The translations under genes were made by a program, and so were the position numbers. From Gammaproteobacteria bacterium (GTDB taxonomy: Bacteria; Pseudomonadota; Gammaproteobacteria; Steroidobacterales; XN24), in the NCBI GenBank assembly GCA_024640085.1, contig JAHEFR010000004.1, positions 1 to 64,000 of the forward strand: a stretch of 64,000 nucleotides of DNA, given 5' to 3'. The notes below the pieces were generated by a model. It saw only the letters and a program-made list of their open reading frames with translations, was not told the DNA's origin and ran no database searches. Within the stretch, counting starts at the first letter, position 1. Every line of letters begins with the position of its first letter. Below, piece by piece: positions 1 through 64,000 of this stretch.

Positions 1-488
1 TGCTGCCGGTCACCGGGATTGATCCGTTCGGGACTGTAGCCGGCATAGAAATCCTCATTGAACCTCAGGCCGGACAGTGCCTCGAGGATAGGCACGCAGA
101 TCTCTTCGGTGGCCCCCGGATAGACCGTGGATTCATAGATCACCACGTCGCCCGGGCCCAGCACCTTGCCGACGGTCCTGCTGGCCGCCTCCAGAGGATG
201 CAGGTCCGGCTGCTTGGCGTGATCGATGGGCGTCGGCACAGTGACCACATAGACATTGCAATCTTCCAGCCCGGATGGGTCGCTGGAGAAAGTAAGCATC
301 CCGGCCGACGAGAGCTCTTCGGGATCGATTTCGAGGGTGCTGTCCCGGCCGGACTCCAGCTCGGCAATACGGCCCGCATGAATGTCGAAGCCCACCGTGG
401 GATAACGGCGGCCGAAGGCGACTGCCAGCGGGAGCCCCACGTACCCCAGTCCGATGACCCCTATTCGAGCACTCTGCAGTTCGATCAT
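1..488 (-). CDS. Nucleotide-sugar dehydrogenase (UDP-GlcNAc/GalNAc-type), N-terminal part, cut by window edge
   Basis: The ATG is at 488 and the frame stays open to base 1, giving 162 visible residues. An N-terminal Rossmann fold is clear: GLGYVG at residues 13-18 is the GxGxxG loop. VPTP at 84-87, ESTVYPGAT at 119-127 and YSPERINPGD at 151-160 are hallmarks of the UDP-glucose/GDP-mannose dehydrogenase family. The SPERINPGD variant resembles the WbpO/TviB branch, which oxidises UDP-N-acetylhexosamines to uronic acids for O-antigen or capsule. The catalytic Cys lies outside the window, so substrate is inferred. Nothing antigen-related follows on the right; the partner genes would lie to the left of the window. 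Confidence 0.9.
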   Translation of the reverse strand, partial: MIELQSARIGVIGLGYVGLPLAVAFGRRYPTVGFDIHAGRIAELESGRDSTLEIDPEELSSAGMLTFSSDPSGLEDCNVYVVTVPTPIDHAKQPDLHPLEAASRTVGKVLGPGDVVIYESTVYPGATEEICVPILEALSGLRFNEDFYAGYSPERINPGDRQ

Positions 489-894
489 GACCGTCTCTTT
501 CCTGGTGTGATGTTGGGAATCGCTGCGCCGCCGTCTGCTCCGTCGGGCAGGACAGCGGCTGCTGGCCGGCAGTCTAAGGCTTTTGCGATCGAGGCTCTAT
601 GACTGAGTTCACAGCCCACGGGCCCGCTCAGGTGTTCCGACGCGTCCTGGCAGGGTGTCGAGATCATGGACCGCCGCTGGGCCAGGGACACCCGTCGGCC
701 CGACGGCGGACCGCCACATGTGGCACCCACGCCCGGCATGCATGCGCCCTCGCCGGTACCGGAAGTGACCCCGCGATCCCCATCCTGCGCAGGATAGCTG
801 TCGGGCGGGTCTCGAAACCGGGCGGCCATCTGATAATATTCCGCCAATATCCTGCTCGGCCCGACAAGACTCCAACAAGGAAAGCCAGCTCCCG
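489..894. other. 406-bp intergenic region between divergent genes
   Basis: This gap separates the minus-strand sugar dehydrogenase from the plus-strand antiporter operon and must carry both promoters. A GATAAT at 832-837 could be the -10 of the antiporter operon, but no good -35 lies at the right distance. An AAGGA ribosome-binding site sits shortly before the ATG at 895. Open frames here have no family signature. I see no tRNA, repeat or clear terminator. Confidence 0.4.
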
Positions 895-1371
895 ATGATC
901 CGCGTCCTCAGCCTGATCTTCGTCCTTTCGGCGGTCTGGCTGCTGCTATCGGGCCACTACGACACCGTGTTCTACGGCCTCGGCGCTGTCTCCGTGGCGT
1001 TGACGGTGTGGGTCTCGGCCCGGATGAAGGTGATCGACCACGAAGGGCACCCATTCCACATCGCCGGCAGGGTATTCATCTATTTCCCCTGGCTCTTCTG
1101 GGAGATCATCAAGTCCAACATCGACGTGGCCCGGCGCGTGCTCAGTCCCTCCCTGCCAATCAGTCCACGGGTGTTCGTCGTTCAGGCCAGCCAGAAGACG
1201 GCCGTAGGGCGCACCATCTACGCCAACTCCATCACTCTGACTCCCGGGACAGTCACGATCGACGTACGCGGCTCGGAACTGGAGGTGCACGCCCTCACGG
1301 AAGCTTCGGCGGAGGGCATCCAGTCCGGCGTGATGGATGCCCACGCGACTCGTTTCGAGGGCACAGGCTGA
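895..1371 (+). CDS. mrpE: Monovalent cation/H+ antiporter subunit E (MrpE/MnhE)
   Basis: A 158-residue membrane protein of the MNHE family. Two N-terminal hydrophobic helices (about residues 3-45) are followed by the amphipathic YFPWLFWEIIKSN segment near 62-74. The soluble C-terminal part carries the conserved TIYANSITLTPGTVTID stretch (about 109-125). MrpE is an accessory subunit of multisubunit Na+(Li+,K+)/H+ antiporters and has an archaeal MbhA counterpart. It is the first gene of a ten-gene plus-strand run, and its TGA overlaps the ATG of mrpF, implying translational coupling. Confidence 0.93.
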   Translation: MIRVLSLIFVLSAVWLLLSGHYDTVFYGLGAVSVALTVWVSARMKVIDHEGHPFHIAGRVFIYFPWLFWEIIKSNIDVARRVLSPSLPISPRVFVVQASQKTAVGRTIYANSITLTPGTVTIDVRGSELEVHALTEASAEGIQSGVMDAHATRFEGTG

Positions 1372-1646
1372 TGTTCGTTGCCGCGACCGTCGCCATCCTG
1401 GTCACCATGGTGCTGGCCATCGTCCGCACGCTGCTCGGCCCGACCGTGTATGACCGCATTCTGGCGGTGAACATGTTTGGCACCAAGACCGTGCTCCTCA
1501 TCGCCGCCATCGCCTTTATGAGCGGGCGCACCGACCTGCTGGATATCGCGCTGGTCTACGCGCTGATCAATTTCATCGGCATCGTGGCGGTGCTGAAGTT
1601 CTTCGAGTACGGCGAATTCAGCCGTGGCGGGCGGGGGCGGCCTTGA
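1371..1646 (+). CDS. mrpF: Monovalent cation/H+ antiporter subunit F (MrpF/MnhF)
   Basis: A 91-residue protein with three predicted transmembrane helices (about 3-22, 34-52 and 58-76). The conserved loop GPTVYDRILAVN near 23-34 and the DLLDIALVYALINF segment are typical of MrpF/MbhB. The start ATG at 1371 overlaps the mrpE stop by one base. The stop overlaps the next start in the same way. In Mrp complexes this small subunit packs beside subunit G and the MrpA C-terminal portion. Confidence 0.93.
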   Translation: MFVAATVAILVTMVLAIVRTLLGPTVYDRILAVNMFGTKTVLLIAAIAFMSGRTDLLDIALVYALINFIGIVAVLKFFEYGEFSRGGRGRP

Positions 1647-1963
1647 TGGACGCGTCGCTGGACCTGGTCTGCTGGGTACTGATCCTTGTCGGCGGCGCCT
1701 TCGGCATCACCGGCGGTATCGGGATCGTGCGCATGCCCTCCTTCTTCACCCGCATCCACGCCGCCGGCATGGCGGAGACGATGTGCGCGCCGCCCATCCT
1801 GCTGGCGATGATGATCCAGGCAGGCTGGAGCCTGGTGACCTTCAAGCTGGTGCTGATCCTGATCTTCCTGTTCCTGACCAGCCCCACCGCATCGCACGCC
1901 CTGGCCAAAGCGGCGCTCCACGGCGGTGTCCCTCCCGTCGATCCCGGTGCTGACGATCGATGA
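1646..1963 (+). CDS. mrpG: Monovalent cation/H+ antiporter subunit G (MrpG/MnhG)
   Basis: A 105-residue protein with three hydrophobic helices and the diagnostic GIVRMPSFFTRIHAAG motif near residues 25-41. A second conserved block, LTSPTASHALAKAA, lies near the C-terminus. I take the ATG at 1646, which overlaps the mrpF TGA by one base, rather than the in-frame TTG at 1643. The stop overlaps the next gene by four bases (ATGA). MrpG corresponds to MbhC in archaeal membrane-bound hydrogenases. Confidence 0.92.
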   Translation: MDASLDLVCWVLILVGGAFGITGGIGIVRMPSFFTRIHAAGMAETMCAPPILLAMMIQAGWSLVTFKLVLILIFLFLTSPTASHALAKAALHGGVPPVDPGADDR

Positions 1964-2523
1964 ACCTCGACCTCACTATCGACGTCCTGCTGCTGGCCTT
2001 CATGGCGGTGATCGCCATCGCCGTCGTGCGCATGCGGGATCTGTTCGGTATCGCCATGCTGTTCAGCGTGTTCAGCCTGCTCTCCGCCGGCGTGTTCACG
2101 GTCATGGACGCGGCGGATGTGGCCTTCACCGAGGCCGCCGTCGGAGCCGGCGTCTCAACGATCCTGATGCTGGCGACGCTGACCCGGACGGCGCGAGAGG
2201 AGCAGCCGAAGCGGTCCAGGAACCCGACGCTCCCGCTAATCGTCGTGTTCGTGACCGGCGCGCTGCTGGTATTCGGCACCAGCGACCTGCCCCGAATGGG
2301 TGATGCCAGCGCGCCGGCCCATCATCACGTCGCGCCTCGATATATCGAGGATTCCGAGAGAGAGATCGGCATCCCCAATATCGTCACCTCGGTGCTGGCC
2401 AGCTATCGCGGCTACGACACCCTCGGCGAGACCACGGTTATCTTCACCGCGGGCGTAGCGGTGATGGCGCTGCTGGGAATTCGCCGGCGTCGTCGGCGAG
2501 AGGAGCCAGGAGAGGAGGACTGA
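1960..2523 (+). CDS. MbhD-MbhE fusion (DUF4040 plus MrpA C-terminal-like domain)
   Basis: A 187-residue membrane protein. The first about 75 residues match the DUF4040/MbhD type: three helices with RMRDLFGIAMLFSVFSLLSA and an ADVAFTEAAVGAGVST stretch. The second half (about 90-185) resembles MbhE, with a helix, a soluble loop containing HHHVAPRYIEDSE, then GIPNIVTSVLASYRGYDTLGE and a final helix. In canonical Mrp systems both parts form the C-terminus of MrpA; here they are free of the NuoL-like pump portion. The C-terminus is very basic then acidic (RRRRR, EEPGEED). Its order between G and B subunits equals that of the archaeal Mbh module. Confidence 0.85.
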   Translation: MNLDLTIDVLLLAFMAVIAIAVVRMRDLFGIAMLFSVFSLLSAGVFTVMDAADVAFTEAAVGAGVSTILMLATLTRTAREEQPKRSRNPTLPLIVVFVTGALLVFGTSDLPRMGDASAPAHHHVAPRYIEDSEREIGIPNIVTSVLASYRGYDTLGETTVIFTAGVAVMALLGIRRRRRREEPGEED

Positions 2524-2945
2524 TGCTTCACCACACGGTCCTGAGAGTGGTCGCGAAGCTGCTGATACCGATGATCCTGCTGTTCGCCCTGTATGTCCAA
2601 TTCCACGGGGACTACAGTCCTGGCGGCGGCTTCCAGGCGGGGGTCATCTTCGCCGCCGGCATCATCCTGTATGCCCTGATCTTCGGCCTCGAGGACACCA
2701 TGGACGCTCTGCCTCCGGGGGTGCTCAAGATCCTCTCTCCACTCGGCGTCCTGATCTATGCGGGCGTCGGCGTCGACACCCTGCTGCTGGGCGGCAACTT
2801 CCTGGACTACAATTTCCTCGCCCACGAGCCTACCCATGGCCAGCACCTGGGCATCTTCCTGGTGGAACTGGGCGTGGGCGTCACCGTGTTCTCCACCATG
2901 CTACTTCTTTACTATGCCTTCGCCGGACGGGAGCCCGGGCAGTGA
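2523..2945 (+). CDS. mrpB: Monovalent cation/H+ antiporter subunit B (MrpB/MnhB, MbhF-like)
   Basis: A 140-residue protein of the MnhB domain family. The signature YVQFHGDYSPGGGFQAG (about residues 24-40) is followed by three further helices and a late GQHLGIFLVELGVGVTVFST motif. The start overlaps the previous stop by one base, and the stop overlaps the GTG of mrpC by four bases. MrpB contributes to the membrane sector near the cation path in structurally known Mrp complexes. Confidence 0.93.
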   Translation: MLHHTVLRVVAKLLIPMILLFALYVQFHGDYSPGGGFQAGVIFAAGIILYALIFGLEDTMDALPPGVLKILSPLGVLIYAGVGVDTLLLGGNFLDYNFLAHEPTHGQHLGIFLVELGVGVTVFSTMLLLYYAFAGREPGQ

Positions 2946-3295
2946 CGGTGTTGCACCTGTACAACTACGAGATCGCCATCTTCCTGGCGATGGTCGGCTT
3001 CTACGTGGTGGTCTCCCGGGGCAACCTGGTCAAGAAGGTCGCCGGACTGTCCATGTTCCAGACCTCGGTATTCATTCTGTACATCAGCATGGGCGTGGTG
3101 GACGGCGGCACCGTGCCGATACTCGTCGAGGGAATGACCCATTATTCCAATCCCGTCCCCCACGTCCTGATCCTGACCGCCATCGTGGTCGGCGTCGCCA
3201 CCACCGCGGTGGCGCTGTCGCTGATCATCCGCATCAAGGAAGCCTACGGCACGGTCGAAGAAGACGAGATCCACGAGCAGGACAAATCGTTCTGA
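2942..3295 (+). CDS. mrpC: Monovalent cation/H+ antiporter subunit C (MrpC/MnhC, NuoK-like)
   Basis: A 117-residue NuoK-like protein with three helices. A GTG start at 2942 gives the four-base overlap with mrpB. NLVKKVAGLSMFQTSVFIL and the block NPVPHVLILTAIVVGVATTAVALSL are conserved in MrpC/MbhG, the homologue of NuoK of complex I. The C-terminus is acidic and ends in EDEIHEQDKSF. The TGA overlaps the ATG of the first D-type subunit by one base. Confidence 0.93.
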   Translation: MTVLHLYNYEIAIFLAMVGFYVVVSRGNLVKKVAGLSMFQTSVFILYISMGVVDGGTVPILVEGMTHYSNPVPHVLILTAIVVGVATTAVALSLIIRIKEAYGTVEEDEIHEQDKSF

Positions 3296-4788
3296 TGGCG
3301 CACGCTTTTCTCGATAACCTGCCGGCCCTCCAGGTGGTGATCCCGCTCCTGTCAGCGCCGCTGTGTCTGGTGCTGGCCCGCTGGCCCCGCCTTGTCTGGA
3401 CCATGTGCACGCTGGTCACCTGGACAGCGTTCGGCATCGCCCTGGCGCTGTTGCAGACGGTTCTGGCAGAAGGGCCGGTCAGCTATGCCATGGGCGGGTG
3501 GGCGGCACCCTGGGGTATCGAATACCGGATCGACGCCGTCAATGCCTACGTGGCCCTGATCGTGACGGGCATCGCCGCCGTGGTGCTCCCGTATGCCTAT
3601 CGCAGCGTGCCGCTGTACATCCACGGCGAGCGGGTACCCCTCTTCTACGCCTTGTTGATGCTCTGTTTTACCGGCTTGCTGGGCATGACTGTCACCGGGG
3701 ACGCCTTCAACGTCTTCGTGTTCCTGGAGATCAGTTCCCTGTCCATGTACGGGTTGATCAGCCAGGGACGGGACCGCCGCTCTCTTACGGCATCATTCCA
3801 GTACCTGGTCATGGGCACGATCGGCGGCACCTTCGTGCTGATAGGCATCGGTTTTCTGTACGTACTCACCGGGACCCTGAACATGGCGGACCTGGCCGCC
3901 CGGCTCCCAGATGTCACACAGGTCAGGACCCTGCACACGGCGTTCGCCTTCATCGTCGTCGGTATCGGCCTGAAGCTGGCCATGTTTCCGCTGCACCTCT
4001 GGTTGCCGAACGCGTATGCCTACGCCCCCAGCACCGCCACGGTCTTTATCGCCTCCACCGCCACCAAGGTGGCGGTATACATCCTGCTGCGATTCGTCTA
4101 CACGATCATGGGGCCGGCTCTCTTCTCCGAGGGCATTCCCTACGGTCAGATCGCCATTGTGCTGGCAGTGATGGGACTGCTCACGGGCAGCTTCGTGGCC
4201 ATCTTTCAGCAGAACATCAAGCGCATGCTGGCTTACTCCAGCATCGCCCAGATCGGTTATATCCTGCTCGGAATCGGATTCGCATCAGTGCTGGGGCTCC
4301 AGGCAGCCTTGCTGCACCTGTTCAATCACGCCCTGATGAAGGGCGCCCTGTTCATGGCGGTTGGCTGTTTCGTCTATCGGCTCGGCTCGATGAGCATCGA
4401 GGATATGGCGGGCGTTGGCCGGCGCATGCCCTGGACCTTCGCCGCCTTCGTGATGGGTGGTCTCAGCCTGATCGGCGTGCCGCTGACGGTGGGCTTCGTG
4501 AGCAAGTGGTACCTGGTGCTGGCCGCCCTGCAGAAAGGCTACTGGCCCCTGGCGGTGCTGATACTCATCGGGTCCTTGCTGGCGGTAGTCTACATCTGGC
4601 GGGTGGTAGAGACGGCCTGGTTCGCCAAACCGTCCCTGCGGGCGGCGGAAGTCCGCGAGGCGCCCCTGGCCATGCTGATCCCCACCTGGATCCTGGTGCT
4701 CGCCAACATCTATTTCGGCGTCAACACGACAATGACTGTCGGGGTGGCCGACCTGGCGGCCCGTACGCTGATGGAGAGCATGCGATGA
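3295..4788 (+). CDS. mrpD: Cation/H+ antiporter D-type pump subunit 1 (MrpD/MbhH-like)
   Basis: A 497-residue polytopic protein of the proton-translocating NuoL/M/N-MrpA/D family. The key ionisable residues are present: E145 in FLEISSLS, K227 in GIGLKLAMFPLHLWLP, K258 in TATKVAVY and K404 in GFVSKWY. The start at 3295 follows from the one-base overlap with mrpC. A longer open frame running back into mrpB has no homologous extension. This is the D subunit in the conserved E-F-G-A'-B-C-D order, so it most likely contacts subunit C directly. The stop overlaps the next start by four bases. Confidence 0.92.
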   Translation: MAHAFLDNLPALQVVIPLLSAPLCLVLARWPRLVWTMCTLVTWTAFGIALALLQTVLAEGPVSYAMGGWAAPWGIEYRIDAVNAYVALIVTGIAAVVLPYAYRSVPLYIHGERVPLFYALLMLCFTGLLGMTVTGDAFNVFVFLEISSLSMYGLISQGRDRRSLTASFQYLVMGTIGGTFVLIGIGFLYVLTGTLNMADLAARLPDVTQVRTLHTAFAFIVVGIGLKLAMFPLHLWLPNAYAYAPSTATVFIASTATKVAVYILLRFVYTIMGPALFSEGIPYGQIAIVLAVMGLLTGSFVAIFQQNIKRMLAYSSIAQIGYILLGIGFASVLGLQAALLHLFNHALMKGALFMAVGCFVYRLGSMSIEDMAGVGRRMPWTFAAFVMGGLSLIGVPLTVGFVSKWYLVLAALQKGYWPLAVLILIGSLLAVVYIWRVVETAWFAKPSLRAAEVREAPLAMLIPTWILVLANIYFGVNTTMTVGVADLAARTLMESMR

Positions 4789-6251
4789 CCCTGGTCGGGG
4801 CCATGCAGCTCGCCGTCGTCTTGCCGGCGGCGGCCAGCCTGCCCATCGCCGTCACCGGCCGGTCACCAAATCTGCGGGAGGCGGTCACCCTTTCGACCGC
4901 CGTGGTCGTGCTCCTTCTGGTGGCCTCCGCCGTCCCCGGGGTACTGGCCGGTGAGCGCCCCGAGATCACACTCATGGAGTTCGTGCCCGGGCTGTCCCTG
5001 ATGTTCCGCCTCGAACCCCTCGGCATGATCTTCGCGCTGGTCGCCAGCTTCCTGTGGCTGGTGACCTCGATCTACTCGATCGGCTACATGCGCGGGCACC
5101 ACGAGGAGAACCAGACGCGTTTCTACGCCTGTTTCGCCGTGGCCATCGCCAGCGCGCTGGGCGTCGCCTTCGCCGGCAACATGCTGACCCTGTTCGTCGC
5201 CTACGAAGTCCTGAGTATCTCGACTTATCCGCTGGTAACCCATTCCGGGACGGAAGAGGCGAAGCGGGCCGGGCGAGTCTATCTTGGCATCCTCCTGGGC
5301 ACGTCCATCGGCTTCCAGCTGCTGGCCATCCTCTGGACCTGGAACCTGACCGGCACCCTGGATTTCGAGGCCGGGGGCATCCTCGCGGGACACGCGGACG
5401 GGCCTGCGGCCGCCCTGCTGCTAGCCCTCTATGTATTCGGTATCGGCAAGGCGGCCGTCATGCCCTTCCACCGCTGGCTCCCCGCTGCCATGGTGGCGCC
5501 TACTCCTGTCAGCGCCCTGCTGCACGCCGTCGCGGTGGTCAAGTCCGGCGTCTTCGCCATCCTCAAGGTCTGTGTCTATCTGTTCGGACTGGACTTCCTC
5601 ACTAGTACCGGAGCCAGCGACTGGCTGCTCTATTTCGCCGGCGCGACGATCCTGCTCGGGTCCCTGGTGGCGATGCGCAAGGACAACCTGAAGGCGCGGC
5701 TGGCCTATTCGACCATCAGCCAGCTCTCCTACATCGTGGCCGGCGCGCTGCTGGCCAGCAGCCTGGCCGCCACCGGCGCGGCCATGCACATCGCCATGCA
5801 TGCCTTCGGCAAGATCACGCTGTTTTTCTGTGCCGGTGCCATCATGGTGGCGGCTCACAAGACAGAGATCAGCGAGATGGACGGCCTCGGGCGCGCCATG
5901 CCCTTCACCTTCGTCGCGTTCTTCATCGGCAGCCTCTCTATCATCGGCCTGCCACCCACCGGCGGCACCTGGAGCAAGTTCTACCTTGCCCTCGGCTCCC
6001 TGGAATCGGGGCAGATCTGGATGCTGGTCGTGCTGATGGTGAGTTCTATGCTCAATATCGCCTACCTGTTACCGCTGCCAGTCCGCGCCTTCATGGCGAA
6101 ACCGTCCACGGATCTGCCGGACAAGATCACAGAAGCGCCACTCCCCTGCCTCATCGCCATCGGTGTGACCAGCCTGGGCTGCCTGGCGCTGTTCTTCTAT
6201 CCCGATCTGCTGTACCAGCTGGCAAGCCTGGTCGGCGCGGGCGCCGGCTGA
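4785..6251 (+). CDS. Cation/H+ antiporter D-type pump subunit 2
   Basis: A 488-residue polytopic protein of the same superfamily. E141 (VAYEVLSISTYP), K222 (FGIGKAAVMPFHRWLP), K253 (VVKSGVFAI) and K398 (GTWSKFYLAL) match the conserved pump residues. It is clearly diverged from the first D subunit, for example PPTGGTWSKF in place of PLTVGFVSKW. Start 4785 overlaps the D1 stop (ATGA). In Mrp antiporters there is normally one MrpA and one MrpD pump; this protein may stand in for the pump part of MrpA, which is inference from position. Confidence 0.9.
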   Translation: MTLVGAMQLAVVLPAAASLPIAVTGRSPNLREAVTLSTAVVVLLLVASAVPGVLAGERPEITLMEFVPGLSLMFRLEPLGMIFALVASFLWLVTSIYSIGYMRGHHEENQTRFYACFAVAIASALGVAFAGNMLTLFVAYEVLSISTYPLVTHSGTEEAKRAGRVYLGILLGTSIGFQLLAILWTWNLTGTLDFEAGGILAGHADGPAAALLLALYVFGIGKAAVMPFHRWLPAAMVAPTPVSALLHAVAVVKSGVFAILKVCVYLFGLDFLTSTGASDWLLYFAGATILLGSLVAMRKDNLKARLAYSTISQLSYIVAGALLASSLAATGAAMHIAMHAFGKITLFFCAGAIMVAAHKTEISEMDGLGRAMPFTFVAFFIGSLSIIGLPPTGGTWSKFYLALGSLESGQIWMLVVLMVSSMLNIAYLLPLPVRAFMAKPSTDLPDKITEAPLPCLIAIGVTSLGCLALFFYPDLLYQLASLVGAGAG

Positions 6252-6267
6252 GCAACCGGAGCACGAC

Positions 6268-6555
6268 ATGGAAACACCCAGAGAACCCAAGCGATACCTG
6301 GACAATCCGGAGAACGTCACCCGCCTGTGGCGGCGGTTCGTAATGGCCTGTGCCGTCGTAGCGGCGCTGGACCTTTTCGGCCTCCTCGGGATCGTCTATC
6401 ACCGCCACGCGTCGCTGTTCGTCGAGGGCCTGCCAGGGTTCTATTGGGGATGGGGTTTCGTGGGCATTGTCTTCCTCGTCTTCGGCGCCATACAGCTCCG
6501 ACGCTTCGTGATGCGGCCCGAGAATTACTACGAGAGGCCCGGCGATGCCGACTGA
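6268..6555 (+). CDS. Small two-helix membrane protein inside the antiporter operon
   Basis: A 95-residue protein with two predicted helices (about 23-45 and 59-78). The N-terminus is hydrophilic (KRYLDNPENVTRLWRR) and the C-terminus ends RPENYYERPGDAD. I do not recognise a named family. It lies 16 bp after D2 and overlaps D3 by 11 bp, so it is part of the operon. A role as an accessory or assembly subunit linking D2 and D3 is inference only. Size and topology recall the small accessory subunits of Mrp/Mbh complexes. Confidence 0.75.
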   Translation: METPREPKRYLDNPENVTRLWRRFVMACAVVAALDLFGLLGIVYHRHASLFVEGLPGFYWGWGFVGIVFLVFGAIQLRRFVMRPENYYERPGDAD

Positions 6556-8239
6556 CATGCCGCCGTTCCTGCCGTTTCTTGTTGCCGCGCTGCTGGCGGC
6601 GGTCACCCGCGGGCGGCTGCGATCCGCGCTGATGCTGGCCACGCCCATCGCAGGGGCGCTCGCGCTGACGGGCATCGGGTCGGGCGAGCTCCTGCAGATC
6701 CAGGTCCTCGGCTATACGCTGACCCCCGTCCGGGTGGACGAACTCAGCCTGATGTTCGGCTACCTGTTCCATCTCGGCGCCTTTATCGCCGTGCTCTATG
6801 CCCTGCACACCGACGACACCCTGCAACACGTCATGGCCATGGCTTATGCGGGGGGCGCCGTGGGTGCCGTGTTCGCCGGCGATTTGATCACCTTCTTCCT
6901 TTTCTGGGAGGTGCTGAGCCTCAGCTCGGTGTTCCTGATCTGGGCCCGGCGGACGCCACAGGCCATCGCGGCGGGTTTCCGCTACCTGCTCCTGCAGATC
7001 GGCTCCGGCGTCACGCTCCTGGCAGGTCTTCTGGTCTACGTCGCCGCCACCGGCGAGGTGGCGATGAACCATATCGGGCTGGAAGCGCCCGGCGGCTGGC
7101 TGATCATTCTGGCCCTTGGCCTGAAGTGCGGCTTCCCGATGCTGCACATGTGGCTCACGGACGCCTATCCCGAGTCGACGCCGACAGGCGCGGTCTTCCT
7201 ATGCATGTTCACCACCAAGTGCGCCATCTATGCCCTGACCCGGAGCTTCGCCGGCGCCGAGCCGCTGATCTACATCGGCGCTTTCATGACGTTCTTCCCC
7301 ATCTTTTTCGCGGTCATCGAGAACGACCTGAGGCGGGTCCTCTCATACAGCATGATCAACCAGCTCGGCTTCATGGTTTGCGGGATCGGCCTGGGCAGCG
7401 CCCTGGCGCTCAACGGCACGGTGTCCCACGCCTTCAACGACGTGCTGTTCAAGGGGCTGCTGTTCATGTCCATGGGCGCGGTACTGACGATGACCGGCAC
7501 CACGAAGGCGTCCGAGCTGGGCGGGCTGTACAAGACCATGCCCCAGACCACCGCGCTGTGCATCGTGGGCGCGGCCTCGATCTCCGCCATCCCCCTGTTC
7601 TGTGGGTTCGTGAGCAAGTCCATGATCATGCAGGCGGCCCTGGACCAGGGTCACACCATCATATGGTTCTTCCTCCTGTTCGCCTCCGTGGGCGTATTGG
7701 AGCACGCGGGCATCAAGATCCCCTTCTTCGCCTTCTTCGCCCACGACTCGGGCCGGCGCCCGGCCGAGCCGCCGGTCAACATGCGCGCGGCCATGGCGGT
7801 GGCCGCCGCGCTTTGTATCGTCATCGGGGTTTTCCCGGAGGCGACGCTCTACCGGCTGCTGCCCTTCGACGCGTCCTATCACCCCTATGACATGACCCAC
7901 GTCGTCACCCAGGTGCAGCTGCTGATGTTCGGCGCCCTGGCGGTGTTCTGGATGATGCGCACGGGCCGTTATCCGACCGAGGAGCGAGCCGTCAATCTGG
8001 ACTTCGACTGGATTTATCGCCGACTGCTTCCCGCCGCTATCCGCGGCGGAGAGAGGGTCCTGTCACCGGTCTGGGACGGCGCCAGGAAGGGCGTCGTCGC
8101 GCAGTTCTCCGGGTTGGTAGCCCTCCTGTTCCGCTACCACGGGCCCGGTGGTGCTCTGGCCAGGACCTGGCCCACGGGCAGCATGGCCATATGGGTCGCG
8201 GTGCTGCTGGCGGTCTTCGTGGTGGTGTATTACCTGTGA
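6545..8239 (+). CDS. Cation/H+ antiporter D-type pump subunit 3, long C-terminal extension
   Basis: A 564-residue polytopic protein, longer than D1 and D2. Conserved pump residues are E122 (LFWEVLSLSS), K194 (LGLKCGFPMLHMWL), K225 (TTKCAIYA) and K358 (GFVSKSM). After the core it carries an additional section (about 420-564) with a cytoplasmic-looking stretch RTGRYPTEERAVNLDFDW and a terminal helix (about 545-562). This layout recalls the lateral-helix-bearing C-termini of NuoL-like subunits, though similarity in sequence is not shown. A GAGAGG precedes the ATG at 6545. A second in-frame ATG at 6557 would remove the overlap with the small gene. Confidence 0.88.
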   Translation: MPTDMPPFLPFLVAALLAAVTRGRLRSALMLATPIAGALALTGIGSGELLQIQVLGYTLTPVRVDELSLMFGYLFHLGAFIAVLYALHTDDTLQHVMAMAYAGGAVGAVFAGDLITFFLFWEVLSLSSVFLIWARRTPQAIAAGFRYLLLQIGSGVTLLAGLLVYVAATGEVAMNHIGLEAPGGWLIILALGLKCGFPMLHMWLTDAYPESTPTGAVFLCMFTTKCAIYALTRSFAGAEPLIYIGAFMTFFPIFFAVIENDLRRVLSYSMINQLGFMVCGIGLGSALALNGTVSHAFNDVLFKGLLFMSMGAVLTMTGTTKASELGGLYKTMPQTTALCIVGAASISAIPLFCGFVSKSMIMQAALDQGHTIIWFFLLFASVGVLEHAGIKIPFFAFFAHDSGRRPAEPPVNMRAAMAVAAALCIVIGVFPEATLYRLLPFDASYHPYDMTHVVTQVQLLMFGALAVFWMMRTGRYPTEERAVNLDFDWIYRRLLPAAIRGGERVLSPVWDGARKGVVAQFSGLVALLFRYHGPGGALARTWPTGSMAIWVAVLLAVFVVVYYL

Positions 8240-8246
8240 AGAGAAC

Positions 8247-8300
8247 AATAGGGATCAGAGAGCCATTTTTTTGAAGGCAAATTGCTCTCTGACCCCTATT
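8247..8300. repeat. GTCAGAG hairpin repeat, copy 1
   Basis: The arms at 8247-8263 and 8284-8300 are complementary at 16 of 17 positions, separated by a 20-bp loop. The right arm with its flank is repeated exactly at 9658-9678 (copy 2). It lies between convergent genes. The TAG stop (8296-8298) of the minus-strand cupin gene lies inside the right arm. It may also act as a bidirectional transcript end, having TTTT after the right arm. It resembles short dispersed hairpins mobilised by REP-associated tyrosine transposases; that link is inference, as no such transposase is in the window. Confidence 0.8.
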
Positions 8301-8835
8301 TTCCGATCTGCTCGTTCTCGCGTTCGAAGATGCGCCGGATGACATCGCCGTCGGAGGGTTCCTCTTCCAGGGTCTCCGGATTCCAGAGGCTGCGTGCAGT
8401 ATCGAAGAAATCGCCACCATAGATGTGGATGCCGCCGGTGAATCGTCGCAGCGGGTTTGTCACTGAATGAATGGCGTCTACGGAGAGCGCCGCCACATCG
8501 CCCTCGAACAGGCAGGTCGCCCCGGAGGCCTCGATGCCGTCCGGCGTGCGGCGCCACATGATGTTGTCTTCCCGCCCGGTGTAGATACCGATGTTGGCCC
8601 ACATGAGGTGATTGTGGGGCATCAGATTCATCTGCGGCGTCCAGGTGGCGCTGAATATGGTCAGCGTCTTTGATCGATGCATGACATCGATATCGGCCAG
8701 GGTCGGCTCGCCGACTGCCTGTAGCATGGCGCGTGGCCGATGAACGGCCCGCTCCAGCACCTCCAGAACGGCCGCCTGGGCGTCAGCCTCCGTATTCGCG
8801 GTAACGCAGTCGTCAACAAAGCGTTCGATGTCCAT
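8296..8835 (-). CDS. Cysteine-dioxygenase-like cupin (COG5553 family)
   Basis: A 179-residue predicted metal-dependent protein of the double-stranded beta-helix superfamily. LMPHNHLMWANIGIYTG places H74 and H76 as likely metal ligands. HSVTNP (H123) and GGIHIYGGDFF (H137 region) supply the rest of the conserved core. The family is annotated as predicted metal-dependent enzymes related to cysteine dioxygenase; substrate is not established. The last residues IGK and the stop codon come from the neighbouring hairpin repeat, so the C-terminus has probably been remodelled by its insertion. It lies 54 bp downstream of dnaQ on the same strand. Confidence 0.8.
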   Translation of the reverse strand: MDIERFVDDCVTANTEADAQAAVLEVLERAVHRPRAMLQAVGEPTLADIDVMHRSKTLTIFSATWTPQMNLMPHNHLMWANIGIYTGREDNIMWRRTPDGIEASGATCLFEGDVAALSVDAIHSVTNPLRRFTGGIHIYGGDFFDTARSLWNPETLEEEPSDGDVIRRIFERENEQIGK

Positions 8836-8889
8836 CGGTCCTCCCCGCGTCCCGCCTCAGTATCCTACCCGTCCGGATCGGCAGGGGTG

Positions 8890-9600
8890 CTAGTGCCCGA
8901 GCCCGCGCCAGAGGCTCTCTCCCGCCACCGCCTCGATGCGGTCCAGGGCCGCTTCGTGGGCTTCCACCTCGTCATCCGAGGCCCGGAGGACGACCAGCTT
9001 GAGCCCCTTCCGGTCCACGCGCCGTTCGATTTGTTCCCGTGCCGATGAAGACTTGCTGTCGGTGCCGAGAGACAGAGCTGCCTGGCCGCCGGTCATGGCC
9101 AGATAGACTTCCGCGAGGATGCGGGCATCGAGCAGCGCCCCGTGGAGTTCGCGCTGGGAATTGTCCACCTGGTAACGCCTGCACAACGCATCCAGGCTGT
9201 TACGCTGCCCTGGATGCATCTCCCGCGCCAGCACCAGGGTGTCCAGCACCGGGCATAGTTCCTGGACGCGGGTGGGCTCGGGCCCCAGGCGGGCGAATTC
9301 CGCGTCCAGGAATCCCACGTCGAAAGGCGCGTTGTGAATGACCAGTTCGGCATCACCGACGAACGCGACCAGATCCTCGGCCACATCGCCGAACATCGGC
9401 TTGTCGGACAAGAAGGCTGCGGACAGGCCGTGCACTTCCTGGGCCCCGGGGTCGATATCCCGTTCCGGATTGAGATAGTGGTGGAAAGTCCGTCCGGTCA
9501 GTCGCCGGTTGATCATCTCCACGCACCCGATTTCGATGATCCGGTGGCCCTGCTCCGGCTCCAGCCCGGTGGTCTCCGTGTCCAGTACGATCTGTCGCAT
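8890..9600 (-). CDS. dnaQ: DNA polymerase III epsilon subunit (3'-5' proofreading exonuclease)
   Basis: A 236-residue DEDDh exonuclease. Exo I is D7/E9 in LDTETTGL, Exo II is D94 in HNAPFDVGFLD, and Exo III is H153/D158 in HGALLDAR. The about 65-residue C-terminal tail beyond the nuclease domain is the part that binds the polymerase alpha subunit. The length matches bacterial DnaQ (about 240). It follows rnhA on the minus strand, the common rnhA-dnaQ pairing, but here the two are separated by the second copy of the hairpin repeat rather than the usual divergent arrangement of E. coli. Confidence 0.95.
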   Translation of the reverse strand: MRQIVLDTETTGLEPEQGHRIIEIGCVEMINRRLTGRTFHHYLNPERDIDPGAQEVHGLSAAFLSDKPMFGDVAEDLVAFVGDAELVIHNAPFDVGFLDAEFARLGPEPTRVQELCPVLDTLVLAREMHPGQRNSLDALCRRYQVDNSQRELHGALLDARILAEVYLAMTGGQAALSLGTDSKSSSAREQIERRVDRKGLKLVVLRASDDEVEAHEAALDRIEAVAGESLWRGLGH

Positions 9601-9620
9601 CGCCTTCCTCGTCCCCGGAA

Positions 9621-9678
9621 AATCGGCGTCAGAGCGCCAATCTTCCCACCTGGTGAGAATTGCTCTCTGACCCCTATT
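9621..9678. repeat. GTCAGAG hairpin repeat, copy 2
   Basis: The right arm 9659-9678 (ATTGCTCTCTGACCCCTATT) is identical to copy 1. The left arm 9621-9641 is a diverged partner (AATCGGCGTCAGAGCGCCAAT) that keeps the GTCAGAG core. It sits in the rnhA-dnaQ gap. The rnhA stop TAA (9677-9679) overlaps the conserved arm and is directly followed by an out-of-frame TAG belonging to the repeat. The orientation relative to the upstream minus-strand gene is the same as in copy 1. Confidence 0.78.
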
Positions 9679-10114
9679 ATGGACTCATCTCGTCGATACC
9701 CCGATTGGCCAATTCGTCTGCCCGCTCATTCTCCGGATGGCCGCTGTGACCCTTCACCCAGTGCCAGCTGACCTGATGGCGGCCCGATTCCACATCGAGG
9801 GTCTGCCAGAGATCCTGGTTCTTCACCGGTTTCCTCGCCGCGTTCTTCCAGCCCCTGCGTTTCCAACCGGCCAGCCAGTCGGTGATACCCATGCGCACAT
9901 ACTGGGAATCCGTGTACAGATCCACATGGCAGGGACGCGTCAGCGCGCGCAGCGCCTCGATGGCCGCGGTCAGCTCCATGCGATTGTTGGTGGTCTCGCT
10001 TTCGCCTCCCCAGAGCTCTTTCTCATGATCGCCGTAACGGAGCACCACGCCCCAGCCCCCCGGGCCCGGGTTACCGCGACACGCGCCGTCGGTATAGATT
10101 TCGACCTGTCTCAA
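9677..10114 (-). CDS. rnhA: Ribonuclease HI
   Basis: From the TTG at 10114 the product is 145 residues. The catalytic residues fall at D9 (YTDGAC), E47 (RMELTA), D69 (YTDSQY) and an Asp near 133 (NERADELA), one position before the E. coli numbering D10/E48/D70/D134. The enzyme removes RNA from RNA:DNA hybrids. The TTG overlaps the TGA of the upstream methyltransferase gene by four bases, which supports this start over an ATG at 10180 inside that gene. The 3' end is supplied by a repeat element. Confidence 0.9.
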
Positions 10115-10818
10115 ATCCCGTTCCGCGTGGAAGGTTCCACGAGCCCGCGGGCTCCGGCCACCTTGGCGGGATTGCGCCACAGCTTCCTCAAAGGCGTCAC
10201 CACGTGTACCCGCTTGACGGCCACTACCAGGTAGGCGGCATAGGAGAATGGCAGCTTGCGGATCCCGTCCCGGGCCGCGCCGCCTCCGCTCAGCGCGGGG
10301 AAATAACGCCGGCTGACGGTGACGTCGAAACCGAGCAACGACAGCCAGTCTCGCAGCCGACGTTCCGTAACGAGTTGGTTCAGCCCGGGGGGGAAAGCGC
10401 CGCGGCTCAGGAACCGGCGCAGTCCAAAGACACTGATCGGATTGAACCCCAGCACCATGATGCGCCCGCCCCCGGCGAGCACCCGCTCAGCCTCTCGCAG
10501 CACCTCATGGGGGTGGCGGGTAAGTTCCAGGGTATGGGGCAGGAGCAGGCCGTCCACCGTCTGGCCGCCAACCGGCAGGTTCTCCGGGCGTGCCACGAAT
10601 CCTACCCCAGGCCCTGTGTGGTCGTTGCAGACCGCACGCCTGGCCGTGCCGGGGTAGGCGAGGAACCCGTCCGGGTCACCCCAGGCACCTACCTGCAGGA
10701 ACTGGGCGCCGAACATGCGCCCAAGCTCCGTTGCGGCCGCCTCGCGCTCGGCTTCCTCGAAGTCACGGCCCGAGGCGGTATCTAGCCACTCCTTCACTGA
10801 ACTCTGATAGACAGGCAT
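10111..10818 (-). CDS. SAM-dependent class I methyltransferase (function unknown)
   Basis: About 235 residues from the ATG at 10818 ([14 protein letters not shown]). The upstream in-frame extension to 10923 is compositionally poor and runs into the divergent gloB promoter and start. The SAM-binding core is partly degenerate: [16 protein letters not shown] stands where motif I should be. [23 protein letters not shown] is the typical post-motif III segment. Proteins of this type commonly lie between gloB and rnhA in gammaproteobacteria. No substrate can be assigned. It is translationally coupled to rnhA. Confidence 0.78.
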
Positions 10819-10903
10819 GGACGAAGCATAACGGCTCCGGCGGTCCTGGCAAAAGCGTGACGCGATTAGTTGCGCCGCGGCCCGTGGTCGATAAGATACG
10901 CCC

Positions 10904-11677
10904 ATGCTAAGGGTTACTCCCATACGCGCATTCAGCGATAACTACATCTGGCTGATCCATGGTCCCCGGAGCCCGGGACGCGTGGCCATCGTCGATCCTG
11001 GCGATTCGATGCCGGTGATGAAGTATCTTGACCGGGAGGGCCTTGGCGCCGCTGCCATTCTTCTGACACACCATCACCCGGATCACGTCGGCGGCGTGGC
11101 ACGGCTGGCCGGGGAACTGGAACTGCCGGTATATGGCCCCGCATCTGAACAAATCCCCGTGCGGGAGATCGAGCTGGCCGAAGGCGATCAGGTGCGGCTG
11201 GAGACCCTGGGACTGGAGTTCCGGGTGATCGACTGTCCGGGGCACACCGCAGGGCACATCGCCTACCTGGGTCACGGCGCATTGTTCTGCGGGGACACCC
11301 TGTTCAGCGCCGGATGCGGTCGGCTGTTCGAGGGCACGCCACAGCAGATGGCCGCCTCCCTGGCCAAACTGGCGGCCCTGCCGGACGATACACGGGTCTT
11401 TTGCGCACACGAGTACACCCTGAGCAATTTGCGGTTTGCCTGCGCGGTCGAGCCGGATAACAAGGACGTTGCCCGGTACCTGGACCGCGCGGCTGCCCTG
11501 CAGGCAGACAACGAGCCGACCCTGCCCTCGACCATCGGCCTGGAGAAGCTGGTCAATCCGTTCCTGCGATGCCACACGGAGTCGGTGCGCAAGGCGGCCG
11601 AGACGCAGGCGGGGCAGCCGCTGACGGACCCGGTGCAGGTGTTCGCCGCAGTGCGGGCCTGGAAGGATCGTTTCTGA
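10904..11677 (+). CDS. gloB: Hydroxyacylglutathione hydrolase (glyoxalase II)
   Basis: A 257-residue metallo-beta-lactamase-fold enzyme. The metal motif THHHPDH gives H56, H58, D60 and H61. CPGHTAGHIAY and the second-metal FCGDTLFSAGCGRLFEGT follow, with FCAHEYTLSN near the end of the core. The C-terminal HAGH domain ends in VFAAVRAWKDRF. It hydrolyses S-D-lactoylglutathione in methylglyoxal detoxification. It starts 85 bp from the divergent methyltransferase, and its stop overlaps the mltD ATG by one base. Confidence 0.96.
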   Translation: MLRVTPIRAFSDNYIWLIHGPRSPGRVAIVDPGDSMPVMKYLDREGLGAAAILLTHHHPDHVGGVARLAGELELPVYGPASEQIPVREIELAEGDQVRLETLGLEFRVIDCPGHTAGHIAYLGHGALFCGDTLFSAGCGRLFEGTPQQMAASLAKLAALPDDTRVFCAHEYTLSNLRFACAVEPDNKDVARYLDRAAALQADNEPTLPSTIGLEKLVNPFLRCHTESVRKAAETQAGQPLTDPVQVFAAVRAWKDRF

Positions 11678-13320
11678 TGGCGCGCGGCATGAAGACGGCC
11701 CTGCAGCGCCTGCTGACATCTGCCGCGGCATCCGGTATCGCGGCATGCGCGACGCCGGCGCCGGCCCCGATCGTCGATACCCAGCCGGTGACGGAGGTCC
11801 AGCCACCTGCCGTGGCCCAGGCGACCGAGATGGAACGGGTCAGCGTTGCCGTCACCTTGCGGGTTCCGGCCGACGCCCTGCCCGCCCAGCCAGAGATACC
11901 ACCGGCTACCCCCGACATGATCACCGCCATGGCAGCCGGATTCGAGCTGCGGGTGGCGGATCGGAAAGAAGTCGCCCGGCAGCGAGAATGGTTCGTCAAA
12001 CACCCGAAGTACATGCAGCGGGTCTTCCAGCGCAGCGAACGTTACCTCTACCACATCCTCGGGGAGCTTCAGCGCCGGGGCATGCCCCCAGATCTCGCGC
12101 TCCTGCCAATCGTGGAGAGCGCCTATGACCCGTTCGCCTACTCCCACGGCCGGGCGGCGGGACTCTGGCAGATGATCCCGGGAACCGCGCGCCGGTTCGG
12201 GGTACGCCAGAACTGGTGGTACGACGGCCGTCGCGATGTCCTGGATTCGACCCGGGCCGCCCTGGATTACCTGCAATACCTGTATGACGAATTCGATGGC
12301 GACTGGCAGCTCGCCGTCGCCGCGTACAACTCCGGCGAAGGAAACGTCATGCGCGCCATTGCCCGCAATACCGCTGTCGGCAAACCGACGGACTTCTGGC
12401 ACCTGAAGCTGCCCAGGGAAACCGTTACGTATGTACCGAAATTGCTCGCTTTGGTAGACATCGTCGCCGATCCTGAAGCTTACGGCCTTGATCTCCCGAA
12501 ATTACCGGATCGACCCTACTTCGACGTCGTGTCGCTGGACGGGCAGATGGACCTGGCCCTGATCGCCGAACTGGCGGGCATGGACATGGACGACCTCTAT
12601 GCCCTCAATCCCGGGTTCAACCGCTGGGCCACCGACCCCGATGGGCCTCAGCGGGCGCTGGTCCCGGTGGACAGGGCCCCGCAGCTGACTGCTGCGGTCG
12701 CAGATCTGCCGGACGACGCCCGGATGCGCTGGGTCCGCTATCGGATTCGTTCCGGCGACTCCCTGATCAGTGTCGCCAGGCGCCACGACACCACGCCGGA
12801 GGTGCTGAAGGCGGTCAACGGGTTGCGAGGAAACCTGATCCGGGTCGGGGACCATCTGATGATCCCCACGGCCAGCCGTACGCTGACCGCCTACACGCAG
12901 AGCGCGGACCGGCGCCTTGCCCGTACGCAGGGCACACCGCGGGGATCCGCCAAGGTCAGCCACACGGTGGCCAACGGTGACACTCTCTGGGGCATCGCGC
13001 GCCGATACGGAGTGTCGACCCGATCCCTGGCCAAGTGGAATGGCATGGCGCCCGGGGACACGCTATCGCTGGGGCGCACCCTGGTGGTGTGGGCCGACAC
13101 CGGCAAGAGCGCGCCAGCCCCGGCTGCTTCGCCGGCCGCCCGGGAGCGCAAGCTCCGCTATACGGTACGCCGCGGCGACTCGTTGTATCTCATCGCGCAG
13201 CGCTTCAGGGTGACCGTCGCCCAGATCCAGCAATGGAACAAGCTGGACGCTTCGAGATATCTGCAACCTGGACAGACCCTGACCGTCTTCGTCGACGTCA
13301 CCCGCCAGTCCGGCGGCTGA
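11677..13320 (+). CDS. mltD: Membrane-bound lytic murein transglycosylase D, lipoprotein with three LysM domains
   Basis: 547 residues from the ATG at 11677, which overlaps the gloB stop; an AAGGA lies 9 bases upstream. A lipoprotein-type signal ends at C24 (SGIAAC). The SLT domain (about 135-245) has the catalytic Glu E147 in LLPIVESAYDP and the AAYNSGEGNV block. Three LysM repeats follow (about 350-395, 425-468 and 493-537), starting YRIRSGDSL, HTVANGDTLW and YTVRRGDSLY. It cleaves glycan strands of peptidoglycan at the outer membrane. The gloB-mltD pairing is widespread in gammaproteobacteria. Confidence 0.95.
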   Translation: MARGMKTALQRLLTSAAASGIAACATPAPAPIVDTQPVTEVQPPAVAQATEMERVSVAVTLRVPADALPAQPEIPPATPDMITAMAAGFELRVADRKEVARQREWFVKHPKYMQRVFQRSERYLYHILGELQRRGMPPDLALLPIVESAYDPFAYSHGRAAGLWQMIPGTARRFGVRQNWWYDGRRDVLDSTRAALDYLQYLYDEFDGDWQLAVAAYNSGEGNVMRAIARNTAVGKPTDFWHLKLPRETVTYVPKLLALVDIVADPEAYGLDLPKLPDRPYFDVVSLDGQMDLALIAELAGMDMDDLYALNPGFNRWATDPDGPQRALVPVDRAPQLTAAVADLPDDARMRWVRYRIRSGDSLISVARRHDTTPEVLKAVNGLRGNLIRVGDHLMIPTASRTLTAYTQSADRRLARTQGTPRGSAKVSHTVANGDTLWGIARRYGVSTRSLAKWNGMAPGDTLSLGRTLVVWADTGKSAPAPAASPAARERKLRYTVRRGDSLYLIAQRFRVTVAQIQQWNKLDASRYLQPGQTLTVFVDVTRQSGG

Positions 13321-14109
13321 TCAATCCTCTTCCAGCGTCATTCCGACGTGGCTGTAGCCGGCATCCACGTAGAGAATCTCCCCGGTGATCCCCGCCGCCA
13401 GATCGGAACAGAGGAACGCAGCCGCGTTGCCCACGTCGTCGATGGTCACGTTGCGCCTCAGCGGCGTCAGGTCGGCCACATGGTTCAGGATTTTTCTGAA
13501 ACCGCTGATCCCGGCGGCTGCCAGCGTCTTGATAGGCCCGGCGGAAATACCGTTCACCCGGATACCTTCGGGGCCCAGGTCCGCCGCCAGGAAGCGCACG
13601 TTGGCTTCCAGGCTGGCCTTCGCCGGCCCCATGACGTTGTAGTTCGGGATCGCCCTGACAGCGCCGAGGTAGGAAAGCGTCAGCAGGGCGCCGGCGCGAC
13701 CATCCATCATCGGCCGGGCGGCCCGCGCCAGGGCGGCAAAGCTGTAGGCACTGATTTCGTGAGCGATGCGGTAACCCTCACGGGTGACCACATCCACGTA
13801 ACGCCCGGCCAACTGTTCCCGGGGCGCGAACCCCACCGAGTGGACCACGACATCGAGGCCATCCCAGTGTTTACCCAGTGCGTCGAAAGCCCCCTCGATC
13901 TCGGCGTCTTCCGCCACATCCATGGCACAGGTGATTGACGAGCCCAGCTTCGCCGCCATGTCCTCGACCCGGGGCCGGAGTTTGTCGTTCTGGTAAGTGA
14001 AGGCCAGCTCGGCGCCCTCGCGCCGAAATGCCTGAGCGATACCCCAGGCGATCGAGCGTTGGCTCGCTACGCCGACGATCAGTGCACGCTTGCCTGCCAT
14101 GAATCCCAT
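13321..14109 (-). CDS. fabI: Enoyl-[acyl-carrier-protein] reductase (NADH), FabI
   Basis: A 262-residue short-chain dehydrogenase-type FabI. Residues Y147, Y157 and K164 ([15 protein letters not shown]) line up with E. coli Y146/Y156/K163. The N-terminal cofactor segment [20 protein letters not shown] has the FabI-specific spacing. It performs the last reduction of each fatty-acid elongation round and is the triclosan target in sensitive bacteria. Its stop abuts the convergent mltD stop with no gap. Confidence 0.96.
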
Positions 14110-14169
14110 CGGTATCCCCTCGTTGGTGTTATGCGTGAGCGCAGGTTGCCGCCGAGACTAGCACAGCGT

Positions 14170-15462
14170 TCACGCGGACCGCCTCATCACTTCGGCCTCG
14201 CCCAGAATCCCCTCCTCGCCTTCCGTGCGGGCGACGATCACGGCGCCGCAACTGTCACCGAATACATTGACGCTGGTGCGGCACATATCGAGGATCCGGT
14301 CGAACACGAACAGGACCCCGAGCGCCTCCACAGGCAATCCCACGGCGCTCAGGATGATGGCGATGGCAACCAGGGACGCTGACGGGATCCCGGCCACGCC
14401 GATGGATGTCACCAGGGCGGTCACCACAATGACGAACTGCACCGAGAAACTCAGTTCCAGGCCGTAGGCCTGGGCGATGAACATGGCGGCGACGCATTCG
14501 TACAGTGCCGTCCCGTCCATATTGATAGTCGCCCCCAGGGGCAGCACAAAACTGCTGGTGCGGTTGGATACACCGGCATTCGCCTCCAGGCTCTCCATCG
14601 TCACTGGCAGGGTGGCCGAAGACGACGCTGTCGAGAATGCGGTCATCAGCGCCGGGGCCATGGCCGGGAACATGCGGTAGGGCCGCACTCGCGCGAACAC
14701 CTTCAGCAAGAGCGGCAGGGTCCCCAAAGCATGGATGGCCAGCGCAATCAGGACTGTGGCCGCGAAAACGACCAGGGGGCCGGCGGCGTCGAAGCCGGTC
14801 CTGGACACCGTCTTTGCGACCAGCCCGAACACACCGATGGGAGCGAACAGCATGATCCATTCGGTCATCCGCAGCATCACGTGATGGACGGCGTCCCAGA
14901 AACTGTAGAGCGTCTCGGCGGTGTCGTGACCGATCCGCGTCATGAAGAAGCCGAACAGGAGGCTGAAAAATATCAACCCCAACATCTGTCCCTCGGCGGC
15001 GGCGCTGACCACGTTGATAGGCACCATCCGGAGAAATATCTCGGCCAGCGCTCCGACGCCCGCTCCACCGACTTTGTCAGTCACCATGCTGGCGTCCGCC
15101 TCCAGCGCGAGGAGATCGCGAGCAGGCGCGCCGTCGACGATTCCCGGCTGGATCAGGTTGACCAGGACCAGGCCAAGCAGGATGGCGAGCAGTGACGAGG
15201 CGATGTAATAGGCCAGCGTCTTGCCGCCTAGCCGCCCGAGATCGCCGGAAGAGCCAATCCCGGCCACGCCCACTATGATGGAGGACATGATCAGCGGCAC
15301 GATCAGCATCTTCAGGGCATTGATGAACAACGTGCCCAGGAAATCGTAGACCGGATAAAGCCGCAGCCCGAAGATCGCTCCCTCCTGGCCCCCGATCCAT
15401 CCGACCGCCGCCGCGACGACGATAGCGATGAGGATCTGCCAGTGGAGCTTCAGTCTGCGCAT
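14170..15462 (-). CDS. Dicarboxylate/amino acid:cation symporter (DAACS/SLC1 family)
   Basis: A 430-residue polytopic transporter. The serine-rich re-entrant loop STASSSATLPVT, the cation-binding GATINMDGTALYE and the second re-entrant loop GIPSASLV are all present. MCRTSVNVFGDSCGAVIVAR matches the substrate-binding last helix (D and N-D residues). Such carriers import glutamate/aspartate or C4-dicarboxylates with Na+ or H+. The TSVN form cannot by itself decide between GltP- and DctA-like specificity. It lies between ppiD and fabI on the same strand. Confidence 0.92.
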   Translation of the reverse strand: MRRLKLHWQILIAIVVAAAVGWIGGQEGAIFGLRLYPVYDFLGTLFINALKMLIVPLIMSSIIVGVAGIGSSGDLGRLGGKTLAYYIASSLLAILLGLVLVNLIQPGIVDGAPARDLLALEADASMVTDKVGGAGVGALAEIFLRMVPINVVSAAAEGQMLGLIFFSLLFGFFMTRIGHDTAETLYSFWDAVHHVMLRMTEWIMLFAPIGVFGLVAKTVSRTGFDAAGPLVVFAATVLIALAIHALGTLPLLLKVFARVRPYRMFPAMAPALMTAFSTASSSATLPVTMESLEANAGVSNRTSSFVLPLGATINMDGTALYECVAAMFIAQAYGLELSFSVQFVIVVTALVTSIGVAGIPSASLVAIAIILSAVGLPVEALGVLFVFDRILDMCRTSVNVFGDSCGAVIVARTEGEEGILGEAEVMRRSA

Positions 15463-15486
15463 TGGGCCCCGCCTCAGGGTCAGCCC

Positions 15487-15524
15487 GGACCGCGGCGGGC
15501 GCGCTGCGCCCGTCGCTCCGGTCC
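15487..15524 (-). terminator. GC-rich hairpin between ppiD and symporter gene
   Basis: Outer arms GGACCG/CGGTCC (15487-15492 and 15519-15524) and an inner stem GGGCGC/GCGCCC form a strong hairpin 1-2 bases after the ppiD stop. There is no T-run, so a full intrinsic terminator is not shown. It could attenuate read-through or protect the ppiD mRNA 3' end. Confidence 0.35.
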
Positions 15525-15525
15525 G

Positions 15526-17427
15526 TTATTCAAACTGTTCGTGATTGATCACGATCGTAGCTGAGTCACGCAACTCGGAAACGTAGCCTGTCAGCTCCTC
15601 TCCGCCCGCCGCCCGTGCGAGCTGCTGTCGGAGTTGGGCGCGCTCAGCATCGGACAAGGCCTGCAGATCGCCAGGGGCGATCCCGGTGAGCAGCCAGGCC
15701 GCGAAAGACCCGTCCGCGAGGGTCAGGCTGCCGACGGTACGCTGCTCGTCGCCGAGATCCGCCGCGAACGCCGCATCCTTGACCGGCGCAGGCACGTCAG
15801 GGGAATTCCTCCCCACGGGTCTTACATCGTTGAACTGCGCATCCACTGATGTCGCCACAGCCCGGGGCGATTCGCCGGCCTCGAGGCGAGCGGCTGCGCT
15901 CGCGCCGACCTCAGCCGCCCGGTCCCGGGCCGCCTCCCGCTTGAGCCGGGCCAGGATGCCATCCCGGACCTCCTCCAGGGGACGGGGGGCAGCAGGATGA
16001 TGGCCTTCGACCCGAAGTACGACGACATGGCCGTCCTCGATCTCGACCGGCTCGCTGTTCTCCCCTTCGCTGAGCACCACCTCGCTGAAAGCGGCATCGA
16101 TGATCTTGGGACTGGCCGCCAGCCCGCTACCGGCGCTACGCGACATCCCGTCGATACGCTGGATCTCCAGTCCGAGTTCGGACGCCGCGGGCACAAGCGT
16201 GTCGGGGCTTTCAAACGTGAGCTCGTACAAACGCTCCGCCTTCGAATAGAAAATATCCTCCGCGGTCCGGTGTCGGTAGTCCACCAGCAGGTCGTCCCTG
16301 GCCTCTTCGAAAGTCTTGACGTCTCCCGGCTGTATCTCCTCGAGCTCGATGATGTGATAGCCGAACGGACTCTTCACCGGTTCGCTGATCTCTCCTTTCT
16401 CCATCGCGAACAGCGCTTCCTCGAACGGCGCGACCATCATGCCCTGTTCGACCCAGCCGAGGTCACCACCGAGAGAGGCGGACCCGGAATCGTCCGAGGT
16501 ATCGCGCGCCACAGCGTCGAAATCCTCGCCGGCCCGCAGACGCTCCAGCACCGCATCCGCCTTTGCGAGGGCCTGGCCGTCGTCGGTATCCTCGTCGACC
16601 GCAATCAGGATGTGCCGGGCACGGCGCTGCTCGGGTGAACTGAACATCTGCGGATCACGGCCAACCTCGGTCTCGTAGTAGTCCCTGAGATTCTCCTCGG
16701 TCACCGTAACGGTCGGAATGATGTCGTCCAGCTTGAGCTCCACGTAGTCGATGTCCACCGACTCCGGGCTCATGTAACGGTCCGGATGACTCTCGTACTC
16801 GGCCACCACAAGTTCGTCACTGACCTGCACCTGATCGGTGAACCGCTCGACCGGTATAACCAGCCACCCGAGATCCCTGCGCTCCCGGTCTATCCTGACC
16901 CACTGTTCGAGTTCGGCGGGCGTCACGAAGGCGCTGGCGAGAATGCCGTCCTGCAGCTGGGAGATCTCCATGTTCTGCCGCTGCTCGGCCTCGAACATCG
17001 TCGGTGAGTATCCGACGTTCGCGAGCATGGCGCGGTAGGCGTCGAGGGAGAATTGCCCGTTGACCTGAAAGGAAGGGATCTGCTGGATGCTCTCTGACAA
17101 TGCCTCGTTTCCGACCCGGTAGCCTGCTTTGCGTATACGCTGGAGCAGCAGTCGGTTCCTGACGAATCCCTCGATGACGCCGTCACGGACCTGGTTCTCG
17201 ATAGGCGCAGGCACGTCTGCGCCGTAGGCCTGCTGGAACTGGGAAAGTTGATTCTGAATCGCCTGACGGACCGGACCGATCGGGATCTTGTCGCCGTTGA
17301 CCACGGCGGCAACGGACTGGTTGCTGAAACCGATGTCGATTCCCCAGACGGCGAACACGAAGGCCAACAGGGCCAGGATGACTCCGGCTACCCAGCCGGT
17401 GATCTTCTCGCGAATCTTCTGCAGCAT
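15526..17427 (-). CDS. ppiD: Periplasmic chaperone/peptidyl-prolyl isomerase D
   Basis: A 633-residue inner-membrane-anchored protein. One transmembrane helix (about 13-30, WVAGVILALLAFVFAVWG) is followed by a SurA-like N-terminal domain. A parvulin domain (about 265-365) contains RRARHILIAVDE, GGDLGWVEQGMMV and SPFGYHIIELEE. A long C-terminal part completes the family length of about 620-640. It assists folding of exported proteins at the SecYEG translocon. The position downstream of hupB (with tRNAs between) is the conserved gammaproteobacterial order. Confidence 0.95.
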   Translation of the reverse strand: MLQKIREKITGWVAGVILALLAFVFAVWGIDIGFSNQSVAAVVNGDKIPIGPVRQAIQNQLSQFQQAYGADVPAPIENQVRDGVIEGFVRNRLLLQRIRKAGYRVGNEALSESIQQIPSFQVNGQFSLDAYRAMLANVGYSPTMFEAEQRQNMEISQLQDGILASAFVTPAELEQWVRIDRERRDLGWLVIPVERFTDQVQVSDELVVAEYESHPDRYMSPESVDIDYVELKLDDIIPTVTVTEENLRDYYETEVGRDPQMFSSPEQRRARHILIAVDEDTDDGQALAKADAVLERLRAGEDFDAVARDTSDDSGSASLGGDLGWVEQGMMVAPFEEALFAMEKGEISEPVKSPFGYHIIELEEIQPGDVKTFEEARDDLLVDYRHRTAEDIFYSKAERLYELTFESPDTLVPAASELGLEIQRIDGMSRSAGSGLAASPKIIDAAFSEVVLSEGENSEPVEIEDGHVVVLRVEGHHPAAPRPLEEVRDGILARLKREAARDRAAEVGASAAARLEAGESPRAVATSVDAQFNDVRPVGRNSPDVPAPVKDAAFAADLGDEQRTVGSLTLADGSFAAWLLTGIAPGDLQALSDAERAQLRQQLARAAGGEELTGYVSELRDSATIVINHEQFE

Positions 17428-17460
17428 GTCTGTCGGCGTTCCTGTGCAAGGATTTCCGGC

Positions 17461-17490
17461 AAAGAAAAGGGCGCCGCCAGGGCGCCCTTT
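17461..17490 (-). terminator. Rho-independent terminator after tRNA-Asp
   Basis: A perfect 10-bp stem (17466-17475 with 17481-17490) has a 5-base loop. Read on the minus strand it is followed by TCTTT. It ends the hupB-tRNA-Val-tRNA-Asp transcript before ppiD. Confidence 0.88.
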
Positions 17491-17499
17491 CCGATTAAG

Positions 17500-17576
17500 T
17501 GGCGGAGCGGACGGGACTCGAACCCGCGACCCCCGGCGTGACAGGCCGGTATTCTAACCAGCTGAACTACCGCTCC
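17500..17576 (-). tRNA. tRNA-Asp (GTC)
   Basis: A 77-nt cloverleaf with encoded CCA. The acceptor is GGAGCGG/CCGCTCC and the anticodon GTC is at 17540-17542 (reverse complement GAC on plus). The T-arm GGTTCGAGTCC is canonical. It is followed by an intrinsic terminator. Confidence 0.97.
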
Positions 17577-17582
17577 TTTTGC

Positions 17583-17658
17583 TGGTGGGTGCTGAAGGGA
17601 TCGAACCTTCGACCTTCGCCTTGTAAGGGCGACGCTCTCCCAGCTGAGCTAAGCACCC
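17583..17658 (-). tRNA. tRNA-Val (TAC)
   Basis: A 76-nt cloverleaf with encoded CCA. The acceptor is GGGTGCT/AGCACCC, the anticodon TAC corresponds to plus-strand 17623-17625, and the T-arm is GGTTCGATCCC. It lies 17 bp after hupB and 6 bp before tRNA-Asp, so the three are probably cotranscribed. Confidence 0.97.
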
Positions 17659-17675
17659 CGGCGCTGGAAGGCGCG

Positions 17676-17948
17676 CTAGTTTACGGCATCCTTCAGGCCT
17701 TTGCCAGCCTTGAACGCGGGCACATTTGTGGCCCGGATATGGATAGTTTCGCCGGTCTTCGGATTGCGGCCTTCGCGTGCCTTGCGGTGCTTTACCTGGA
17801 AGGTGCCGAAGCCCACGATGGCCACCTGACCACCGGTACCGAGGGTCTTGGCGATAGTGCTGGTGACGGCCTCCACGGCCTTGCCTGCATCGCTCTTGGA
17901 AAGATCGGCCGCAGCGGCCACGGCGTCAATCAGTTCAGCCTTGTTCAT
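17676..17948 (-). CDS. hupB: DNA-binding protein HU-beta
   Basis: A 90-residue histone-like protein from MNKAELIDAVA to the C-terminal KAGKGLKDAVN. The family signature GFGTFQVKHRKAREGRNPKTGE forms the DNA-embracing beta arms. HU bends and compacts DNA. The ribosome-binding site is AGGTAA, 5 bases before the ATG. A sigma-70 promoter about 190 bp upstream gives it a long leader. The neighbours lon upstream and ppiD downstream are as in E. coli. Confidence 0.97.
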   Translation of the reverse strand: MNKAELIDAVAAAADLSKSDAGKAVEAVTSTIAKTLGTGGQVAIVGFGTFQVKHRKAREGRNPKTGETIHIRATNVPAFKAGKGLKDAVN

Positions 17949-18138
17949 TGAATTACCTATTTAACGTCTATGTTGTTTGCTACCGAGCTACGGCACTCCA
18001 CCACAGCTCCCCCTGAGGTCTTGCCCGAACACCAAAGCCCTCACGATCAAGACCGTCCTTGTAGTTGCTCTATCGGCCTAGCCCGGAACGGTTACGGCCC
18101 GCAACGCGGGCCGTCGAGATGGGACAACGGGTGCGGAC

Positions 18139-18168
18139 CTTATACCAGCGCAAAAATTGAACTGTCAA
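18139..18168 (-). promoter_or_regulatory. Sigma-70 promoter of hupB
   Basis: On the minus strand TTGACA (18163-18168) and TATAAG (18139-18144) are separated by 18 bp. The predicted transcript would start near 18132, giving a leader of roughly 180 nt before hupB. Otherwise the 298-bp lon-hupB gap (17949-18246) holds nothing recognisable. Confidence 0.8.
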
Positions 18169-18246
18169 CAAAGCATGCCGGCACAACTGCGAAATAGTCC
18201 GCATTCACGCTGATATTCTGCGGATAAGGTCCGATCGCCAGGGCGC

Positions 18247-20691
18247 TCAATGAGCAGTCACGCCTTCCTGATCACCGCTCTTGGCGTCGCCGGATTTGGC
18301 CGCCGCGGCCGCCTTCTGCTCCTCCGAAGCCGGCACGTCCGGCCGCCGCTCCAGGGCAACCTCCAGTACCTGGTCGATCCATTTCACTGGACGAATATCA
18401 AGAGCATCCTTGATGTTCTTGGGAATCTCCACGAGGTCCTTTCGATTCTCCTCCGGGATCAGCACCACGGAAATCCCGCCGCGGTGAGCCGCCAACAGTT
18501 TCTCCTTCAGCCCGCCGATCGGGAGGACTTCGCCTCGCAGCGTGATCTCTCCGGTCATGGCTACTTCAGCCCTGACCGGAATATCCGTCAGCGCCGAGAC
18601 TAGTGCGGTGCACATCCCGATTCCCGCGCTGGGGCCGTCCTTCGGAGTGGCGCCCTCGGGCACGTGTATGTGCACGTCCTTACCGGTCTGGAAATCCTCG
18701 GGAATGCCAAGCATCCGCGCCCTGCTCCTGACTACGGTCATGGCCGCCTGGATCGATTCCTGCATCACCTCGCCGAGCTGGCCGGTGTGGATGAGCTTGC
18801 CCTTGCCTGGTATCACGGCGGCCTCGATAGTTAGCAACTCGCCACCCACCTCGGTCCACGCCAGTCCGGTCACCTGGCCGACGGCGTTCGCTTCTTCGGC
18901 GCGGCCGTACCGGAACCTGCGGACACCGAGGAATTTCTCCAGGCCCGACGGACGAACGACGACCCTCTTGCGCTGCGGCTCCTTGAGCATAGCCCGGACC
19001 GAGCGACGGCAGATCTTGGCAATCTCGCGCTCGAGGTTTCTGACACCGGCCTCCCTGGTGTAATAACGGATGATGTTCCTGACCGATTTCTCGGAGAGCT
19101 GCAGCTCATTCTTCTTGAGCCCGTTCTCCGTCATCTGCTTCGGGATCAGGTAGCGGATGGCGATGTTGGTCTTCTCGTCCTCTGTATAACCCGGGAGACG
19201 GATGACCTCCATCCGGTCCAGCAGCGGCGCGGGGATGTTCAGGCTGTTGGCGGTGCAGATGAACATGGTGTCAGACAGGTCGAAGTCCACTTCCAGGTAG
19301 TGATCGTTGAAAGCGGAATTCTGCTCCGGATCGAGGACCTCGAGCAGGGCCGACGACGGGTCGCCTCTGAAGTCCATGGACATCTTGTCGATCTCGTCCA
19401 GCAGGAACAGCGGGTTGCGCACGCCGACCCGCGCCATGTTCTGGACTATCTTGCCCGGCATCGAGCCGATGTAGGTCCGCCGGTGGCCGCGGATTTCGGC
19501 TTCGTCACGGACGCCGCCCAACGACATCCTGACGAATTTGCGATTGGTGGCCCGCGCGATGCTCTGTCCCAGCGAGGTTTTGCCGACACCCGGCGGCCCG
19601 ACCAGGCACAGGATCGGCCCCTTCTGTTTCTTGACCCGCTGCTGGACTGCGAGGTATTCCAGGATTCGTTCCTTGACCTTGTGCAGGCCGTAGTGATCCG
19701 CCTCGAGGACTTCCTCGGCGCGGTTGAGGTCGCGCAGGACCCGGGACCGCTTCTTCCACGGGGCCTTCAGCAGCCAGTCGACATAGTTGCGGACCACCGT
19801 GGCCTCGGCGGACATGGGCGACATCATCTTGAGCTTGTTCAACTCGGAGATCGCCTTCTCCTTGGCCTCGGCCGGCATCCCGGCCTCCTCGATCTTCCGC
19901 TCCAGTTCGGCCGCCTCGCTGTGGCCCTCGTCGATATCACCGAGTTCCTTCTGGATAGCCTTCATCTGCTCGTTGAGGTAATACTCGCGCTGGCTCTTCT
20001 CCATCTGCTGCTTTACCCGCCCGCGCACCTTCTTCTCTATCTGCAGGACATCGATCTCGCCTTCGATGAGGCCAAGCACGTGTTCCAGGCGAGCGCGAAG
20101 ATCGATGATCTCCAGCACCTTCTGCTTCTCCGACAACCGCAGGGACATGTGGGCAGCCGCAGTGTCCGCCAGGCGCCCGGGCTGCTCGATGCCGGCCAGC
20201 GAGGTAAGTATCTCCGGCGGCACCTTCTTGTTCAGCTTCACGTAGCTTTCGAACTGGGAGATGATGGATCGGACCAGCACTTCCATCTCCCGCTCATCAC
20301 TCTCGGTCGACTCATCGAGGACTTCGATCCGGGCGGTGAAGAAATCGTCCGAATTGACGTCCGCCAGCGCGACCCGCTCGTTGCCCTCGACCAGCACCTT
20401 GACGGTGCCGTCCGGCAGCTTGAGCAGCTGCAGGATGGTCGCCAGCGTGCCGATCTCGAAGAGATCGTCCACCTCGGGCTCGTCCACGTCCGCCGCCTGC
20501 TGGGCCACGAGCACGATCTGCTTTCCCACCTGCATGGCGGAATCCAGGGCGAGGATGGACTTCTGCCGCCCTACGAACAGTGGGATGACCATGTGGGGGT
20601 ATACCACCACGTCCCGCAGGGGGAGTACGGGCATCAGACCCTCGGGCAACTGGGCAACGGGGATTTCGTCGGGTGTGTGTTCGGTTGGCAC
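18247..20691 (-). CDS. lon: ATP-dependent protease Lon (La)
   Basis: An 814-residue Lon A protease. The N-terminal substrate domain begins with [13 protein letters not shown]-like residues ([19 protein letters not shown]). The AAA+ module has Walker [10 protein letters not shown] and Walker [11 protein letters not shown]. The protease domain carries the Ser of [10 protein letters not shown] and the Lys in [14 protein letters not shown]. It degrades misfolded and regulatory proteins in the cytoplasm. The alanine-rich C-terminal tail ([18 protein letters not shown]) is an ordinary lineage extension. A sigma-32-like promoter lies upstream. Confidence 0.97.
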
Positions 20692-20761
20692 GTATTCAAT
20701 ACCTTCGCTGTCGGGGCAACGGCCTGACGAGCCGTTGGGGCCGGGACCGGCCCGTCAAGGG

Positions 20762-20790
20762 ATATGCGGTCGAGATCGGCCGGTTTCAAG
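20762..20790 (-). promoter_or_regulatory. Sigma-32 (heat-shock) type promoter of lon
   Basis: On the minus strand CTTGAAA (20784-20790) is followed after 14 bp by CCGCATAT (20762-20769). The RpoH consensus is CTTGAAA, 11-16 bp, CCCCATnT. The site is about 70 bp before the lon start, and lon is a classical heat-shock gene. A GGGCCG/CGGCCC hairpin lies in the leader just after it. Confidence 0.75.
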
Positions 20791-20813
20791 GGCCAGCGCG
20801 CCCTCCGGAGGGC

Positions 20814-22124
20814 TCAGAAAGCCGACTTGGCAGGGCGTGGCTGGCCCTCTGCCACCGACCGGGACTCTTCCGATTCGTAGATGATGTATGGCTTCGTTTC
20901 GCCGTTGACCACGGTTTCGTCGACAACGACTTTGGTCACGTTCTCCTGGGACGGCAGCTCGTACATGGTGTCCAGCAGCACGTTCTCGAGGATTGTCCGT
21001 AGTCCGCGGGCCCCGGTCTTGCGTGCCATCGCCCTCCGGGCCACGGCGGTCAGGGCGTCTTCCCGGAATTCGAGCTCCGCGCCTTCCATCTCGAACAGCT
21101 TCTTGTACTGCTTGGTCAGGGCGTTGCGTGGTTCCACGAGGATGGTGACGAGGGCCTCCTCGTCCAGTTCCTCCAGGGTCGCCACCACGGGCAGACGGCC
21201 GACGAACTCCGGGATAAGCCCGTACTTGATCAGATCCTCCGGCTCGACGTCGTGGAACACCTCGCCGATGCTAGCCTGATCCTGCTCGCCCTTTACCTCG
21301 GCCACGAATCCGATCCCGCTCTTCTGCGATCGGTTGAGAATGATCTTCTCGAGACCTGCAAAGGCGCCGCCGCAGATGAAGAGGATATTGCCCGTGTCTA
21401 CCTGCAGGAACTCCTGCTGCGGGTGTTTCCTGCCACCCTGGGGCGGCACCGAAGCGACGGTGCCTTCGATCAACTTCAGAAGCGCCTGCTGTACGCCCTC
21501 TCCCGACACATCGCGGGTGATGCTCGGGTTATCCGACTTGCGGGAAATCTTGTCGATTTCGTCGATATAGACGATCCCGGTCTGGGCTTTCTCTACGTCG
21601 TAGTCGCATTTCTGAAGCAGCTTCTGAATGATGTTCTCTACGTCCTCGCCCACGTATCCGGCCTCGGTGAGGGTCGTGGCATCGGCGATCGTGAACGGAA
21701 CGTTTAGCAAACGGGCCAGCGTCTCCGCCAGAAGGGTCTTGCCGCATCCGGTCGGACCGATCAGCAGAATGTTGCTCTTGGCCAGTTCCACGTCGTCCTT
21801 GGACCTTTCCTTGGTTCGGGTCTCAAGGCGTTTGTAGTGGTTGTACACGGCCACCGAGAGGACCTTCTTGGCCTCTTGCTGTCCGACCACGTACTGGTCG
21901 AGAACTTCCTTGATCTCGTGGGGCTTGGGAAGCCGGCTGGCGCCGGGTTCGGACTTGTCCTCGAGTTCCTCGCGGATGATGTCGTTGCAGAGTTCCACGC
22001 ACTCGTCGCAGATGAACACGGAGGGGCCAGCGATAAGCTTGCGTACCTCATGCTGGCTCTTGCCACAGAACGAGCAGTACAGCAACTTGCCGTCTTCGTT
22101 TCTGCCCCGCGTTTCGTCAGACAT
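20814..22124 (-). CDS. clpX: ATP-dependent Clp protease ATP-binding subunit ClpX
   Basis: A 436-residue AAA+ unfoldase. The N-terminal zinc-binding domain has CSFCGKSQ and CDECVELC. Walker A is GPTGCGKT, Walker B is IVYIDEIDK, and the ClpP-docking loop is SGIGF. It unfolds tagged substrates and feeds them to ClpP. It is 92 bp downstream of clpP in the conserved tig-clpP-clpX-lon order. Confidence 0.98.
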
Positions 22125-22216
22125 TCGTCACCTTTGGATCAGTCCCCTTGTCGACTTATATATCACGGGGCCGTCCACGGTTGCAAAAACCGCGCCTGCC
22201 CCGGAACTCCGTGATT

Positions 22217-22852
22217 TCAGGCCCCTTTTTCCGGCCCCTTGGGCGCGGCCGCGTCGCTCCGATGACGCAGGACCTTGTCCACAAGCCCGAACTCTACCGC
22301 CTCGTCCGGCCCCAGGAAATTGTCGCGATCGGTATCCTTGGCGATCCGCTCCACAGACTGGCCGGTGTGATGAGCCAGCACGCGATTGAGTTGGTCCCGG
22401 AGCTTCAGCACCTCCCTGGCGTGGATATCGATGTCGGAAGCCTGCCCCTGGAAGCCACCCAGAGGCTGGTGGATCATCATGCGCGAGTGGGGCAGACAGT
22501 ACCGCTTGCCCTTGGCCCCACCGGCGAGCAACAAGGCGCCCATGCTGGCTGCCTGTCCCACGCAGATGGATGAGACATCCGCCTTGATGAACTGCATGGT
22601 GTCGTAGATCGACATACCCGCAGTGACCACGCCTCCCGGCGAATTGATGTACAGGTGGATGTCCTTATCCGGATTCTCGGACTCGAGATACAGCAACTGG
22701 GCCACGACAAGGTTCGCCATGTGGTCCTCGACCTGGCCCACGACGAACACCACTCTTTCCTTGAGGAGCCGCGAGTAGATGTCGTAGGCACGCTCGCCCC
22801 TGGCAGTCTGCTCGACCACCATTGGCACCAGAGTCTGTGCCTTCGTCTCCAT
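22217..22852 (-). CDS. clpP: ATP-dependent Clp protease proteolytic subunit ClpP
   Basis: A 211-residue serine peptidase. The catalytic triad is S103 ([10 protein letters not shown]), H128 ([10 protein letters not shown]) and D177, each offset by six from mature E. coli numbering. The glycine-rich [12 protein letters not shown] forms the oxyanion/β-strand region. It forms the tetradecameric barrel working with ClpX. The clpP-tig gap of 176 bp contains a TTTACGTAAA palindrome (22951-22960 region) but no promoter I can name confidently. Confidence 0.98.
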
Positions 22853-23028
22853 AAATCCCTCCGTCGGACGTTCTTATGCCTATAGTCAATGCACGGGCCA
22901 CGGGTTGCAAGGGGCCGGCGTCACAAAAACAGGGGGTTTCTGGCGGCAGTTTACGTAAAAGGTCGACCCAACGGTGCGCATCGCCGGCCAGGCAATCCGG
23001 CAACGATTTCCTGGCAAACTGCCTGAGG

Positions 23029-24327
23029 TCATTCCTTATTCATTAACTCTTTGAATTTTATAGGCTTATCCGAGAATTCGGCACGCTCGAGGAGCCAATC
23101 CACGACCTGTTCCTCCAGCACTTCCATCTCCAGCCTGTCCATCATCTGCCGATTGCTGGTATACAGCTTCACGACCTCTTCCGGATTGCGGTAATCAGCC
23201 GCCAGTTCGCGGACCCGTTCACGGACCCGATTGTTATCCAGTTCGATCTCCGCCCGGCGGATCACCTCTGCGACCAGCAGACCGAGTTTCACGCGGCGAC
23301 GAGCCGGCTCCTCGAACGTCTCCCTGGGCGGCACCCTGGACGAATCGGCCGGATCGACGCCCATGCGCCTTGCTGTGGCCTCCCTCAGACCGCGGATCTC
23401 GTCTTCCACCAGGACCCCGGGGAGATCCACTTCGTTGCCCGCGAGCAGCCCATCCATGATCTGCTCCTTCAGCTGCCGGCGTACCGCCTGCTCCGCCTCC
23501 CGCCGCATGCTGTCCAGCACCTCCTCGCGGAGCTTCTCGACACCGCCTTCCTTGATGCCGAATGCCGCGCAGAACTGCTCGTCGACCTCGGGCAGCCGCT
23601 GTACCTCTATCCGCTGGGCGGTGACGTGAAAATCCGCCGTCTTGCCTGCCAGGTGCTCGGCGCCGTACTCCTCGGGGAAGGCCACCTTGATGTCCTTCTC
23701 CTCGCCGGCCCTCATGCCCAGGAGGCCTGTCTCGAAGTCTGGCAGCATGCCGCCTTCTCCGAGGACCACGGGCACGTCGTCCCCGGATCCACCGGGGAAG
23801 ACTTCGCCGTCCACGGTGCCCGAGAACTTGACGACGACCCGGTGACCGTTCTCGGCCGCGGCGTCCACGGCCTCCCACTCGGCGCGTTGCCGACGCAGGC
23901 TTTCGATCATGTCCTGGATATCGCCATCGTCGATCTCGGCAATCGGTTTTTCTACGGCGATGCCCTCATGGCGGGAAAGCTCCACCTCGGGGTAGACCTC
24001 GAAGGTGGCCACGTACTCCAGGTCCTGACCCTGTTCGGCATCGCCCGGCTCGATCCGTGGGCTGCCGGCGGGACGCAGCTGCTCCTGACTGATAGCCTCG
24101 AAGTAGCTGGCCTGGAGGACCTCCCCCAGCACTTCCTGCCTGACCTGGCCACCGTACCGCTGCCGGATGACCTTCATCGGCACCTTACCGGGGCGGAATC
24201 CCTTGATCTTGGCGGTCCTGCCGTAACGCTCGAGGCGGGTGTCGACTTCCTTCTCGATCCGTTCAGCGGGCACCTGAACCTTCATGCGGCGCTCGAGACC
24301 GCCTACCGTTTCAACAGAAACCATCAT
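23029..24327 (-). CDS. tig: Trigger factor (ribosome-associated chaperone/PPIase)
   Basis: A 432-residue chaperone. The ribosome-docking signature GFRPGKVP lies near residue 44-51. The FKBP-type domain (about 155-245) includes VVVKFSGTVDG and LPDFETGLLGM. The helical C-terminal arm domain follows. ATGs at 24327 and 24324 are both possible; a GAGGA lies upstream. It binds nascent chains at the exit tunnel. It heads the tig-clpP-clpX cluster, just downstream of tRNA-Leu. Confidence 0.96.
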   Translation of the reverse strand: MMVSVETVGGLERRMKVQVPAERIEKEVDTRLERYGRTAKIKGFRPGKVPMKVIRQRYGGQVRQEVLGEVLQASYFEAISQEQLRPAGSPRIEPGDAEQGQDLEYVATFEVYPEVELSRHEGIAVEKPIAEIDDGDIQDMIESLRRQRAEWEAVDAAAENGHRVVVKFSGTVDGEVFPGGSGDDVPVVLGEGGMLPDFETGLLGMRAGEEKDIKVAFPEEYGAEHLAGKTADFHVTAQRIEVQRLPEVDEQFCAAFGIKEGGVEKLREEVLDSMRREAEQAVRRQLKEQIMDGLLAGNEVDLPGVLVEDEIRGLREATARRMGVDPADSSRVPPRETFEEPARRRVKLGLLVAEVIRRAEIELDNNRVRERVRELAADYRNPEEVVKLYTSNRQMMDRLEMEVLEEQVVDWLLERAEFSDKPIKFKELMNKE

Positions 24328-24409
24328 CCGGATGTATCCTCGTCAAATGTCCTCAAGTGCGACGTCTGCCATTTGTACAGGCGTCCCGGGCCTTCCAGGC
24401 CTGCTGTTC

Positions 24410-24498
24410 TGGTGCGAAAGGAGAGACTCGAACTCTCACGGGGGATCAACCCCACCGGGACCTAAACCCGGCGCGTCTACCAGTTCCGCCACTTTCGC
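24410..24498 (-). tRNA. tRNA-Leu (TAG)
   Basis: An 89-nt class II tRNA with a long variable arm and encoded ACCA. The acceptor is GCGAAAG/CTTTCGC, and the anticodon TAG corresponds to plus 24462-24464. It lies between the terminator after tRNA-Lys and tig. Confidence 0.96.
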
Positions 24499-24620
24499 AG
24501 GCGACCGGCCACCCCCCTCGCCGCGGCATCGGCGGACGCCGAGGGCCGACCGATAATTATACCCGAACAGGGGTCCGAGAACCCGCATCGGGTGGGCCGA
24601 AAGCCGTCTCCCGGCCAGCC

Positions 24621-24652
24621 AAACAAAAAGGCCCGCGGCGTCGCCGCGGGCC
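24621..24652 (-). terminator. Rho-independent terminator after tRNA-Lys
   Basis: A perfect 10-bp stem (24630-24639 with 24643-24652) and a 3-base loop are followed on the minus strand by TTTTTGTTT. It ends the Pro-Arg-His-Lys tRNA transcript, so tRNA-Leu and tig need another promoter or read-through. Confidence 0.9.
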
Positions 24653-24659
24653 AGGTGTC

Positions 24660-24735
<76 letters not shown>

Positions 24736-24778
24736 GGCAGGGGCGCCGAAACTAAACCCTTCGCCGCCACCTGTAAAG

Positions 24779-24855
24779 TGGGGTGGACGATGGGATTCGA
24801 ACCCACGACGACCGGATCCACAATCCGGGGCTCTACCAACTGAGCTACGTCCACC
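24779..24855 (-). tRNA. tRNA-His (GTG)
   Basis: A 77-nt cloverleaf including the encoded extra 5' G (G-1, complement of 24855) opposite the C73 discriminator, a tRNA-His identity feature. The anticodon GTG corresponds to plus 24819-24821, and CCA is encoded. Confidence 0.96.
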
Positions 24856-24877
24856 ATTGTACGTCTGCCTGACGCGA

Positions 24878-24954
24878 TGGCGCGCCCGGCAGGACTCGAA
24901 CCTGCAACCGTCGGCTTAGAAGGCCGATGCTCTATCCGGTTGAGCTACGGGCGC
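24878..24954 (-). tRNA. tRNA-Arg (TCT)
   Basis: A 77-nt cloverleaf. The acceptor is GCGCCCG/CGGGCGC, and the anticodon TCT (plus 24918-24920) reads AGA/AGG. CCA is encoded. Confidence 0.96.
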
Positions 24955-24992
24955 TCGTATCGCCCTCTTCCGGCCGTCCGGGGCATCGAAAA

Positions 24993-25069
24993 TGGTCGGG
25001 GCAGAGGGATTTGAACCCCCGACCCTCTGCTCCCAAAGCAGATGCGCTACCAGACTGCGCCATGCCCCG
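24993..25069 (-). tRNA. tRNA-Pro (TGG)
   Basis: A 77-nt cloverleaf. The acceptor is CGGGGCA/TGCCCCG, and the anticodon TGG corresponds to plus 25033-25035. CCA is encoded. It is the first tRNA of the Pro-Arg-His-Lys transcript. Confidence 0.96.
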
Positions 25070-25121
25070 ACTCCTGGCAACCACACCTCTCAGGCCCTGG
25101 CCAGCCGGTCAAGGACGCAGG

Positions 25122-25150
25122 ATGATACGAGTGGCTGTGTGGACAGTCAA
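25122..25150 (-). promoter_or_regulatory. Promoter of the Pro-Arg-His-Lys tRNA operon
   Basis: On the minus strand TTGACT (25145-25150) and TATCAT (25122-25127) are spaced by 17 bp, ending about 50 bp before tRNA-Pro. The discriminator after the -10 is CCTGCG, as GC-rich as stringently controlled stable-RNA promoters often are. Confidence 0.8.
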
Positions 25151-25229
25151 TTTGCCCGCGCCGGTTTCTTGTTCGCGGTCGCACCGGCGTGCGAAAATCC
25201 GTTTATCCTGCCTTTCCCGGACACATCCC

Positions 25230-26111
25230 ATGACGGCTCGGCTCATCGACGGCAAGACACTGGCCTCGGACATCCGCCGCGACATCCGCCGGCGTATCGA
25301 CGATCGCCGGGCCGCGGGCCAGCGAGTACCGGGACTGGCCGTGATCCTGGTCGGGGACGACCCCGCATCCTCCATCTACGTCCGCAACAAGCACACCGCC
25401 TGCGAGCAGGTTGGGTTCCTGTCCCGCGCTCATGACCTGCCGGCGGACACGACCCAGGCCGAACTCAAGGCCCTGATTTCGGGCCTTAACGCCGACCCGG
25501 AGATCGACGGCATCCTGGTGCAACTCCCCTTGCCAGGACAGCTCGATTCGTCCCGGGTCATCGAATACATCGACCCGGCCAAGGACGTGGACGGTTTCCA
25601 CCCCTACAACGTCGGGCGGTTGGCGCAGCGGATTCCACGACTCAGGGCATGTACCCCTCTCGGCGTCATGCGGCTGCTGGAACACATTGGCGTGGACCCC
25701 AAGGGCCGGCACGCGGTGGTGGTGGGGGCATCCAATCTCGTGGGTCGTCCCATGTGCCTGGAACTCCTGCTGCACGGAGCCACCACCACCGTATGTCACC
25801 GCTTCACCCGTGACCTGCGGGACGAGGTCGAGCGCGCCGAGATCCTCGTCGTGGCGGTGGGTAAACCCGGCCTGATCCCGGGGCACTGGATCAAACCCGG
25901 CGCGGTGGTGATCGACGTCGGGATCAGCCGTCTCGAAAATGGCCGACTGACCGGCGACGTCGAGTTCGAGACTGCGGCAGAACGGGCATCCTGGATTACC
26001 CCGGTGCCCGGCGGTGTCGGCCCCATGACCGTCGCCATGCTGATGAGCAATACCCTGCAGGCCGCCGAACAGCGGGAGGCACGGCAGGAAAAGGCGGACG
26101 ACGCTGCCTGA
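25230..26111 (+). CDS. folD: Bifunctional methylene-THF dehydrogenase/methenyl-THF cyclohydrolase
   Basis: A 293-residue FolD starting [12 protein letters not shown]. Catalytic K54 ([13 protein letters not shown]), Q98 (VQLPLPGQ) and D121 ([12 protein letters not shown]) fall at exactly the E. coli positions. The NADP site reads [13 protein letters not shown], with Ala where most FolD have Arg (GRSN), and VCHRFT instead of VCHSRT/SKT. The C-terminal [14 protein letters not shown] is intact. It interconverts one-carbon folates. It is divergent from the tRNA operon and convergent with cysS (6-bp gap). Confidence 0.95.
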
Positions 26112-26117
26112 TCCGGC

Positions 26118-27557
26118 CTAGCCCCGGCGCCAGTCGGTCTTGCCGGACGCGTCCTCCAGAATCACCCCTGCGGCCGCCAGTTCTTCCCGGATCCGGTCCG
26201 CCTCGGCCCAGTCCTTGTTCCGTCTGGCGTCGTTGCGCGCTTCAATTCTTGCCTCGATCTGCTCCGGCGAGAGACCGTCTGGACCGACTTCAACAGTTGT
26301 CGGATGGCCGTGGACTCGAAGCGATGCTTTGCCGGCCTCAACCGAAACGCGCTTGAACCAGGCCTCGGGATCCTCCTGTAACAGACCCAGTACGCCGCCA
26401 ATCTCGAGTATGGCCGCAGCCAAGGCCGCCGCCCGCCCGTCGTCGCCGGCATTCCTTGCCTTGTTGAGATCGCTGGCCGTGCCCTGGAGCACGGCGAATC
26501 CCTCGGCGGTATTGAAATCGTCGTCCATCACCTGCCGGAACCGCTCGAGGGCGATCTCGTCGGGGTCGGCACCCGCCTCGACGCCCCGCAGGGCCGTGTA
26601 GAGGCCGTCGAGAGCGGCACGGGCCTTGACCAGTTCGTCCTCCGTGAAGTTCATCGGGCTGCGGTAGTGCCGCGACAACACGAAGTAGCGGACCACCTCC
26701 GCCCGATGGCCCTGGAGGACCTCGCGGATGGTGAAGAAATTGCCCAGGGACTTGGACATCTTCTCGTCCGCCACCTGCACGAAACCATTGTGCATCCAGA
26801 TATTCACGAACGCCTCGTGGGTGGCCCCGCAGGACTGGGCGATCTCGTTCTCGTGGTGCGGAAACTTCAGGTCCATCCCTCCGCCGTGGATGTCAAAGTG
26901 ATTACCCAATGCGGCAGTGGACATCGCCGAACACTCGATGTGCCAGCCCGGGCGGCCCTGGCCCCAAGGTGAATCCCAGGACGGCTCGCCGGGTTTCGCC
27001 GATTTCCAGAGGGCGAAATCGAGCGGATCCCGCTTGGCCTCTCCGACCTCAACCCGTGCGCCGACCCGGAGTTCCTCCGGCCGTTTCCCGGAAAGCCGCC
27101 CGTAGGCCGGGAAGCTGGCCACCTGGTAGTACACGTCGCCGTTGCCGGCGACGTACGCATGCCCGCTTTCGATCAGGGCCCCGATCATGCCGACGATCTG
27201 ATCCATGTGCTCCGTGGCCCGTGGCTCCAGGTCGGGCCGCACCAGCCCGAGGGCGTCGAAATCCTCGTGCATCAGCCGGATGAATCGCTCGGTCAGCGCA
27301 TCGATGGACTCGCCACTCTCGCCGGCGCGCCTGATGATCTTGTCGTCCACGTCGGTGATATTCCGGACGTAGGTGACCCGGTAGCCGCGCCAGCGCAGGT
27401 AGCGGGCCACCACGTCAAAAACGAGCTGTGCCCGGGCGTGACCGATGTGGCAGTAGTCATAGACCGTGATGCCGCAGACGTACATGCGGACGTGGCCGGG
27501 CTCGATGGGCTTGAGCTCTTCTTTGCTGCCCGTCAGGGAGTTGTGGATCATGATCAT
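26118..27557 (-). CDS. cysS: Cysteinyl-tRNA synthetase
   Basis: About 479 residues from the ATG at 27557; an AGGAAG lies 9 bases before it. An upstream ATG at 27587 would overlap gltX and has no homologous extension. HIGH is at 37-40 (CHIGHA) and KMSKS at 266-270. Zinc ligands are C28, C209, H234 and E238 (CGI, HIECSAM, PHHENE). It is class I, monomeric, and charges tRNA-Cys. It is downstream of gltX on the same strand, a frequent gammaproteobacterial neighbour pair near folD. Confidence 0.95.
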
Positions 27558-27577
27558 GGTCAGGGTCTTCCTGTCTT

Positions 27578-28981
27578 TCACACCCATCTGCCGAGACGGG
27601 ACCTCACTGTCTCATCCGGCAATATTTCCAGAATCGGCGCCAGCTCCGGCCCGGACTCGGCCCCTGTCAGCGCTAGCCGCAGCGGTCGGAACAGGGCCCT
27701 CCCCTTCACTCCGAGCCGCCGTTTCACGGCACCGGTGATAGCCGCGAGGCCATGGTCACCAGACTCCAGGCCCTCCAGCGCCGCCCGGAAGAATTCGGGA
27801 CCCGCATCCGCCAGCACGGCCTCGACTTCCGCGGAGAACGCCGGACCCCGGCCGAACAGAATCTCCGCCCAGCCCGCGACGTCCGCCGGGCGATGCACAT
27901 TGGGCCGGACCAGTCCCAGGAAACGCTCACGCATGCCGTCGGGCACGTCCCGGAAAGCCGACTCACCGGCCCATGACGCGAGCCTTGGATCGCTCGCCGC
28001 CTGGACCGCAAGTCCCTGCCAGTGCTCCAGCTGGATCGGGTCGTAACGGGCGGGCGCCCGGCCCACCTTGTCGAGGCTGAAGTGGCGCGCCAGTTCGTCC
28101 AGGGTCATCAAATCGCCGCTCTCGAAGGCGTGGCCGAGCCGGGCGGCATAGTTCGCGACTGCCTCGGGGAACAGCCCGGCGGCCCGGAACTCCCCCATCC
28201 CGGCGCTGCCGCGGCGCTTGGACATAGGCCGCCCGTCCTCCCCCAGCAACAGGGGGAGATGGCCGTACACGGGCACCGGCAGGCCGAGGGCATCCAGCAA
28301 CAGGATCTGACGCGGCGTGTTGCTCAGGTGATCTTCACCCCGCAGCACGTGGGTCACGCTCATCAGCGCGTCGTCCAGGGCGTTGCCGAAAAAGAACGCC
28401 GGCGTGCCGTCCGAGCGCTGCAACACGAAGTCGCCGATGTCGGCGAGCGCGAAACTTTGTCGCCCTCTGATGCAATCCTCGGACTCCAGGGCGCCCGTGT
28501 CGGGCACCCGGAACCTGAAAACCGGCCTCTGTCCTGCGGACTCGCGGCGCGCCACCTCGTCCTCAGGGAGCCGTGCCCACTCCCGATCGTAGATCGGTGG
28601 CCGCCCGGCCGCGAGGCATTTCCGGCGGAACGCCTTCAGCTCCGTATCCGTGCGCCAGCAAGGGTAGCAGTGGCCCGAGGCGCGCAGGCGATCCAGGTAC
28701 TCGCCGTAGATACCGGAGCGCTCGCTCTGGGCGTACGGCCCCACGGGGCCACCGGTATCAGGCCCCTCGTCCCAGGTCAGACCAAGCCACTTCAGATCAT
28801 CAAGGACCAAAGCAGCGGCGGCATCGCTGCTGCGTTCGGCGTCCGTGTCTTCCACGCGCAGGAGAAATGCACCGCCGCTGCCCCTGGCGAGCAGGAAATT
28901 GAACAGCGCCGTCCTCAGGTTGCCGAGATGCAGGCGACCGGTGGGGCTGGGCGCGAAGCGGGTGCGCATGAGACTCGACAT
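27578..28981 (-). CDS. gltX: Glutamyl-tRNA synthetase
   Basis: About 467 residues from the ATG at 28981 ([15 protein letters not shown]). The class I motifs are HLGN (18-21) and a KMSKS variant PMSKRRG in which the first Lys is Pro. The zinc-domain region reads [10 protein letters not shown] with AAGRPPIYD, differing from E. coli C-x-C...C-x-H. The helical anticodon-binding domain is full length, so it is not the truncated GluQ-RS. Whether it also charges tRNA-Gln cannot be read from the sequence. No ribosome-binding site is obvious. Confidence 0.93.
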
Positions 28982-29102
28982 GGCGCGCAATAGTACCGGA
29001 ACCCGTGACTTTCAGTCAGCGCAGACGAAACCGGGTTTGCGGTGGGAGCCGCGGTGAATTAGCTTTGACCGATAATGCAGATAAGCTCATGGAGAGTCGC
29101 CA

Positions 29103-29690
29103 ATGCGATCCGTGCTGCCCATGATTATGATGCTCGCCTCCACCTCGTTGCAGGGCGCCGATGCCGCTCCCCGGTCGCCCTATCCCCACGTGCATATCCA
29201 GACGACTGCCGGCAGTTTCGAACTGGAGCTCGACCGGCCGCGGGCACCGGTGTCGGTTGCCAATTTCCTCCAATACGTTAAAGAGGACGCCTACGACGGT
29301 TCCATATTCCACCGGGTGATCCCCGGGTTCATGGCCCAGGGAGGCGGCCTCGACGTCGATTTCACGGAATTGCCCATACACGGCGTCGTCCCCAACGAGT
29401 CCGGCAACGGCCTGAAGAACGAGCGCGGCACCATCGCTATGGCCCGCACCGCGGATCCGCACAGTGCCACACGCCAGTTCTATATCAACCTGGTGGACAA
29501 CGCAGCCCTGGATCCCCGCTCCTCGGGATGGGGATACGCGGTATTCGGGCGGGTGGTCGAGGGTATGGAGACCCTGGACAAGATCGCGGCGATCCCCACC
29601 GGGCCGGGCGGCCCCTTCCCGCGGGACGTGCCCCAGTCGCCGGTGATCATTCAGAAGATGACACTGGTCGGGGAGGCGGAAGGCGGATGA
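29103..29690 (+). CDS. Periplasmic peptidyl-prolyl cis-trans isomerase (cyclophilin)
   Basis: 195 residues with an N-terminal signal peptide (cleavage probably after ADA near residue 21). The cyclophilin core has SIFHRVIPGFMAQGG (catalytic Arg in FHRV), ARTADPHSATRQFYINL and WGYAVFGRVVEGM. It matches the single-domain PpiA/PpiB type; export makes PpiA the closer functional analogue. GGAGAG precedes the ATG. The stop overlaps the lpxH ATG by four bases; a cyclophilin followed by lpxH is a known gammaproteobacterial pair. Confidence 0.93.
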   Translation: MRSVLPMIMMLASTSLQGADAAPRSPYPHVHIQTTAGSFELELDRPRAPVSVANFLQYVKEDAYDGSIFHRVIPGFMAQGGGLDVDFTELPIHGVVPNESGNGLKNERGTIAMARTADPHSATRQFYINLVDNAALDPRSSGWGYAVFGRVVEGMETLDKIAAIPTGPGGPFPRDVPQSPVIIQKMTLVGEAEGG

Positions 29691-30403
29691 GCATCCTGTT
29701 CATCTCCGATCTTCACATCGACGAAGATGGCCAGGAGATCACTTCTCGACTCAAGGAGTTCCTGAACAGCGAAGCGCATCAGGCCCAGGCGCTGTACATC
29801 CTCGGCGATCTGTTCGAGGTCTGGATCGGTGACGACGATCCGGATCCCGTCAAACGACAGGTGGTGCATGCCCTGCACGAGCTGACCCGGTCTGGCGTGC
29901 CGTGTTACTTCATGCCCGGCAACCGCGATTTCCTCACCGGCGAGGTGTTCGCCGATCGTACCGGCTGCACCATGCTGGAGGACGTGGAGACGGTCGACCT
30001 GTTCGGGACCCCGGCACTGCTGCTTCACGGGGACACCCTGTGCGTGGACGATCACCGTTACCAGGAGTTCCGCCGCATGGTCCGCAGCGAGGAATGGCAG
30101 CAGCACTTCCTGTCCAAGCCGGCCCACCACCGGATCGCCATGGCGCGCCAGGCCAGGGACGCCAGCCGGGGTTACACCGCGACCATGCCCATGGACATAA
30201 TGGACGTGTCCCAGGCGGCGGTGGAGGCGGTGATGCGCGACGCCGGCGTCTACACCATGATCCACGGACACACTCACCGCCCGGGCATCCACCATTTCGA
30301 ACTCGACGGGCACCCCGCGACCCGCATCGTGCTCGGCGACTGGTACGACCAGGGCACGATCCTGCGGTGGTCACCGGACGGTTACAAACTCGACACGATC
30401 TAG
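29687..30403 (+). CDS. lpxH: UDP-2,3-diacylglucosamine hydrolase
   Basis: A 238-residue calcineurin-like phosphoesterase. The metal ligands D8, H10, D41 and N79 (SDLH, LGDLFE, GNRD) are in place, with LLHGDTLC near 114 and GHTHRPGIH near 195-197 as in E. coli LpxH. It makes lipid X in lipid A synthesis at the inner membrane face. The start overlaps the cyclophilin stop. The following 163 bp (30404-30566) hold only a short CTAGCG/CGCTAG inverted repeat. Confidence 0.96.
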   Translation: MSILFISDLHIDEDGQEITSRLKEFLNSEAHQAQALYILGDLFEVWIGDDDPDPVKRQVVHALHELTRSGVPCYFMPGNRDFLTGEVFADRTGCTMLEDVETVDLFGTPALLLHGDTLCVDDHRYQEFRRMVRSEEWQQHFLSKPAHHRIAMARQARDASRGYTATMPMDIMDVSQAAVEAVMRDAGVYTMIHGHTHRPGIHHFELDGHPATRIVLGDWYDQGTILRWSPDGYKLDTI

Positions 30404-30566
30404 CGCTGAATCGGCACGCTAGCACCCCCCCATTCCAGAGCCCTCAGCGGCCCTCCGGCGCCCCGCGATGTTGCACCGCGAACCGATCCCGACTTGATAA
30501 AGCCGCCCGGCCTGCCATCTTTAGTTCAGGCGGGACACCTCCGGTCCCACAGAGGAACATGGAAAA

Positions 30567-31658
30567 ATGTACGGCCGCGCCACCAAGGGGATCGTCCCCG
30601 CACGATACTGGCATGTCATCGAGGATCAGAGGATCCAGTGCGACCTGTGCCCGCGCTTCTGCAAGTTGCGCGATGGTCAGCGGGGCCTGTGCTTCGTGCG
30701 GGCAAGAGAGGGCGACGAGCTGGTCCTGACGACCTGGGGACGATCGAGTGGATTCTGCCGCGACCCGATCGAAAAGAAGCCCCTCTTCCATTTCCTGCCA
30801 GGCACTTCGATCCTGTCTTTCGGGACCGCCGGCTGCAATCTGGCCTGCAAGTACTGCCAGAACTGGGACATCTCGAAGGCACGGAGGATCGACGCCCTGG
30901 CCGCGGAAGCCGTGCCCTCCGAGATCGCGTCTTCGGCCGTCAGGCATCAGTGCCGCTCTGTCGCATACACCTATAACGATCCGGTGATCTTCATCGAATA
31001 TGCCCTCGATACGGCGGAGGCGTGCCGGGCGGCGGGCGTCAAGAATGTGGCGGTCACCGCAGGTTACGTCTGTCCCGAGCCCAGGGCGGACCTGTTCGCC
31101 TCGATGGACGCGGCCAACGTCGACCTCAAGGCCTTCACCGAGCGCTTCTATCGCAAGCTATGCGGTGGTCACCTGGAACCGGTCAAGGAGACCCTCGAGT
31201 ACCTGGTCCACGAAACCTCGGTCTGGGTGGAGATCACCACGCTCCTGATCCCCGGGGAGAACGACTCGCCGGGAGAGATCGACAAACTCAGCCAGTGGAT
31301 CGCCGACCGACTCGGGGTCCATGTTCCGCTCCACCTGACCGGATTCCATGGCGCCTGGAAGATGCAGGATCATCCGGACACATCGCCGGACACGCTGCGC
31401 ACGGCGAGGACCATCGCGCGGGAGAACGGCCTTCGTTTCGTCTACACAGGCAATATCTACGATCCGGCCGGCCAGACCACGTACTGCGCCTCCTGCAGCC
31501 ACCCGGTGATCCGCAGGCAGGGCTACCGGCTGACGGGCTGGGAACTGGATGGCCAAGGGCACTGCCGGAGTTGCGGTTCAGCCTGTCCCGGCGTGTTCGA
31601 CAAACAGCCCGGCGCCGGAACCGGCACCCGAGCGCCCCTCGGCCTGGGCCTGCACTGA
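30567..31658 (+). CDS. amrS: AmmeMemoRadiSam-type radical SAM enzyme (AmrS-like)
   Basis: A 363-residue radical SAM protein. The [4Fe-4S] motif is C90-x3-C94-x2-C97 (CNLACKYCQNW). A cysteine-rich N-terminal segment (C25, C28, C32, C42: CDLCPRFC) and a C-terminal pair of CxxC motifs (CASC, CRSCGSAC) are typical of AmrS, once annotated as a pyruvate formate-lyase activase homologue. GFHGAWKM matches the family. The AMMECR1 and Memo partners of the named system are not next to it here. The reaction is unknown. ATG 30567 is preceded by a GAGGAA. Confidence 0.9.
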   Translation: MYGRATKGIVPARYWHVIEDQRIQCDLCPRFCKLRDGQRGLCFVRAREGDELVLTTWGRSSGFCRDPIEKKPLFHFLPGTSILSFGTAGCNLACKYCQNWDISKARRIDALAAEAVPSEIASSAVRHQCRSVAYTYNDPVIFIEYALDTAEACRAAGVKNVAVTAGYVCPEPRADLFASMDAANVDLKAFTERFYRKLCGGHLEPVKETLEYLVHETSVWVEITTLLIPGENDSPGEIDKLSQWIADRLGVHVPLHLTGFHGAWKMQDHPDTSPDTLRTARTIARENGLRFVYTGNIYDPAGQTTYCASCSHPVIRRQGYRLTGWELDGQGHCRSCGSACPGVFDKQPGAGTGTRAPLGLGLH

Positions 31659-31740
31659 TCTGGCCAAACCCTTGGGCGCACGACGAGACACGACGTCGAC
31701 GCCGGTAATGCGCCCATGACTCCGAGGCGCTGGGTCCATG

Positions 31741-32358
31741 TCAGGCGGGCGGCCCGCTGTGAAACCTCAACTGGGTATCGGGGTTGCTGATCAGATCGTT
31801 CTCCACCACCCGGATGCGCGCTGCCCGATCCTCCACCTCCGTTCCCCTGCCGGGGGCATAGCGTCGCGCCAGGTCCAGGTACTGGTTGAAATGCCTGGCC
31901 TCCGAGGCCAAAAGACCCCGGTACAGGTCGCCGAAGGGCGCGCCCACCAGCGGGGCCAGCATGGCGAATCGCTCACACGAGCGCGCCTCGATAAACGCGC
32001 CGATCACGAGCAGGTCCACCAGCCGGGCCGGCTCGCCGCCAGACGCGGCAGCCCGCAGGCCGGCGGCGTAACGGGATGCCCCCACATGGCGCCAGGGCAT
32101 GTCCTCCCGTCGCATCAGCCTCACGACCTGTTCGAAGTGCCGGAGTTCCTCCCGGGCCAGCCTGGACATGCGCTCCACCAGGGCGCTCCGGGTAGCGTAA
32201 CGATTGATGAGCGCCATGGCCGTGGCGGCGGCTTTCTTCTCGCAGTTGGCATGATCAATCACGAGGACCGGCAGGCATCGGACAGCGGCCTCGAGCCATT
32301 CCGGGCCGGTGGGCCGGCCCAGGAACTCGCTCACCGGTTGCAACAGAGTCCCGGTCAC
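31741..32358 (-). CDS. miaE: tRNA-(ms2io6A37) hydroxylase MiaE
   Basis: 205 residues from a GTG at 32358 that overlaps the TGA of the kinase gene by four bases. The protein has ferritin-like diiron helices with conserved E and ExxH pairs: DHANCEKKAAATA, REELRHFEQVV, IEARSCERF and ASEARHFNQYL. MiaE hydroxylates the isopentenyl side chain of ms2i6A37 in tRNA with O2. The length fits the short Pseudomonas-type enzyme. A longer open frame upstream is only the shadow of the kinase gene. Confidence 0.92.
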   Translation of the reverse strand: MTGTLLQPVSEFLGRPTGPEWLEAAVRCLPVLVIDHANCEKKAAATAMALINRYATRSALVERMSRLAREELRHFEQVVRLMRREDMPWRHVGASRYAAGLRAAASGGEPARLVDLLVIGAFIEARSCERFAMLAPLVGAPFGDLYRGLLASEARHFNQYLDLARRYAPGRGTEVEDRAARIRVVENDLISNPDTQLRFHSGPPA

Positions 32359-33596
32359 GCCACCTGCGAGCGGGCCGTGGCCAGCATCTCCATCAACGCC
32401 GCCGCGCTTGGCGGCCGGTCCGCCGGGTCCTTCGCCACCATGCGCTCGAACAACGCCTGGTAACCGGCCGCCTCCTCGGGCAGGCGCGGGATCCCGGCAT
32501 GGCGGTGCTTGTAGATCACCGCCATGGGCGAGGCGGCGGCGAACGGCTTCCGACGGGTCAGCATCTCGTAGAAGATGACCCCGAGGCTGTAGATGTCGGC
32601 GGTCTCCCCTACCGGGTCGCCGTGGCCCTGCTCCGGACTCATGTAGTACGGGGTGCCGAATATCTCGCCGGTCCGCGTCAGGTCCATGGACATTCGCATC
32701 CGTTTGGCGAGACCGAAATCGATCAGGGCGACGCTGCCATCCTCCCGGCACATGACGTTGCCGGGCTTCAGGTCACGATGGAGGACCCCGACCCTGTGGA
32801 TAGCGGCCAGGGCCCCAGCCATCTGCTCCAGGTAGTCCATCGCCTGGGCGACCGAAATCCCTTCAGAGATGCGGGCCTTCAGGTCGCCCCGGGAGAAATG
32901 CTCCATGACGATGAACGCGTGATCGTCAGCGATGCCAAGGTCGTAGATGCGCACGACGTTGGGGTGACGGATTCCGGAGATCAGCTCGTACTCCTGCAGG
33001 AACCTGTCGAAGTCTTTCTTGCCGTCCGCCACGTCCGGCACGTCCGTGATCACCTTGACCACGACCTGGACACCCGTCTGCTCGTTCTCCATCAGGTAGA
33101 CCGACGAAACGCCCCCCGTGCCGATAAGGCTCATGTAGCGATGGCCCTTGAGCGAGAACCTGGGCTCACCCTGAGGCGGGTCGTCTCCTGATTCGCCCTT
33201 CGACCGTTTCCGGCTGCGGCCTCCCCCAAGGGCTGCTTTGACGACCTCCACGACTTCTGTGTGGCCAACCGGCCCCTTGGGGAGAACGTCGTCTGCACCG
33301 GCGGCGAGCGCCCGGGCGATCGCCGGCTGATCTCCCTGGGGCGTCAGCATGATCGCCGGGGGACACCCTTTGCAGGCCTTGAGCCCCGTCAACGCCTCCA
33401 CCCCGGAACCCGAATCCCATCGATGGTCGATGATAATCAGGTCGAAGTCGTTTGCCGTCGAGCCCTCTGGCAAGAGTGGCTCGCCGGTAGGGTCATGGCT
33501 GACGACCTCGCAGTCTCCCCATTCTGCGGTCAGATGATGGCCGAGCCAGTCACGATAGGCGGCATGGTCGTCGATGATGAGGAATCGGATACCCAA
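32355..33596 (-). CDS. Receiver-Ser/Thr protein kinase fusion
   Basis: 413 residues in two modules. Residues 1-125 form a response-regulator receiver with acidic pair D9/D10, phospho-acceptor D57 (IIIDHRWD), T85 and K107 (LPKG). After a charged linker (126-150), a Hanks-type kinase spans 151-413. It has a glycine loop GTGGVSSV (159-166), K181, E203, HRDLKPGN (273-280, catalytic D275), DFGLA (293-297), and GTPYYMSPEQ (314-323). All catalytic residues are present. No transmembrane segment is seen, so it is cytosolic. It probably joins two-component input to Ser/Thr phosphorylation. It is translationally coupled to miaE. Confidence 0.93.
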   Translation of the reverse strand: MGIRFLIIDDHAAYRDWLGHHLTAEWGDCEVVSHDPTGEPLLPEGSTANDFDLIIIDHRWDSGSGVEALTGLKACKGCPPAIMLTPQGDQPAIARALAAGADDVLPKGPVGHTEVVEVVKAALGGGRSRKRSKGESGDDPPQGEPRFSLKGHRYMSLIGTGGVSSVYLMENEQTGVQVVVKVITDVPDVADGKKDFDRFLQEYELISGIRHPNVVRIYDLGIADDHAFIVMEHFSRGDLKARISEGISVAQAMDYLEQMAGALAAIHRVGVLHRDLKPGNVMCREDGSVALIDFGLAKRMRMSMDLTRTGEIFGTPYYMSPEQGHGDPVGETADIYSLGVIFYEMLTRRKPFAAASPMAVIYKHRHAGIPRLPEEAAGYQALFERMVAKDPADRPPSAAALMEMLATARSQVA

Positions 33597-33631
33597 CAGC
33601 TGCGGTCCTCGGCGTCGTTTGCCGCTCCAGT

Positions 33632-34846
33632 TTAACCCGGACCGATCCTGAGGCCGATGACCATGTCATTGACGTTGGTCGTTGTCGGCCCCGTGTAGAT
33701 CAGGTCGCCCGCGGCTTCCAGGAACGTGGCCGAGTCGGCTGCGGCGAGGCAACGGTCCACATCCGCGCCGCCGTCCACTCCACGCTGCACGGTACCGCCA
33801 TCCACCAGAGCTCCGGCATCATCGCTGTTGCCGTCAGTCCCGTCGCTTGCGGCACAGAGCACCGCCAGGTCCTCCCGCCTGTCGATCGCGACGGCACAGC
33901 AGAGGGCGAGATGCTGGTTGCGCCCGCCCCGGCCGGGACTGGCAGGGAGAGTGACGGTGGTCTCCCCTCCCCAGAGATGAATCCCGGCGGCGCCGGTATC
34001 CAGTCCGGCCACGATTCGCTCGGCGGCCCCCGTAACCGGACCTTTCAGCCACTCCCGGTGGCGGCTGACAGGGTACCCGAGCGAACGCCCCCGAGTTTCG
34101 CAGGCGGTGAGGGCGGTCTCCAGATTGACGATAACGTGGTGCTCGACGCGGGCCGTGGGTGAATCCGCCACGTTTTCCCTCCGGACCAGGCCAAACACCC
34201 AGTCTGGCAGGTCCCGCGGCAGCGGGGCGGCTGCCCGCCGCAGGAGGCCGGATCCGATCCATGCAGGATCGTCCCCCTCGACGTCGGAGAGGTAGAGGGC
34301 CAGCACGGGATGCCCCCACAGGGCACAAGCCAGGCCGCCGTCCTTGATTCGGGAAAGCCGGCGTCGAACGGCATTGATGGAGAGAATATCCAGGCCGCTG
34401 GCGAGCAACCAGCGGTTGAGTCTCGACAGATCCCCGGGATCGACCCACGGGGGGAGCACCTCGACGAGGCTGGAGGCGCCGCCGGAGATAAGCACCACCA
34501 CGGCAGCACCGGGCGCCAGGGATCCGGCGTAGGCCAGCAGAGCTTGTCCCGCCCGGATGGACCGGGCGTCCGGGACAGGATGAGCGGATTCGAGCACCTG
34601 CAGGCGGGGAACAGTACCCAGCTCCGCACCCGCGTAGCCCGGGCGCGTAACGACGAATCCGTCGCTGACATCGTCCCCGAGCGCCTCCAGGGCGCCCAGG
34701 GTCATGGCGGGGGCCGACTTGCCGATCGCTATCAGATGCACGGGCCCGACAGGCCGCTGGTCACAGAGGAATTCACGGACGTTGCGGCGTCCATCGGCGG
34801 CACCGAGGCCGGCGTCGAGGATCTCGAGCAGATCCTTCCGATACAC
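33632..34846 (-). CDS. Glycerate 2-kinase (MOFRL/GckA type)
   Basis: A 404-residue protein of the DUF4147/MOFRL glycerate kinase family. AIGKSAPAMTLGALEAL, VVLISGGASSLVEVLPP and NAVRRRLSRIKDGGLA are family signatures. The C-terminal MOFRL domain has GRGGRNQHLALCCA, AASDGTDGNSDDAGALVDGGT and GPTTTNVNDM. It phosphorylates D-glycerate to 2-phosphoglycerate, linking serine-cycle/glyoxylate routes to glycolysis. It starts 6 bp after purF. Confidence 0.93.
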   Translation of the reverse strand: MYRKDLLEILDAGLGAADGRRNVREFLCDQRPVGPVHLIAIGKSAPAMTLGALEALGDDVSDGFVVTRPGYAGAELGTVPRLQVLESAHPVPDARSIRAGQALLAYAGSLAPGAAVVVLISGGASSLVEVLPPWVDPGDLSRLNRWLLASGLDILSINAVRRRLSRIKDGGLACALWGHPVLALYLSDVEGDDPAWIGSGLLRRAAAPLPRDLPDWVFGLVRRENVADSPTARVEHHVIVNLETALTACETRGRSLGYPVSRHREWLKGPVTGAAERIVAGLDTGAAGIHLWGGETTVTLPASPGRGGRNQHLALCCAVAIDRREDLAVLCAASDGTDGNSDDAGALVDGGTVQRGVDGGADVDRCLAAADSATFLEAAGDLIYTGPTTTNVNDMVIGLRIGPG

Positions 34847-34852
34847 CCCGGG

Positions 34853-36361
34853 TCAGACCACCCGAGCCCTTAGGGCCGGTCCGTTCATGCTTTCGTCGCG
34901 CGCAGCCTTGACCTGATCGGACCGCATGGCCTCCAGGTTCCGCAGATATCGCGGGGTGACGTCGCCGGTGACGTATTCGCCGGAGAAGCACGAGGCGTCG
35001 AACTCCTCGATCCCGGCATTCTCGTGCCGTACCGCCCGGATCAGGTCGGGCAGCGTCTGGTAGACCAGCCAGTCGGCACCGATGATGCCGGCCACCTCCT
35101 CTTCCGTCCGCCCGTGGGCGACAAGCTCCGAGGCAGCGGGCATGTCGATGCCGTAGACGTTGGGATAACGGACTGGCGGAGCGGCCGAGGCGAAATACAC
35201 CTTCCTTGCGCCTGCTTCCCTGGCCATCTCGATGATCTGCCTGGAGGTCGTGCCCCGCACGATAGAATCGTCCACCAGCAGGACATTCTTGTTCCTGAAT
35301 TCCAGGTCGATGGCGTTGAGCTTGCGTCGCACCGACTTCTCCCGCATGGACTGCCCGGGCATGATGAAGGTGCGGGCGATGTAGCGATTCTTGATGAAGC
35401 CCTCCCGGTATTTGAGGCCCAGCCGGTTTGCGAGCTGCAGAGCGCTGGTACGGCTGGTATCGGGAATCGGAATCACGACGTCGATGTCGTGGGCCGGGCG
35501 CAGGGTCTGGATACGGTCGGCCAGGGCCTCACCCATCCTGAGCCTGGCCTTGTACACCGAGATATTGTCGATGATGGAATCGGGCCTGGCGAAATAGACG
35601 TACTCGAAAACGCAGGGATTGTGGCGAACCGGCTCGACCGATTGCCGGGTGTGGAGATGCCCCTGCGCGTCAATGAAGACGGCCTCGCCCGGCTCCACGT
35701 CCCGGAGCAGTTCGAAACCGAGGGCGTCCAGCGCCACGCTTTCGGAAGCAATGATGAATTCATCTCCGGCGGGCGTATTCCGGCGGCCGATGACAAGCGG
35801 CCGAATGCCGTAAGGATCGCGGAAACCCACGATGCCGGCATGGAGGATCATCGCGACGACGGCGTACGCTCCGCGGCAACGGCGGTGCAGAGCCTCCACC
35901 GCGGCGAAGACGCCTTCGGCGTCGGCCCTGTCCCTGCAGCTCTGGCCGAGTTCGTGGGCGAACACGTTGAGGAGGACCTCGGAGTCCGAGGACGTATTCA
36001 GGTGCCGCCGGTCGCCACGCACTACGGTCCGCGCCAGTTCCTCGGCGTTGGTGAGATTGCCGTTGTGCCCGAGACAGATCCCGAACGGCGAATTCACGTA
36101 GAACGGCTGCGCCTCATCCCGGCTCGAGCATCCCGCAGTGGGATAGCGCACGTGGCCGATGCCCATGTTGCCGGTGAGCTTGAGCATGTGGTTCTGCTGG
36201 AAGACGTCTCTGACCAGCCCGTTCTTCTTGCGGATGTGCACTCTTTCATCGGCGGTCACGATGCCGGCGGCATCCTGCCCTCGATGCTGAAGCACGGTGA
36301 GCGCATCGTAGATGCCCTGATTGACGGGCTCACGTCCGACGATACCTACGATTCCGCACAT
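34853..36361 (-). CDS. purF: Amidophosphoribosyltransferase
   Basis: 502 residues, the usual length. The Ntn-glutaminase nucleophile is C2 (MCGIVGIVG) directly after Met, with no propeptide, as in the E. coli class without an Fe-S cluster. [20 protein letters not shown] and [12 protein letters not shown] complete the glutaminase. The PRPP-binding loop [16 protein letters not shown] lies in the C-terminal domain. It catalyses the first step of purine synthesis. It follows cvpA, the conserved cvpA-purF pair. Confidence 0.97.
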
Positions 36362-36377
36362 GACATTGCCTCCGAGG

Positions 36378-36914
36378 TCAGCCGGAATCCGCCGGCGTCA
36401 CCGGCCCGGCCGGCACGCCTCCCGGAGGCACCATGTCCTCCAGGTGACCGAGCCCTTCATGGAAAAGCGTCTGCAGCATATCCGCCACCGGCAGCGCCAG
36501 GGGGATAACAGCGGACTCCGACCACCAGTCTTCGCGGTCCAGCTCCAGCAGGCGGAACATCATCACCGCGATCCCCACGATCAGGATGCCGCGGGCCGCG
36601 CCGAACACCATCCCGAGCAATCGGTCCGTCCCGGTCAGCCCGGTCTTGGTCACCAGGATGCCGATGAGGGCGCTCAGCAGGCCGCCTGCGATCAGCACCA
36701 GGATGAACATGATCAGGCGGGCAGACCAGAGCCTCAGCGCCTCCGAAGAAATCGACGCCAGAACGGGTTCCAGAATCCCGGAGAAGCGGAGTGCGATCCA
36801 GAGAGCCGCTACCCAGGTGACCAGCGACAAGGCTTCACGGAAAAAACCGCGGAAAACGCCGACGACGACTGAGACCATGAGGGCGGCCAGCAGGATGTAA
36901 TCGATAGTCAGCAT
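36378..36914 (-). CDS. cvpA: CvpA family membrane protein
   Basis: 178 residues with four predicted helices (about 5-22, 28-45, 65-85 and 100-120) and a hydrophilic tail. [19 protein letters not shown] and [15 protein letters not shown] are typical of CvpA (colicin V production protein). The biochemical role is unsettled; the family is implicated in envelope stress. It lies 16 bp before purF. Confidence 0.93.
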
Positions 36915-36971
36915 CGGATACCGCTCGCGGGGGCCGCGATTCTAGCAAATACACGCGGCGGGCGTATCACC

Positions 36972-37607
36972 TCAGCCCTCGTTCGAGACCACACGACCAG
37001 TCTGCCCGCTGGCGCTCAGCCGGGTTACCAGGGCCTCGGCTTCGGCCTTGTTCGGCACCGGTCCCACCCGGACCCGGTACCAGGTATTCCCCTCCGTCAC
37101 GACACGCGAGATGAAAACATCGTAACCCCGGGCGGCGAGTTCCCCGGACAGCCTGTCGGCATTTGCCTGTTTGGAGAAACTTCCCACCTGCACCGCCCAT
37201 CCCCCGCCGGTGATCGGCGGGACGGCCTCGGCCGGTGGTGGCGACTCCTGAACGGCAGACTGGGCGGATACCGCTGGCGTCGGGTCCGGCACTTTCTGCG
37301 GCGTCACCTCGGTCCCCGCGATTTTTTTGCCGGCCGACGCGGGGTCTGCAGGCTGTGGCCTCGCTACGGGCACAGATTCGACCGGGCGAGCAATACTTCC
37401 CGTGGCAGGACTGGCGGACGGGACGTCGAGTCGGATGGTGTGGGATTTCTTGCCCTCCTCATCCGCCGTCGGGAGTTCGATTCCGACGCGCATCGGCCCG
37501 GTTTGCGGTGGACCGTCCAGCAGGGTGGGGATAAGCAGCATACCCAGTACGACCAGGACGGCGGCGCCTACCAGGCGTTCCTTGAGCTGCTGGTCCATCT
37601 GCTTCAT
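36972..37607 (-). CDS. dedD: SPOR-domain protein (DedD-like)
   Basis: 211 residues: a short cytoplasmic N-terminus, one transmembrane helix (about 12-30, LVGAAVLVVLGMLLIPTLL) and a Pro/Ala-rich periplasmic linker. A C-terminal SPOR domain (about 135-208) contains WAVQVGSFSKQANADRL and TWYRVRVGPVPNKAEAEAL. SPOR domains bind denuded peptidoglycan at the division septum. The start overlaps the folC stop by four bases. The order folC-dedD-cvpA-purF is as in E. coli. Confidence 0.92.
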   Translation of the reverse strand: MKQMDQQLKERLVGAAVLVVLGMLLIPTLLDGPPQTGPMRVGIELPTADEEGKKSHTIRLDVPSASPATGSIARPVESVPVARPQPADPASAGKKIAGTEVTPQKVPDPTPAVSAQSAVQESPPPAEAVPPITGGGWAVQVGSFSKQANADRLSGELAARGYDVFISRVVTEGNTWYRVRVGPVPNKAEAEALVTRLSASGQTGRVVSNEG

Positions 37608-38902
37608 CGGGCGTGCTGGGCGGGCTCCTGGGCAGCCATCGCGGGCGAGTATAACCCAATCGACTCCATGGCCGGCCCGACCACGTGGAAGGATCCGAAC
37701 ACGACGATCCGGTCTCCCGGCATACTGCGGCTCGCAGCGAGTCCGCAGGCCTCAGATACGCCGGCGCAAACCTGGATGACATCTACCCCCGCGGCGGCCA
37801 CCTGGGCTGCGGTCTCCTCGGCGGAGGCGCCCCGGGACCCTCCCAGGCCGGCGATCAGCCACTCGTCCACGTGGGGCTTCATTATGGCTGCCACGCCGCC
37901 GATATCCTTGTCCGCAAGCATCCCGAAAACGGCCCGCGTGGTGCCGGCGCAGGCCTCGCCGGCCAGGGTCTCCGACAGAAGCTCGGCGCCCTGCACGTTG
38001 TGCGCGAGATCCAGAATCCATTCCACCGGACCACCGATCTTCTGCAGCCTGCCGGGCAGGCTCAGGTCGGCGATGGCTCGGGCCACAACCTGCGGGCCGG
38101 GCCGCATGCCCGCCAGCCGCATCGCCCTCAGACCGCTGGCCGCGTTGACGACCAGTGCCCGGCGCAGCGGCCCGTAGGGCAGCGGGCCAAACGGCGCACC
38201 GGGTTCTTCCAGCCACCAGTCATCCACTTCCTCGCGAACTGACCAGTCGTGGCCCAGTGCACGGATCGGGGCCCCGCGCTCCTCCGCGACCCTGAACACG
38301 GATCGAGGCGGTGTCGGGTCGGCCAGCACCACCGGTCGGCCGGTTCGAAAGATCCCCGCCTTCTCTGCGCCGATCGACTCCCGGTCAAAGCCCAGCCAGG
38401 CCTGGTGATCGAGCCCGATACTGGTGAGAACGGCGACATCGGCATCGATGATATTGACGGCGTCGAGTCGCCCTCCGAGGCCCACCTCAAGGACGATCAA
38501 CTCGGGCGCCGTGTCGGCGAATATCCTGAGGGCAGCCAGGGTGCCGAATTCGAAGTAGGTCAGGGGTACACCGCGACGGGCATCGTCCACCGACTCGAAG
38601 GCCTGAATCAGAGTCGAATCGTCGACCGGTCGGCCGTCGATGCGGACCCGCTCGTTGTATGCAAAAAGATGCGGGGACGTAAAGGTGCCGACGCTGATGC
38701 CGGCGGCCACGGCCACGGCCTCGATGACGGCCACGCAGCTGCCCTTGCCGTTGGTGCCCGCCACGGTAATCACGGGCGATCCGGGAGGAAGGGGAGGCAA
38801 TCTCCGATACACCGGCCTTATCCGCTCCAGGCCGAGTTCGATTTCCCGTGGATGCAGGGACTCCTGCCAGCGCAGCCAGCTGTCCAGGTCGGGGAGTTTC
38901 AT
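37604..38902 (-). CDS. folC: Folylpolyglutamate synthase/dihydrofolate synthase
   Basis: A 432-residue Mur-ligase family protein. P-loop VAGTNGKGSCVA is near residues 47-58, TSPHLFAYNERVRI follows, and EVGLGGRLDAVN and TSIGLDHQAWLG are the FolC signatures. It adds glutamate to dihydropteroate and folates. It starts 7 bp after accD and overlaps the SPOR-protein gene. Confidence 0.96.
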   Translation of the reverse strand: MKLPDLDSWLRWQESLHPREIELGLERIRPVYRRLPPLPPGSPVITVAGTNGKGSCVAVIEAVAVAAGISVGTFTSPHLFAYNERVRIDGRPVDDSTLIQAFESVDDARRGVPLTYFEFGTLAALRIFADTAPELIVLEVGLGGRLDAVNIIDADVAVLTSIGLDHQAWLGFDRESIGAEKAGIFRTGRPVVLADPTPPRSVFRVAEERGAPIRALGHDWSVREEVDDWWLEEPGAPFGPLPYGPLRRALVVNAASGLRAMRLAGMRPGPQVVARAIADLSLPGRLQKIGGPVEWILDLAHNVQGAELLSETLAGEACAGTTRAVFGMLADKDIGGVAAIMKPHVDEWLIAGLGGSRGASAEETAAQVAAAGVDVIQVCAGVSEACGLAASRSMPGDRIVVFGSFHVVGPAMESIGLYSPAMAAQEPAQHAR

Positions 38903-38909
38903 CGGATTA

Positions 38910-39776
38910 TCAGTCGGTGACGGGGGCAGGCTGACGAGTCATCATGGCGAGGAGCGACGCGAGCCGCTCGCGCAGCTGCCTCCGGTCCACGATCATGTCG
39001 AGCGCCCCATGCTCGAGCAGGAATTCGCTGCGCTGAAACCCGTCTGGCAGAGTCTCGCCGACAGTCTGCTGGATTACCCGCGGTCCCGCGAATCCGATCA
39101 ACGCCCGGGGTTCAGCGAGATTCAGGTCTCCCAGCATCGCCAGGCTGGCCGATACACCGCCGGTCGTCGGGTCGGTCATCACGGATACGAAGGGCACGCC
39201 CGCCTCCGCCAGCCTCGCCAGGGCGGCGCTCGTCTTGGACATCTGCAGCAGCGAGAACAAGGCCTCCTGCATGCGCGCGCCGCCGCTGGCCGAAAAACAT
39301 ATCAGCGGGATCCGGCGGGACAGCGCCTCGTCGGCTGCCCTGACAAATCGCTCGCCAACGACCGATCCCATCGATCCGCCCATGAATCTGAACTCGAATG
39401 CACAGGCGACCACAGACATTCCGAAGAGCTGACCACTGGCGGCGACAAGGGCGTCATTCTCGCCTGTTGACTTCTGTGCCTCCTGGACGCGGTCCCGGTA
39501 GCGCCGGCTGTCCTTGAACCGCAACGGATCCTCAGGAGACAGATCCGCGCCGATCTCGGCCTGGGATCCTTCGTCCAGGAACAGATCCAGGCGCAACCTG
39601 GCGCCGACGCGCATGTGGTGGTCGCACTTGGGACAGACGTAGGCGTTGCGCTCGACTTCTGCGCGATAAAGCACCGAGCTGCAGGCGGGGCACTTGGTCC
39701 ATATCCCCTCAGGCACCGACCGCTTGCGTCGCTGCGTCTTGATTCGCGAGGGCATGATCTTGTCGAACCAGGTCAT
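38910..39776 (-). CDS. accD: Acetyl-CoA carboxylase carboxyltransferase beta subunit
   Basis: 288 residues from the ATG at 39776 ([14 protein letters not shown]); the open frame extends 11 codons upstream without homology. The zinc ribbon CPAC/CPKC (about residues 29-51) is followed by the carboxyltransferase core with [34 protein letters not shown] and [14 protein letters not shown]. With AccA it transfers carboxyl from biotin to acetyl-CoA. In many relatives trpF lies between truA and accD; here the gap is 85 bp and trpF is absent. Confidence 0.96.
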
Positions 39777-39861
39777 CGAGCCGAAAATCTCTCCATCTCC
39801 GGGGCCCATCTCCCGGCGGATTCAGGTCGCCGCATCATAGCGCAAACGGCCACCGATGCGC

Positions 39862-40650
39862 TCAGGCCGTGCCACCGGGTATGCCCTCGTGGAGTGGTTC
39901 CGGGATCGGCAGAAGCGGGCCATAGTCCACGGAGACGAAGTAGAGCCCGTCCGGGGGCGCGGTCATGCCTGCGCGGCGGCGGTCTTTTCGATCCAGCACC
40001 TCGCCGACCCAGTCCGGGTCGGCTTCGCCGGTGCCGACCTTCGCCAGCGTCCCGGCTACGTTGCGTACCATGTGGTGCAGGAAGGCGTTGGCGGTGATCT
40101 GCACGCACACCAAAGCCCCGCGGCGCGTTACGGACGCTTCGGTTACCCGCCGCACCGGGCTCCGGGCCTGGCACCCTGCCGCCCTGAACGAGGAGAAGTC
40201 ATGCTCTCCCAGCAGGTGCCGGACTGCGACCTGCATGATGTCCACGTCCAGAGGACGACGACGCCACCAGGTCCGCCCTGCCAACAAGGGGGATCGCACC
40301 CCCGCGTTGTAGATCACGTACCGATAAGTCCGGGACAGCGCGGAAAATCGGGCATGGAATTCATCGCTCGCCTCCAGCGCCCAGCGGACGCTCGCATCCG
40401 CCGGCAGACTGGAGTTTGCGCCCAGGGTCCACGCGGTCACCGGACGCCGGGCATCGGTGTCGAAATGGACCACCTGTCCCAGGGCGTGCACGCCGGCATC
40501 TGTCCGCCCCGCACAGGTGACCCTGATCGACCTGGCTGCCACCCTGGAAAGAGCCTCTTCCAGCGCGCCCTGTACGGTGCGCTCCCCCTGCTGTACCTGC
40601 CAGCCGGAGAATCCGCTACCGACGTACTCGATACCCAGGGCGATCCGCAC
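39862..40650 (-). CDS. truA: tRNA pseudouridine(38-40) synthase
   Basis: 262 residues. The catalytic Asp is D51 in CAGRTDAGVHA. GTPFSGWQ-like GSGFSGWQVQ at the N-terminus and AFLHHMVRNVAGTL near 190-205 are the other TruA signatures. It isomerises U38-U40 in the anticodon arm. It starts 3 bp after the EcfT-like gene. Confidence 0.95.
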   Translation of the reverse strand: MRIALGIEYVGSGFSGWQVQQGERTVQGALEEALSRVAARSIRVTCAGRTDAGVHALGQVVHFDTDARRPVTAWTLGANSSLPADASVRWALEASDEFHARFSALSRTYRYVIYNAGVRSPLLAGRTWWRRRPLDVDIMQVAVRHLLGEHDFSSFRAAGCQARSPVRRVTEASVTRRGALVCVQITANAFLHHMVRNVAGTLAKVGTGEADPDWVGEVLDRKDRRRAGMTAPPDGLYFVSVDYGPLLPIPEPLHEGIPGGTA

Positions 40651-40653
40651 CGG

Positions 40654-41331
40654 CTACACCCAGAGAAGGCCGAACAGTCCAGCCAGCACCACGGCCAGGG
40701 CGAGCCATTCGGCGGCCTTCGGTCTCGGCAACCCCGGCAGGTCTGCCTGCGGCGGCGTATGGGTGGCGCCGGTTTCGATCTCCCGCACCAGTTCCGCAGC
40801 GGCCACCGACCAGCCCGACAGGTCCCTGCCCTTGATGCCCGCACGCCCGGCGGCCTGCGCCACCGCGTCGGCGGTGCGCGGCACGGCCTCCAGGGTCAAT
40901 GCAACGCGCCGGGAGAAGCGCTCGGTATCCACACCCAGCCAGGCCAGGGGGCTGAGGCACAGGGCGACGGCGGCGGCAAGTTCCGGGGCGGGCGTGGTCT
41001 GGCGGATGAGCTCCACGGTACAGACCAGCAACACCAGCACACCGGCGCGTCGCAAGGCAAGTTCAACGTCGGACCAGCCGGGCAGTATGCCCCACCGGGC
41101 GGTCGGGTCGGGCTCCGGGGCAACAAAGAGATAGATGACGGCAAGGGACAAGAGCAGCCACCGGATGCGGCGGAGTGCCCGAAACGCCTGCGCGAGTGAG
41201 GTCGATTCCCACGAGGCGGCCAGGATGCCAAGCACCGCGGCCAGACAAAGTTGGGCCGACAGGCTGTAACGGAACAGGGCAGCCCCCAGGGCCAGCAGGG
41301 CTACCAGCCGAAAGACAGGAGGAAGTCGCAC
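40654..41331 (-). CDS. EcfT/CbiQ-like membrane protein (orphan T component?)
   Basis: 225 residues with several hydrophobic segments (about 8-40, 58-75, 90-108, 205-223). The middle region, RRAGVLVLLVCTVELIRQTT then LSPLAWLGVDTERFSRRVALTLEAVP, resembles the coupling-helix region of EcfT/CbiQ T components of energy-coupling-factor transporters. The conserved A-R-G coupling motifs are only weakly seen (AAGRAGIKGR). No ECF ATPase or S component is adjacent. It could work with a housekeeping ECF ATPase elsewhere, or have another role. It sits between fimV and truA. Confidence 0.65.
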   Translation of the reverse strand: MRLPPVFRLVALLALGAALFRYSLSAQLCLAAVLGILAASWESTSLAQAFRALRRIRWLLLSLAVIYLFVAPEPDPTARWGILPGWSDVELALRRAGVLVLLVCTVELIRQTTPAPELAAAVALCLSPLAWLGVDTERFSRRVALTLEAVPRTADAVAQAAGRAGIKGRDLSGWSVAAAELVREIETGATHTPPQADLPGLPRPKAAEWLALAVVLAGLFGLLWV

Positions 41332-41377
41332 CGACCCGATCTCCCTGCCAGACGCCGTCGCTGGCGCCCGTGGGTCG

Positions 41378-44263
41378 TCAGCTCAAGCCATCCAGAAGCT
41401 GGCGGGCTTCTTTCTGCTGAGCGTCATCGCCCTCGTCAATGACTTCTTCAAGGATACTGCGCGCGCCGTCAGGGTCACCCATGTCCATATACGCCCTGGC
41501 GAGATCGAGTTTTGTCCCGACCTCGCTGAGCGTGACATCTGAAGGCTTAACCTCCGGCATCTCCCGCGTCGGCTCCATGTCGTCGGCGCGTCCGATCGGA
41601 GCGATCTTGGTCTCGTCGTCGTCGCCGAAGATCTCCTCGATCAGCGTGTCGGCATCCGGGCCCTGGCCGGCAATCGGGATCTCAGCGGTCTTGTCCAGGT
41701 CGTCATCGTATGAAGCGGTCAGGTCATCCAGATCCAGATCGTCCTCGCTCAACGCCTCGATCTCACCGGTATCCTCATCGGTCACCGCCGCGACATCGAG
41801 CGCAGGCAGTTCCTTGGTCTCGCCGGCGCTCTCCAGGTCCTCGATATCCAGGTCTTCAGCTCGGATCACCGCGGTCTCGTCGTCGGCCGCCTGGTCCACC
41901 CGATTCAGCACCTCGGTCAAGCCGGTCTCTTCTTCGGGCTCCCCTTCCATCACCTCGGTCAAGCCGGTCTCTTCTTCGGCCTCCGCGGCATCCGCTTCCA
42001 TCACTTCCGTCTGGCCGGTCTCGTCCTCCGGCTCATCGGGCCGGTCCAGCACTTCGGTCTTGCTGGTCTCCTCGGCTTCCGCGGCGGAGGGTTGCTCGTC
42101 TTCCCGGTCACCTTCTCCCAGCGGCAGGTCCACGTCGAGGCCGAGCTCTTCTATCTCAAGCTCCGCGGTGGCATCGGGCGAGGGCGTTGCCTCCCCCATC
42201 TTCACCATCGGGATTTCACCGGTGCTGCCGACGTCGAAGTCGATGCTGTCAGATTCGCCGCCACGGCCAGATTCCGGACCAAGATCGAAATCGAGATCGG
42301 CCGCATCGCTGGCGCCGGATTCAGACGGGGCACCGCCTTCCCCTTCAGCCGGGCCGCCCGTGAACAGCTCTGCATCGGGGCAGATCTGCCGTCCCATGAT
42401 CGCAACTCGCTCCCAGTCACTGGATGCCGCCCCGCCGATCCTCGACTGCAGCTCGGTGGCCTCCTGGAGGAATTCGTCCTGCTTGCCCCAAACGAACAGG
42501 ATGTCCAGGAGCTTCATCCTCAGGTCCATCCTGTCGGGCTCACGTTCCACGGCCTTCTGGATCAGGTCTGCGGCCTGGTCGTACAGACCGTAGGCCATAT
42601 GAAAATCGGCTTCGGCCAACGGGTCCGACTGCTCGAGATTAATGCCGGTGGCGCCAGCGATGGTGTCTTCGAAGGGGTAGGCGTACTCGCCCGTCGTGTC
42701 CGGCGTATCGTCATCGGCGGGTTTGACCGCGGGTTTCCGGGCGGGCTCCGGCTCCGGCCGCGGAGCGGGTTCGGGCTCGACCGGCGCTTCCTCTTCGGAA
42801 TCCTCGAATGGCTCGAATTCATCAGGCTCGGCCTGGACGTCCTCGATGGCCGTCGCAGTGGCCGAACTTCCGGCGGCCACGGCCGACGGTGCGGCGCCAC
42901 GCCCGGCGGTGGACGCCCAGCTCTCGTACCCTTCATCCGGCTGGCTTTCCTGCCGGCGCCTCCAGACGACGGCGCCAGCGGCCAGCGCGACGATGACGAT
43001 CAGTAGCCACGTCCACATGGAGCTGAAGATGCCGCCCTCGTCCTCCGGCTCGGCCAGCTTGGCCGGCGGCGGCGCGGGCGGTTCTGCCTTCACGGGTGCG
43101 GCCGGGGTGGTAGCGGGTTCGGTGGCCGTTTCTACGGCCTGCCCCGCGCCGGTTTCGCCGGCGGGAACCTCCGCGCGACCCTCTTCCAGCCCAGCGAGGC
43201 GATCCTGCAACGCGGCGATCTCGCCGTCCTTGAGGGAAATCTCCTGCCGCGTCTCCTCAAGCTCCCGGCGCAGTGACTGGACGGCGGCCAGCAATTCCTC
43301 ATTCAGAGCTTCCTGCTCCGCCCTGTATTCGGCGGCGTTGTCGGCTGATGCCGATGCGCCCTGGCCGGCCACGGCCTCGGGTTCTCGGGAGGGGGGCACG
43401 AGTTTCAGCCTGCTCGGCTCCGGCTCCTCGACCGGGGCCGCCGCGGCCTGACCGGGTTCCGGGACGGCCCTGGTTTCTGCCGCCCGCCTCCAGTCCGTGT
43501 TATGCCGCCTGACCTCGGCCGCGGCCTCGGCGCGACTCAGCCGGCTCATGCCGGAAAAATCCGGCACCTGCAGGCGCGCACCCGCGCGCAGTCGATTGAT
43601 GTTCCCGTCGAACGCATCGGGGTTGGCTTGGAACAGGGAAATCATCACCTGGTTCATGCTCAGTCCCGGATCGGGCCGGACCTGTTCGGCAATACCCCAG
43701 AGCGTTTCGTTACGGCGCACTGGGCCGTAGGTGGTGGGAGCCGCCACCGCCGCCGGACGAGTTTCCTGTCGAGCAGGCTCCTGTCGGGGCCTGGCGATCG
43801 CACCGGCAGAAGGCGCCGGCTGGATCGGCGCTGCGGACGGTGCCTCTACCTGCTCCGGCTCCGGCAGAAACAGGGGGGGGTCCAGCAGGACCGTATATTC
43901 ACGAAGCAGGCGCCCACCGCTGGAACGGGCTTCGATGAGGAATGTCAGGAAGGGCTCGACCACGGGGTCGGGCGACGTGATGCGAACGACGGCCTGACCA
44001 CCCGGCCCGCTCTCTACAGTGAAGCGAAGTTTGTCGAGCATATCCGCCCGGTCGATACCGAATCGCTCGAACACATCCCTTGACGCCACCTCGACTCTCA
44101 GCGAGTTCAGTTCGTCTGGCCCGGAAACACTGACAGCTATCTGGGCATCCAGGCGCTCGTTCAGGTACGAGTTGAGGGTGATGTCTCCCAGGCCCAGCGA
44201 ACTGGCGCTGGCCGGGATCAGGATCAAGGCGATGATGCCTAACCATCGAGAACTAGAAGTCAT
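41378..44263 (-). CDS. fimV: FimV/HubP polar scaffold protein
   Basis: 961 residues. A signal peptide (about 1-21) precedes SLGLGDITLNSYLNERLDA, the FimV N-terminal signature. A LysM domain (about 180-235, RRNETLWGIAEQV) and a coiled coil (about 315-375) follow. One transmembrane helix (about 415-437, MWTWLLIVIVALAAGAVVW) leads to a long acidic cytoplasmic region. The region contains ET-x-x-TEV(M/L) repeats and the C-terminal FimV/TPR-like domain (LDLARAYMDMGDPDGARSILEEV). It organises the cell pole for type IV pili and chemotaxis. Confidence 0.94.
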   Translation of the reverse strand: MTSSSRWLGIIALILIPASASSLGLGDITLNSYLNERLDAQIAVSVSGPDELNSLRVEVASRDVFERFGIDRADMLDKLRFTVESGPGGQAVVRITSPDPVVEPFLTFLIEARSSGGRLLREYTVLLDPPLFLPEPEQVEAPSAAPIQPAPSAGAIARPRQEPARQETRPAAVAAPTTYGPVRRNETLWGIAEQVRPDPGLSMNQVMISLFQANPDAFDGNINRLRAGARLQVPDFSGMSRLSRAEAAAEVRRHNTDWRRAAETRAVPEPGQAAAAPVEEPEPSRLKLVPPSREPEAVAGQGASASADNAAEYRAEQEALNEELLAAVQSLRRELEETRQEISLKDGEIAALQDRLAGLEEGRAEVPAGETGAGQAVETATEPATTPAAPVKAEPPAPPPAKLAEPEDEGGIFSSMWTWLLIVIVALAAGAVVWRRRQESQPDEGYESWASTAGRGAAPSAVAAGSSATATAIEDVQAEPDEFEPFEDSEEEAPVEPEPAPRPEPEPARKPAVKPADDDTPDTTGEYAYPFEDTIAGATGINLEQSDPLAEADFHMAYGLYDQAADLIQKAVEREPDRMDLRMKLLDILFVWGKQDEFLQEATELQSRIGGAASSDWERVAIMGRQICPDAELFTGGPAEGEGGAPSESGASDAADLDFDLGPESGRGGESDSIDFDVGSTGEIPMVKMGEATPSPDATAELEIEELGLDVDLPLGEGDREDEQPSAAEAEETSKTEVLDRPDEPEDETGQTEVMEADAAEAEEETGLTEVMEGEPEEETGLTEVLNRVDQAADDETAVIRAEDLDIEDLESAGETKELPALDVAAVTDEDTGEIEALSEDDLDLDDLTASYDDDLDKTAEIPIAGQGPDADTLIEEIFGDDDETKIAPIGRADDMEPTREMPEVKPSDVTLSEVGTKLDLARAYMDMGDPDGARSILEEVIDEGDDAQQKEARQLLDGLS

Positions 44264-44348
44264 CTCTACTCCCTGGCCCCCGTGCCCTGTCAGGGCGTTA
44301 AAACCGGTCGTCGGACAAATGTGCGCCCGCCTGGCGATTCCCGGAGTC

Positions 44349-44364
44349 TATAAAGTGCTTTATA
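44349..44364. repeat. Perfect AT-rich palindrome in the asd-fimV gap
   Basis: TATAAAG and CTTTATA flank a TG centre. It lies 85 bp before the fimV start in an unusually AT-rich stretch. No T-run follows on the minus strand, so a terminator for asd is less likely than a promoter or operator of fimV. Confidence 0.5.
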
Positions 44365-44384
44365 AAACTGGCCTAACTATAACT

Positions 44385-45413
44385 TTACAGATAGGTTTTT
44401 ACCAACAACTCAGCGATTTGAATACTATTGAGGGCAGCGCCTTTACGTACGTTATCGGCAACGACCCAGAGGTCAAGCCCGCGCGGGTGCGAAATATCCT
44501 CGCGGATTCTGCCCACGTACACAGCATCGTTGCCCGCGGCCTCCGTCACCGGCGTAGGGTAACCGCCGGCATCACGGTGGTCGAGGACCTGAACTCCAGG
44601 CGCGGCCTCGAGCAAGGCCCGGGCATCCCCCGCGCTGATTCGGTCGCGGGTCTCGATGTGGATAGCCTCGCTGTGGCCAAAGAACACGGGCACCCTGACG
44701 GCGGTCGCGTTGACCAGAATCGAGGGGTCGTCGAAGATCTTGCGCGTCTCCCGCAACATCTTCATCTCTTCTTTGGTATATCCGTTGTCCTCCCAGACGT
44801 CGATCTGAGCCAACAGATTGAAAGCGATCTGCCTGGAAGTGGTCATTTCGGCCTCTCTCAGGGGCCGCCCGTTCAACAGCAGGGCTGTCTGACTGGCCAG
44901 GTCCTCGACCAGCTGCCTTCCCGCCCCCGACACCGCCTGGTAGGTGGCCACGTTGATTCGCTCGATGCCCACAGCCCGGTAAATCGGGTTCAGCGCGACG
45001 ACCATCTGGATGGTGGAACAATTCGGGTTGGCGATGACGTTCCGCATCGTGTATCCCGCCAGGGCTTCCGGATTCACCTCGGGCACGACCAGCGGTACGT
45101 CGTCATCCATCCGGAAACACGAGGTATTGTCGATCACGACGCAGCCTGCGTCACCGGCTTTCGGGGCATAAACCGCCGACACCGAAGCGCCCGCCGAGAA
45201 CAGTCCGATGTCGGCCTCTGAAAAATCGAAACCAGCCACGTCGATGACGGGGAGGCTCTTCCCGCGGAATCGGACAGTCGCGCCGGCAGAACGCTCGCTG
45301 GCGAGCGGAAACAATTCCCGCACCGGGAAGTCCCTCTGCTCCAGGATGGATATCATGGTCTCGCCGACCAGACCCGTCGCGCCCAGCACTGCTACCGAAT
45401 AAGAATCACTCAT
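44385..45413 (-). CDS. asd: Aspartate-semialdehyde dehydrogenase
   Basis: 342 residues. NADP loop GATGLVGETM (11-20), nucleophile C132 (NPNCST) and H247 (FFGHSEA) are all present, so it is an active Asd rather than the Usg-1 paralogue that lacks the Cys. The SRQIAFNLLAQID segment fits the short Pseudomonas/Vibrio-type Asd2. It reduces aspartyl phosphate toward Lys, Met, Thr and diaminopimelate. It is upstream of fimV, as in Pseudomonas. Confidence 0.95.
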   Translation of the reverse strand: MSDSYSVAVLGATGLVGETMISILEQRDFPVRELFPLASERSAGATVRFRGKSLPVIDVAGFDFSEADIGLFSAGASVSAVYAPKAGDAGCVVIDNTSCFRMDDDVPLVVPEVNPEALAGYTMRNVIANPNCSTIQMVVALNPIYRAVGIERINVATYQAVSGAGRQLVEDLASQTALLLNGRPLREAEMTTSRQIAFNLLAQIDVWEDNGYTKEEMKMLRETRKIFDDPSILVNATAVRVPVFFGHSEAIHIETRDRISAGDARALLEAAPGVQVLDHRDAGGYPTPVTEAAGNDAVYVGRIREDISHPRGLDLWVVADNVRKGAALNSIQIAELLVKTYL

Positions 45414-45433
45414 GCCCTGTTATCCCACCGCCT

Positions 45434-46603
45434 CTACCGGACGTCGCCCGCAGGGGGCGCCGTGAAATGCACCAGCGAAGCCGCCACGGCCGCCAGCGCT
45501 GCCGCAGCCAGCCATGCTGGCGTCGGCCCCAGATAGCCCCAGAGGTACCCTGCCAACAGGCTGCCTGCGGCACCTCCCAGTCCGAATCCCAGACTGGTGT
45601 ACAGAGCTTGCCCCCTATTCTGCAAACGCCCGCCGAAATACCGGTGCACGAGATAAACGGCGACAGAGTGCGAGATCCCGAAGCCTGCGAGATGGAGCGT
45701 CTGGGCCAGGAGCAGGATCCACGCCGAATCCGGAAACCCGGCTGTCAACAACCACCTTGCAGAGGTGGCGGCAAGCGCCGTCGTCAGCAGTCCGTGGGGC
45801 GACCAACGTTGCAGCAAGCGGGGAGTATAGGCAAAGACCACGATTTCGGCAGCTACTCCCCAGGCCCACATCAGGCCGGCCGTTTCCGAGGAGAACCCAT
45901 GATCCCGCAGGTAGATGGTAAAAAAGACGTAATAGACTCCGAAACTGGCCTGTAACAGCACGCAGCCCGTCAGCAACCCAAGCACCTCCCTGCGCATCAG
46001 TGTCTTCACAAGCCCACCGGTGTCTGCGTGCGTACGGCGGGCCGGCGCCGGCGGAGTCAGCACGATCGCAAGAGCCGCGGCTGCGAGAAATGCCAGGGCG
46101 GCGGCCGGCACCAGGCTGACCCGGTCGCCCGCGAACAGCCACCCCCCAGACACCACCGCAAAGATGAATCCCAGAGATCCCCACAGCCTCATCTTTCCGT
46201 ATCGCTGCGGCTCCGAGCCCAGATGATCCAGCGTGTTGGCCTCGAACTGGGGCAGGATGCCGCCCCATGCGCAACCGAACAGCGCCAGCGAGAGGGCCGC
46301 TGCGGGAAAACTACCGGCCATCGCCACCCCGGCAAAGCAGATCGGCGCGACCACCGCCGCTGAACGCATCAGCATTGTCCGGTGGCCGGTGATGTCGGCC
46401 AGCCACGCCCACAGGCCGGGAGTCACGATGCGCATGGCCATCAGCACCGCCATGAGCTGACCGATCGCCACCGGCTGGAAACCGATGCTGCTGAAGTACA
46501 GGCCCAGGAACGGGAGCAGGATGCCGATGGCCCCGAAGTAACAGGCATAGAACGCGGAGATTCGCGCGAACGGCAGCCGAGGAGTCACCCGGGGCCCGTT
46601 CAC
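45434..46603 (-). CDS. MFS transporter, HcaT/phenylpropionate permease-like
   Basis: 389 residues with about 12 hydrophobic helices. The N-terminal RISAFYACYFGAIGILLPFL and YGKMRLWGSLGFIFAV (the conserved R-x-W-GS-G motif) define the MFS_1_like/HcaT family. FGISHSVAVYLVHRYFGGR is in the second half. The substrate is unknown; family names come from 3-phenylpropionate uptake in E. coli, but no catabolic genes are nearby. It lies between aroC and asd. Confidence 0.85.
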   Translation of the reverse strand: MNGPRVTPRLPFARISAFYACYFGAIGILLPFLGLYFSSIGFQPVAIGQLMAVLMAMRIVTPGLWAWLADITGHRTMLMRSAAVVAPICFAGVAMAGSFPAAALSLALFGCAWGGILPQFEANTLDHLGSEPQRYGKMRLWGSLGFIFAVVSGGWLFAGDRVSLVPAAALAFLAAAALAIVLTPPAPARRTHADTGGLVKTLMRREVLGLLTGCVLLQASFGVYYVFFTIYLRDHGFSSETAGLMWAWGVAAEIVVFAYTPRLLQRWSPHGLLTTALAATSARWLLTAGFPDSAWILLLAQTLHLAGFGISHSVAVYLVHRYFGGRLQNRGQALYTSLGFGLGGAAGSLLAGYLWGYLGPTPAWLAAAALAAVAASLVHFTAPPAGDVR

Positions 46604-46761
46604 TCTCGTCGGGATACGGAGTCCGGGCCAGGCCCGGTGCGAAATCGGCGGCCGCAGTACCCGACCCCATGCCTTGCCGGCGTAGTTCTCCTGAGGGTGC
46701 CGGCCCCCTTTGAATGATCCTTCGCCAAGTGAACTTCGTCCGGCCGCGCTGGGGTCTGCGG

Positions 46762-47859
46762 CTAGACCTCGCCCGGGATCACCGGCACGCCGGAGTCCAC
46801 CCTGGCGTTCTGTGCCCGATGCCGCAGAAGATGGTCCATCAGCACCAGCGCCAGCATCGCCTCGGCGATGGGCGTGGCGCGAAGGCCCACGCAGGGATCG
46901 TGGCGGCCGGTGGTCACAACCTCAACCGGCTTGCCGGCCTCGTCGATCGAGCGGCAGGGCAAGCGCAGGCTGGAGGTCGGTTTCAGGGCAATGCTGACCC
47001 GTACGTCCTGGCCAGAAGAAATGCCGCCGAGGGTCCCGCCGGCGTGGTTGGTAAGGAAACCGGCCGGGGTTATCTCGTCCCTGTGATGGGTGCCCTTCTG
47101 GGCGACGGACCTGAAACCGTCGCCGATCTCCACACCCTTGACGGCGTTGATGCCCATCATGGCGTGGGCGATATCGGCGTCCAGCTTGTCGAAGACCGGC
47201 TCGCCAAGACCCGGGGGGACCCCGGTCGCCACCACGTCCACCCGGGCGCCTACCGAATCACCCTCCTTGCGCAGAGCGTCCATGAACGCTTCGAGCTCGG
47301 CCACCCTGGAGGGATCGGGACAGAAGAATGGATTGTCGTCCACAGTCTCGGGTGCGACGGGATCGAGGACCAGCGGGCCGAGTTGGGAGAGGTAGCCATA
47401 GATCGTCACCCCGACAGTCTCGGCGAGGTATTTGCGGGCGATGGCCCCTGCCGCAACCCGCATGACCGTCTCCCTCGCCGATGACCTTCCGCCGCCCCGG
47501 TAGTCCCGGATCCCGTACTTCTGCGCGTAGGTGTAATCGGCATGTCCCGGTCGGAAGCTGTGTGCGATCTTGCCGTAGTCCCGGGGCCTCTGATCCACGT
47601 TCTCCACCATCAGACCGATCGGCGTGCCGGTCGTGCGGCCCTCGAACACCCCGGACAGTATCCGTACGGCGTCCGGCTCCCGCCGTTGGCTGGTGTGCCG
47701 GGACTTGCCTGAACGCCGGCGCTCCACATCGCGCTGGATGTCCTCTTCGGTCAGCGTCATCCCCGGGGGGCAGCCGTCGACGATACACCCGAGAGCCGGA
47801 CCGTGGCTCTCACCGAAACTCGTGACCGTAAACAGCCTGCCGAAAGTGTTGCCTGACAT
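46762..47859 (-). CDS. aroC: Chorismate synthase
   Basis: 365 residues from [24 protein letters not shown], the first family signature with the FMN-binding His. [18 protein letters not shown] is signature 3 and [17 protein letters not shown] closes the protein. It converts EPSP to chorismate with reduced FMN. It starts 5 bp after prmB, the usual prmB-aroC pair. The 158-bp gap to the MFS gene (46604-46761) shows nothing recognisable. Confidence 0.97.
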
Positions 47860-47864
47860 CGTTC

Positions 47865-48797
47865 TTACTCCCGGGCGGGCTTGGCCGCCTCCAGCTCCTC
47901 GCGGGTCAGCAGGAAGACTCCTGCGCCGCCTCGGGCGAAATCCAGCCAGGTGAGGGGAAGATCCGCGAATGCCTCCGCGGCCACTGCCTCGCTGTTGCCT
48001 ACCTCGACCACGAGAATGCCGCCCGGCTGAAGACGCCCGGCGGCGCCGGCGATGATCCGTCTGACCACCGCAAGACCCTCTTCTCCGGCAACCAGGCCGA
48101 GCTCCGGTTCGTGGCGATACTCGTCGGGGAGGGTCTCGTATTCTTCCTTTGGGACGTATGGGGGATTGCTGACGATGATGTCGTAGCGACCCGGATCGAG
48201 GCCGTCATAGACGTCAGCCTCGATCGCCCTCACCCTGTCATCCAGATCATGGCGACGGATGTTGTCCCTGGCGACCGCAAGGGCGGCCTCCGAAATGTCG
48301 GTCACGTCCACCCGGGCATGGGGGATGTGGCATGCACTGGCGATGCCGATGCAGCCGCATCCCGTACAAAGGTCGAGGATGCGGTGCACCCGATCGGCAT
48401 CGATCCAGGGAGCAAAGCGCGCCTCGATCAGTTCGCCGATGGGGGACCTGGGGATCAGCACGCGCTCGTCCACCGAGAATGGAAGCCCGGCGAACCAGGC
48501 CTCGCCGGTCAGATAGGCCGTCGGCCTGCGTTCTTCGACCCGGCGGCGGATCAACCCCGCGATGGCATCACGCTCGCCGGCAGTCAGGGCAGCCTGGAAG
48601 AACTCCACCGGCATAGGCAAAGGAAGACGCAGGCCGTGGGCGACAAGCTGGAGCGCCTCGTCCACCGGGTTGTCGGTCCCGTGGCCGAAATGGAGCCCGG
48701 CCCCGCCGAACCGGCTAGCCGCCCAGCGTACGAAATCCACCACCGTGCGCAGGCCTTCCGCCGACGCCTCAGGACGGTTGTCGGGACCATTCGCCAT
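47865..48797 (-). CDS. prmB: 50S ribosomal protein L3 glutamine methyltransferase
   Basis: 310 residues of the HemK/PrmB family. SAM motif [14 protein letters not shown] and the substrate motif SNPPYVP are in place. The N-terminal domain carries [19 protein letters not shown], which distinguishes PrmB from PrmC, and the aroC neighbour supports this. It methylates the L3 glutamine side chain. Confidence 0.94.
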
Positions 48798-48849
48798 GGC
48801 GTCGGATCATACCTGACCGACCTTCATGCGTGTGGGATAATGACCCGCT

Positions 48850-49476
48850 ATGTCCCGGCTTCCCAGATTTGCGCTGCCGGCCCTCGTGGCGGTCCTGGCC
48901 GCCGTCCTCGGCGCGGTCGTGGCGCTGCAAGGGAACAGGCCGGAGCCGCTGCGAAAGGCCCTCGTGCTCGACTCCCCCCGGCCCCTGCCGGTTTTCAGTC
49001 TGACGGACCACGACGGCGCATCGTTCGACAGGGCCCGGCTGGAGGGCCATTGGACGCTGATGTTCTTCGGCTTCACGCACTGCCCGGACGTGTGTCCGAC
49101 GACGCTCTTCACCCTGGCCCGCGTGGCAGAGCAACTCGGGAACCTGCCCGATCAGGACAGACCGGAGGTGGTCATGGTGAGCGTGGACCCGAACCGGGAC
49201 ACGCCGGAGATCCTGGCGTCCTACGTAGCCTATTTCCATCCGGGGTTTGTCGGCGTCACGGGCGACATGCCCCGCATCCTCGGGCTGACCCAGGCGATGG
49301 GTGTCGCCTTCGCCTACACACCGGTCGAGGGATCGGAGGGCGGGTATGCAGTGGATCACACCGCGTCCATCTTTTTGGTGGACCCGACCGGCAGGCTGGC
49401 GGCAATTTTCGGAAGCCCCCACGTAGCTGATGACATCGCACATGATTACCGTCTGATACTGGAGAGCAGGCAATGA
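48850..49476 (+). CDS. SCO1/SenC/PrrC copper-delivery protein
   Basis: 208 residues with an N-terminal membrane anchor (about 8-26). The thioredoxin fold has C78-x3-C82 (HCPDVCPTT) and H170 (DHTASIFLVD), the three copper ligands. SVDPNRDTPE is characteristic. It delivers copper to, or reduces, the CuA site of cytochrome oxidase subunit II. It is divergent from prmB and overlaps the PCuAC gene by four bases. Confidence 0.95.
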   Translation: MSRLPRFALPALVAVLAAVLGAVVALQGNRPEPLRKALVLDSPRPLPVFSLTDHDGASFDRARLEGHWTLMFFGFTHCPDVCPTTLFTLARVAEQLGNLPDQDRPEVVMVSVDPNRDTPEILASYVAYFHPGFVGVTGDMPRILGLTQAMGVAFAYTPVEGSEGGYAVDHTASIFLVDPTGRLAAIFGSPHVADDIAHDYRLILESRQ

Positions 49477-49922
49477 GACTTGTAATTGTTGCCGTCGTGA
49501 CGGCATTACTTTCCGCCTGCTCCCCGGGAGCCCCGCCGGCCAGCCCCTCGGTATCGGACTCGTGGATCCGGGAGGCTCCGCCGGGCGCGGGGATGACAGC
49601 CGGCTACATGACTGTGGTGAACCCGACGGATCGGGAGATCGAGATCGTCGGCGTGCGGTCGGAGGACTTTGGGTCGATCGAACTCCACATCACCACCACC
49701 GAGGACGGCGTCGCGAAGATGCGCGCGCAGGATTCCGTGACGGTTCCCCCAGGTGGGATGGTCGTCTTCGAGCCCGGCGGCCGTCACCTGATGATGTTCG
49801 ACCCGGTCCGTCCCCTGGGGGAAGGCGATACGGTAATGATGACGGTTGTCCTGGCAGACGGGTCGGAGATTACCGCGGAGTCGAAGATCGCCCGCGGCGC
49901 TCACACCCATCACGAGCATTAA
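49473..49922 (+). CDS. PCuAC periplasmic copper chaperone (lipoprotein)
   Basis: 149 residues. The lipobox LLSAC gives lipidated C16. The copper motif H-x10-M-x21-H-x-M is exact: H72, M83, H105 and M107. The C-terminus ends with the His-rich HTHHEH, a possible extra Cu(II) site. It works with SCO1 to build the CuA centre, and the four-base overlap with SCO1 fits this. Confidence 0.94.
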   Translation: MRLVIVAVVTALLSACSPGAPPASPSVSDSWIREAPPGAGMTAGYMTVVNPTDREIEIVGVRSEDFGSIELHITTTEDGVAKMRAQDSVTVPPGGMVVFEPGGRHLMMFDPVRPLGEGDTVMMTVVLADGSEITAESKIARGAHTHHEH

Positions 49923-49923
49923 G

Positions 49924-50814
49924 TTGAGATCTTCGCCCATTGACAGGCTCTTTGTGTGGATGCAGTACCTGCTGCCCCAGCACACCATATCGAGAATCGT
50001 CCACCGGGCTACCCGAATCCGGGCGCACTGGTTCAAGAACGCCCTGATCCGCGGATTCATCCGCGCTTTCCGTGTGGACATGAGGGATGCGGCTGAATCC
50101 CGCCCCGAGGCGTTCGAGCATTTCAACGCGTTCTTTACCCGGGCCCTGGCGCCTGGGTGCCGACCACTGCCCAACACGCCGGACGAGATCGCCAGTCCGG
50201 TGGACGGCACCGTCAGCATGACCGGCACGATCACCGGAGAGACGCTGGTCCAGGCAAAGGACCGCTGGTACCGGATGGCCGACCTCCTGGGCGACGACAG
50301 GATGGCCGTCGAGTTCGACGGCGGAGCGTTCGCGACACTGTACCTGGCCCCCTACGACTACCACCGGATCCACATGCCGCTGGATGGCCGGCTGACCCAC
50401 ATGCGGTACATCCCGGGGCGCCTGTTCAGCGTCAACGCGGCCACCGTCAGGAGCGTGCCCCGCCTGTTCGCCCGCAACGAGCGGGTCGTCTGTCGATTCG
50501 AAACGGCTGTCGGGGCGATGGTCATGGTGCTGGTCGGGGCGCTCAATGTGGGCAGTATCGAAACAGTATGGGCCGGCGAAGTTGCGCCGGGGCGGCCGCG
50601 CCGTGGTCGCGCCGAGACCTATCCGCAAGGTCAGGCGTTGCTGCGCGGCGAAGAAATGGGCCGGTTCAACATGGGATCCACGGTCATCGTCGCCTTCGCG
50701 CCCGGGCACGCCGGTCTGGACGGCGGGCTATTGCCCGGATCCCGGGTGCGCATGGGAACGGCGATGGGCCGGTTGGTCCCCGGACCGGTTCAATCCTCCA
50801 GCGAACCGACGTAA
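49924..50814 (+). CDS. psd: Phosphatidylserine decarboxylase proenzyme
   Basis: About 296 residues from a TTG at 49924. This is the first start after the PCuAC stop and gives the typical N-terminus SPIDRLFVWMQYLLPQH. An upstream ATG at 49846 lies inside the PCuAC gene. The self-cleavage motif is MGST (FNMGSTVIVAF), with Met replacing Leu of LGST; the cleaved Gly-Ser bond is intact. SPVDGTV and APYDYHRIHMP are conserved. It makes phosphatidylethanolamine at the membrane. Its 3' end overlaps msrC by 25 bp. Confidence 0.9.
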   Translation: MRSSPIDRLFVWMQYLLPQHTISRIVHRATRIRAHWFKNALIRGFIRAFRVDMRDAAESRPEAFEHFNAFFTRALAPGCRPLPNTPDEIASPVDGTVSMTGTITGETLVQAKDRWYRMADLLGDDRMAVEFDGGAFATLYLAPYDYHRIHMPLDGRLTHMRYIPGRLFSVNAATVRSVPRLFARNERVVCRFETAVGAMVMVLVGALNVGSIETVWAGEVAPGRPRRGRAETYPQGQALLRGEEMGRFNMGSTVIVAFAPGHAGLDGGLLPGSRVRMGTAMGRLVPGPVQSSSEPT

Positions 50815-51281
50815 CGGCCAGCAAGGCACTCCAGCCCGCTGGCATCGTCCGCGTCAAATCGCGCCCTGTGGGGACTGTCCAGGTCGAGGACGCCGAGCAG
50901 AACACCGTCTGACCGGATCAGCGGGATCACGATCTCGGATCGGGATGCGGCGTCGCAAGGGATATGGCCCGGAAAATCATCCACGTCGTCGACGACAATC
51001 GTCTTCCGCCCGGCGGCAGCGGACCCGCACACCCCCCGTCCCATCGCGATCCGGACGCAGGCCGGGCGCCCCTGGAACGGCCCCACCACGAGCTCTCCTT
51101 CCTTGAGAAAATAGAACCCGGCCCAGTTGAGACCGGGCAACTGGTGAAAAATGAGCGCGGCGAGGTTGGCGGCGTTCGCCACCGGGTCGGACTCTCCCGC
51201 AAGCAAGGCGCCCGCCTGGGCATCGAGCGCCCGGTAGGCTGCCTGCTTGTCAGCAAAATCCGTCTCGTCCATCCGGAACAT
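50790..51281 (-). CDS. msrC: Free methionine-(R)-sulfoxide reductase (GAF domain)
   Basis: 163 residues. Cysteines C75, C85 and C109 (ACVRIAMGRGVCGSA, HIPCDAAS) match E. coli C84/C94/C118 with a constant offset of nine. The GAF core LNWAGFYFLKEGELVVGPFQG is typical. It reduces free Met-R-O using thioredoxin. It is convergent with and overlaps psd. Confidence 0.92.
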   Translation of the reverse strand: MFRMDETDFADKQAAYRALDAQAGALLAGESDPVANAANLAALIFHQLPGLNWAGFYFLKEGELVVGPFQGRPACVRIAMGRGVCGSAAAGRKTIVVDDVDDFPGHIPCDAASRSEIVIPLIRSDGVLLGVLDLDSPHRARFDADDASGLECLAGRYVGSLED

Positions 51282-51301
51282 GATCGCCCTCCCCAGCCGG
51301 C

Positions 51302-52276
51302 CTAGGCCCTTGAAATGTCAAAAGCCATGACCTCGCCGATGCTGGCCGCGCCTGCGAGAAACATCAACAGCCTGTCGACGCCCACTGCCACCCCGCAACA
51401 ATCAGGGAGTCCGGCCCGGAGCGCGTCTACCAGCCGCCAGTCCATGGGCGGCAACTCAAGACCTGCCTCGGCTCGCTGCGCCAGCTCTTGCTCGAACCTG
51501 GCCTGCTGTTCTCCGGCATCCGCCAGCTCGTGGAAGCCGTTCGCCAGCTCCATCCCGCCCAGGAACAGTTCGAAGCGCTCGGCTACGGTCGGCTGCCCGG
51601 ACCGCAACCTGGCCAGGGCCGCATGCCAGGGCGGGAAATCGTAGACGAAAACCGGTCGCGCGGGGTCCAGGGACGGCTCGATCACCGTGGACAACGCCAG
51701 ATCCAGTAGCGCCTCCCGGCCATGCTCCCCGCCCTCGGGCAACGCGACGCCCCTGGATCTCAGGAGCGAGGAAATTGCCTCGGCGTCCGTCTCGAACGGG
51801 TCGAGTCGCACGGTCCGCAGGAACAGATCCCGGTAGGTCAGGCGCTGCGCCGGGCCAAAATCGCGACGGCCGGCACAGAGCGCCCGGAGCATCGTTTCCA
51901 CATCATCCATCATCCCGTCCAGATCCAGACCGAGGCGGTACCACTCGAGCATCGTGAACTCGGGGTTGTGACGAGATCCGGCCTCGCCGTCGCGGAAAAC
52001 GTGGCACAGCTGGTAGATGTCTCCGGAGCCGGCGGCGAGCAGCCGCTTCATGGGGAACTCCGGGGAGGTATGCAACCACCAGGACTGCCCGGCCGAGGGA
52101 ACGGCAAAACTATGGATGCCGCGGTCAGTCGCCGCCGCTGCCGAGAGCATTGGGGTATCGACTTCCAGGACACCTGCCTGGAAGAACCATTCCCTCAGAT
52201 CGCGGACGACATCAGCTCTCAGGCAGAGCGTCGCCAGATCCGCGCCTGGCGCCCAGTTGGGCGGTTGCCCCGTCAT
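51302..52276 (-). CDS. epmA: EF-P--(R)-beta-lysine ligase
   Basis: 324 residues from the ATG at 52276 (MTGQPPNWAP); an in-frame ATG at 52330 would run into efp. It is a class II lysyl-tRNA synthetase-like catalytic core without the anticodon-binding domain. VDTPMLS, HTSPEFPMKRLL, FRDGEAGSRHNPEFTMLEWY and GMELANGFHEL are diagnostic. It attaches beta-lysine to EF-P Lys34. It is 10 bp downstream of efp. Confidence 0.95.
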   Translation of the reverse strand: MTGQPPNWAPGADLATLCLRADVVRDLREWFFQAGVLEVDTPMLSAAAATDRGIHSFAVPSAGQSWWLHTSPEFPMKRLLAAGSGDIYQLCHVFRDGEAGSRHNPEFTMLEWYRLGLDLDGMMDDVETMLRALCAGRRDFGPAQRLTYRDLFLRTVRLDPFETDAEAISSLLRSRGVALPEGGEHGREALLDLALSTVIEPSLDPARPVFVYDFPPWHAALARLRSGQPTVAERFELFLGGMELANGFHELADAGEQQARFEQELAQRAEAGLELPPMDWRLVDALRAGLPDCCGVAVGVDRLLMFLAGAASIGEVMAFDISRA

Positions 52277-52286
52277 CGGGCGCGAG

Positions 52287-52856
52287 TCACTCCTTGACCC
52301 GCGACACGTATGCGCCCGAGCGGGTGTCAACCCGGATCACCTCGCCCTCCTCCACAAACAGCGGCACCTTGACCACGGCATCGGTCTCCAGGGTGGCGGG
52401 CTTCACGCCGCCCTGTGCCGTGTCCCCACGGACGCCGGGATCGGTCTGGACGATCCTCAGATCCACGAAGTTGGGCGGCGTCACTGTCAACGGCGCGTTA
52501 TTCCAGAGTGTGATCTGGCAATGGTCCTGCTCCTTGAGCCAGGGCAGCGCGTCCGCGACAGCGGTCTTGTCGGCGGCATACTGCTCGAATGTATCCGGCA
52601 CCATGAAGTGCCAGAACTCCCCGTCCGTGTAGAGATACTGCATCTCGGTGTCAACGACGTCGGCCGCCTCCAGCGAATCGCCCGACTTGTAAGTCTTGTC
52701 GACGACCCGGCCTGTCTTGAGGTTGCGGATGCGGACGCGGTTGAACGCCTGGCCCTTACCGGGCTTGACGAACTCGTTCTCGACAATGACGCACGGGTCT
52801 CCGTCGATGAGAATCTTCAGGCCTGAGCGGAACTCGTTGGTACTATAAGTCGCCAT
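52287..52856 (-). CDS. efp: Translation elongation factor P
   Basis: 189 residues from the ATG at 52856 ([14 protein letters not shown]); the open frame extends 18 codons upstream without homology. K34 in FVKPGKGQ is the beta-lysylation site. The C-terminus ends with [13 protein letters not shown], the domain III signature. It relieves ribosome stalling at polyproline. It is flanked by its modification genes epmA and epmB. Confidence 0.97.
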
Positions 52857-52909
52857 ACTGCCACCGGGACACGGATTGAGACATGCAGGTCGCCCTGGGT
52901 AAAGGAGCA

Positions 52910-53965
52910 ATGATAACCCGCCGCGAGACGACGAGTCAGCCGGCGTGGCGGCATGAACTGGCTCGGGCCATCAGCGATCCCGACACCTTGCTGGAGGCTC
53001 TCGGGCTGGATCGGAGTTTGCTGCCCGGCGCCCGCGATGCGGCCCGCCGGTTCCGGCTCCGGGTGCCGCTCGGGTATGTCGCCAGGATGGTCCCTCGAGA
53101 CCCTCACGATCCCTTGCTCCGCCAGGTCCTGCCGTTGGGCGACGAACTGGCCCAGGTCGAAGGTTACGTCGACGATCCCGTCGGCGACCGGAGCGCGGAG
53201 ATCACGCCCGGTCTTCTGCAGAAATACGCCGGCCGGGCGCTGCTGATCACCAGCGGTGCCTGCGCCGTCAATTGCCGCTACTGCTTCCGCAGGGAATTCC
53301 CCTATGCCCGGCACTCGGCGACGCGCGGCAAATGGGTCGCGGTTGTCGAAGCCATCGCCAACGATCCGTCCATCGACGAGGTCATCCTCAGCGGGGGCGA
53401 CCCGTTGATGCTCAGCGACGAGCGGCTCCGGGAGTTGACTGATGCCTTGGCGCACGTGCCTCACCTCGCCCGCCTGCGGGTACACACCCGGATGCCGGTG
53501 GTCTTGCCCGAGCGCGTGGACGACGGTCTCGAGCGTTGGCTCTCGTCCTTGCCCTGGCCTATAGCGGTGGTAGTCCACGCCAATCACGCTCGCGAGATCG
53601 ATCATGCGGTATCAGAGGGGTTCCGGCGCATGCGGGAGGCGGGAGCCGTTTTGCTCAACCAGTCGGTTCTGCTCAAAGGTGTCAACGATGGAGTCGGTCC
53701 GCTGGCCGAACTCAGCGATGCGCTGTTCGCCGCGGGCGTTCTGCCTTACTACCTCCACATGCTCGATCCGGTCAGCGGCGCGGCTCACTTCGGGGTCGGA
53801 GAACCGCGCGGCCGGCGCATCATGGCGGCACTCCGGGACTGTCTGCCAGGCTATCTGGTCCCGCGTCTGGTCCGGGAGACCGTGGGGGCCGGGTCCAAAC
53901 ATCCCGTCGACCTGACTCCGATGCTCGATGACTCCGAGGCTGTCAGCCCGCCCCTGCCGATGTAA
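52910..53965 (+). CDS. epmB: L-lysine 2,3-aminomutase for EF-P (beta-lysylation)
   Basis: 351 residues from the ATG at 52910; this gives 24 residues before the DPDTLLEAL motif, as in E. coli. An AAAGGAG lies only 2 bases before it, so the ATG at 52883 (360 residues) remains possible. C118-x3-C122-x2-C125 (CAVNCRYC) binds the [4Fe-4S] cluster, ILSGGDPLM is conserved, and GAGSKHPVD carries the PLP lysine. It makes (R)-beta-lysine for EpmA. It is divergent from efp. Confidence 0.93.
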
Positions 53966-56141
53966 AATCCCGGAGATAACGAGAACGGAGACCCAGATTA
54001 TCGACGCCGCCCCCAATATCGACCCGAGGATAGCCGACGCCTCCGAGCCCCCTGGCCTGCGCCTCGATGCGGACAAGGTTCGGGTCCTGATCGTCACAGA
54101 TCGGCAGGACAGTGCCGAGACCATCAACAGCATCCTCCGTAACGGTGGCATCGCCCTGCATTACCGGAGGATCGGCGCCGCCGCCGAGGTCGACGAATCG
54201 ATCTCCCAGGAGTACGACCTGGCGGTAGTGTTCGCCGACGAGGATCCGGACCTGTTGGGCACCGTGATCCGCGCCAGAGATCAGCACAACAGGAGCCTTC
54301 CGGTCATCAGTTGTCGGGCGTCAGTCGACCCGGAGAAGTTGAGCGCCGACATGATCGCCGGAGCTGCCGACCTGGTATCGCTGAACCAGCGACAGAGACT
54401 CTTCCGGGTCTTCCAGAGAGAGCTTCGATCGGCCCGGCTCGAACGCGCGTTGCGCGAAGCCGTCGGCACCGCAGCCTCCTACCGGGAGCAGCTGAAGACC
54501 TTTATGGCAGGCTCGGCAGAGGCTATCGCCCATGTACAGGAAGGCGTCGTACTGGACGCCAATCCAGCCTGGAATCAGATATTCGGGCGCGAGGACGCCA
54601 CCGCCCTGCTGGGAACGCCGATCATGGACCTGTTCGCCATGGAGTCCCATGCCTCGTTGAAAGGCGCCCTCGTGGCCTGTATGCAGGGTCGCTGGCCGGG
54701 AGACGCTCTGAGATGCACCGGCGTGGACGGAACCGGGCGCGAACTCTCCCTGGAGTTGACTCTGGAGCCTTCGCAGTTCGAGGGTGAGCCCTGCATCCGC
54801 ATTAGCATCCAGCCGACCGTGGCGGACGACAACCGCCTGATGCAGGAGCTGCGTGAGGCGGTCAACCGGGATCCGGCTACCGGCCTGTTTACCCGACGAT
54901 ACCTCGTCGACCGCCTGAAGGAGGCCGTGGAAGAACCGCTCAAGGGCGGCTTGCGCGGCCTGGCGGTGATACGCCCGGACGCCTTCGGCAGAGTGGTGGA
55001 GTCGGTCGGTAGCATGGCCAGCGAACAGGTGATCCAGGGCATCGCCGAAATCCTCAAGGATCACGTCCATCCAAAAGACGTATATGGACGGTTCGGAGGC
55101 ACGCTGTTTGCCGTCCTCCTGCCTCGCGGCAACGTGAGGGACCTGCGCGCCTGGGCCGAGAGTCTGTGCCGCAAGGTCAGCGCCAAGCTGTTCGAGATCG
55201 GAGACAAATCCGTTTCCGTCAGTTGCTCGGTGGGTATCTCCACCGCTGAGGAGCCCGTCGGCTCGCTGGATGAAGTCATCTCTCAGGCCCTGGAGGCCTG
55301 CGCGGAGGGCCGCGCGGGCGGCGGCGACTGCGTGCGCATGAGTGCCGCCGACAAGGCGATCACCGAGATCGAGGAGAGCGACCGTCTCTGGGTGCCGAGG
55401 ATCCGGCAAGCGCTGGTGGATCAGCGATTCCGGCTTGCACCGCAACCCATAGGCGGCCTCGCGGCATCGGCAGACGGCTTCTACGACGTCCTTGTCAGGA
55501 TGCTCGACGAACAGGGCGAAGACATCCTGCCGGGGCAGTTCATGCCGGCGGCGGAGAGGAATCATCTGATCAAGAATATCGATCGCTGGGTGATTGCCTC
55601 GACCATTACCCTGTGCGCAGAGAAGCCGGTGACCAGGGCTTTCGTGCGTCTCTCCCAGCCCAGCGTGGAGGACGAGAACCTGGTTCGCTGGCTCCTCGAA
55701 CAGGTGGAGGCTGCGCGTGTCGGACCCGAACGGCTGGTGTTCCAGGTCCCGGAGATCGCCGCCGAGAAGCACCTCAAGGCGACCCGGGATCTCGCCGAGG
55801 AGTTGAGATCCCTCGGGTTCGGCTTTGCCATCGAGCATTTCGGAGTCGGAAACCGCCCGATGCAGGTCCTCAATCATGTGCCGATGGAGTTTCTCAAGAT
55901 CGACGGGTCTCTGATGCAGGGCATCGCCAGGGAACCGCACCTCCAGACAAAGGTCGCCGATCTGGTGGCAGGGGCCCGCGAAAAGGGGATCCTGACGGTC
56001 GCCGAGCGCGTCGAGGACGCCAACACCCTGGCAGTACTGTGGCAGATCGGCGTCGAGTACATACAGGGCTATCAGGTACAGGAGCCCGAGATCGTCCTCG
56101 CTGAGGATCCTCCGCGGGGTCTAGCCCCCAACGCCGACTAG
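53928..56141 (+). CDS. FimX-like REC-PAS-GGDEF-EAL protein with degenerate catalytic motifs
   Basis: 737 codons from the ATG at 53928. Order of domains: a receiver-like segment (about 50-160), PAS (about 185-290, [19 protein letters not shown]), GGDEF (about 300-455) and EAL (about 475-730). The GGDEF site reads [15 protein letters not shown] (GGTLF), and the EAL motif position reads DVLVRM. Both are degenerate, as in Pseudomonas FimX, a c-di-GMP-binding regulator of type IV pili. No ATG, GTG or TTG occurs between the epmB end and residue 130. The true start is the ATG inside epmB or a rare ATT near 53998 behind GGAG. Confidence 0.85.
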
Positions 56142-58396
56142 CCGGGGGCCTCGACGCCGAGGGTATCGACCTTGCGCCATCCACGGGGCAGAAGCGCCCC
56201 GCGACGTCCCCGGATGCCGATGTATTTCTCCAGGTCCCGTGGTTTCAGGGTCATGGTCCGCTGGCCGCAATGAACCAGGACCGCCGCCTGCGCCGACACC
56301 ACCACGGCGGCCACCATCTTCTCCTCGCCCGCTTTGAGCTTCTTCGGCGGGATACCGATGATCTTGTTGCCCTTGCCGCGGGCGAGTTCCGGGAGTTCCT
56401 CCAGGGGGAAGGCCAGCATCCGTCCTTCGGACGTGGCCGCGACCACCATCGCATCGTCCCCCGAATCGGGCACCGGCGCGGGGATCAGCACCTCGGCTCC
56501 CTTGGGCACCTTCAGGACCGCCTTCCCCGCGCGGTTGCGTGAATAGAGATCTTCCAGCCGTGCGACGAACCCATAGCCGATGTTGGTGGCGAGCAGCACC
56601 TTGTCTTCCGGCCGGCCAGTCACGACTCCGGCGAACCCCGCGCCGTCCGGAGGATTGACCCGTCCCGACAGGGGCTCCCCCTGGCCCCTGGCCGAAGGCA
56701 GGGTGTGGGTCATCACGGTGTAAGCCCGCCCGGTAGTGTCCATGAACACCGCAGGACGATTGCTACGCCCCGGGGCCGCGGCCAGGAACGAGTCTCCCGA
56801 CTTGTAGCTCAATTGCTGCGGATCGATCTCGTGGCCCTTCGCCGCTCTGATCCAGCCGTGCCGCGACAGGACCACAGTCACCGGTTCGCTGGAGATCAGT
56901 GTGGACTCGTCCAGGGCCTGGGCCGCCCGTCGCTGAACGATAGCAGTCCGGCGATCGTCGCCGAAGCGCTCCGCGTCCGTGTTGATCTCGTCGCGGACCA
57001 GCTTCCGCAGGCGGGCCTTGCTGCCCAGAATCCCGGAAAGTGACTTGCGCTTCTTGGCAAGCTCCTCCTGCTCGCCGCGAATCCTTATCTCCTCAAGACG
57101 CGCGAGGTGCCGAAGCTTGAGATCGAGGATGGCGTCGGCCTGTACCTCGGTCAGGCTGAAAGTCTTCATCAGCACCGGTCTTGGAGAGTCCTCGCTGCGG
57201 ATGATCCTGATGACCTCGTCGATGTTCAGATACGCCACCAGGAGGCCATCGAGGATGTGCAGGCGCTTCTCCACCTGTTCGAGCCGGAACTCCAGGCGGC
57301 GGATGACGGTGTCCAGCCGGAACCTGATCCAGTCCTTGAGCAGTCCCGCCAGGTCGTGGACCCGCGGCCGGCCGTCCAGACCGATGACATTCATGTTGAC
57401 GCGCACCGTCCTCTCGAGGTCGGTGGTAGCGAAAAGGTGATTCATCAGCCCCTCGAGATCCACACGATTCGAGCGCGGCACGATCACCAGGCGGGTCGGG
57501 TTCTCATGATCCGACTCGTCGCGCAGGTCCTCGACCATGGGCAGTTTCTTGGCCCGCATCTGCGCGGCGATCTGCTCCAGTATCTTTCCTCCCGACACCT
57601 GGTGGGGCAGCTCCGTAACGACGACCTCTCCAGCCTCGGTCTCCCATCGAGCACGCACCCGGAGCGTGCCGCCACCGGTCTCGTAGATCTGCCTGATATC
57701 CGCTGGCGGACTGACGATCTCCGCACCGCCGGGGAAGTCGGGCCCCTTGATGTGCTCGCAGAGATCGGCGGTCGTCGACTTGGGCGCCTCCAGCAACCTG
57801 ATGCACGCGGCGGCGACCTCGCGGAGATTGTGGGGCGGAACATCGGTGGACATACCCACCGCAATGCCGGACGCACCGTTCAGCAATACGTTGGGCAACC
57901 GCGACGGCAGGCGGATCGGCTCGTCAAGTGTGCCGTCGAAATTGGGCGACCAGTCCACCGTGCCCTGGCCCAGTTCCGAAAGCAGGACCGCCGCATAAGG
58001 GGTCAGTCGAGCTTCTGTATACCGCATGGCCGCGAACGACTTCGGGTCGTCCGCCGATCCCCAGTTACCCTGACCGTCGATCAGCGGATATCGATAGCTG
58101 AAGGACTGGGCCATCAGCACCATGGCCTCGTAGCAGGCGGAGTCGCCGTGGGGATGGTACTTGCCGATGACGTCGCCCACGGTACGAGCCGATTTCTTGT
58201 GCTTGGAGGCAGCCGCCAGACCCAGTTCGCTCATGGCGAAGATGATCCGTCGCTGGACCGGTTTCAGGCCGTCGCCGACGTGGGGCAGGGCCCGGTCCAG
58301 GATCACGTACATGGAATAATCCAGGTACGCCTTCTCGGCGAAGGCCCTGAGCGGCTGTTGCTCTACGCCTTCGAGGTCGAGTTCGAGTGTTTCCAT
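56138..58396 (-). CDS. parC: DNA topoisomerase IV subunit A
   Basis: 752 residues, the length of ParC rather than GyrA. Catalytic Y126 is in MRYTEARL. The quinolone-determining positions S86 and E90 ([10 protein letters not shown]) are wild type. The C-terminal part has a reduced beta-pinwheel without the GyrA box. It decatenates daughter chromosomes with ParE. It is 31 bp downstream of parE and convergent with the FimX-like gene (4-bp overlap). Confidence 0.96.
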
Positions 58397-58427
58397 CGAT
58401 GATCTCTCGTCGGGCCGGGGCCCGGAA

Positions 58428-60384
<1,957 letters not shown>

Positions 60385-60412
60385 ACAGACTCTACGCGGA
60401 GAAGTCTGCCCC

Positions 60413-61000
60413 TCAGGCCAGATCGGAGGCCAGCGAGTCCCGTACCGCGGGCGCGACCGGCGATACAGATTCCCTGAGGGCCGGATGGTCACTGCCAATC
60501 GAAAGGGCGGCGCCGCTCTTCAGGGCAGTAATCATCCCGTGTGTGAATTCGAAGCGCAGGAAATGGACCGAGGACGTCTTCTCCCCGGTCTCACGCTCCA
60601 GATCCTCGTCCGCGATGGCCATGACCTTGCCGAAGCCTTCGACCTGCATCCATATCCGGTCCTCGACGCCGATCAGGCCGGCCAGGGCCTCGCGCCGCTG
60701 CTCGACGTCCGGGTATTCCAGCATCAGCGTGGCCTTGAGGTTGGTGCCATCGGGGATCAGTGCATTGTAGGCCTGAAGTTCTTCTTCTATGCCCTCGGGC
60801 TCAAAGATCCTTTCGACGCGAAGCATCTCCTGGACCTGGTACTGCATGGTGACGCGGTCCTCGAAATAGAGCGTCGCATGGGACCCCAGGGCCACCCGGC
60901 GATCGCGTTTGTGTTCCATGACCCGGCGTCGGAAATCAGTTCGGATGCGAGCGTATTCCTCGAGGCCGTAGAGATCGTCCCGGGTGAGAACAGCAGGCAT
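60413..61000 (-). CDS. DUF3501 family protein
   Basis: 195 residues, MPAVLTRDDLYGLEEYARIRTDFR at the N-terminus. No transmembrane segment or Cys motif is seen. It matches the DUF3501 family by its VTMQYQVQEMLRVERIFE and DGTNLKATLMLEYPD segments. Its function is unknown. It is the third gene after rubrerythrin and the Fe-S oxidoreductase; this three-gene association recurs in proteobacteria and suggests a shared redox or peroxide-stress role. Confidence 0.85.
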   Translation of the reverse strand: MPAVLTRDDLYGLEEYARIRTDFRRRVMEHKRDRRVALGSHATLYFEDRVTMQYQVQEMLRVERIFEPEGIEEELQAYNALIPDGTNLKATLMLEYPDVEQRREALAGLIGVEDRIWMQVEGFGKVMAIADEDLERETGEKTSSVHFLRFEFTHGMITALKSGAALSIGSDHPALRESVSPVAPAVRDSLASDLA

Positions 61001-61029
61001 AGGTTCGATTCTCCTCTCGCGTTTCCGGT

Positions 61030-62373
61030 CTACACGCCGTAGGCGCGGCGCAGCAGGCTGATTGGGTGTTCGGCATGCATTCCGCCGCCGACGCCGTGGG
61101 CGATCTGGTCCCCCGCCATGGGACAGTCACTGGTGAAATGGTCGCAAGACGCGGCCTTGACCTTGTTGACGACGGGCCGGGCGATCTTTACCGAAGCGTC
61201 GCGGAACTCTTTCTTCACGGCGTAGGTGCCGTCGTGCCCCGAACAGCGCTCGATGGTCTCGACCTCCGTGCCCGGCACGAGTTGCAGGCAATCCCGGGTC
61301 TTGAGCCCAATGTTCTGGACCCGCAGGTGACAGGGCACCTGGTAGGACACCTTGCCGAGTTCCGCCTTGAAATCGGTCCTGAGCCTGCCGTGCTTGTGAC
61401 GCAGCATCAGGTACTCGAAGGGATCGAAAATGGCCCTGGCCACCTTCTTGACCTGTTCGTCGTCGGGGAACATCAATGGCAGTTCCTGCTTGAACATGAG
61501 CACGCAGGAAGGCACCGGTGCGACGATATCCCATCCTTCGTCGACCATCGACGCCATCACCGGCACATTGGCATCCTTGGCCTCCTCCACCATTTCCAGG
61601 TCGCCGAGTTCAAGCTTTGGCATGCCGCAACAACGTTCCGACGACAGGAGCGTTACCGGGATACCGTTGTGCTCCAACACGGCAACCAGGTCCTCGCCGA
61701 CCTCCGGCACGTTTCGGTTGCCATAACAGGTCGTGAACAGCGCCACCCGGCCCCGGGTTGCGCCGGCCGGCTCGGCGACCCCCCTAGACGCGTGTCCGGC
61801 AAGGCGCTTGCGGAGTGATCGACTGTGATAGGTCGGTACCGGGGCATCCCGATGGACCCCCAGGGCCTTCTCGAGGAGACCACGACCCGTCGCGCTCCGG
61901 TTGACCGCATTGACCGCCTGGGAGATGACCGGGATTCCTGCCAACCTGCCGACACCGTCGGTGGCGCTGAGAATCCTGTCCCGGGTACTTGCCCCGTCCT
62001 TCCTGAAACGGACTGCCTTGGCCCGGAGCATCAGGTGCGGGAAATCGATGTTCCACGGATGGGGAGGCACATATGGGCACTTGGACATGTAGCACATGTC
62101 GCACAGGTAACAGTGGTCCACCACGTCCCAGTAGACCTCGCGCGCGACCCCGTCCAGTTCCATGGTGTCCGATTCGTCAATCGCGTCGAACAGCGTCGGG
62201 AAAGAATTGCACAGATTGAAACAACGACGACAGCCATGGCATACGTCAAATACACGCTCCAGTTCCTCGAACAGGGCGGTCTCTTGGTAGAAGGAATCGG
62301 ACTTCCAGTCCAGCGGATGCCGGGTTGGCGCTTCGAGGCTGCCCTCGCGTCCCGCCGGTGTGTCGGCGCTCAT
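61030..62373 (-). CDS. Heterodisulfide-reductase-related Fe-S oxidoreductase (GlpC-like)
   Basis: 447 residues. Two ferredoxin-type clusters lie in the N-terminal part: CHGCRRCFNLC (near residues 45-55) and CYLCDMCYMSKC (near 87-98). Two CCG-type cysteine domains follow: TTCYGN with RCCGMPKL, and VPCHLRVQN with RCSGHDGTY, where one Cys of CCG is Ser. It is soluble, with no membrane anchor seen, unlike GlpC complexes. It probably passes electrons to rubrerythrin or an unknown acceptor. It is 72 bp downstream of rbr. Confidence 0.88.
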   Translation of the reverse strand: MSADTPAGREGSLEAPTRHPLDWKSDSFYQETALFEELERVFDVCHGCRRCFNLCNSFPTLFDAIDESDTMELDGVAREVYWDVVDHCYLCDMCYMSKCPYVPPHPWNIDFPHLMLRAKAVRFRKDGASTRDRILSATDGVGRLAGIPVISQAVNAVNRSATGRGLLEKALGVHRDAPVPTYHSRSLRKRLAGHASRGVAEPAGATRGRVALFTTCYGNRNVPEVGEDLVAVLEHNGIPVTLLSSERCCGMPKLELGDLEMVEEAKDANVPVMASMVDEGWDIVAPVPSCVLMFKQELPLMFPDDEQVKKVARAIFDPFEYLMLRHKHGRLRTDFKAELGKVSYQVPCHLRVQNIGLKTRDCLQLVPGTEVETIERCSGHDGTYAVKKEFRDASVKIARPVVNKVKAASCDHFTSDCPMAGDQIAHGVGGGMHAEHPISLLRRAYGV

Positions 62374-62402
62374 CTTGGACTCCTTGTCATAGCGAAGCGA
62401 CC

Positions 62403-62420
62403 GCCGGCCGCCCGGCCGGC
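62403..62420 (-). repeat. Perfect 8-bp stem hairpin between rbr and the Fe-S gene
   Basis: GCCGGCCG and CGGCCGGC flank CC. It sits in the 72-bp gap of the operon and has no T-run. It may lower expression of the downstream genes relative to rubrerythrin or stabilise the rbr mRNA. Confidence 0.5.
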
Positions 62421-62445
62421 AGTCGTTGCCTGAAGACTTGTTGAC

Positions 62446-62868
62446 CTAGCTGTCGAGAGTGTCCAGCGCCTTCTGGAAACGGTTGGCGTGGCTGCGCTCG
62501 GCCTTCGCCAGCGTCTCGAACCAGTCGGCGATCTCGTCGAAACCCTCATCCCTGGCGCTCTTGGCCATGCCGGGGTACATATCCGTGTACTCGTGGGTCT
62601 CGCCGGCGATAGCGGCCTTCAGATTTTTCGAAGTGCCGCCTATCGGGAGGCCGGTAGCGGGATCTCCCACGGCCTCCAGGTACTCGAGGTGCCCGTGCGC
62701 ATGGCCGGTCTCGCCCTCGGCCGTGGACCGGAATACGGCGGCCACGTCGTTGTATCCCTCCACGTCGGCTTTCGATGCGAAGTACAGATAACGGCGGTTG
62801 GCCTGCGATTCTCCGGCAAATGCATCCTTCAGATTCTGCTCGGTCTTCGAGCCCTTCAGATCAGCCAT
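62446..62868 (-). CDS. rbr: Rubrerythrin without rubredoxin domain
   Basis: 140 residues, a ferritin-like four-helix bundle with diiron ligands in [31 protein letters not shown] and [10 protein letters not shown]. The C-terminal rubredoxin domain of classic rubrerythrin is missing (no CxxC). It must therefore receive electrons from another protein, plausibly the Fe-S oxidoreductase encoded next. It reduces H2O2 in the cytoplasm. A strong AAGGAG precedes the ATG. A promoter with a palindromic operator lies upstream. Confidence 0.93.
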
Positions 62869-62921
62869 GAAATGTCTCCTTCGACTTTGCGCAAGTGCCG
62901 TCCGCAGGGGGTCGGCACAGA

Positions 62922-62940
62922 ATTTAGAGTGGTTCTAAAT
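62922..62940. promoter_or_regulatory. Perfect palindrome operator of the rubrerythrin operon
   Basis: ATTTAGA-GTGGT-TCTAAAT, a 7-5-7 perfect inverted repeat of 19 bp. It lies just downstream of the predicted -10, around the transcription start and 54 bp before the rbr ATG. The position fits a repressor site. Fur/PerR-family proteins bind boxes of this size and AT-rich arm type, but the regulator is inferred; none is in the window. Confidence 0.75.
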
Positions 62941-62950
62941 AGTTACTGGA

Positions 62951-62979
62951 ACTGTAGTATCTGCCTCGGACAGTGTCAA
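62951..62979 (-). promoter_or_regulatory. Sigma-70 promoter of the rubrerythrin operon
   Basis: On the minus strand TTGACA (62974-62979) and TACAGT (62951-62956) are separated by 17 bp. The predicted start near 62944 lies next to the palindrome at 62922-62940. Confidence 0.78.
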
Positions 62980-63062
62980 CAACCCCAAAGTGTAGCAGGG
63001 GAAATTGACCGTTCAGGGACGGCCCGCTAAGGTATCGCCGCTGATCGCAACGGACACTTCAG

Positions 63063-63302
63063 ATGACCGACAAAAACACCCCTCAGCCCGATTTTGAGGC
63101 GGCCCTGGACGAGCTGGAGAAGCTCGTGGCCCGAATGGAGGAAGGGGACCTGTCACTCGAGGACACGCTGAAACAGTTCGAGCGCGGCATCGATCTTACG
63201 CGCCAGTGTCAGAAAGCCCTGGCAGACGCGGAGCAGAAAGTAGATATCCTGGTGGAGAAGGCCGGGCATACGGAGGTCGAGCCGTTCGACACCGATCATT
63301 GA
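63063..63302 (+). CDS. xseB: Exodeoxyribonuclease VII small subunit
   Basis: 79 residues. FEAALDELEKLVARMEEGDLSLEDTL is the XseB signature, with FERGIDLTRQCQKALADAEQKV after it. With XseA it degrades single-stranded DNA to oligonucleotides. It overlaps the ispA start by four bases, the conserved xseB-ispA-dxs order. Confidence 0.95.
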   Translation: MTDKNTPQPDFEAALDELEKLVARMEEGDLSLEDTLKQFERGIDLTRQCQKALADAEQKVDILVEKAGHTEVEPFDTDH

Positions 63303-64000
63303 CCTTCCGATCCCGACTGGCGAAACATCTGGCCCGGGTCGAGGCCGTTTTGGAGACCGTCCTGCCCCCTGAAGGCCGCGCGCCGGAACGGCTGCACGCC
63401 GCCATGCGGTATGCCGTGCTCGGAGGCGGCAAGCGGGTCCGTCCATTGCTCGTCTATCTGGCCGGTGAAGTCCTCGGCGCGCCGCTTGAGCGCCTCGACG
63501 CCCCGGCAGCCGCGGTAGAACTCATCCATGCCTACTCGCTGGTCCACGACGACCTGCCGGCCATGGACGACGACGACCTGCGCCGGGGGCGGCCCACCTG
63601 CCATCGGGCGTTCGGGGAGGCGACCGCGATCCTGGCCGGGGACGCCCTCCAGGTTCTCGCCTTCGAACTCCTGACCACGGACTCGAAGATGGTGTCCGAC
63701 GATCACCAGCGAATGGCGATCGCACGCGAGCTGGCCACCGCGAGCGGCACTGCCGGCATGGCCGGCGGACAGGCCATCGACCTGTCCGCCCAGGGACGCC
63801 AGATGGACGTCGACACCCTCGAAACCATGCACTCCCTCAAGACCGGTGCTCTCATCAGGGCCAGCGTGCTGATGGGTGCCTGGAGCGCGGACAAACCGCC
63901 CCCGGAAGCCGTGTGGGCCCTTTCCGAGTTCGGATCAGCCATCGGCCTCGCGTTTCAGATCCAGGACGACATCCTCGATGTAGAAGGTGACACGGACACC
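63299..64000 (+). CDS. ispA: (2E,6E)-Farnesyl diphosphate synthase, cut by window edge
   Basis: 234 codons are visible from a TTG at 63299 that overlaps the xseB stop by four bases. The first Asp-rich motif DDLPAMD spans 84-90 and the second DDILD is near 222. GGGKRVRPLL and the long-chain-limiting region before the first motif fit short-chain prenyl synthases of the IspA type. It makes FPP from DMAPP/GPP and IPP. dxs probably follows outside the window (inference from the usual operon). Confidence 0.95.
   Translation, partial: MTFRSRLAKHLARVEAVLETVLPPEGRAPERLHAAMRYAVLGGGKRVRPLLVYLAGEVLGAPLERLDAPAAAVELIHAYSLVHDDLPAMDDDDLRRGRPTCHRAFGEATAILAGDALQVLAFELLTTDSKMVSDDHQRMAIARELATASGTAGMAGGQAIDLSAQGRQMDVDTLETMHSLKTGALIRASVLMGAWSADKPPPEAVWALSEFGSAIGLAFQIQDDILDVEGDTDT

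Follow-up and report, generated by a model that had tools for sequence, protein, structure and literature searches.

The ten genes at positions 895-8239, on the plus strand of the 64,000-nucleotide stretch of DNA analysed here (the window), follow the order E-F-G-A'-B-C-D1-D2-S-D3 and probably encode one membrane complex, a putative group 3 Mrp-type cation/H+ antiporter with three proton channels. The last three genes, D2-S-D3, are a travelling cassette that is found in two kinds of complexes, Mrp-type and complex I. All ten open reading frames were confirmed (Table 1); three of them encode NuoL/M/N-like pumps and none encodes MrpA or a redox subunit, so that the absence of MrpA and hydrogenase genes noted in the sequence-only reading holds throughout the operon.

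Table 1. Genes and mapped parts of the ten-gene operon in the window
Feature	Position	Strand	Supporting evidence
E, MrpE/MbhA-like, 158 aa	895..1371	+	PF01899 (MNHE), 106 bits
F, MrpF/MbhB-like, 91 aa	1371..1646	+	PF04066 (MrpF); GPTVYDR aspartate kept
G, MrpG/MbhC-like, 106 aa	1643..1963	+	PF03334 (MnhG); TIGR01300 above cut-off; RIHAA histidine kept
A', MbhD+MbhE fusion, 187 aa	1960..2523	+	PF13244 + PF20501; PRK12504 209 bits, cut-off 141
B, MrpB/MbhF-like, 140 aa	2523..2945	+	PF04039 (MnhB); PRK12508 201 bits, cut-off 120
C, MrpC/NuoK-like, 117 aa, GTG start	2942..3295	+	PF00420 (Oxidored_q2); two PRK07375 models above cut-off
D1, predicted proximal pump, 497 aa from ATG 3295	3295..4788	+	PF00361 (Proton_antipo_M) 214 bits; E/K/K/K
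D2, predicted second pump, 488 aa	4785..6251	+	PF00361 184 bits; own clade, SH-aLRT 100; E/K/K/K
S, small two-helix membrane protein, 95 aa	6268..6555	+	no Pfam or NCBIfam family
D3, predicted distal pump with C-terminal lateral helix, 564 aa	6545..8239	+	PRK12668 709 bits, cut-off 564; E/K/K/K
D3 bracing tail: TM15 450-472, lateral helix 489-532, anchor TM16 545-563	7892..8236	+	AF2 model; NuoL alignments

The genes are tightly packed, although the earlier statement that almost all junctions are 1- or 4-base overlaps applies to seven of the nine, the exceptions being D2 and S, which lie 16 bases apart, and S and D3, which overlap by 11 bases. The start of D1 is best set at ATG 3295, which gives a 1-base overlap (codon 3292 is CTG), and G starts at either TTG 1643 or ATG 1646. 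The contig begins at window base 1, and a divergent minus-strand gene of the nucleotide sugar dehydrogenase type starts at base 488 and runs off the contig; therefore no upstream subunit is missing from the transcript, and the 5' end of the operon looks complete. A promoter and terminator scan of positions 1-9000 yielded nothing exceeding chance, and an Rfam scan of the window detected seven tRNAs, none inside the operon.

Homologues of E, F, G, B, C and D are clustered, MrpA is missing and there are extra mrpD genes, which makes this operon a group 3 Mrp (CPA3) system, a group already defined in print by the lack of mrpA and the presence of one or several mrpD (PMC8415708, available text). 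It belongs neither to groups 1 and 2, given that there is no full-length MrpA and the equivalent of the MrpA C-terminal domain is a separate gene, A', whose TE and DTLGE motifs keep their acidic residues, nor to the Mbh/Mbs type, no PF00346-type subunit being found in or near the cluster. The group 1/2 antiporters (MrpA-G) have the same seven subunit families and a lateral-helix brace (PMC7419157, in the sections available) but two pumps, with the N- and C-terminal parts of MrpA in one protein. The MrpC histidines described in the accessible part of that source have no obvious counterpart in C, in an alignment that is ambiguous. The order of the first seven genes, recognized earlier as that of the Mbh module, matches that of the stand-alone group 3 Mrp of Pyrococcus furiosus (mrpEFGBB'CD), which shares the MbhD-MbhE fusion and likewise lacks MrpA and an energy-input module but has one pump instead of three and no S in the gene list of the available text (PMC8415708). 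Thus, the operon is not new in kind, as the existing definition of group 3 shows, but its three intact pumps imply a complex that differs from the two-pump Mrp, as had been proposed.

Each of D1, D2 and D3 holds the conserved Glu in TM5 and Lys in TM7, TM8 and TM12, in agreement with the sequence-only reading; the four positions were located by the E. coli NuoM numbering, and the NuoM residues themselves were checked. In the phylogeny that had been suggested for the three pumps, D1 falls on the side of MrpD/MbhH/NuoN, and D2 and D3 form clades of their own, with D3 (SH-aLRT 100) apart from MrpA; the AU test rejects neither the grouping of D3 with MrpA (p 0.5) nor that of D2 with MrpA (p 0.454). 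The TM7 lysine is replaced by Asn in 18 of the 60 distinct D3 rows, so that in some relatives D3 may not act as a pump.

In the AF2 model of D3 (mean pLDDT 85.2), TM15 is followed by a predicted lateral helix and an anchor helix, and NuoL chains align into this tail, which points to a NuoL/MrpA-type terminal subunit. The median distance between the centres of TM15 and TM16 is 92 residues in D3 of Mrp-type loci (n=54; 53 within 87.5-93.5), compared with 67 in MrpA (29 rows, 27 distinct, two repeating a reference) and 98 in E. coli NuoL, the D3 values being alignment-based and the other two obtained with a hydropathy-type measure, so that the measures are not identical. E. coli NuoL alone is cited here because HyfD and two long outliers are among the 11 NuoL rows. 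In complex I, the D3 distances are 112.5, 112.5 and 144.5, one copy far exceeding the other two; the largest comes from a myxococcote genome (G590) that carries both kinds of D3, its Mrp-type copy measuring 120.5. Accordingly, the D3 brace is about 25 residues longer than that of the two-pump MrpA and longer again in complex I, with exceptions among the Mrp-type D3 (111.5 at locus L076, the 120.5 of G590, and 108.5 and 109.5 in haloarchaea). The automatic hydropathy measure was abandoned for the D3 tail because it apparently took the lateral helix for a membrane helix in the low rows (gaps of 28-57 in 15 of the 85 rows, seven of them 28-40).

S shows no match to any Pfam or NCBIfam family, yet it is found directly upstream of D3 at 83 of the 86 distinct D3 loci, or 86 of 89 with the three D3 that are cut at the C-terminal end, one of which is that of the window itself. 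With duplicates included, the positional rule places S at 95 of the 98 D3 loci, and the three missed loci also hold an S match. In an alignment of 27 rows, E85 and Y87 are invariant and R83 and Y88 nearly so; the AF2 model (mean pLDDT 78, pTM 0.45) consists of helices 14-44 and 58-81. S is thus a conserved small subunit that may stabilize the added pumps.

The search for three-pump clusters showed that the operon is not a one-off: the full ten-gene set is present at 30 of the 40 named loci, with seven of the remaining ten cut by contig ends, as well as in the myxococcote. The plasmid mnh clusters of the haloarchaea Natronorubrum and Natrononativus have the same order, E-F-G-A'-B-C-D1-D2-D3, but no S, with overlapping D2 and D3 genes and Asn at TM7 of D3. 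One of these clusters lies near a quinone-dependent dihydroorotate dehydrogenase and the other near a 2Fe-2S ferredoxin-domain protein. Recurrence in other phyla rules out chance as the cause of this gene order. D2-S-D3 is present also in complex I operons of Sinorhizobium and Phyllobacterium, where no nuoL was seen, and, in place of NuoL, in a complex I operon of the myxococcote, so the description of D2, D3 and a small membrane protein as merely appended, although correct as to their presence, understated the case. Rhizobial "green" complex I is described, in the available text of PMC9040806, as having NuoL replaced by two MrpD-like subunits; in two rhizobial records this pair is D2 and D3, separated by S. 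These complexes differ from the operon in the presence of the NADH and quinone modules, a D3 tail about 20 residues longer and Asn at TM7. In Ca. Nitrospira alkalitolerans, mrpD is followed by two extra pump-like genes, NuoM- and NuoL-like (PMC7784846, available text); compared by description, that cluster is nearer to a locus of genome G014 (L090), where E-F-G-A'-B-C-D1 is followed by NuoL-like and NuoM-like genes, than to D2-S-D3. In another genome (G173), S-D3 occurs twice, and the 16 kb covered there contain no match to D2, Mrp or nuo genes; D3 can therefore leave the set. Judged from the open-access literature, the modularity of D2-S-D3 looks under-described; the D2-S-D3 link and S may have been published elsewhere.

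Given that the assembly of the source genome comprises 73 contigs and is 95.8% complete, absences from it are read as "not detected". The genome encodes six PF00361 pumps, namely D1, D2, D3 and three on the contig with the nuo genes (C69), which score as NuoL, NuoM and NuoN; nuoA-I modules are absent from the ten-gene operon. There is one MnhG only and no match to MrpA (TIGR00940) at E<=1e-150, so this is the sole Mrp system detected. The single PF00346 protein is encoded on the nuo contig, and therefore neither a group 4 hydrogenase large subunit nor a second complex I was detected.

In the proposed mechanism, the cation path would be made up of E, F, G, B and A', with A' and C coupling it to D1; D2 and D3, presumably arranged in the order D1-D2-D3, would lengthen the proton arm. 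The D3 lateral helix would act as a brace that returns along D2 and D1, like that of NuoL, and S would keep the D2/D3 end joined. The proton motive force would drive H+ inward through the three channels, and this influx would expel Na+ (or K+); the third channel would raise the H+/Na+ ratio, so that Na+ could be expelled at a lower proton force or up a steeper gradient. No measurement on a bacterial three-pump system was found in the available text.

That the operon instead encodes two complexes, with E to D1 forming a one-pump Mrp of the P. furiosus type and D2-S-D3 working separately or for complex I, appears unlikely. Such a split is what one metagenome-assembled genome (G589) suggests, where E-to-D1 and D2-S-D3 occupy separate loci, and the cassette-bearing complex I operons without a visible nuoL point the same way; against it stand the intact set at most named loci, the tight overlaps in the window and the retention of nuoL, nuoM and nuoN in the source genome, where complex I therefore needs no replacement. 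The D3 brace, moreover, exceeds that of two pumps and, together with the D2-S-D3 linkage, supports one three-pump complex. Docking of the module on a redox enzyme encoded elsewhere (a hydrogenase, sulfane reductase or quinone enzyme), as in Mbh/Mbs, is highly improbable: the Mbh order of the first seven genes would fit, and there is one NiFe hydrogenase large-subunit gene (PF00374) on another contig (C46), but that match is full-length, on which ground this protein, presumably an uptake hydrogenase, was set aside as a partner, and the only PF00346 protein is the one on the nuo contig. Clustering of the flanks of 49 loci (at least 1 kb upstream at 35, at least 1 kb downstream at 41) revealed no family at more than six, the one at six being NhaR, and no redox neighbour is common to both haloarchaeal clusters; the suggested redox coupling thus found no support, with no partner found by PF00346 and PF00374 in the source genome or among these flanks.

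The three-pump antiporter might also run in reverse in vivo, sodium entry driving protons out, as has been proposed for the P. furiosus system with the same first seven genes (PMC8415708, in the text available), and two Nqr/Rnf-type genes in the source genome are a possible source of the sodium gradient. We consider this direction rather unlikely, given that an NhaR-type gene adjoins the operon in six gammaproteobacterial relatives (the three tested all exceed the NhaR cut-off), which suggests sodium expulsion. NhaR is a sodium-response regulator.

The number of protons that complex I-like machines move per cycle, and the possibility of altering it with added pumps, are an open question in bioenergetics, and a three-pump antiporter whose module is common to complex I offers a redox-free test case. 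With close to even chances, D2-S-D3 could be a portable distal arm, a pump pair locked by S and fitted with an adjustable brace, that is clipped onto an antiporter or complex I base to change the number of protons per cycle, the brace serving as a ruler that gains some 20-25 residues per added pump.

The annotation "subunit D" hides a common machine, given that D3 scores above the family cut-off in 29 of the 143 genomes of the class sample (source genome included), compared with 21 in which MrpA is matched at E<=1e-150, in no case above the TIGR00940 cut-off. Both are found in one of the 143 genomes (one-sided Fisher test, p=0.042, with unequal thresholds and phylogeny ignored), a weak signal that is not taken as an argument for mutual exclusion. 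In the phylum sample, D3 is present in 21 of the 398 genomes, the source genome included.

The operon is best read as encoding a cation/H+ antiporter of the group 3 Mrp type whose arm has three pumps. Its ten genes (E-F-G-A'-B-C-D1-D2-S-D3, A' being an MbhD-MbhE fusion, D1, D2 and D3 the pumps and S a small two-helix membrane protein), picked out by the sequence-only reading, are real and contiguous. Pfam and NCBIfam name E, F, G, A', B, C and three PF00361 pumps; S (95 residues) has no family match in either. Overlaps of 1 or 4 bases, thought to mark almost every junction, are present at seven of the nine, the exceptions being a 16-base gap between D2 and S and an 11-base overlap between S and D3. 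The gene set looks complete upstream even with the contig starting at base 1, since a divergent gene begins at 488 (its TviB-type match, 202 bits over 160 residues, is under the full-length cut-off).

Features of the window and their coordinates
Feature	Position	Strand	Remark
Divergent nucleotide sugar dehydrogenase-type gene	3-488	minus	truncated by contig end; TviB-type UDP-N-acetylglucosamine C-6 dehydrogenase is the best NCBIfam match
Ten-gene operon	895-8239	+	contiguous ORFs
AATAGGG(A/G) repeat	8247-8300		palindromic, intergenic
AATAGGG(A/G) repeat, half copy	9658-9678
Seven tRNA genes, two groups	17503-17658 and 24413-25069	minus

The lack of MrpA holds for the whole window genome (no match at E<=1e-150; assembly completeness 95.8%), which has one MnhG gene and, apart from the three pumps here, no PF00361 proteins but those of nuo on C69, the complex I contig. 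A redox partner encoded elsewhere, as had been suggested, found no backing: the genome has no PF00346 protein besides one on the nuo contig, and among the flanking genes of 49 loci every other family is rarer than NhaR-type regulators. The latter adjoin the operon in six gammaproteobacterial loci, including Colwellia, Thalassotalea and Pseudoalteromonas (one is a 155-residue fragment), and all three neighbours tested exceeded the NhaR cut-off. NhaR responds to sodium. The window genome also has one NiFe hydrogenase large-subunit gene and two Nqr/Rnf-type genes.

A protein search with D3 yielded 40 loci in named genomes, in 30 of which E, F, G, A', C, D1, D2, S and D3 occur together (B is either separate or fused to A'). 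The remaining ten comprise seven that are truncated by a contig end inside the gene set, L046, in which the halves of the set are separated, L072, which is a complex I operon, and L073, where neither F nor C was detected. The hosts are gamma-, alpha- and betaproteobacteria, Gemmatimonadota, Latescibacterota and one acidobacteriote; two haloarchaeal plasmids have the identical gene order without S. At class level, an evenly drawn sample that counts the window genome itself has D3 in 29 of 143 genomes; the corresponding phylum sample has it in 21 of 398.

D2, S and D3 also travel with complex I. D2, a small protein and D3 are encoded between nuoK and nuoM both in a pSymA record of Sinorhizobium meliloti and on a plasmid of Phyllobacterium; no nuoL was found in these stretches, and each small protein is matched by an S profile from which the two had been excluded (E 1.4e-13 and 1.7e-15). 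The myxococcote G590 combines a complex I operon containing nuoM, nuoN, D2, S and D3 with a complete ten-gene Mrp operon elsewhere, and the metagenome assembly G589, where wrong binning is possible, carries E-F-G-A'-B-C-D1 on one contig and D2-S-D3, adjoining TRAP-type transporter genes (named by eye), on another. After removal of three genes cut at the C-terminal end, 86 distinct D3 genes are left, of which 83 have S directly upstream; the other three belong to the two haloarchaea and to a locus truncated within D3. D2 shares the locus in 82 of 86; of the four exceptions, L143 is a short locus (D2 is present in L166), another is the truncated locus just named, and genome G173 accounts for two, both unusual S-D3 pairs. 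These pairs (L165, G173:C244, 158-2631 and 5774-7829) are separate, adjoin a two-component system and an NRPS-like gene (named by eye), and have no D2, Mrp or nuo match within 16 kb.

Parts of this are already in print, as far as the accessible portions of the papers show, namely group 3 Mrp with several mrpD and the replacement of NuoL in green complex I. Group 3 is defined as lacking mrpA, with mrpD sometimes multi-copy (PMC8415708); its gene arrangement is described as irregular, and a cyanobacterium has two mrpD copies (PMC5703873); in green complex I, also treated in PMC7415380, two MrpD-like subunits replace NuoL (PMC9040806, citing Degli Esposti and Martinez Romero, 2016). In this partly covered literature we found no mention of both subunits and the small protein as one cassette that complex I has in common with Mrp operons. 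L090 (G014:C1) shows another way to arrive at three Mrp pumps, a different multi-pump group 3 cluster in which a whole E-F-G-A'-B-C-D1 is followed by NuoL-like and NuoM-like pumps; by description, the two additional NuoM/NuoL-like genes behind mrpD of Ca. Nitrospira alkalitolerans (PMC7784846, accessible part) fit this kind. L026 and L030, which belong with L090, have A'-B-C-D1 and a NuoL-like pump. Relatives within the window's family carry four-pump clusters (L077, G004:C14; first halves of L078, G005:C63, and L079, G006:C21), ordered E-F-G-A'-B-C-D1-D2-D2' and then a very long ORF for a fourth pump, to which a large additional region is joined at the C-terminal end; in L078 and L079 a second Mrp-like cluster follows directly.

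In a quick tree of 117 pumps, computed without bootstrap and including four partial PDB rows and several long end branches, D1 lies on the side of MrpD, MbhH and NuoN (SH-aLRT 97), and D2 and D3 form separate clades (SH-aLRT 100 each), both containing Mrp and complex I copies. D3 is placed apart from MrpA; the AU test does not reject D3 with MrpA (p 0.5) or D2 with MrpA (p 0.454), so D3 may or may not be an N-terminal part of MrpA that has become a separate gene.

As anticipated, all three window pumps keep the glutamate of TM5 and the lysines of TM7, TM8 and TM12. The TM7 lysine, called absolutely conserved in the accessible part of an Mrp structure paper (PMC7419157), is kept in 25 of 25 D1 and 32 of 32 D2 tree rows (off-family rows left out; TM8 lysine missing in two and three, respectively). 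At this position 42 of the 60 distinct D3 rows reaching it have Lys and 18 Asn, the latter in the two haloarchaea, complex I copies and Mrp loci of the window's order (for example, L010-L022, L072, L094-L097 and L170). A', F and G keep acidic residues and a histidine that match, by motif, those of the cation path described in PMC7419157; for C the comparison gave no clear match.

The AF2 model of D3 (32 sequences, mean pLDDT 85.2, pTM 0.82) predicts that D3 carries the brace, that is, TM15, a lateral helix and the anchor helix TM16 (450-472, a 44-residue helix at 489-532, and 545-563; pLDDT < 50 at 480-487 and 540-543). It aligns with the NuoL chain 8e9g_L into the tail (residues 2-537, Z 45.1, rmsd 4.8), with 9q8i_L over residues 2-564 (rmsd 10.5), and with the MrpD chain 7qru_D over the pump domain only (2-442, Z 45.0); since MrpD chains score as high as NuoL, Z does not rank one above the other. 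S is modelled with modest confidence as a two-helix hairpin (mean pLDDT 78, pTM 0.45).

The distance between the TM15 and TM16 centres has a median of 67 residues (5-95%, 65-71; 29 rows, 27 distinct) in MrpA, with two pumps, and is 98 in E. coli NuoL, with three. For D3 of Mrp-type loci the median is 92 (n=54; range 87.5-93.5 except 111.5 in L076), for the complex I copies 112.5 in both rhizobia and 144.5 in G590, whose Mrp copy has 120.5, a step of 24, and for the haloarchaea 108.5 and 109.5. The trend in these lengths fits one added pump per 20-25 residues, but the deviating values of L076, the two copies in G590 and those of haloarchaea show that loop lengths vary too. A five-pump complex I is reported to have a 26-residue insertion in the same lateral helix (PMC9040806, accessible part).

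Immediately behind D3 lies the intergenic repeat AATAGGG(A/G)TCAGAGAGC...GCTCTCTGACCCCTATT, which, with three matches in the window against 0.01 expected, looks like a dispersed REP-type element.
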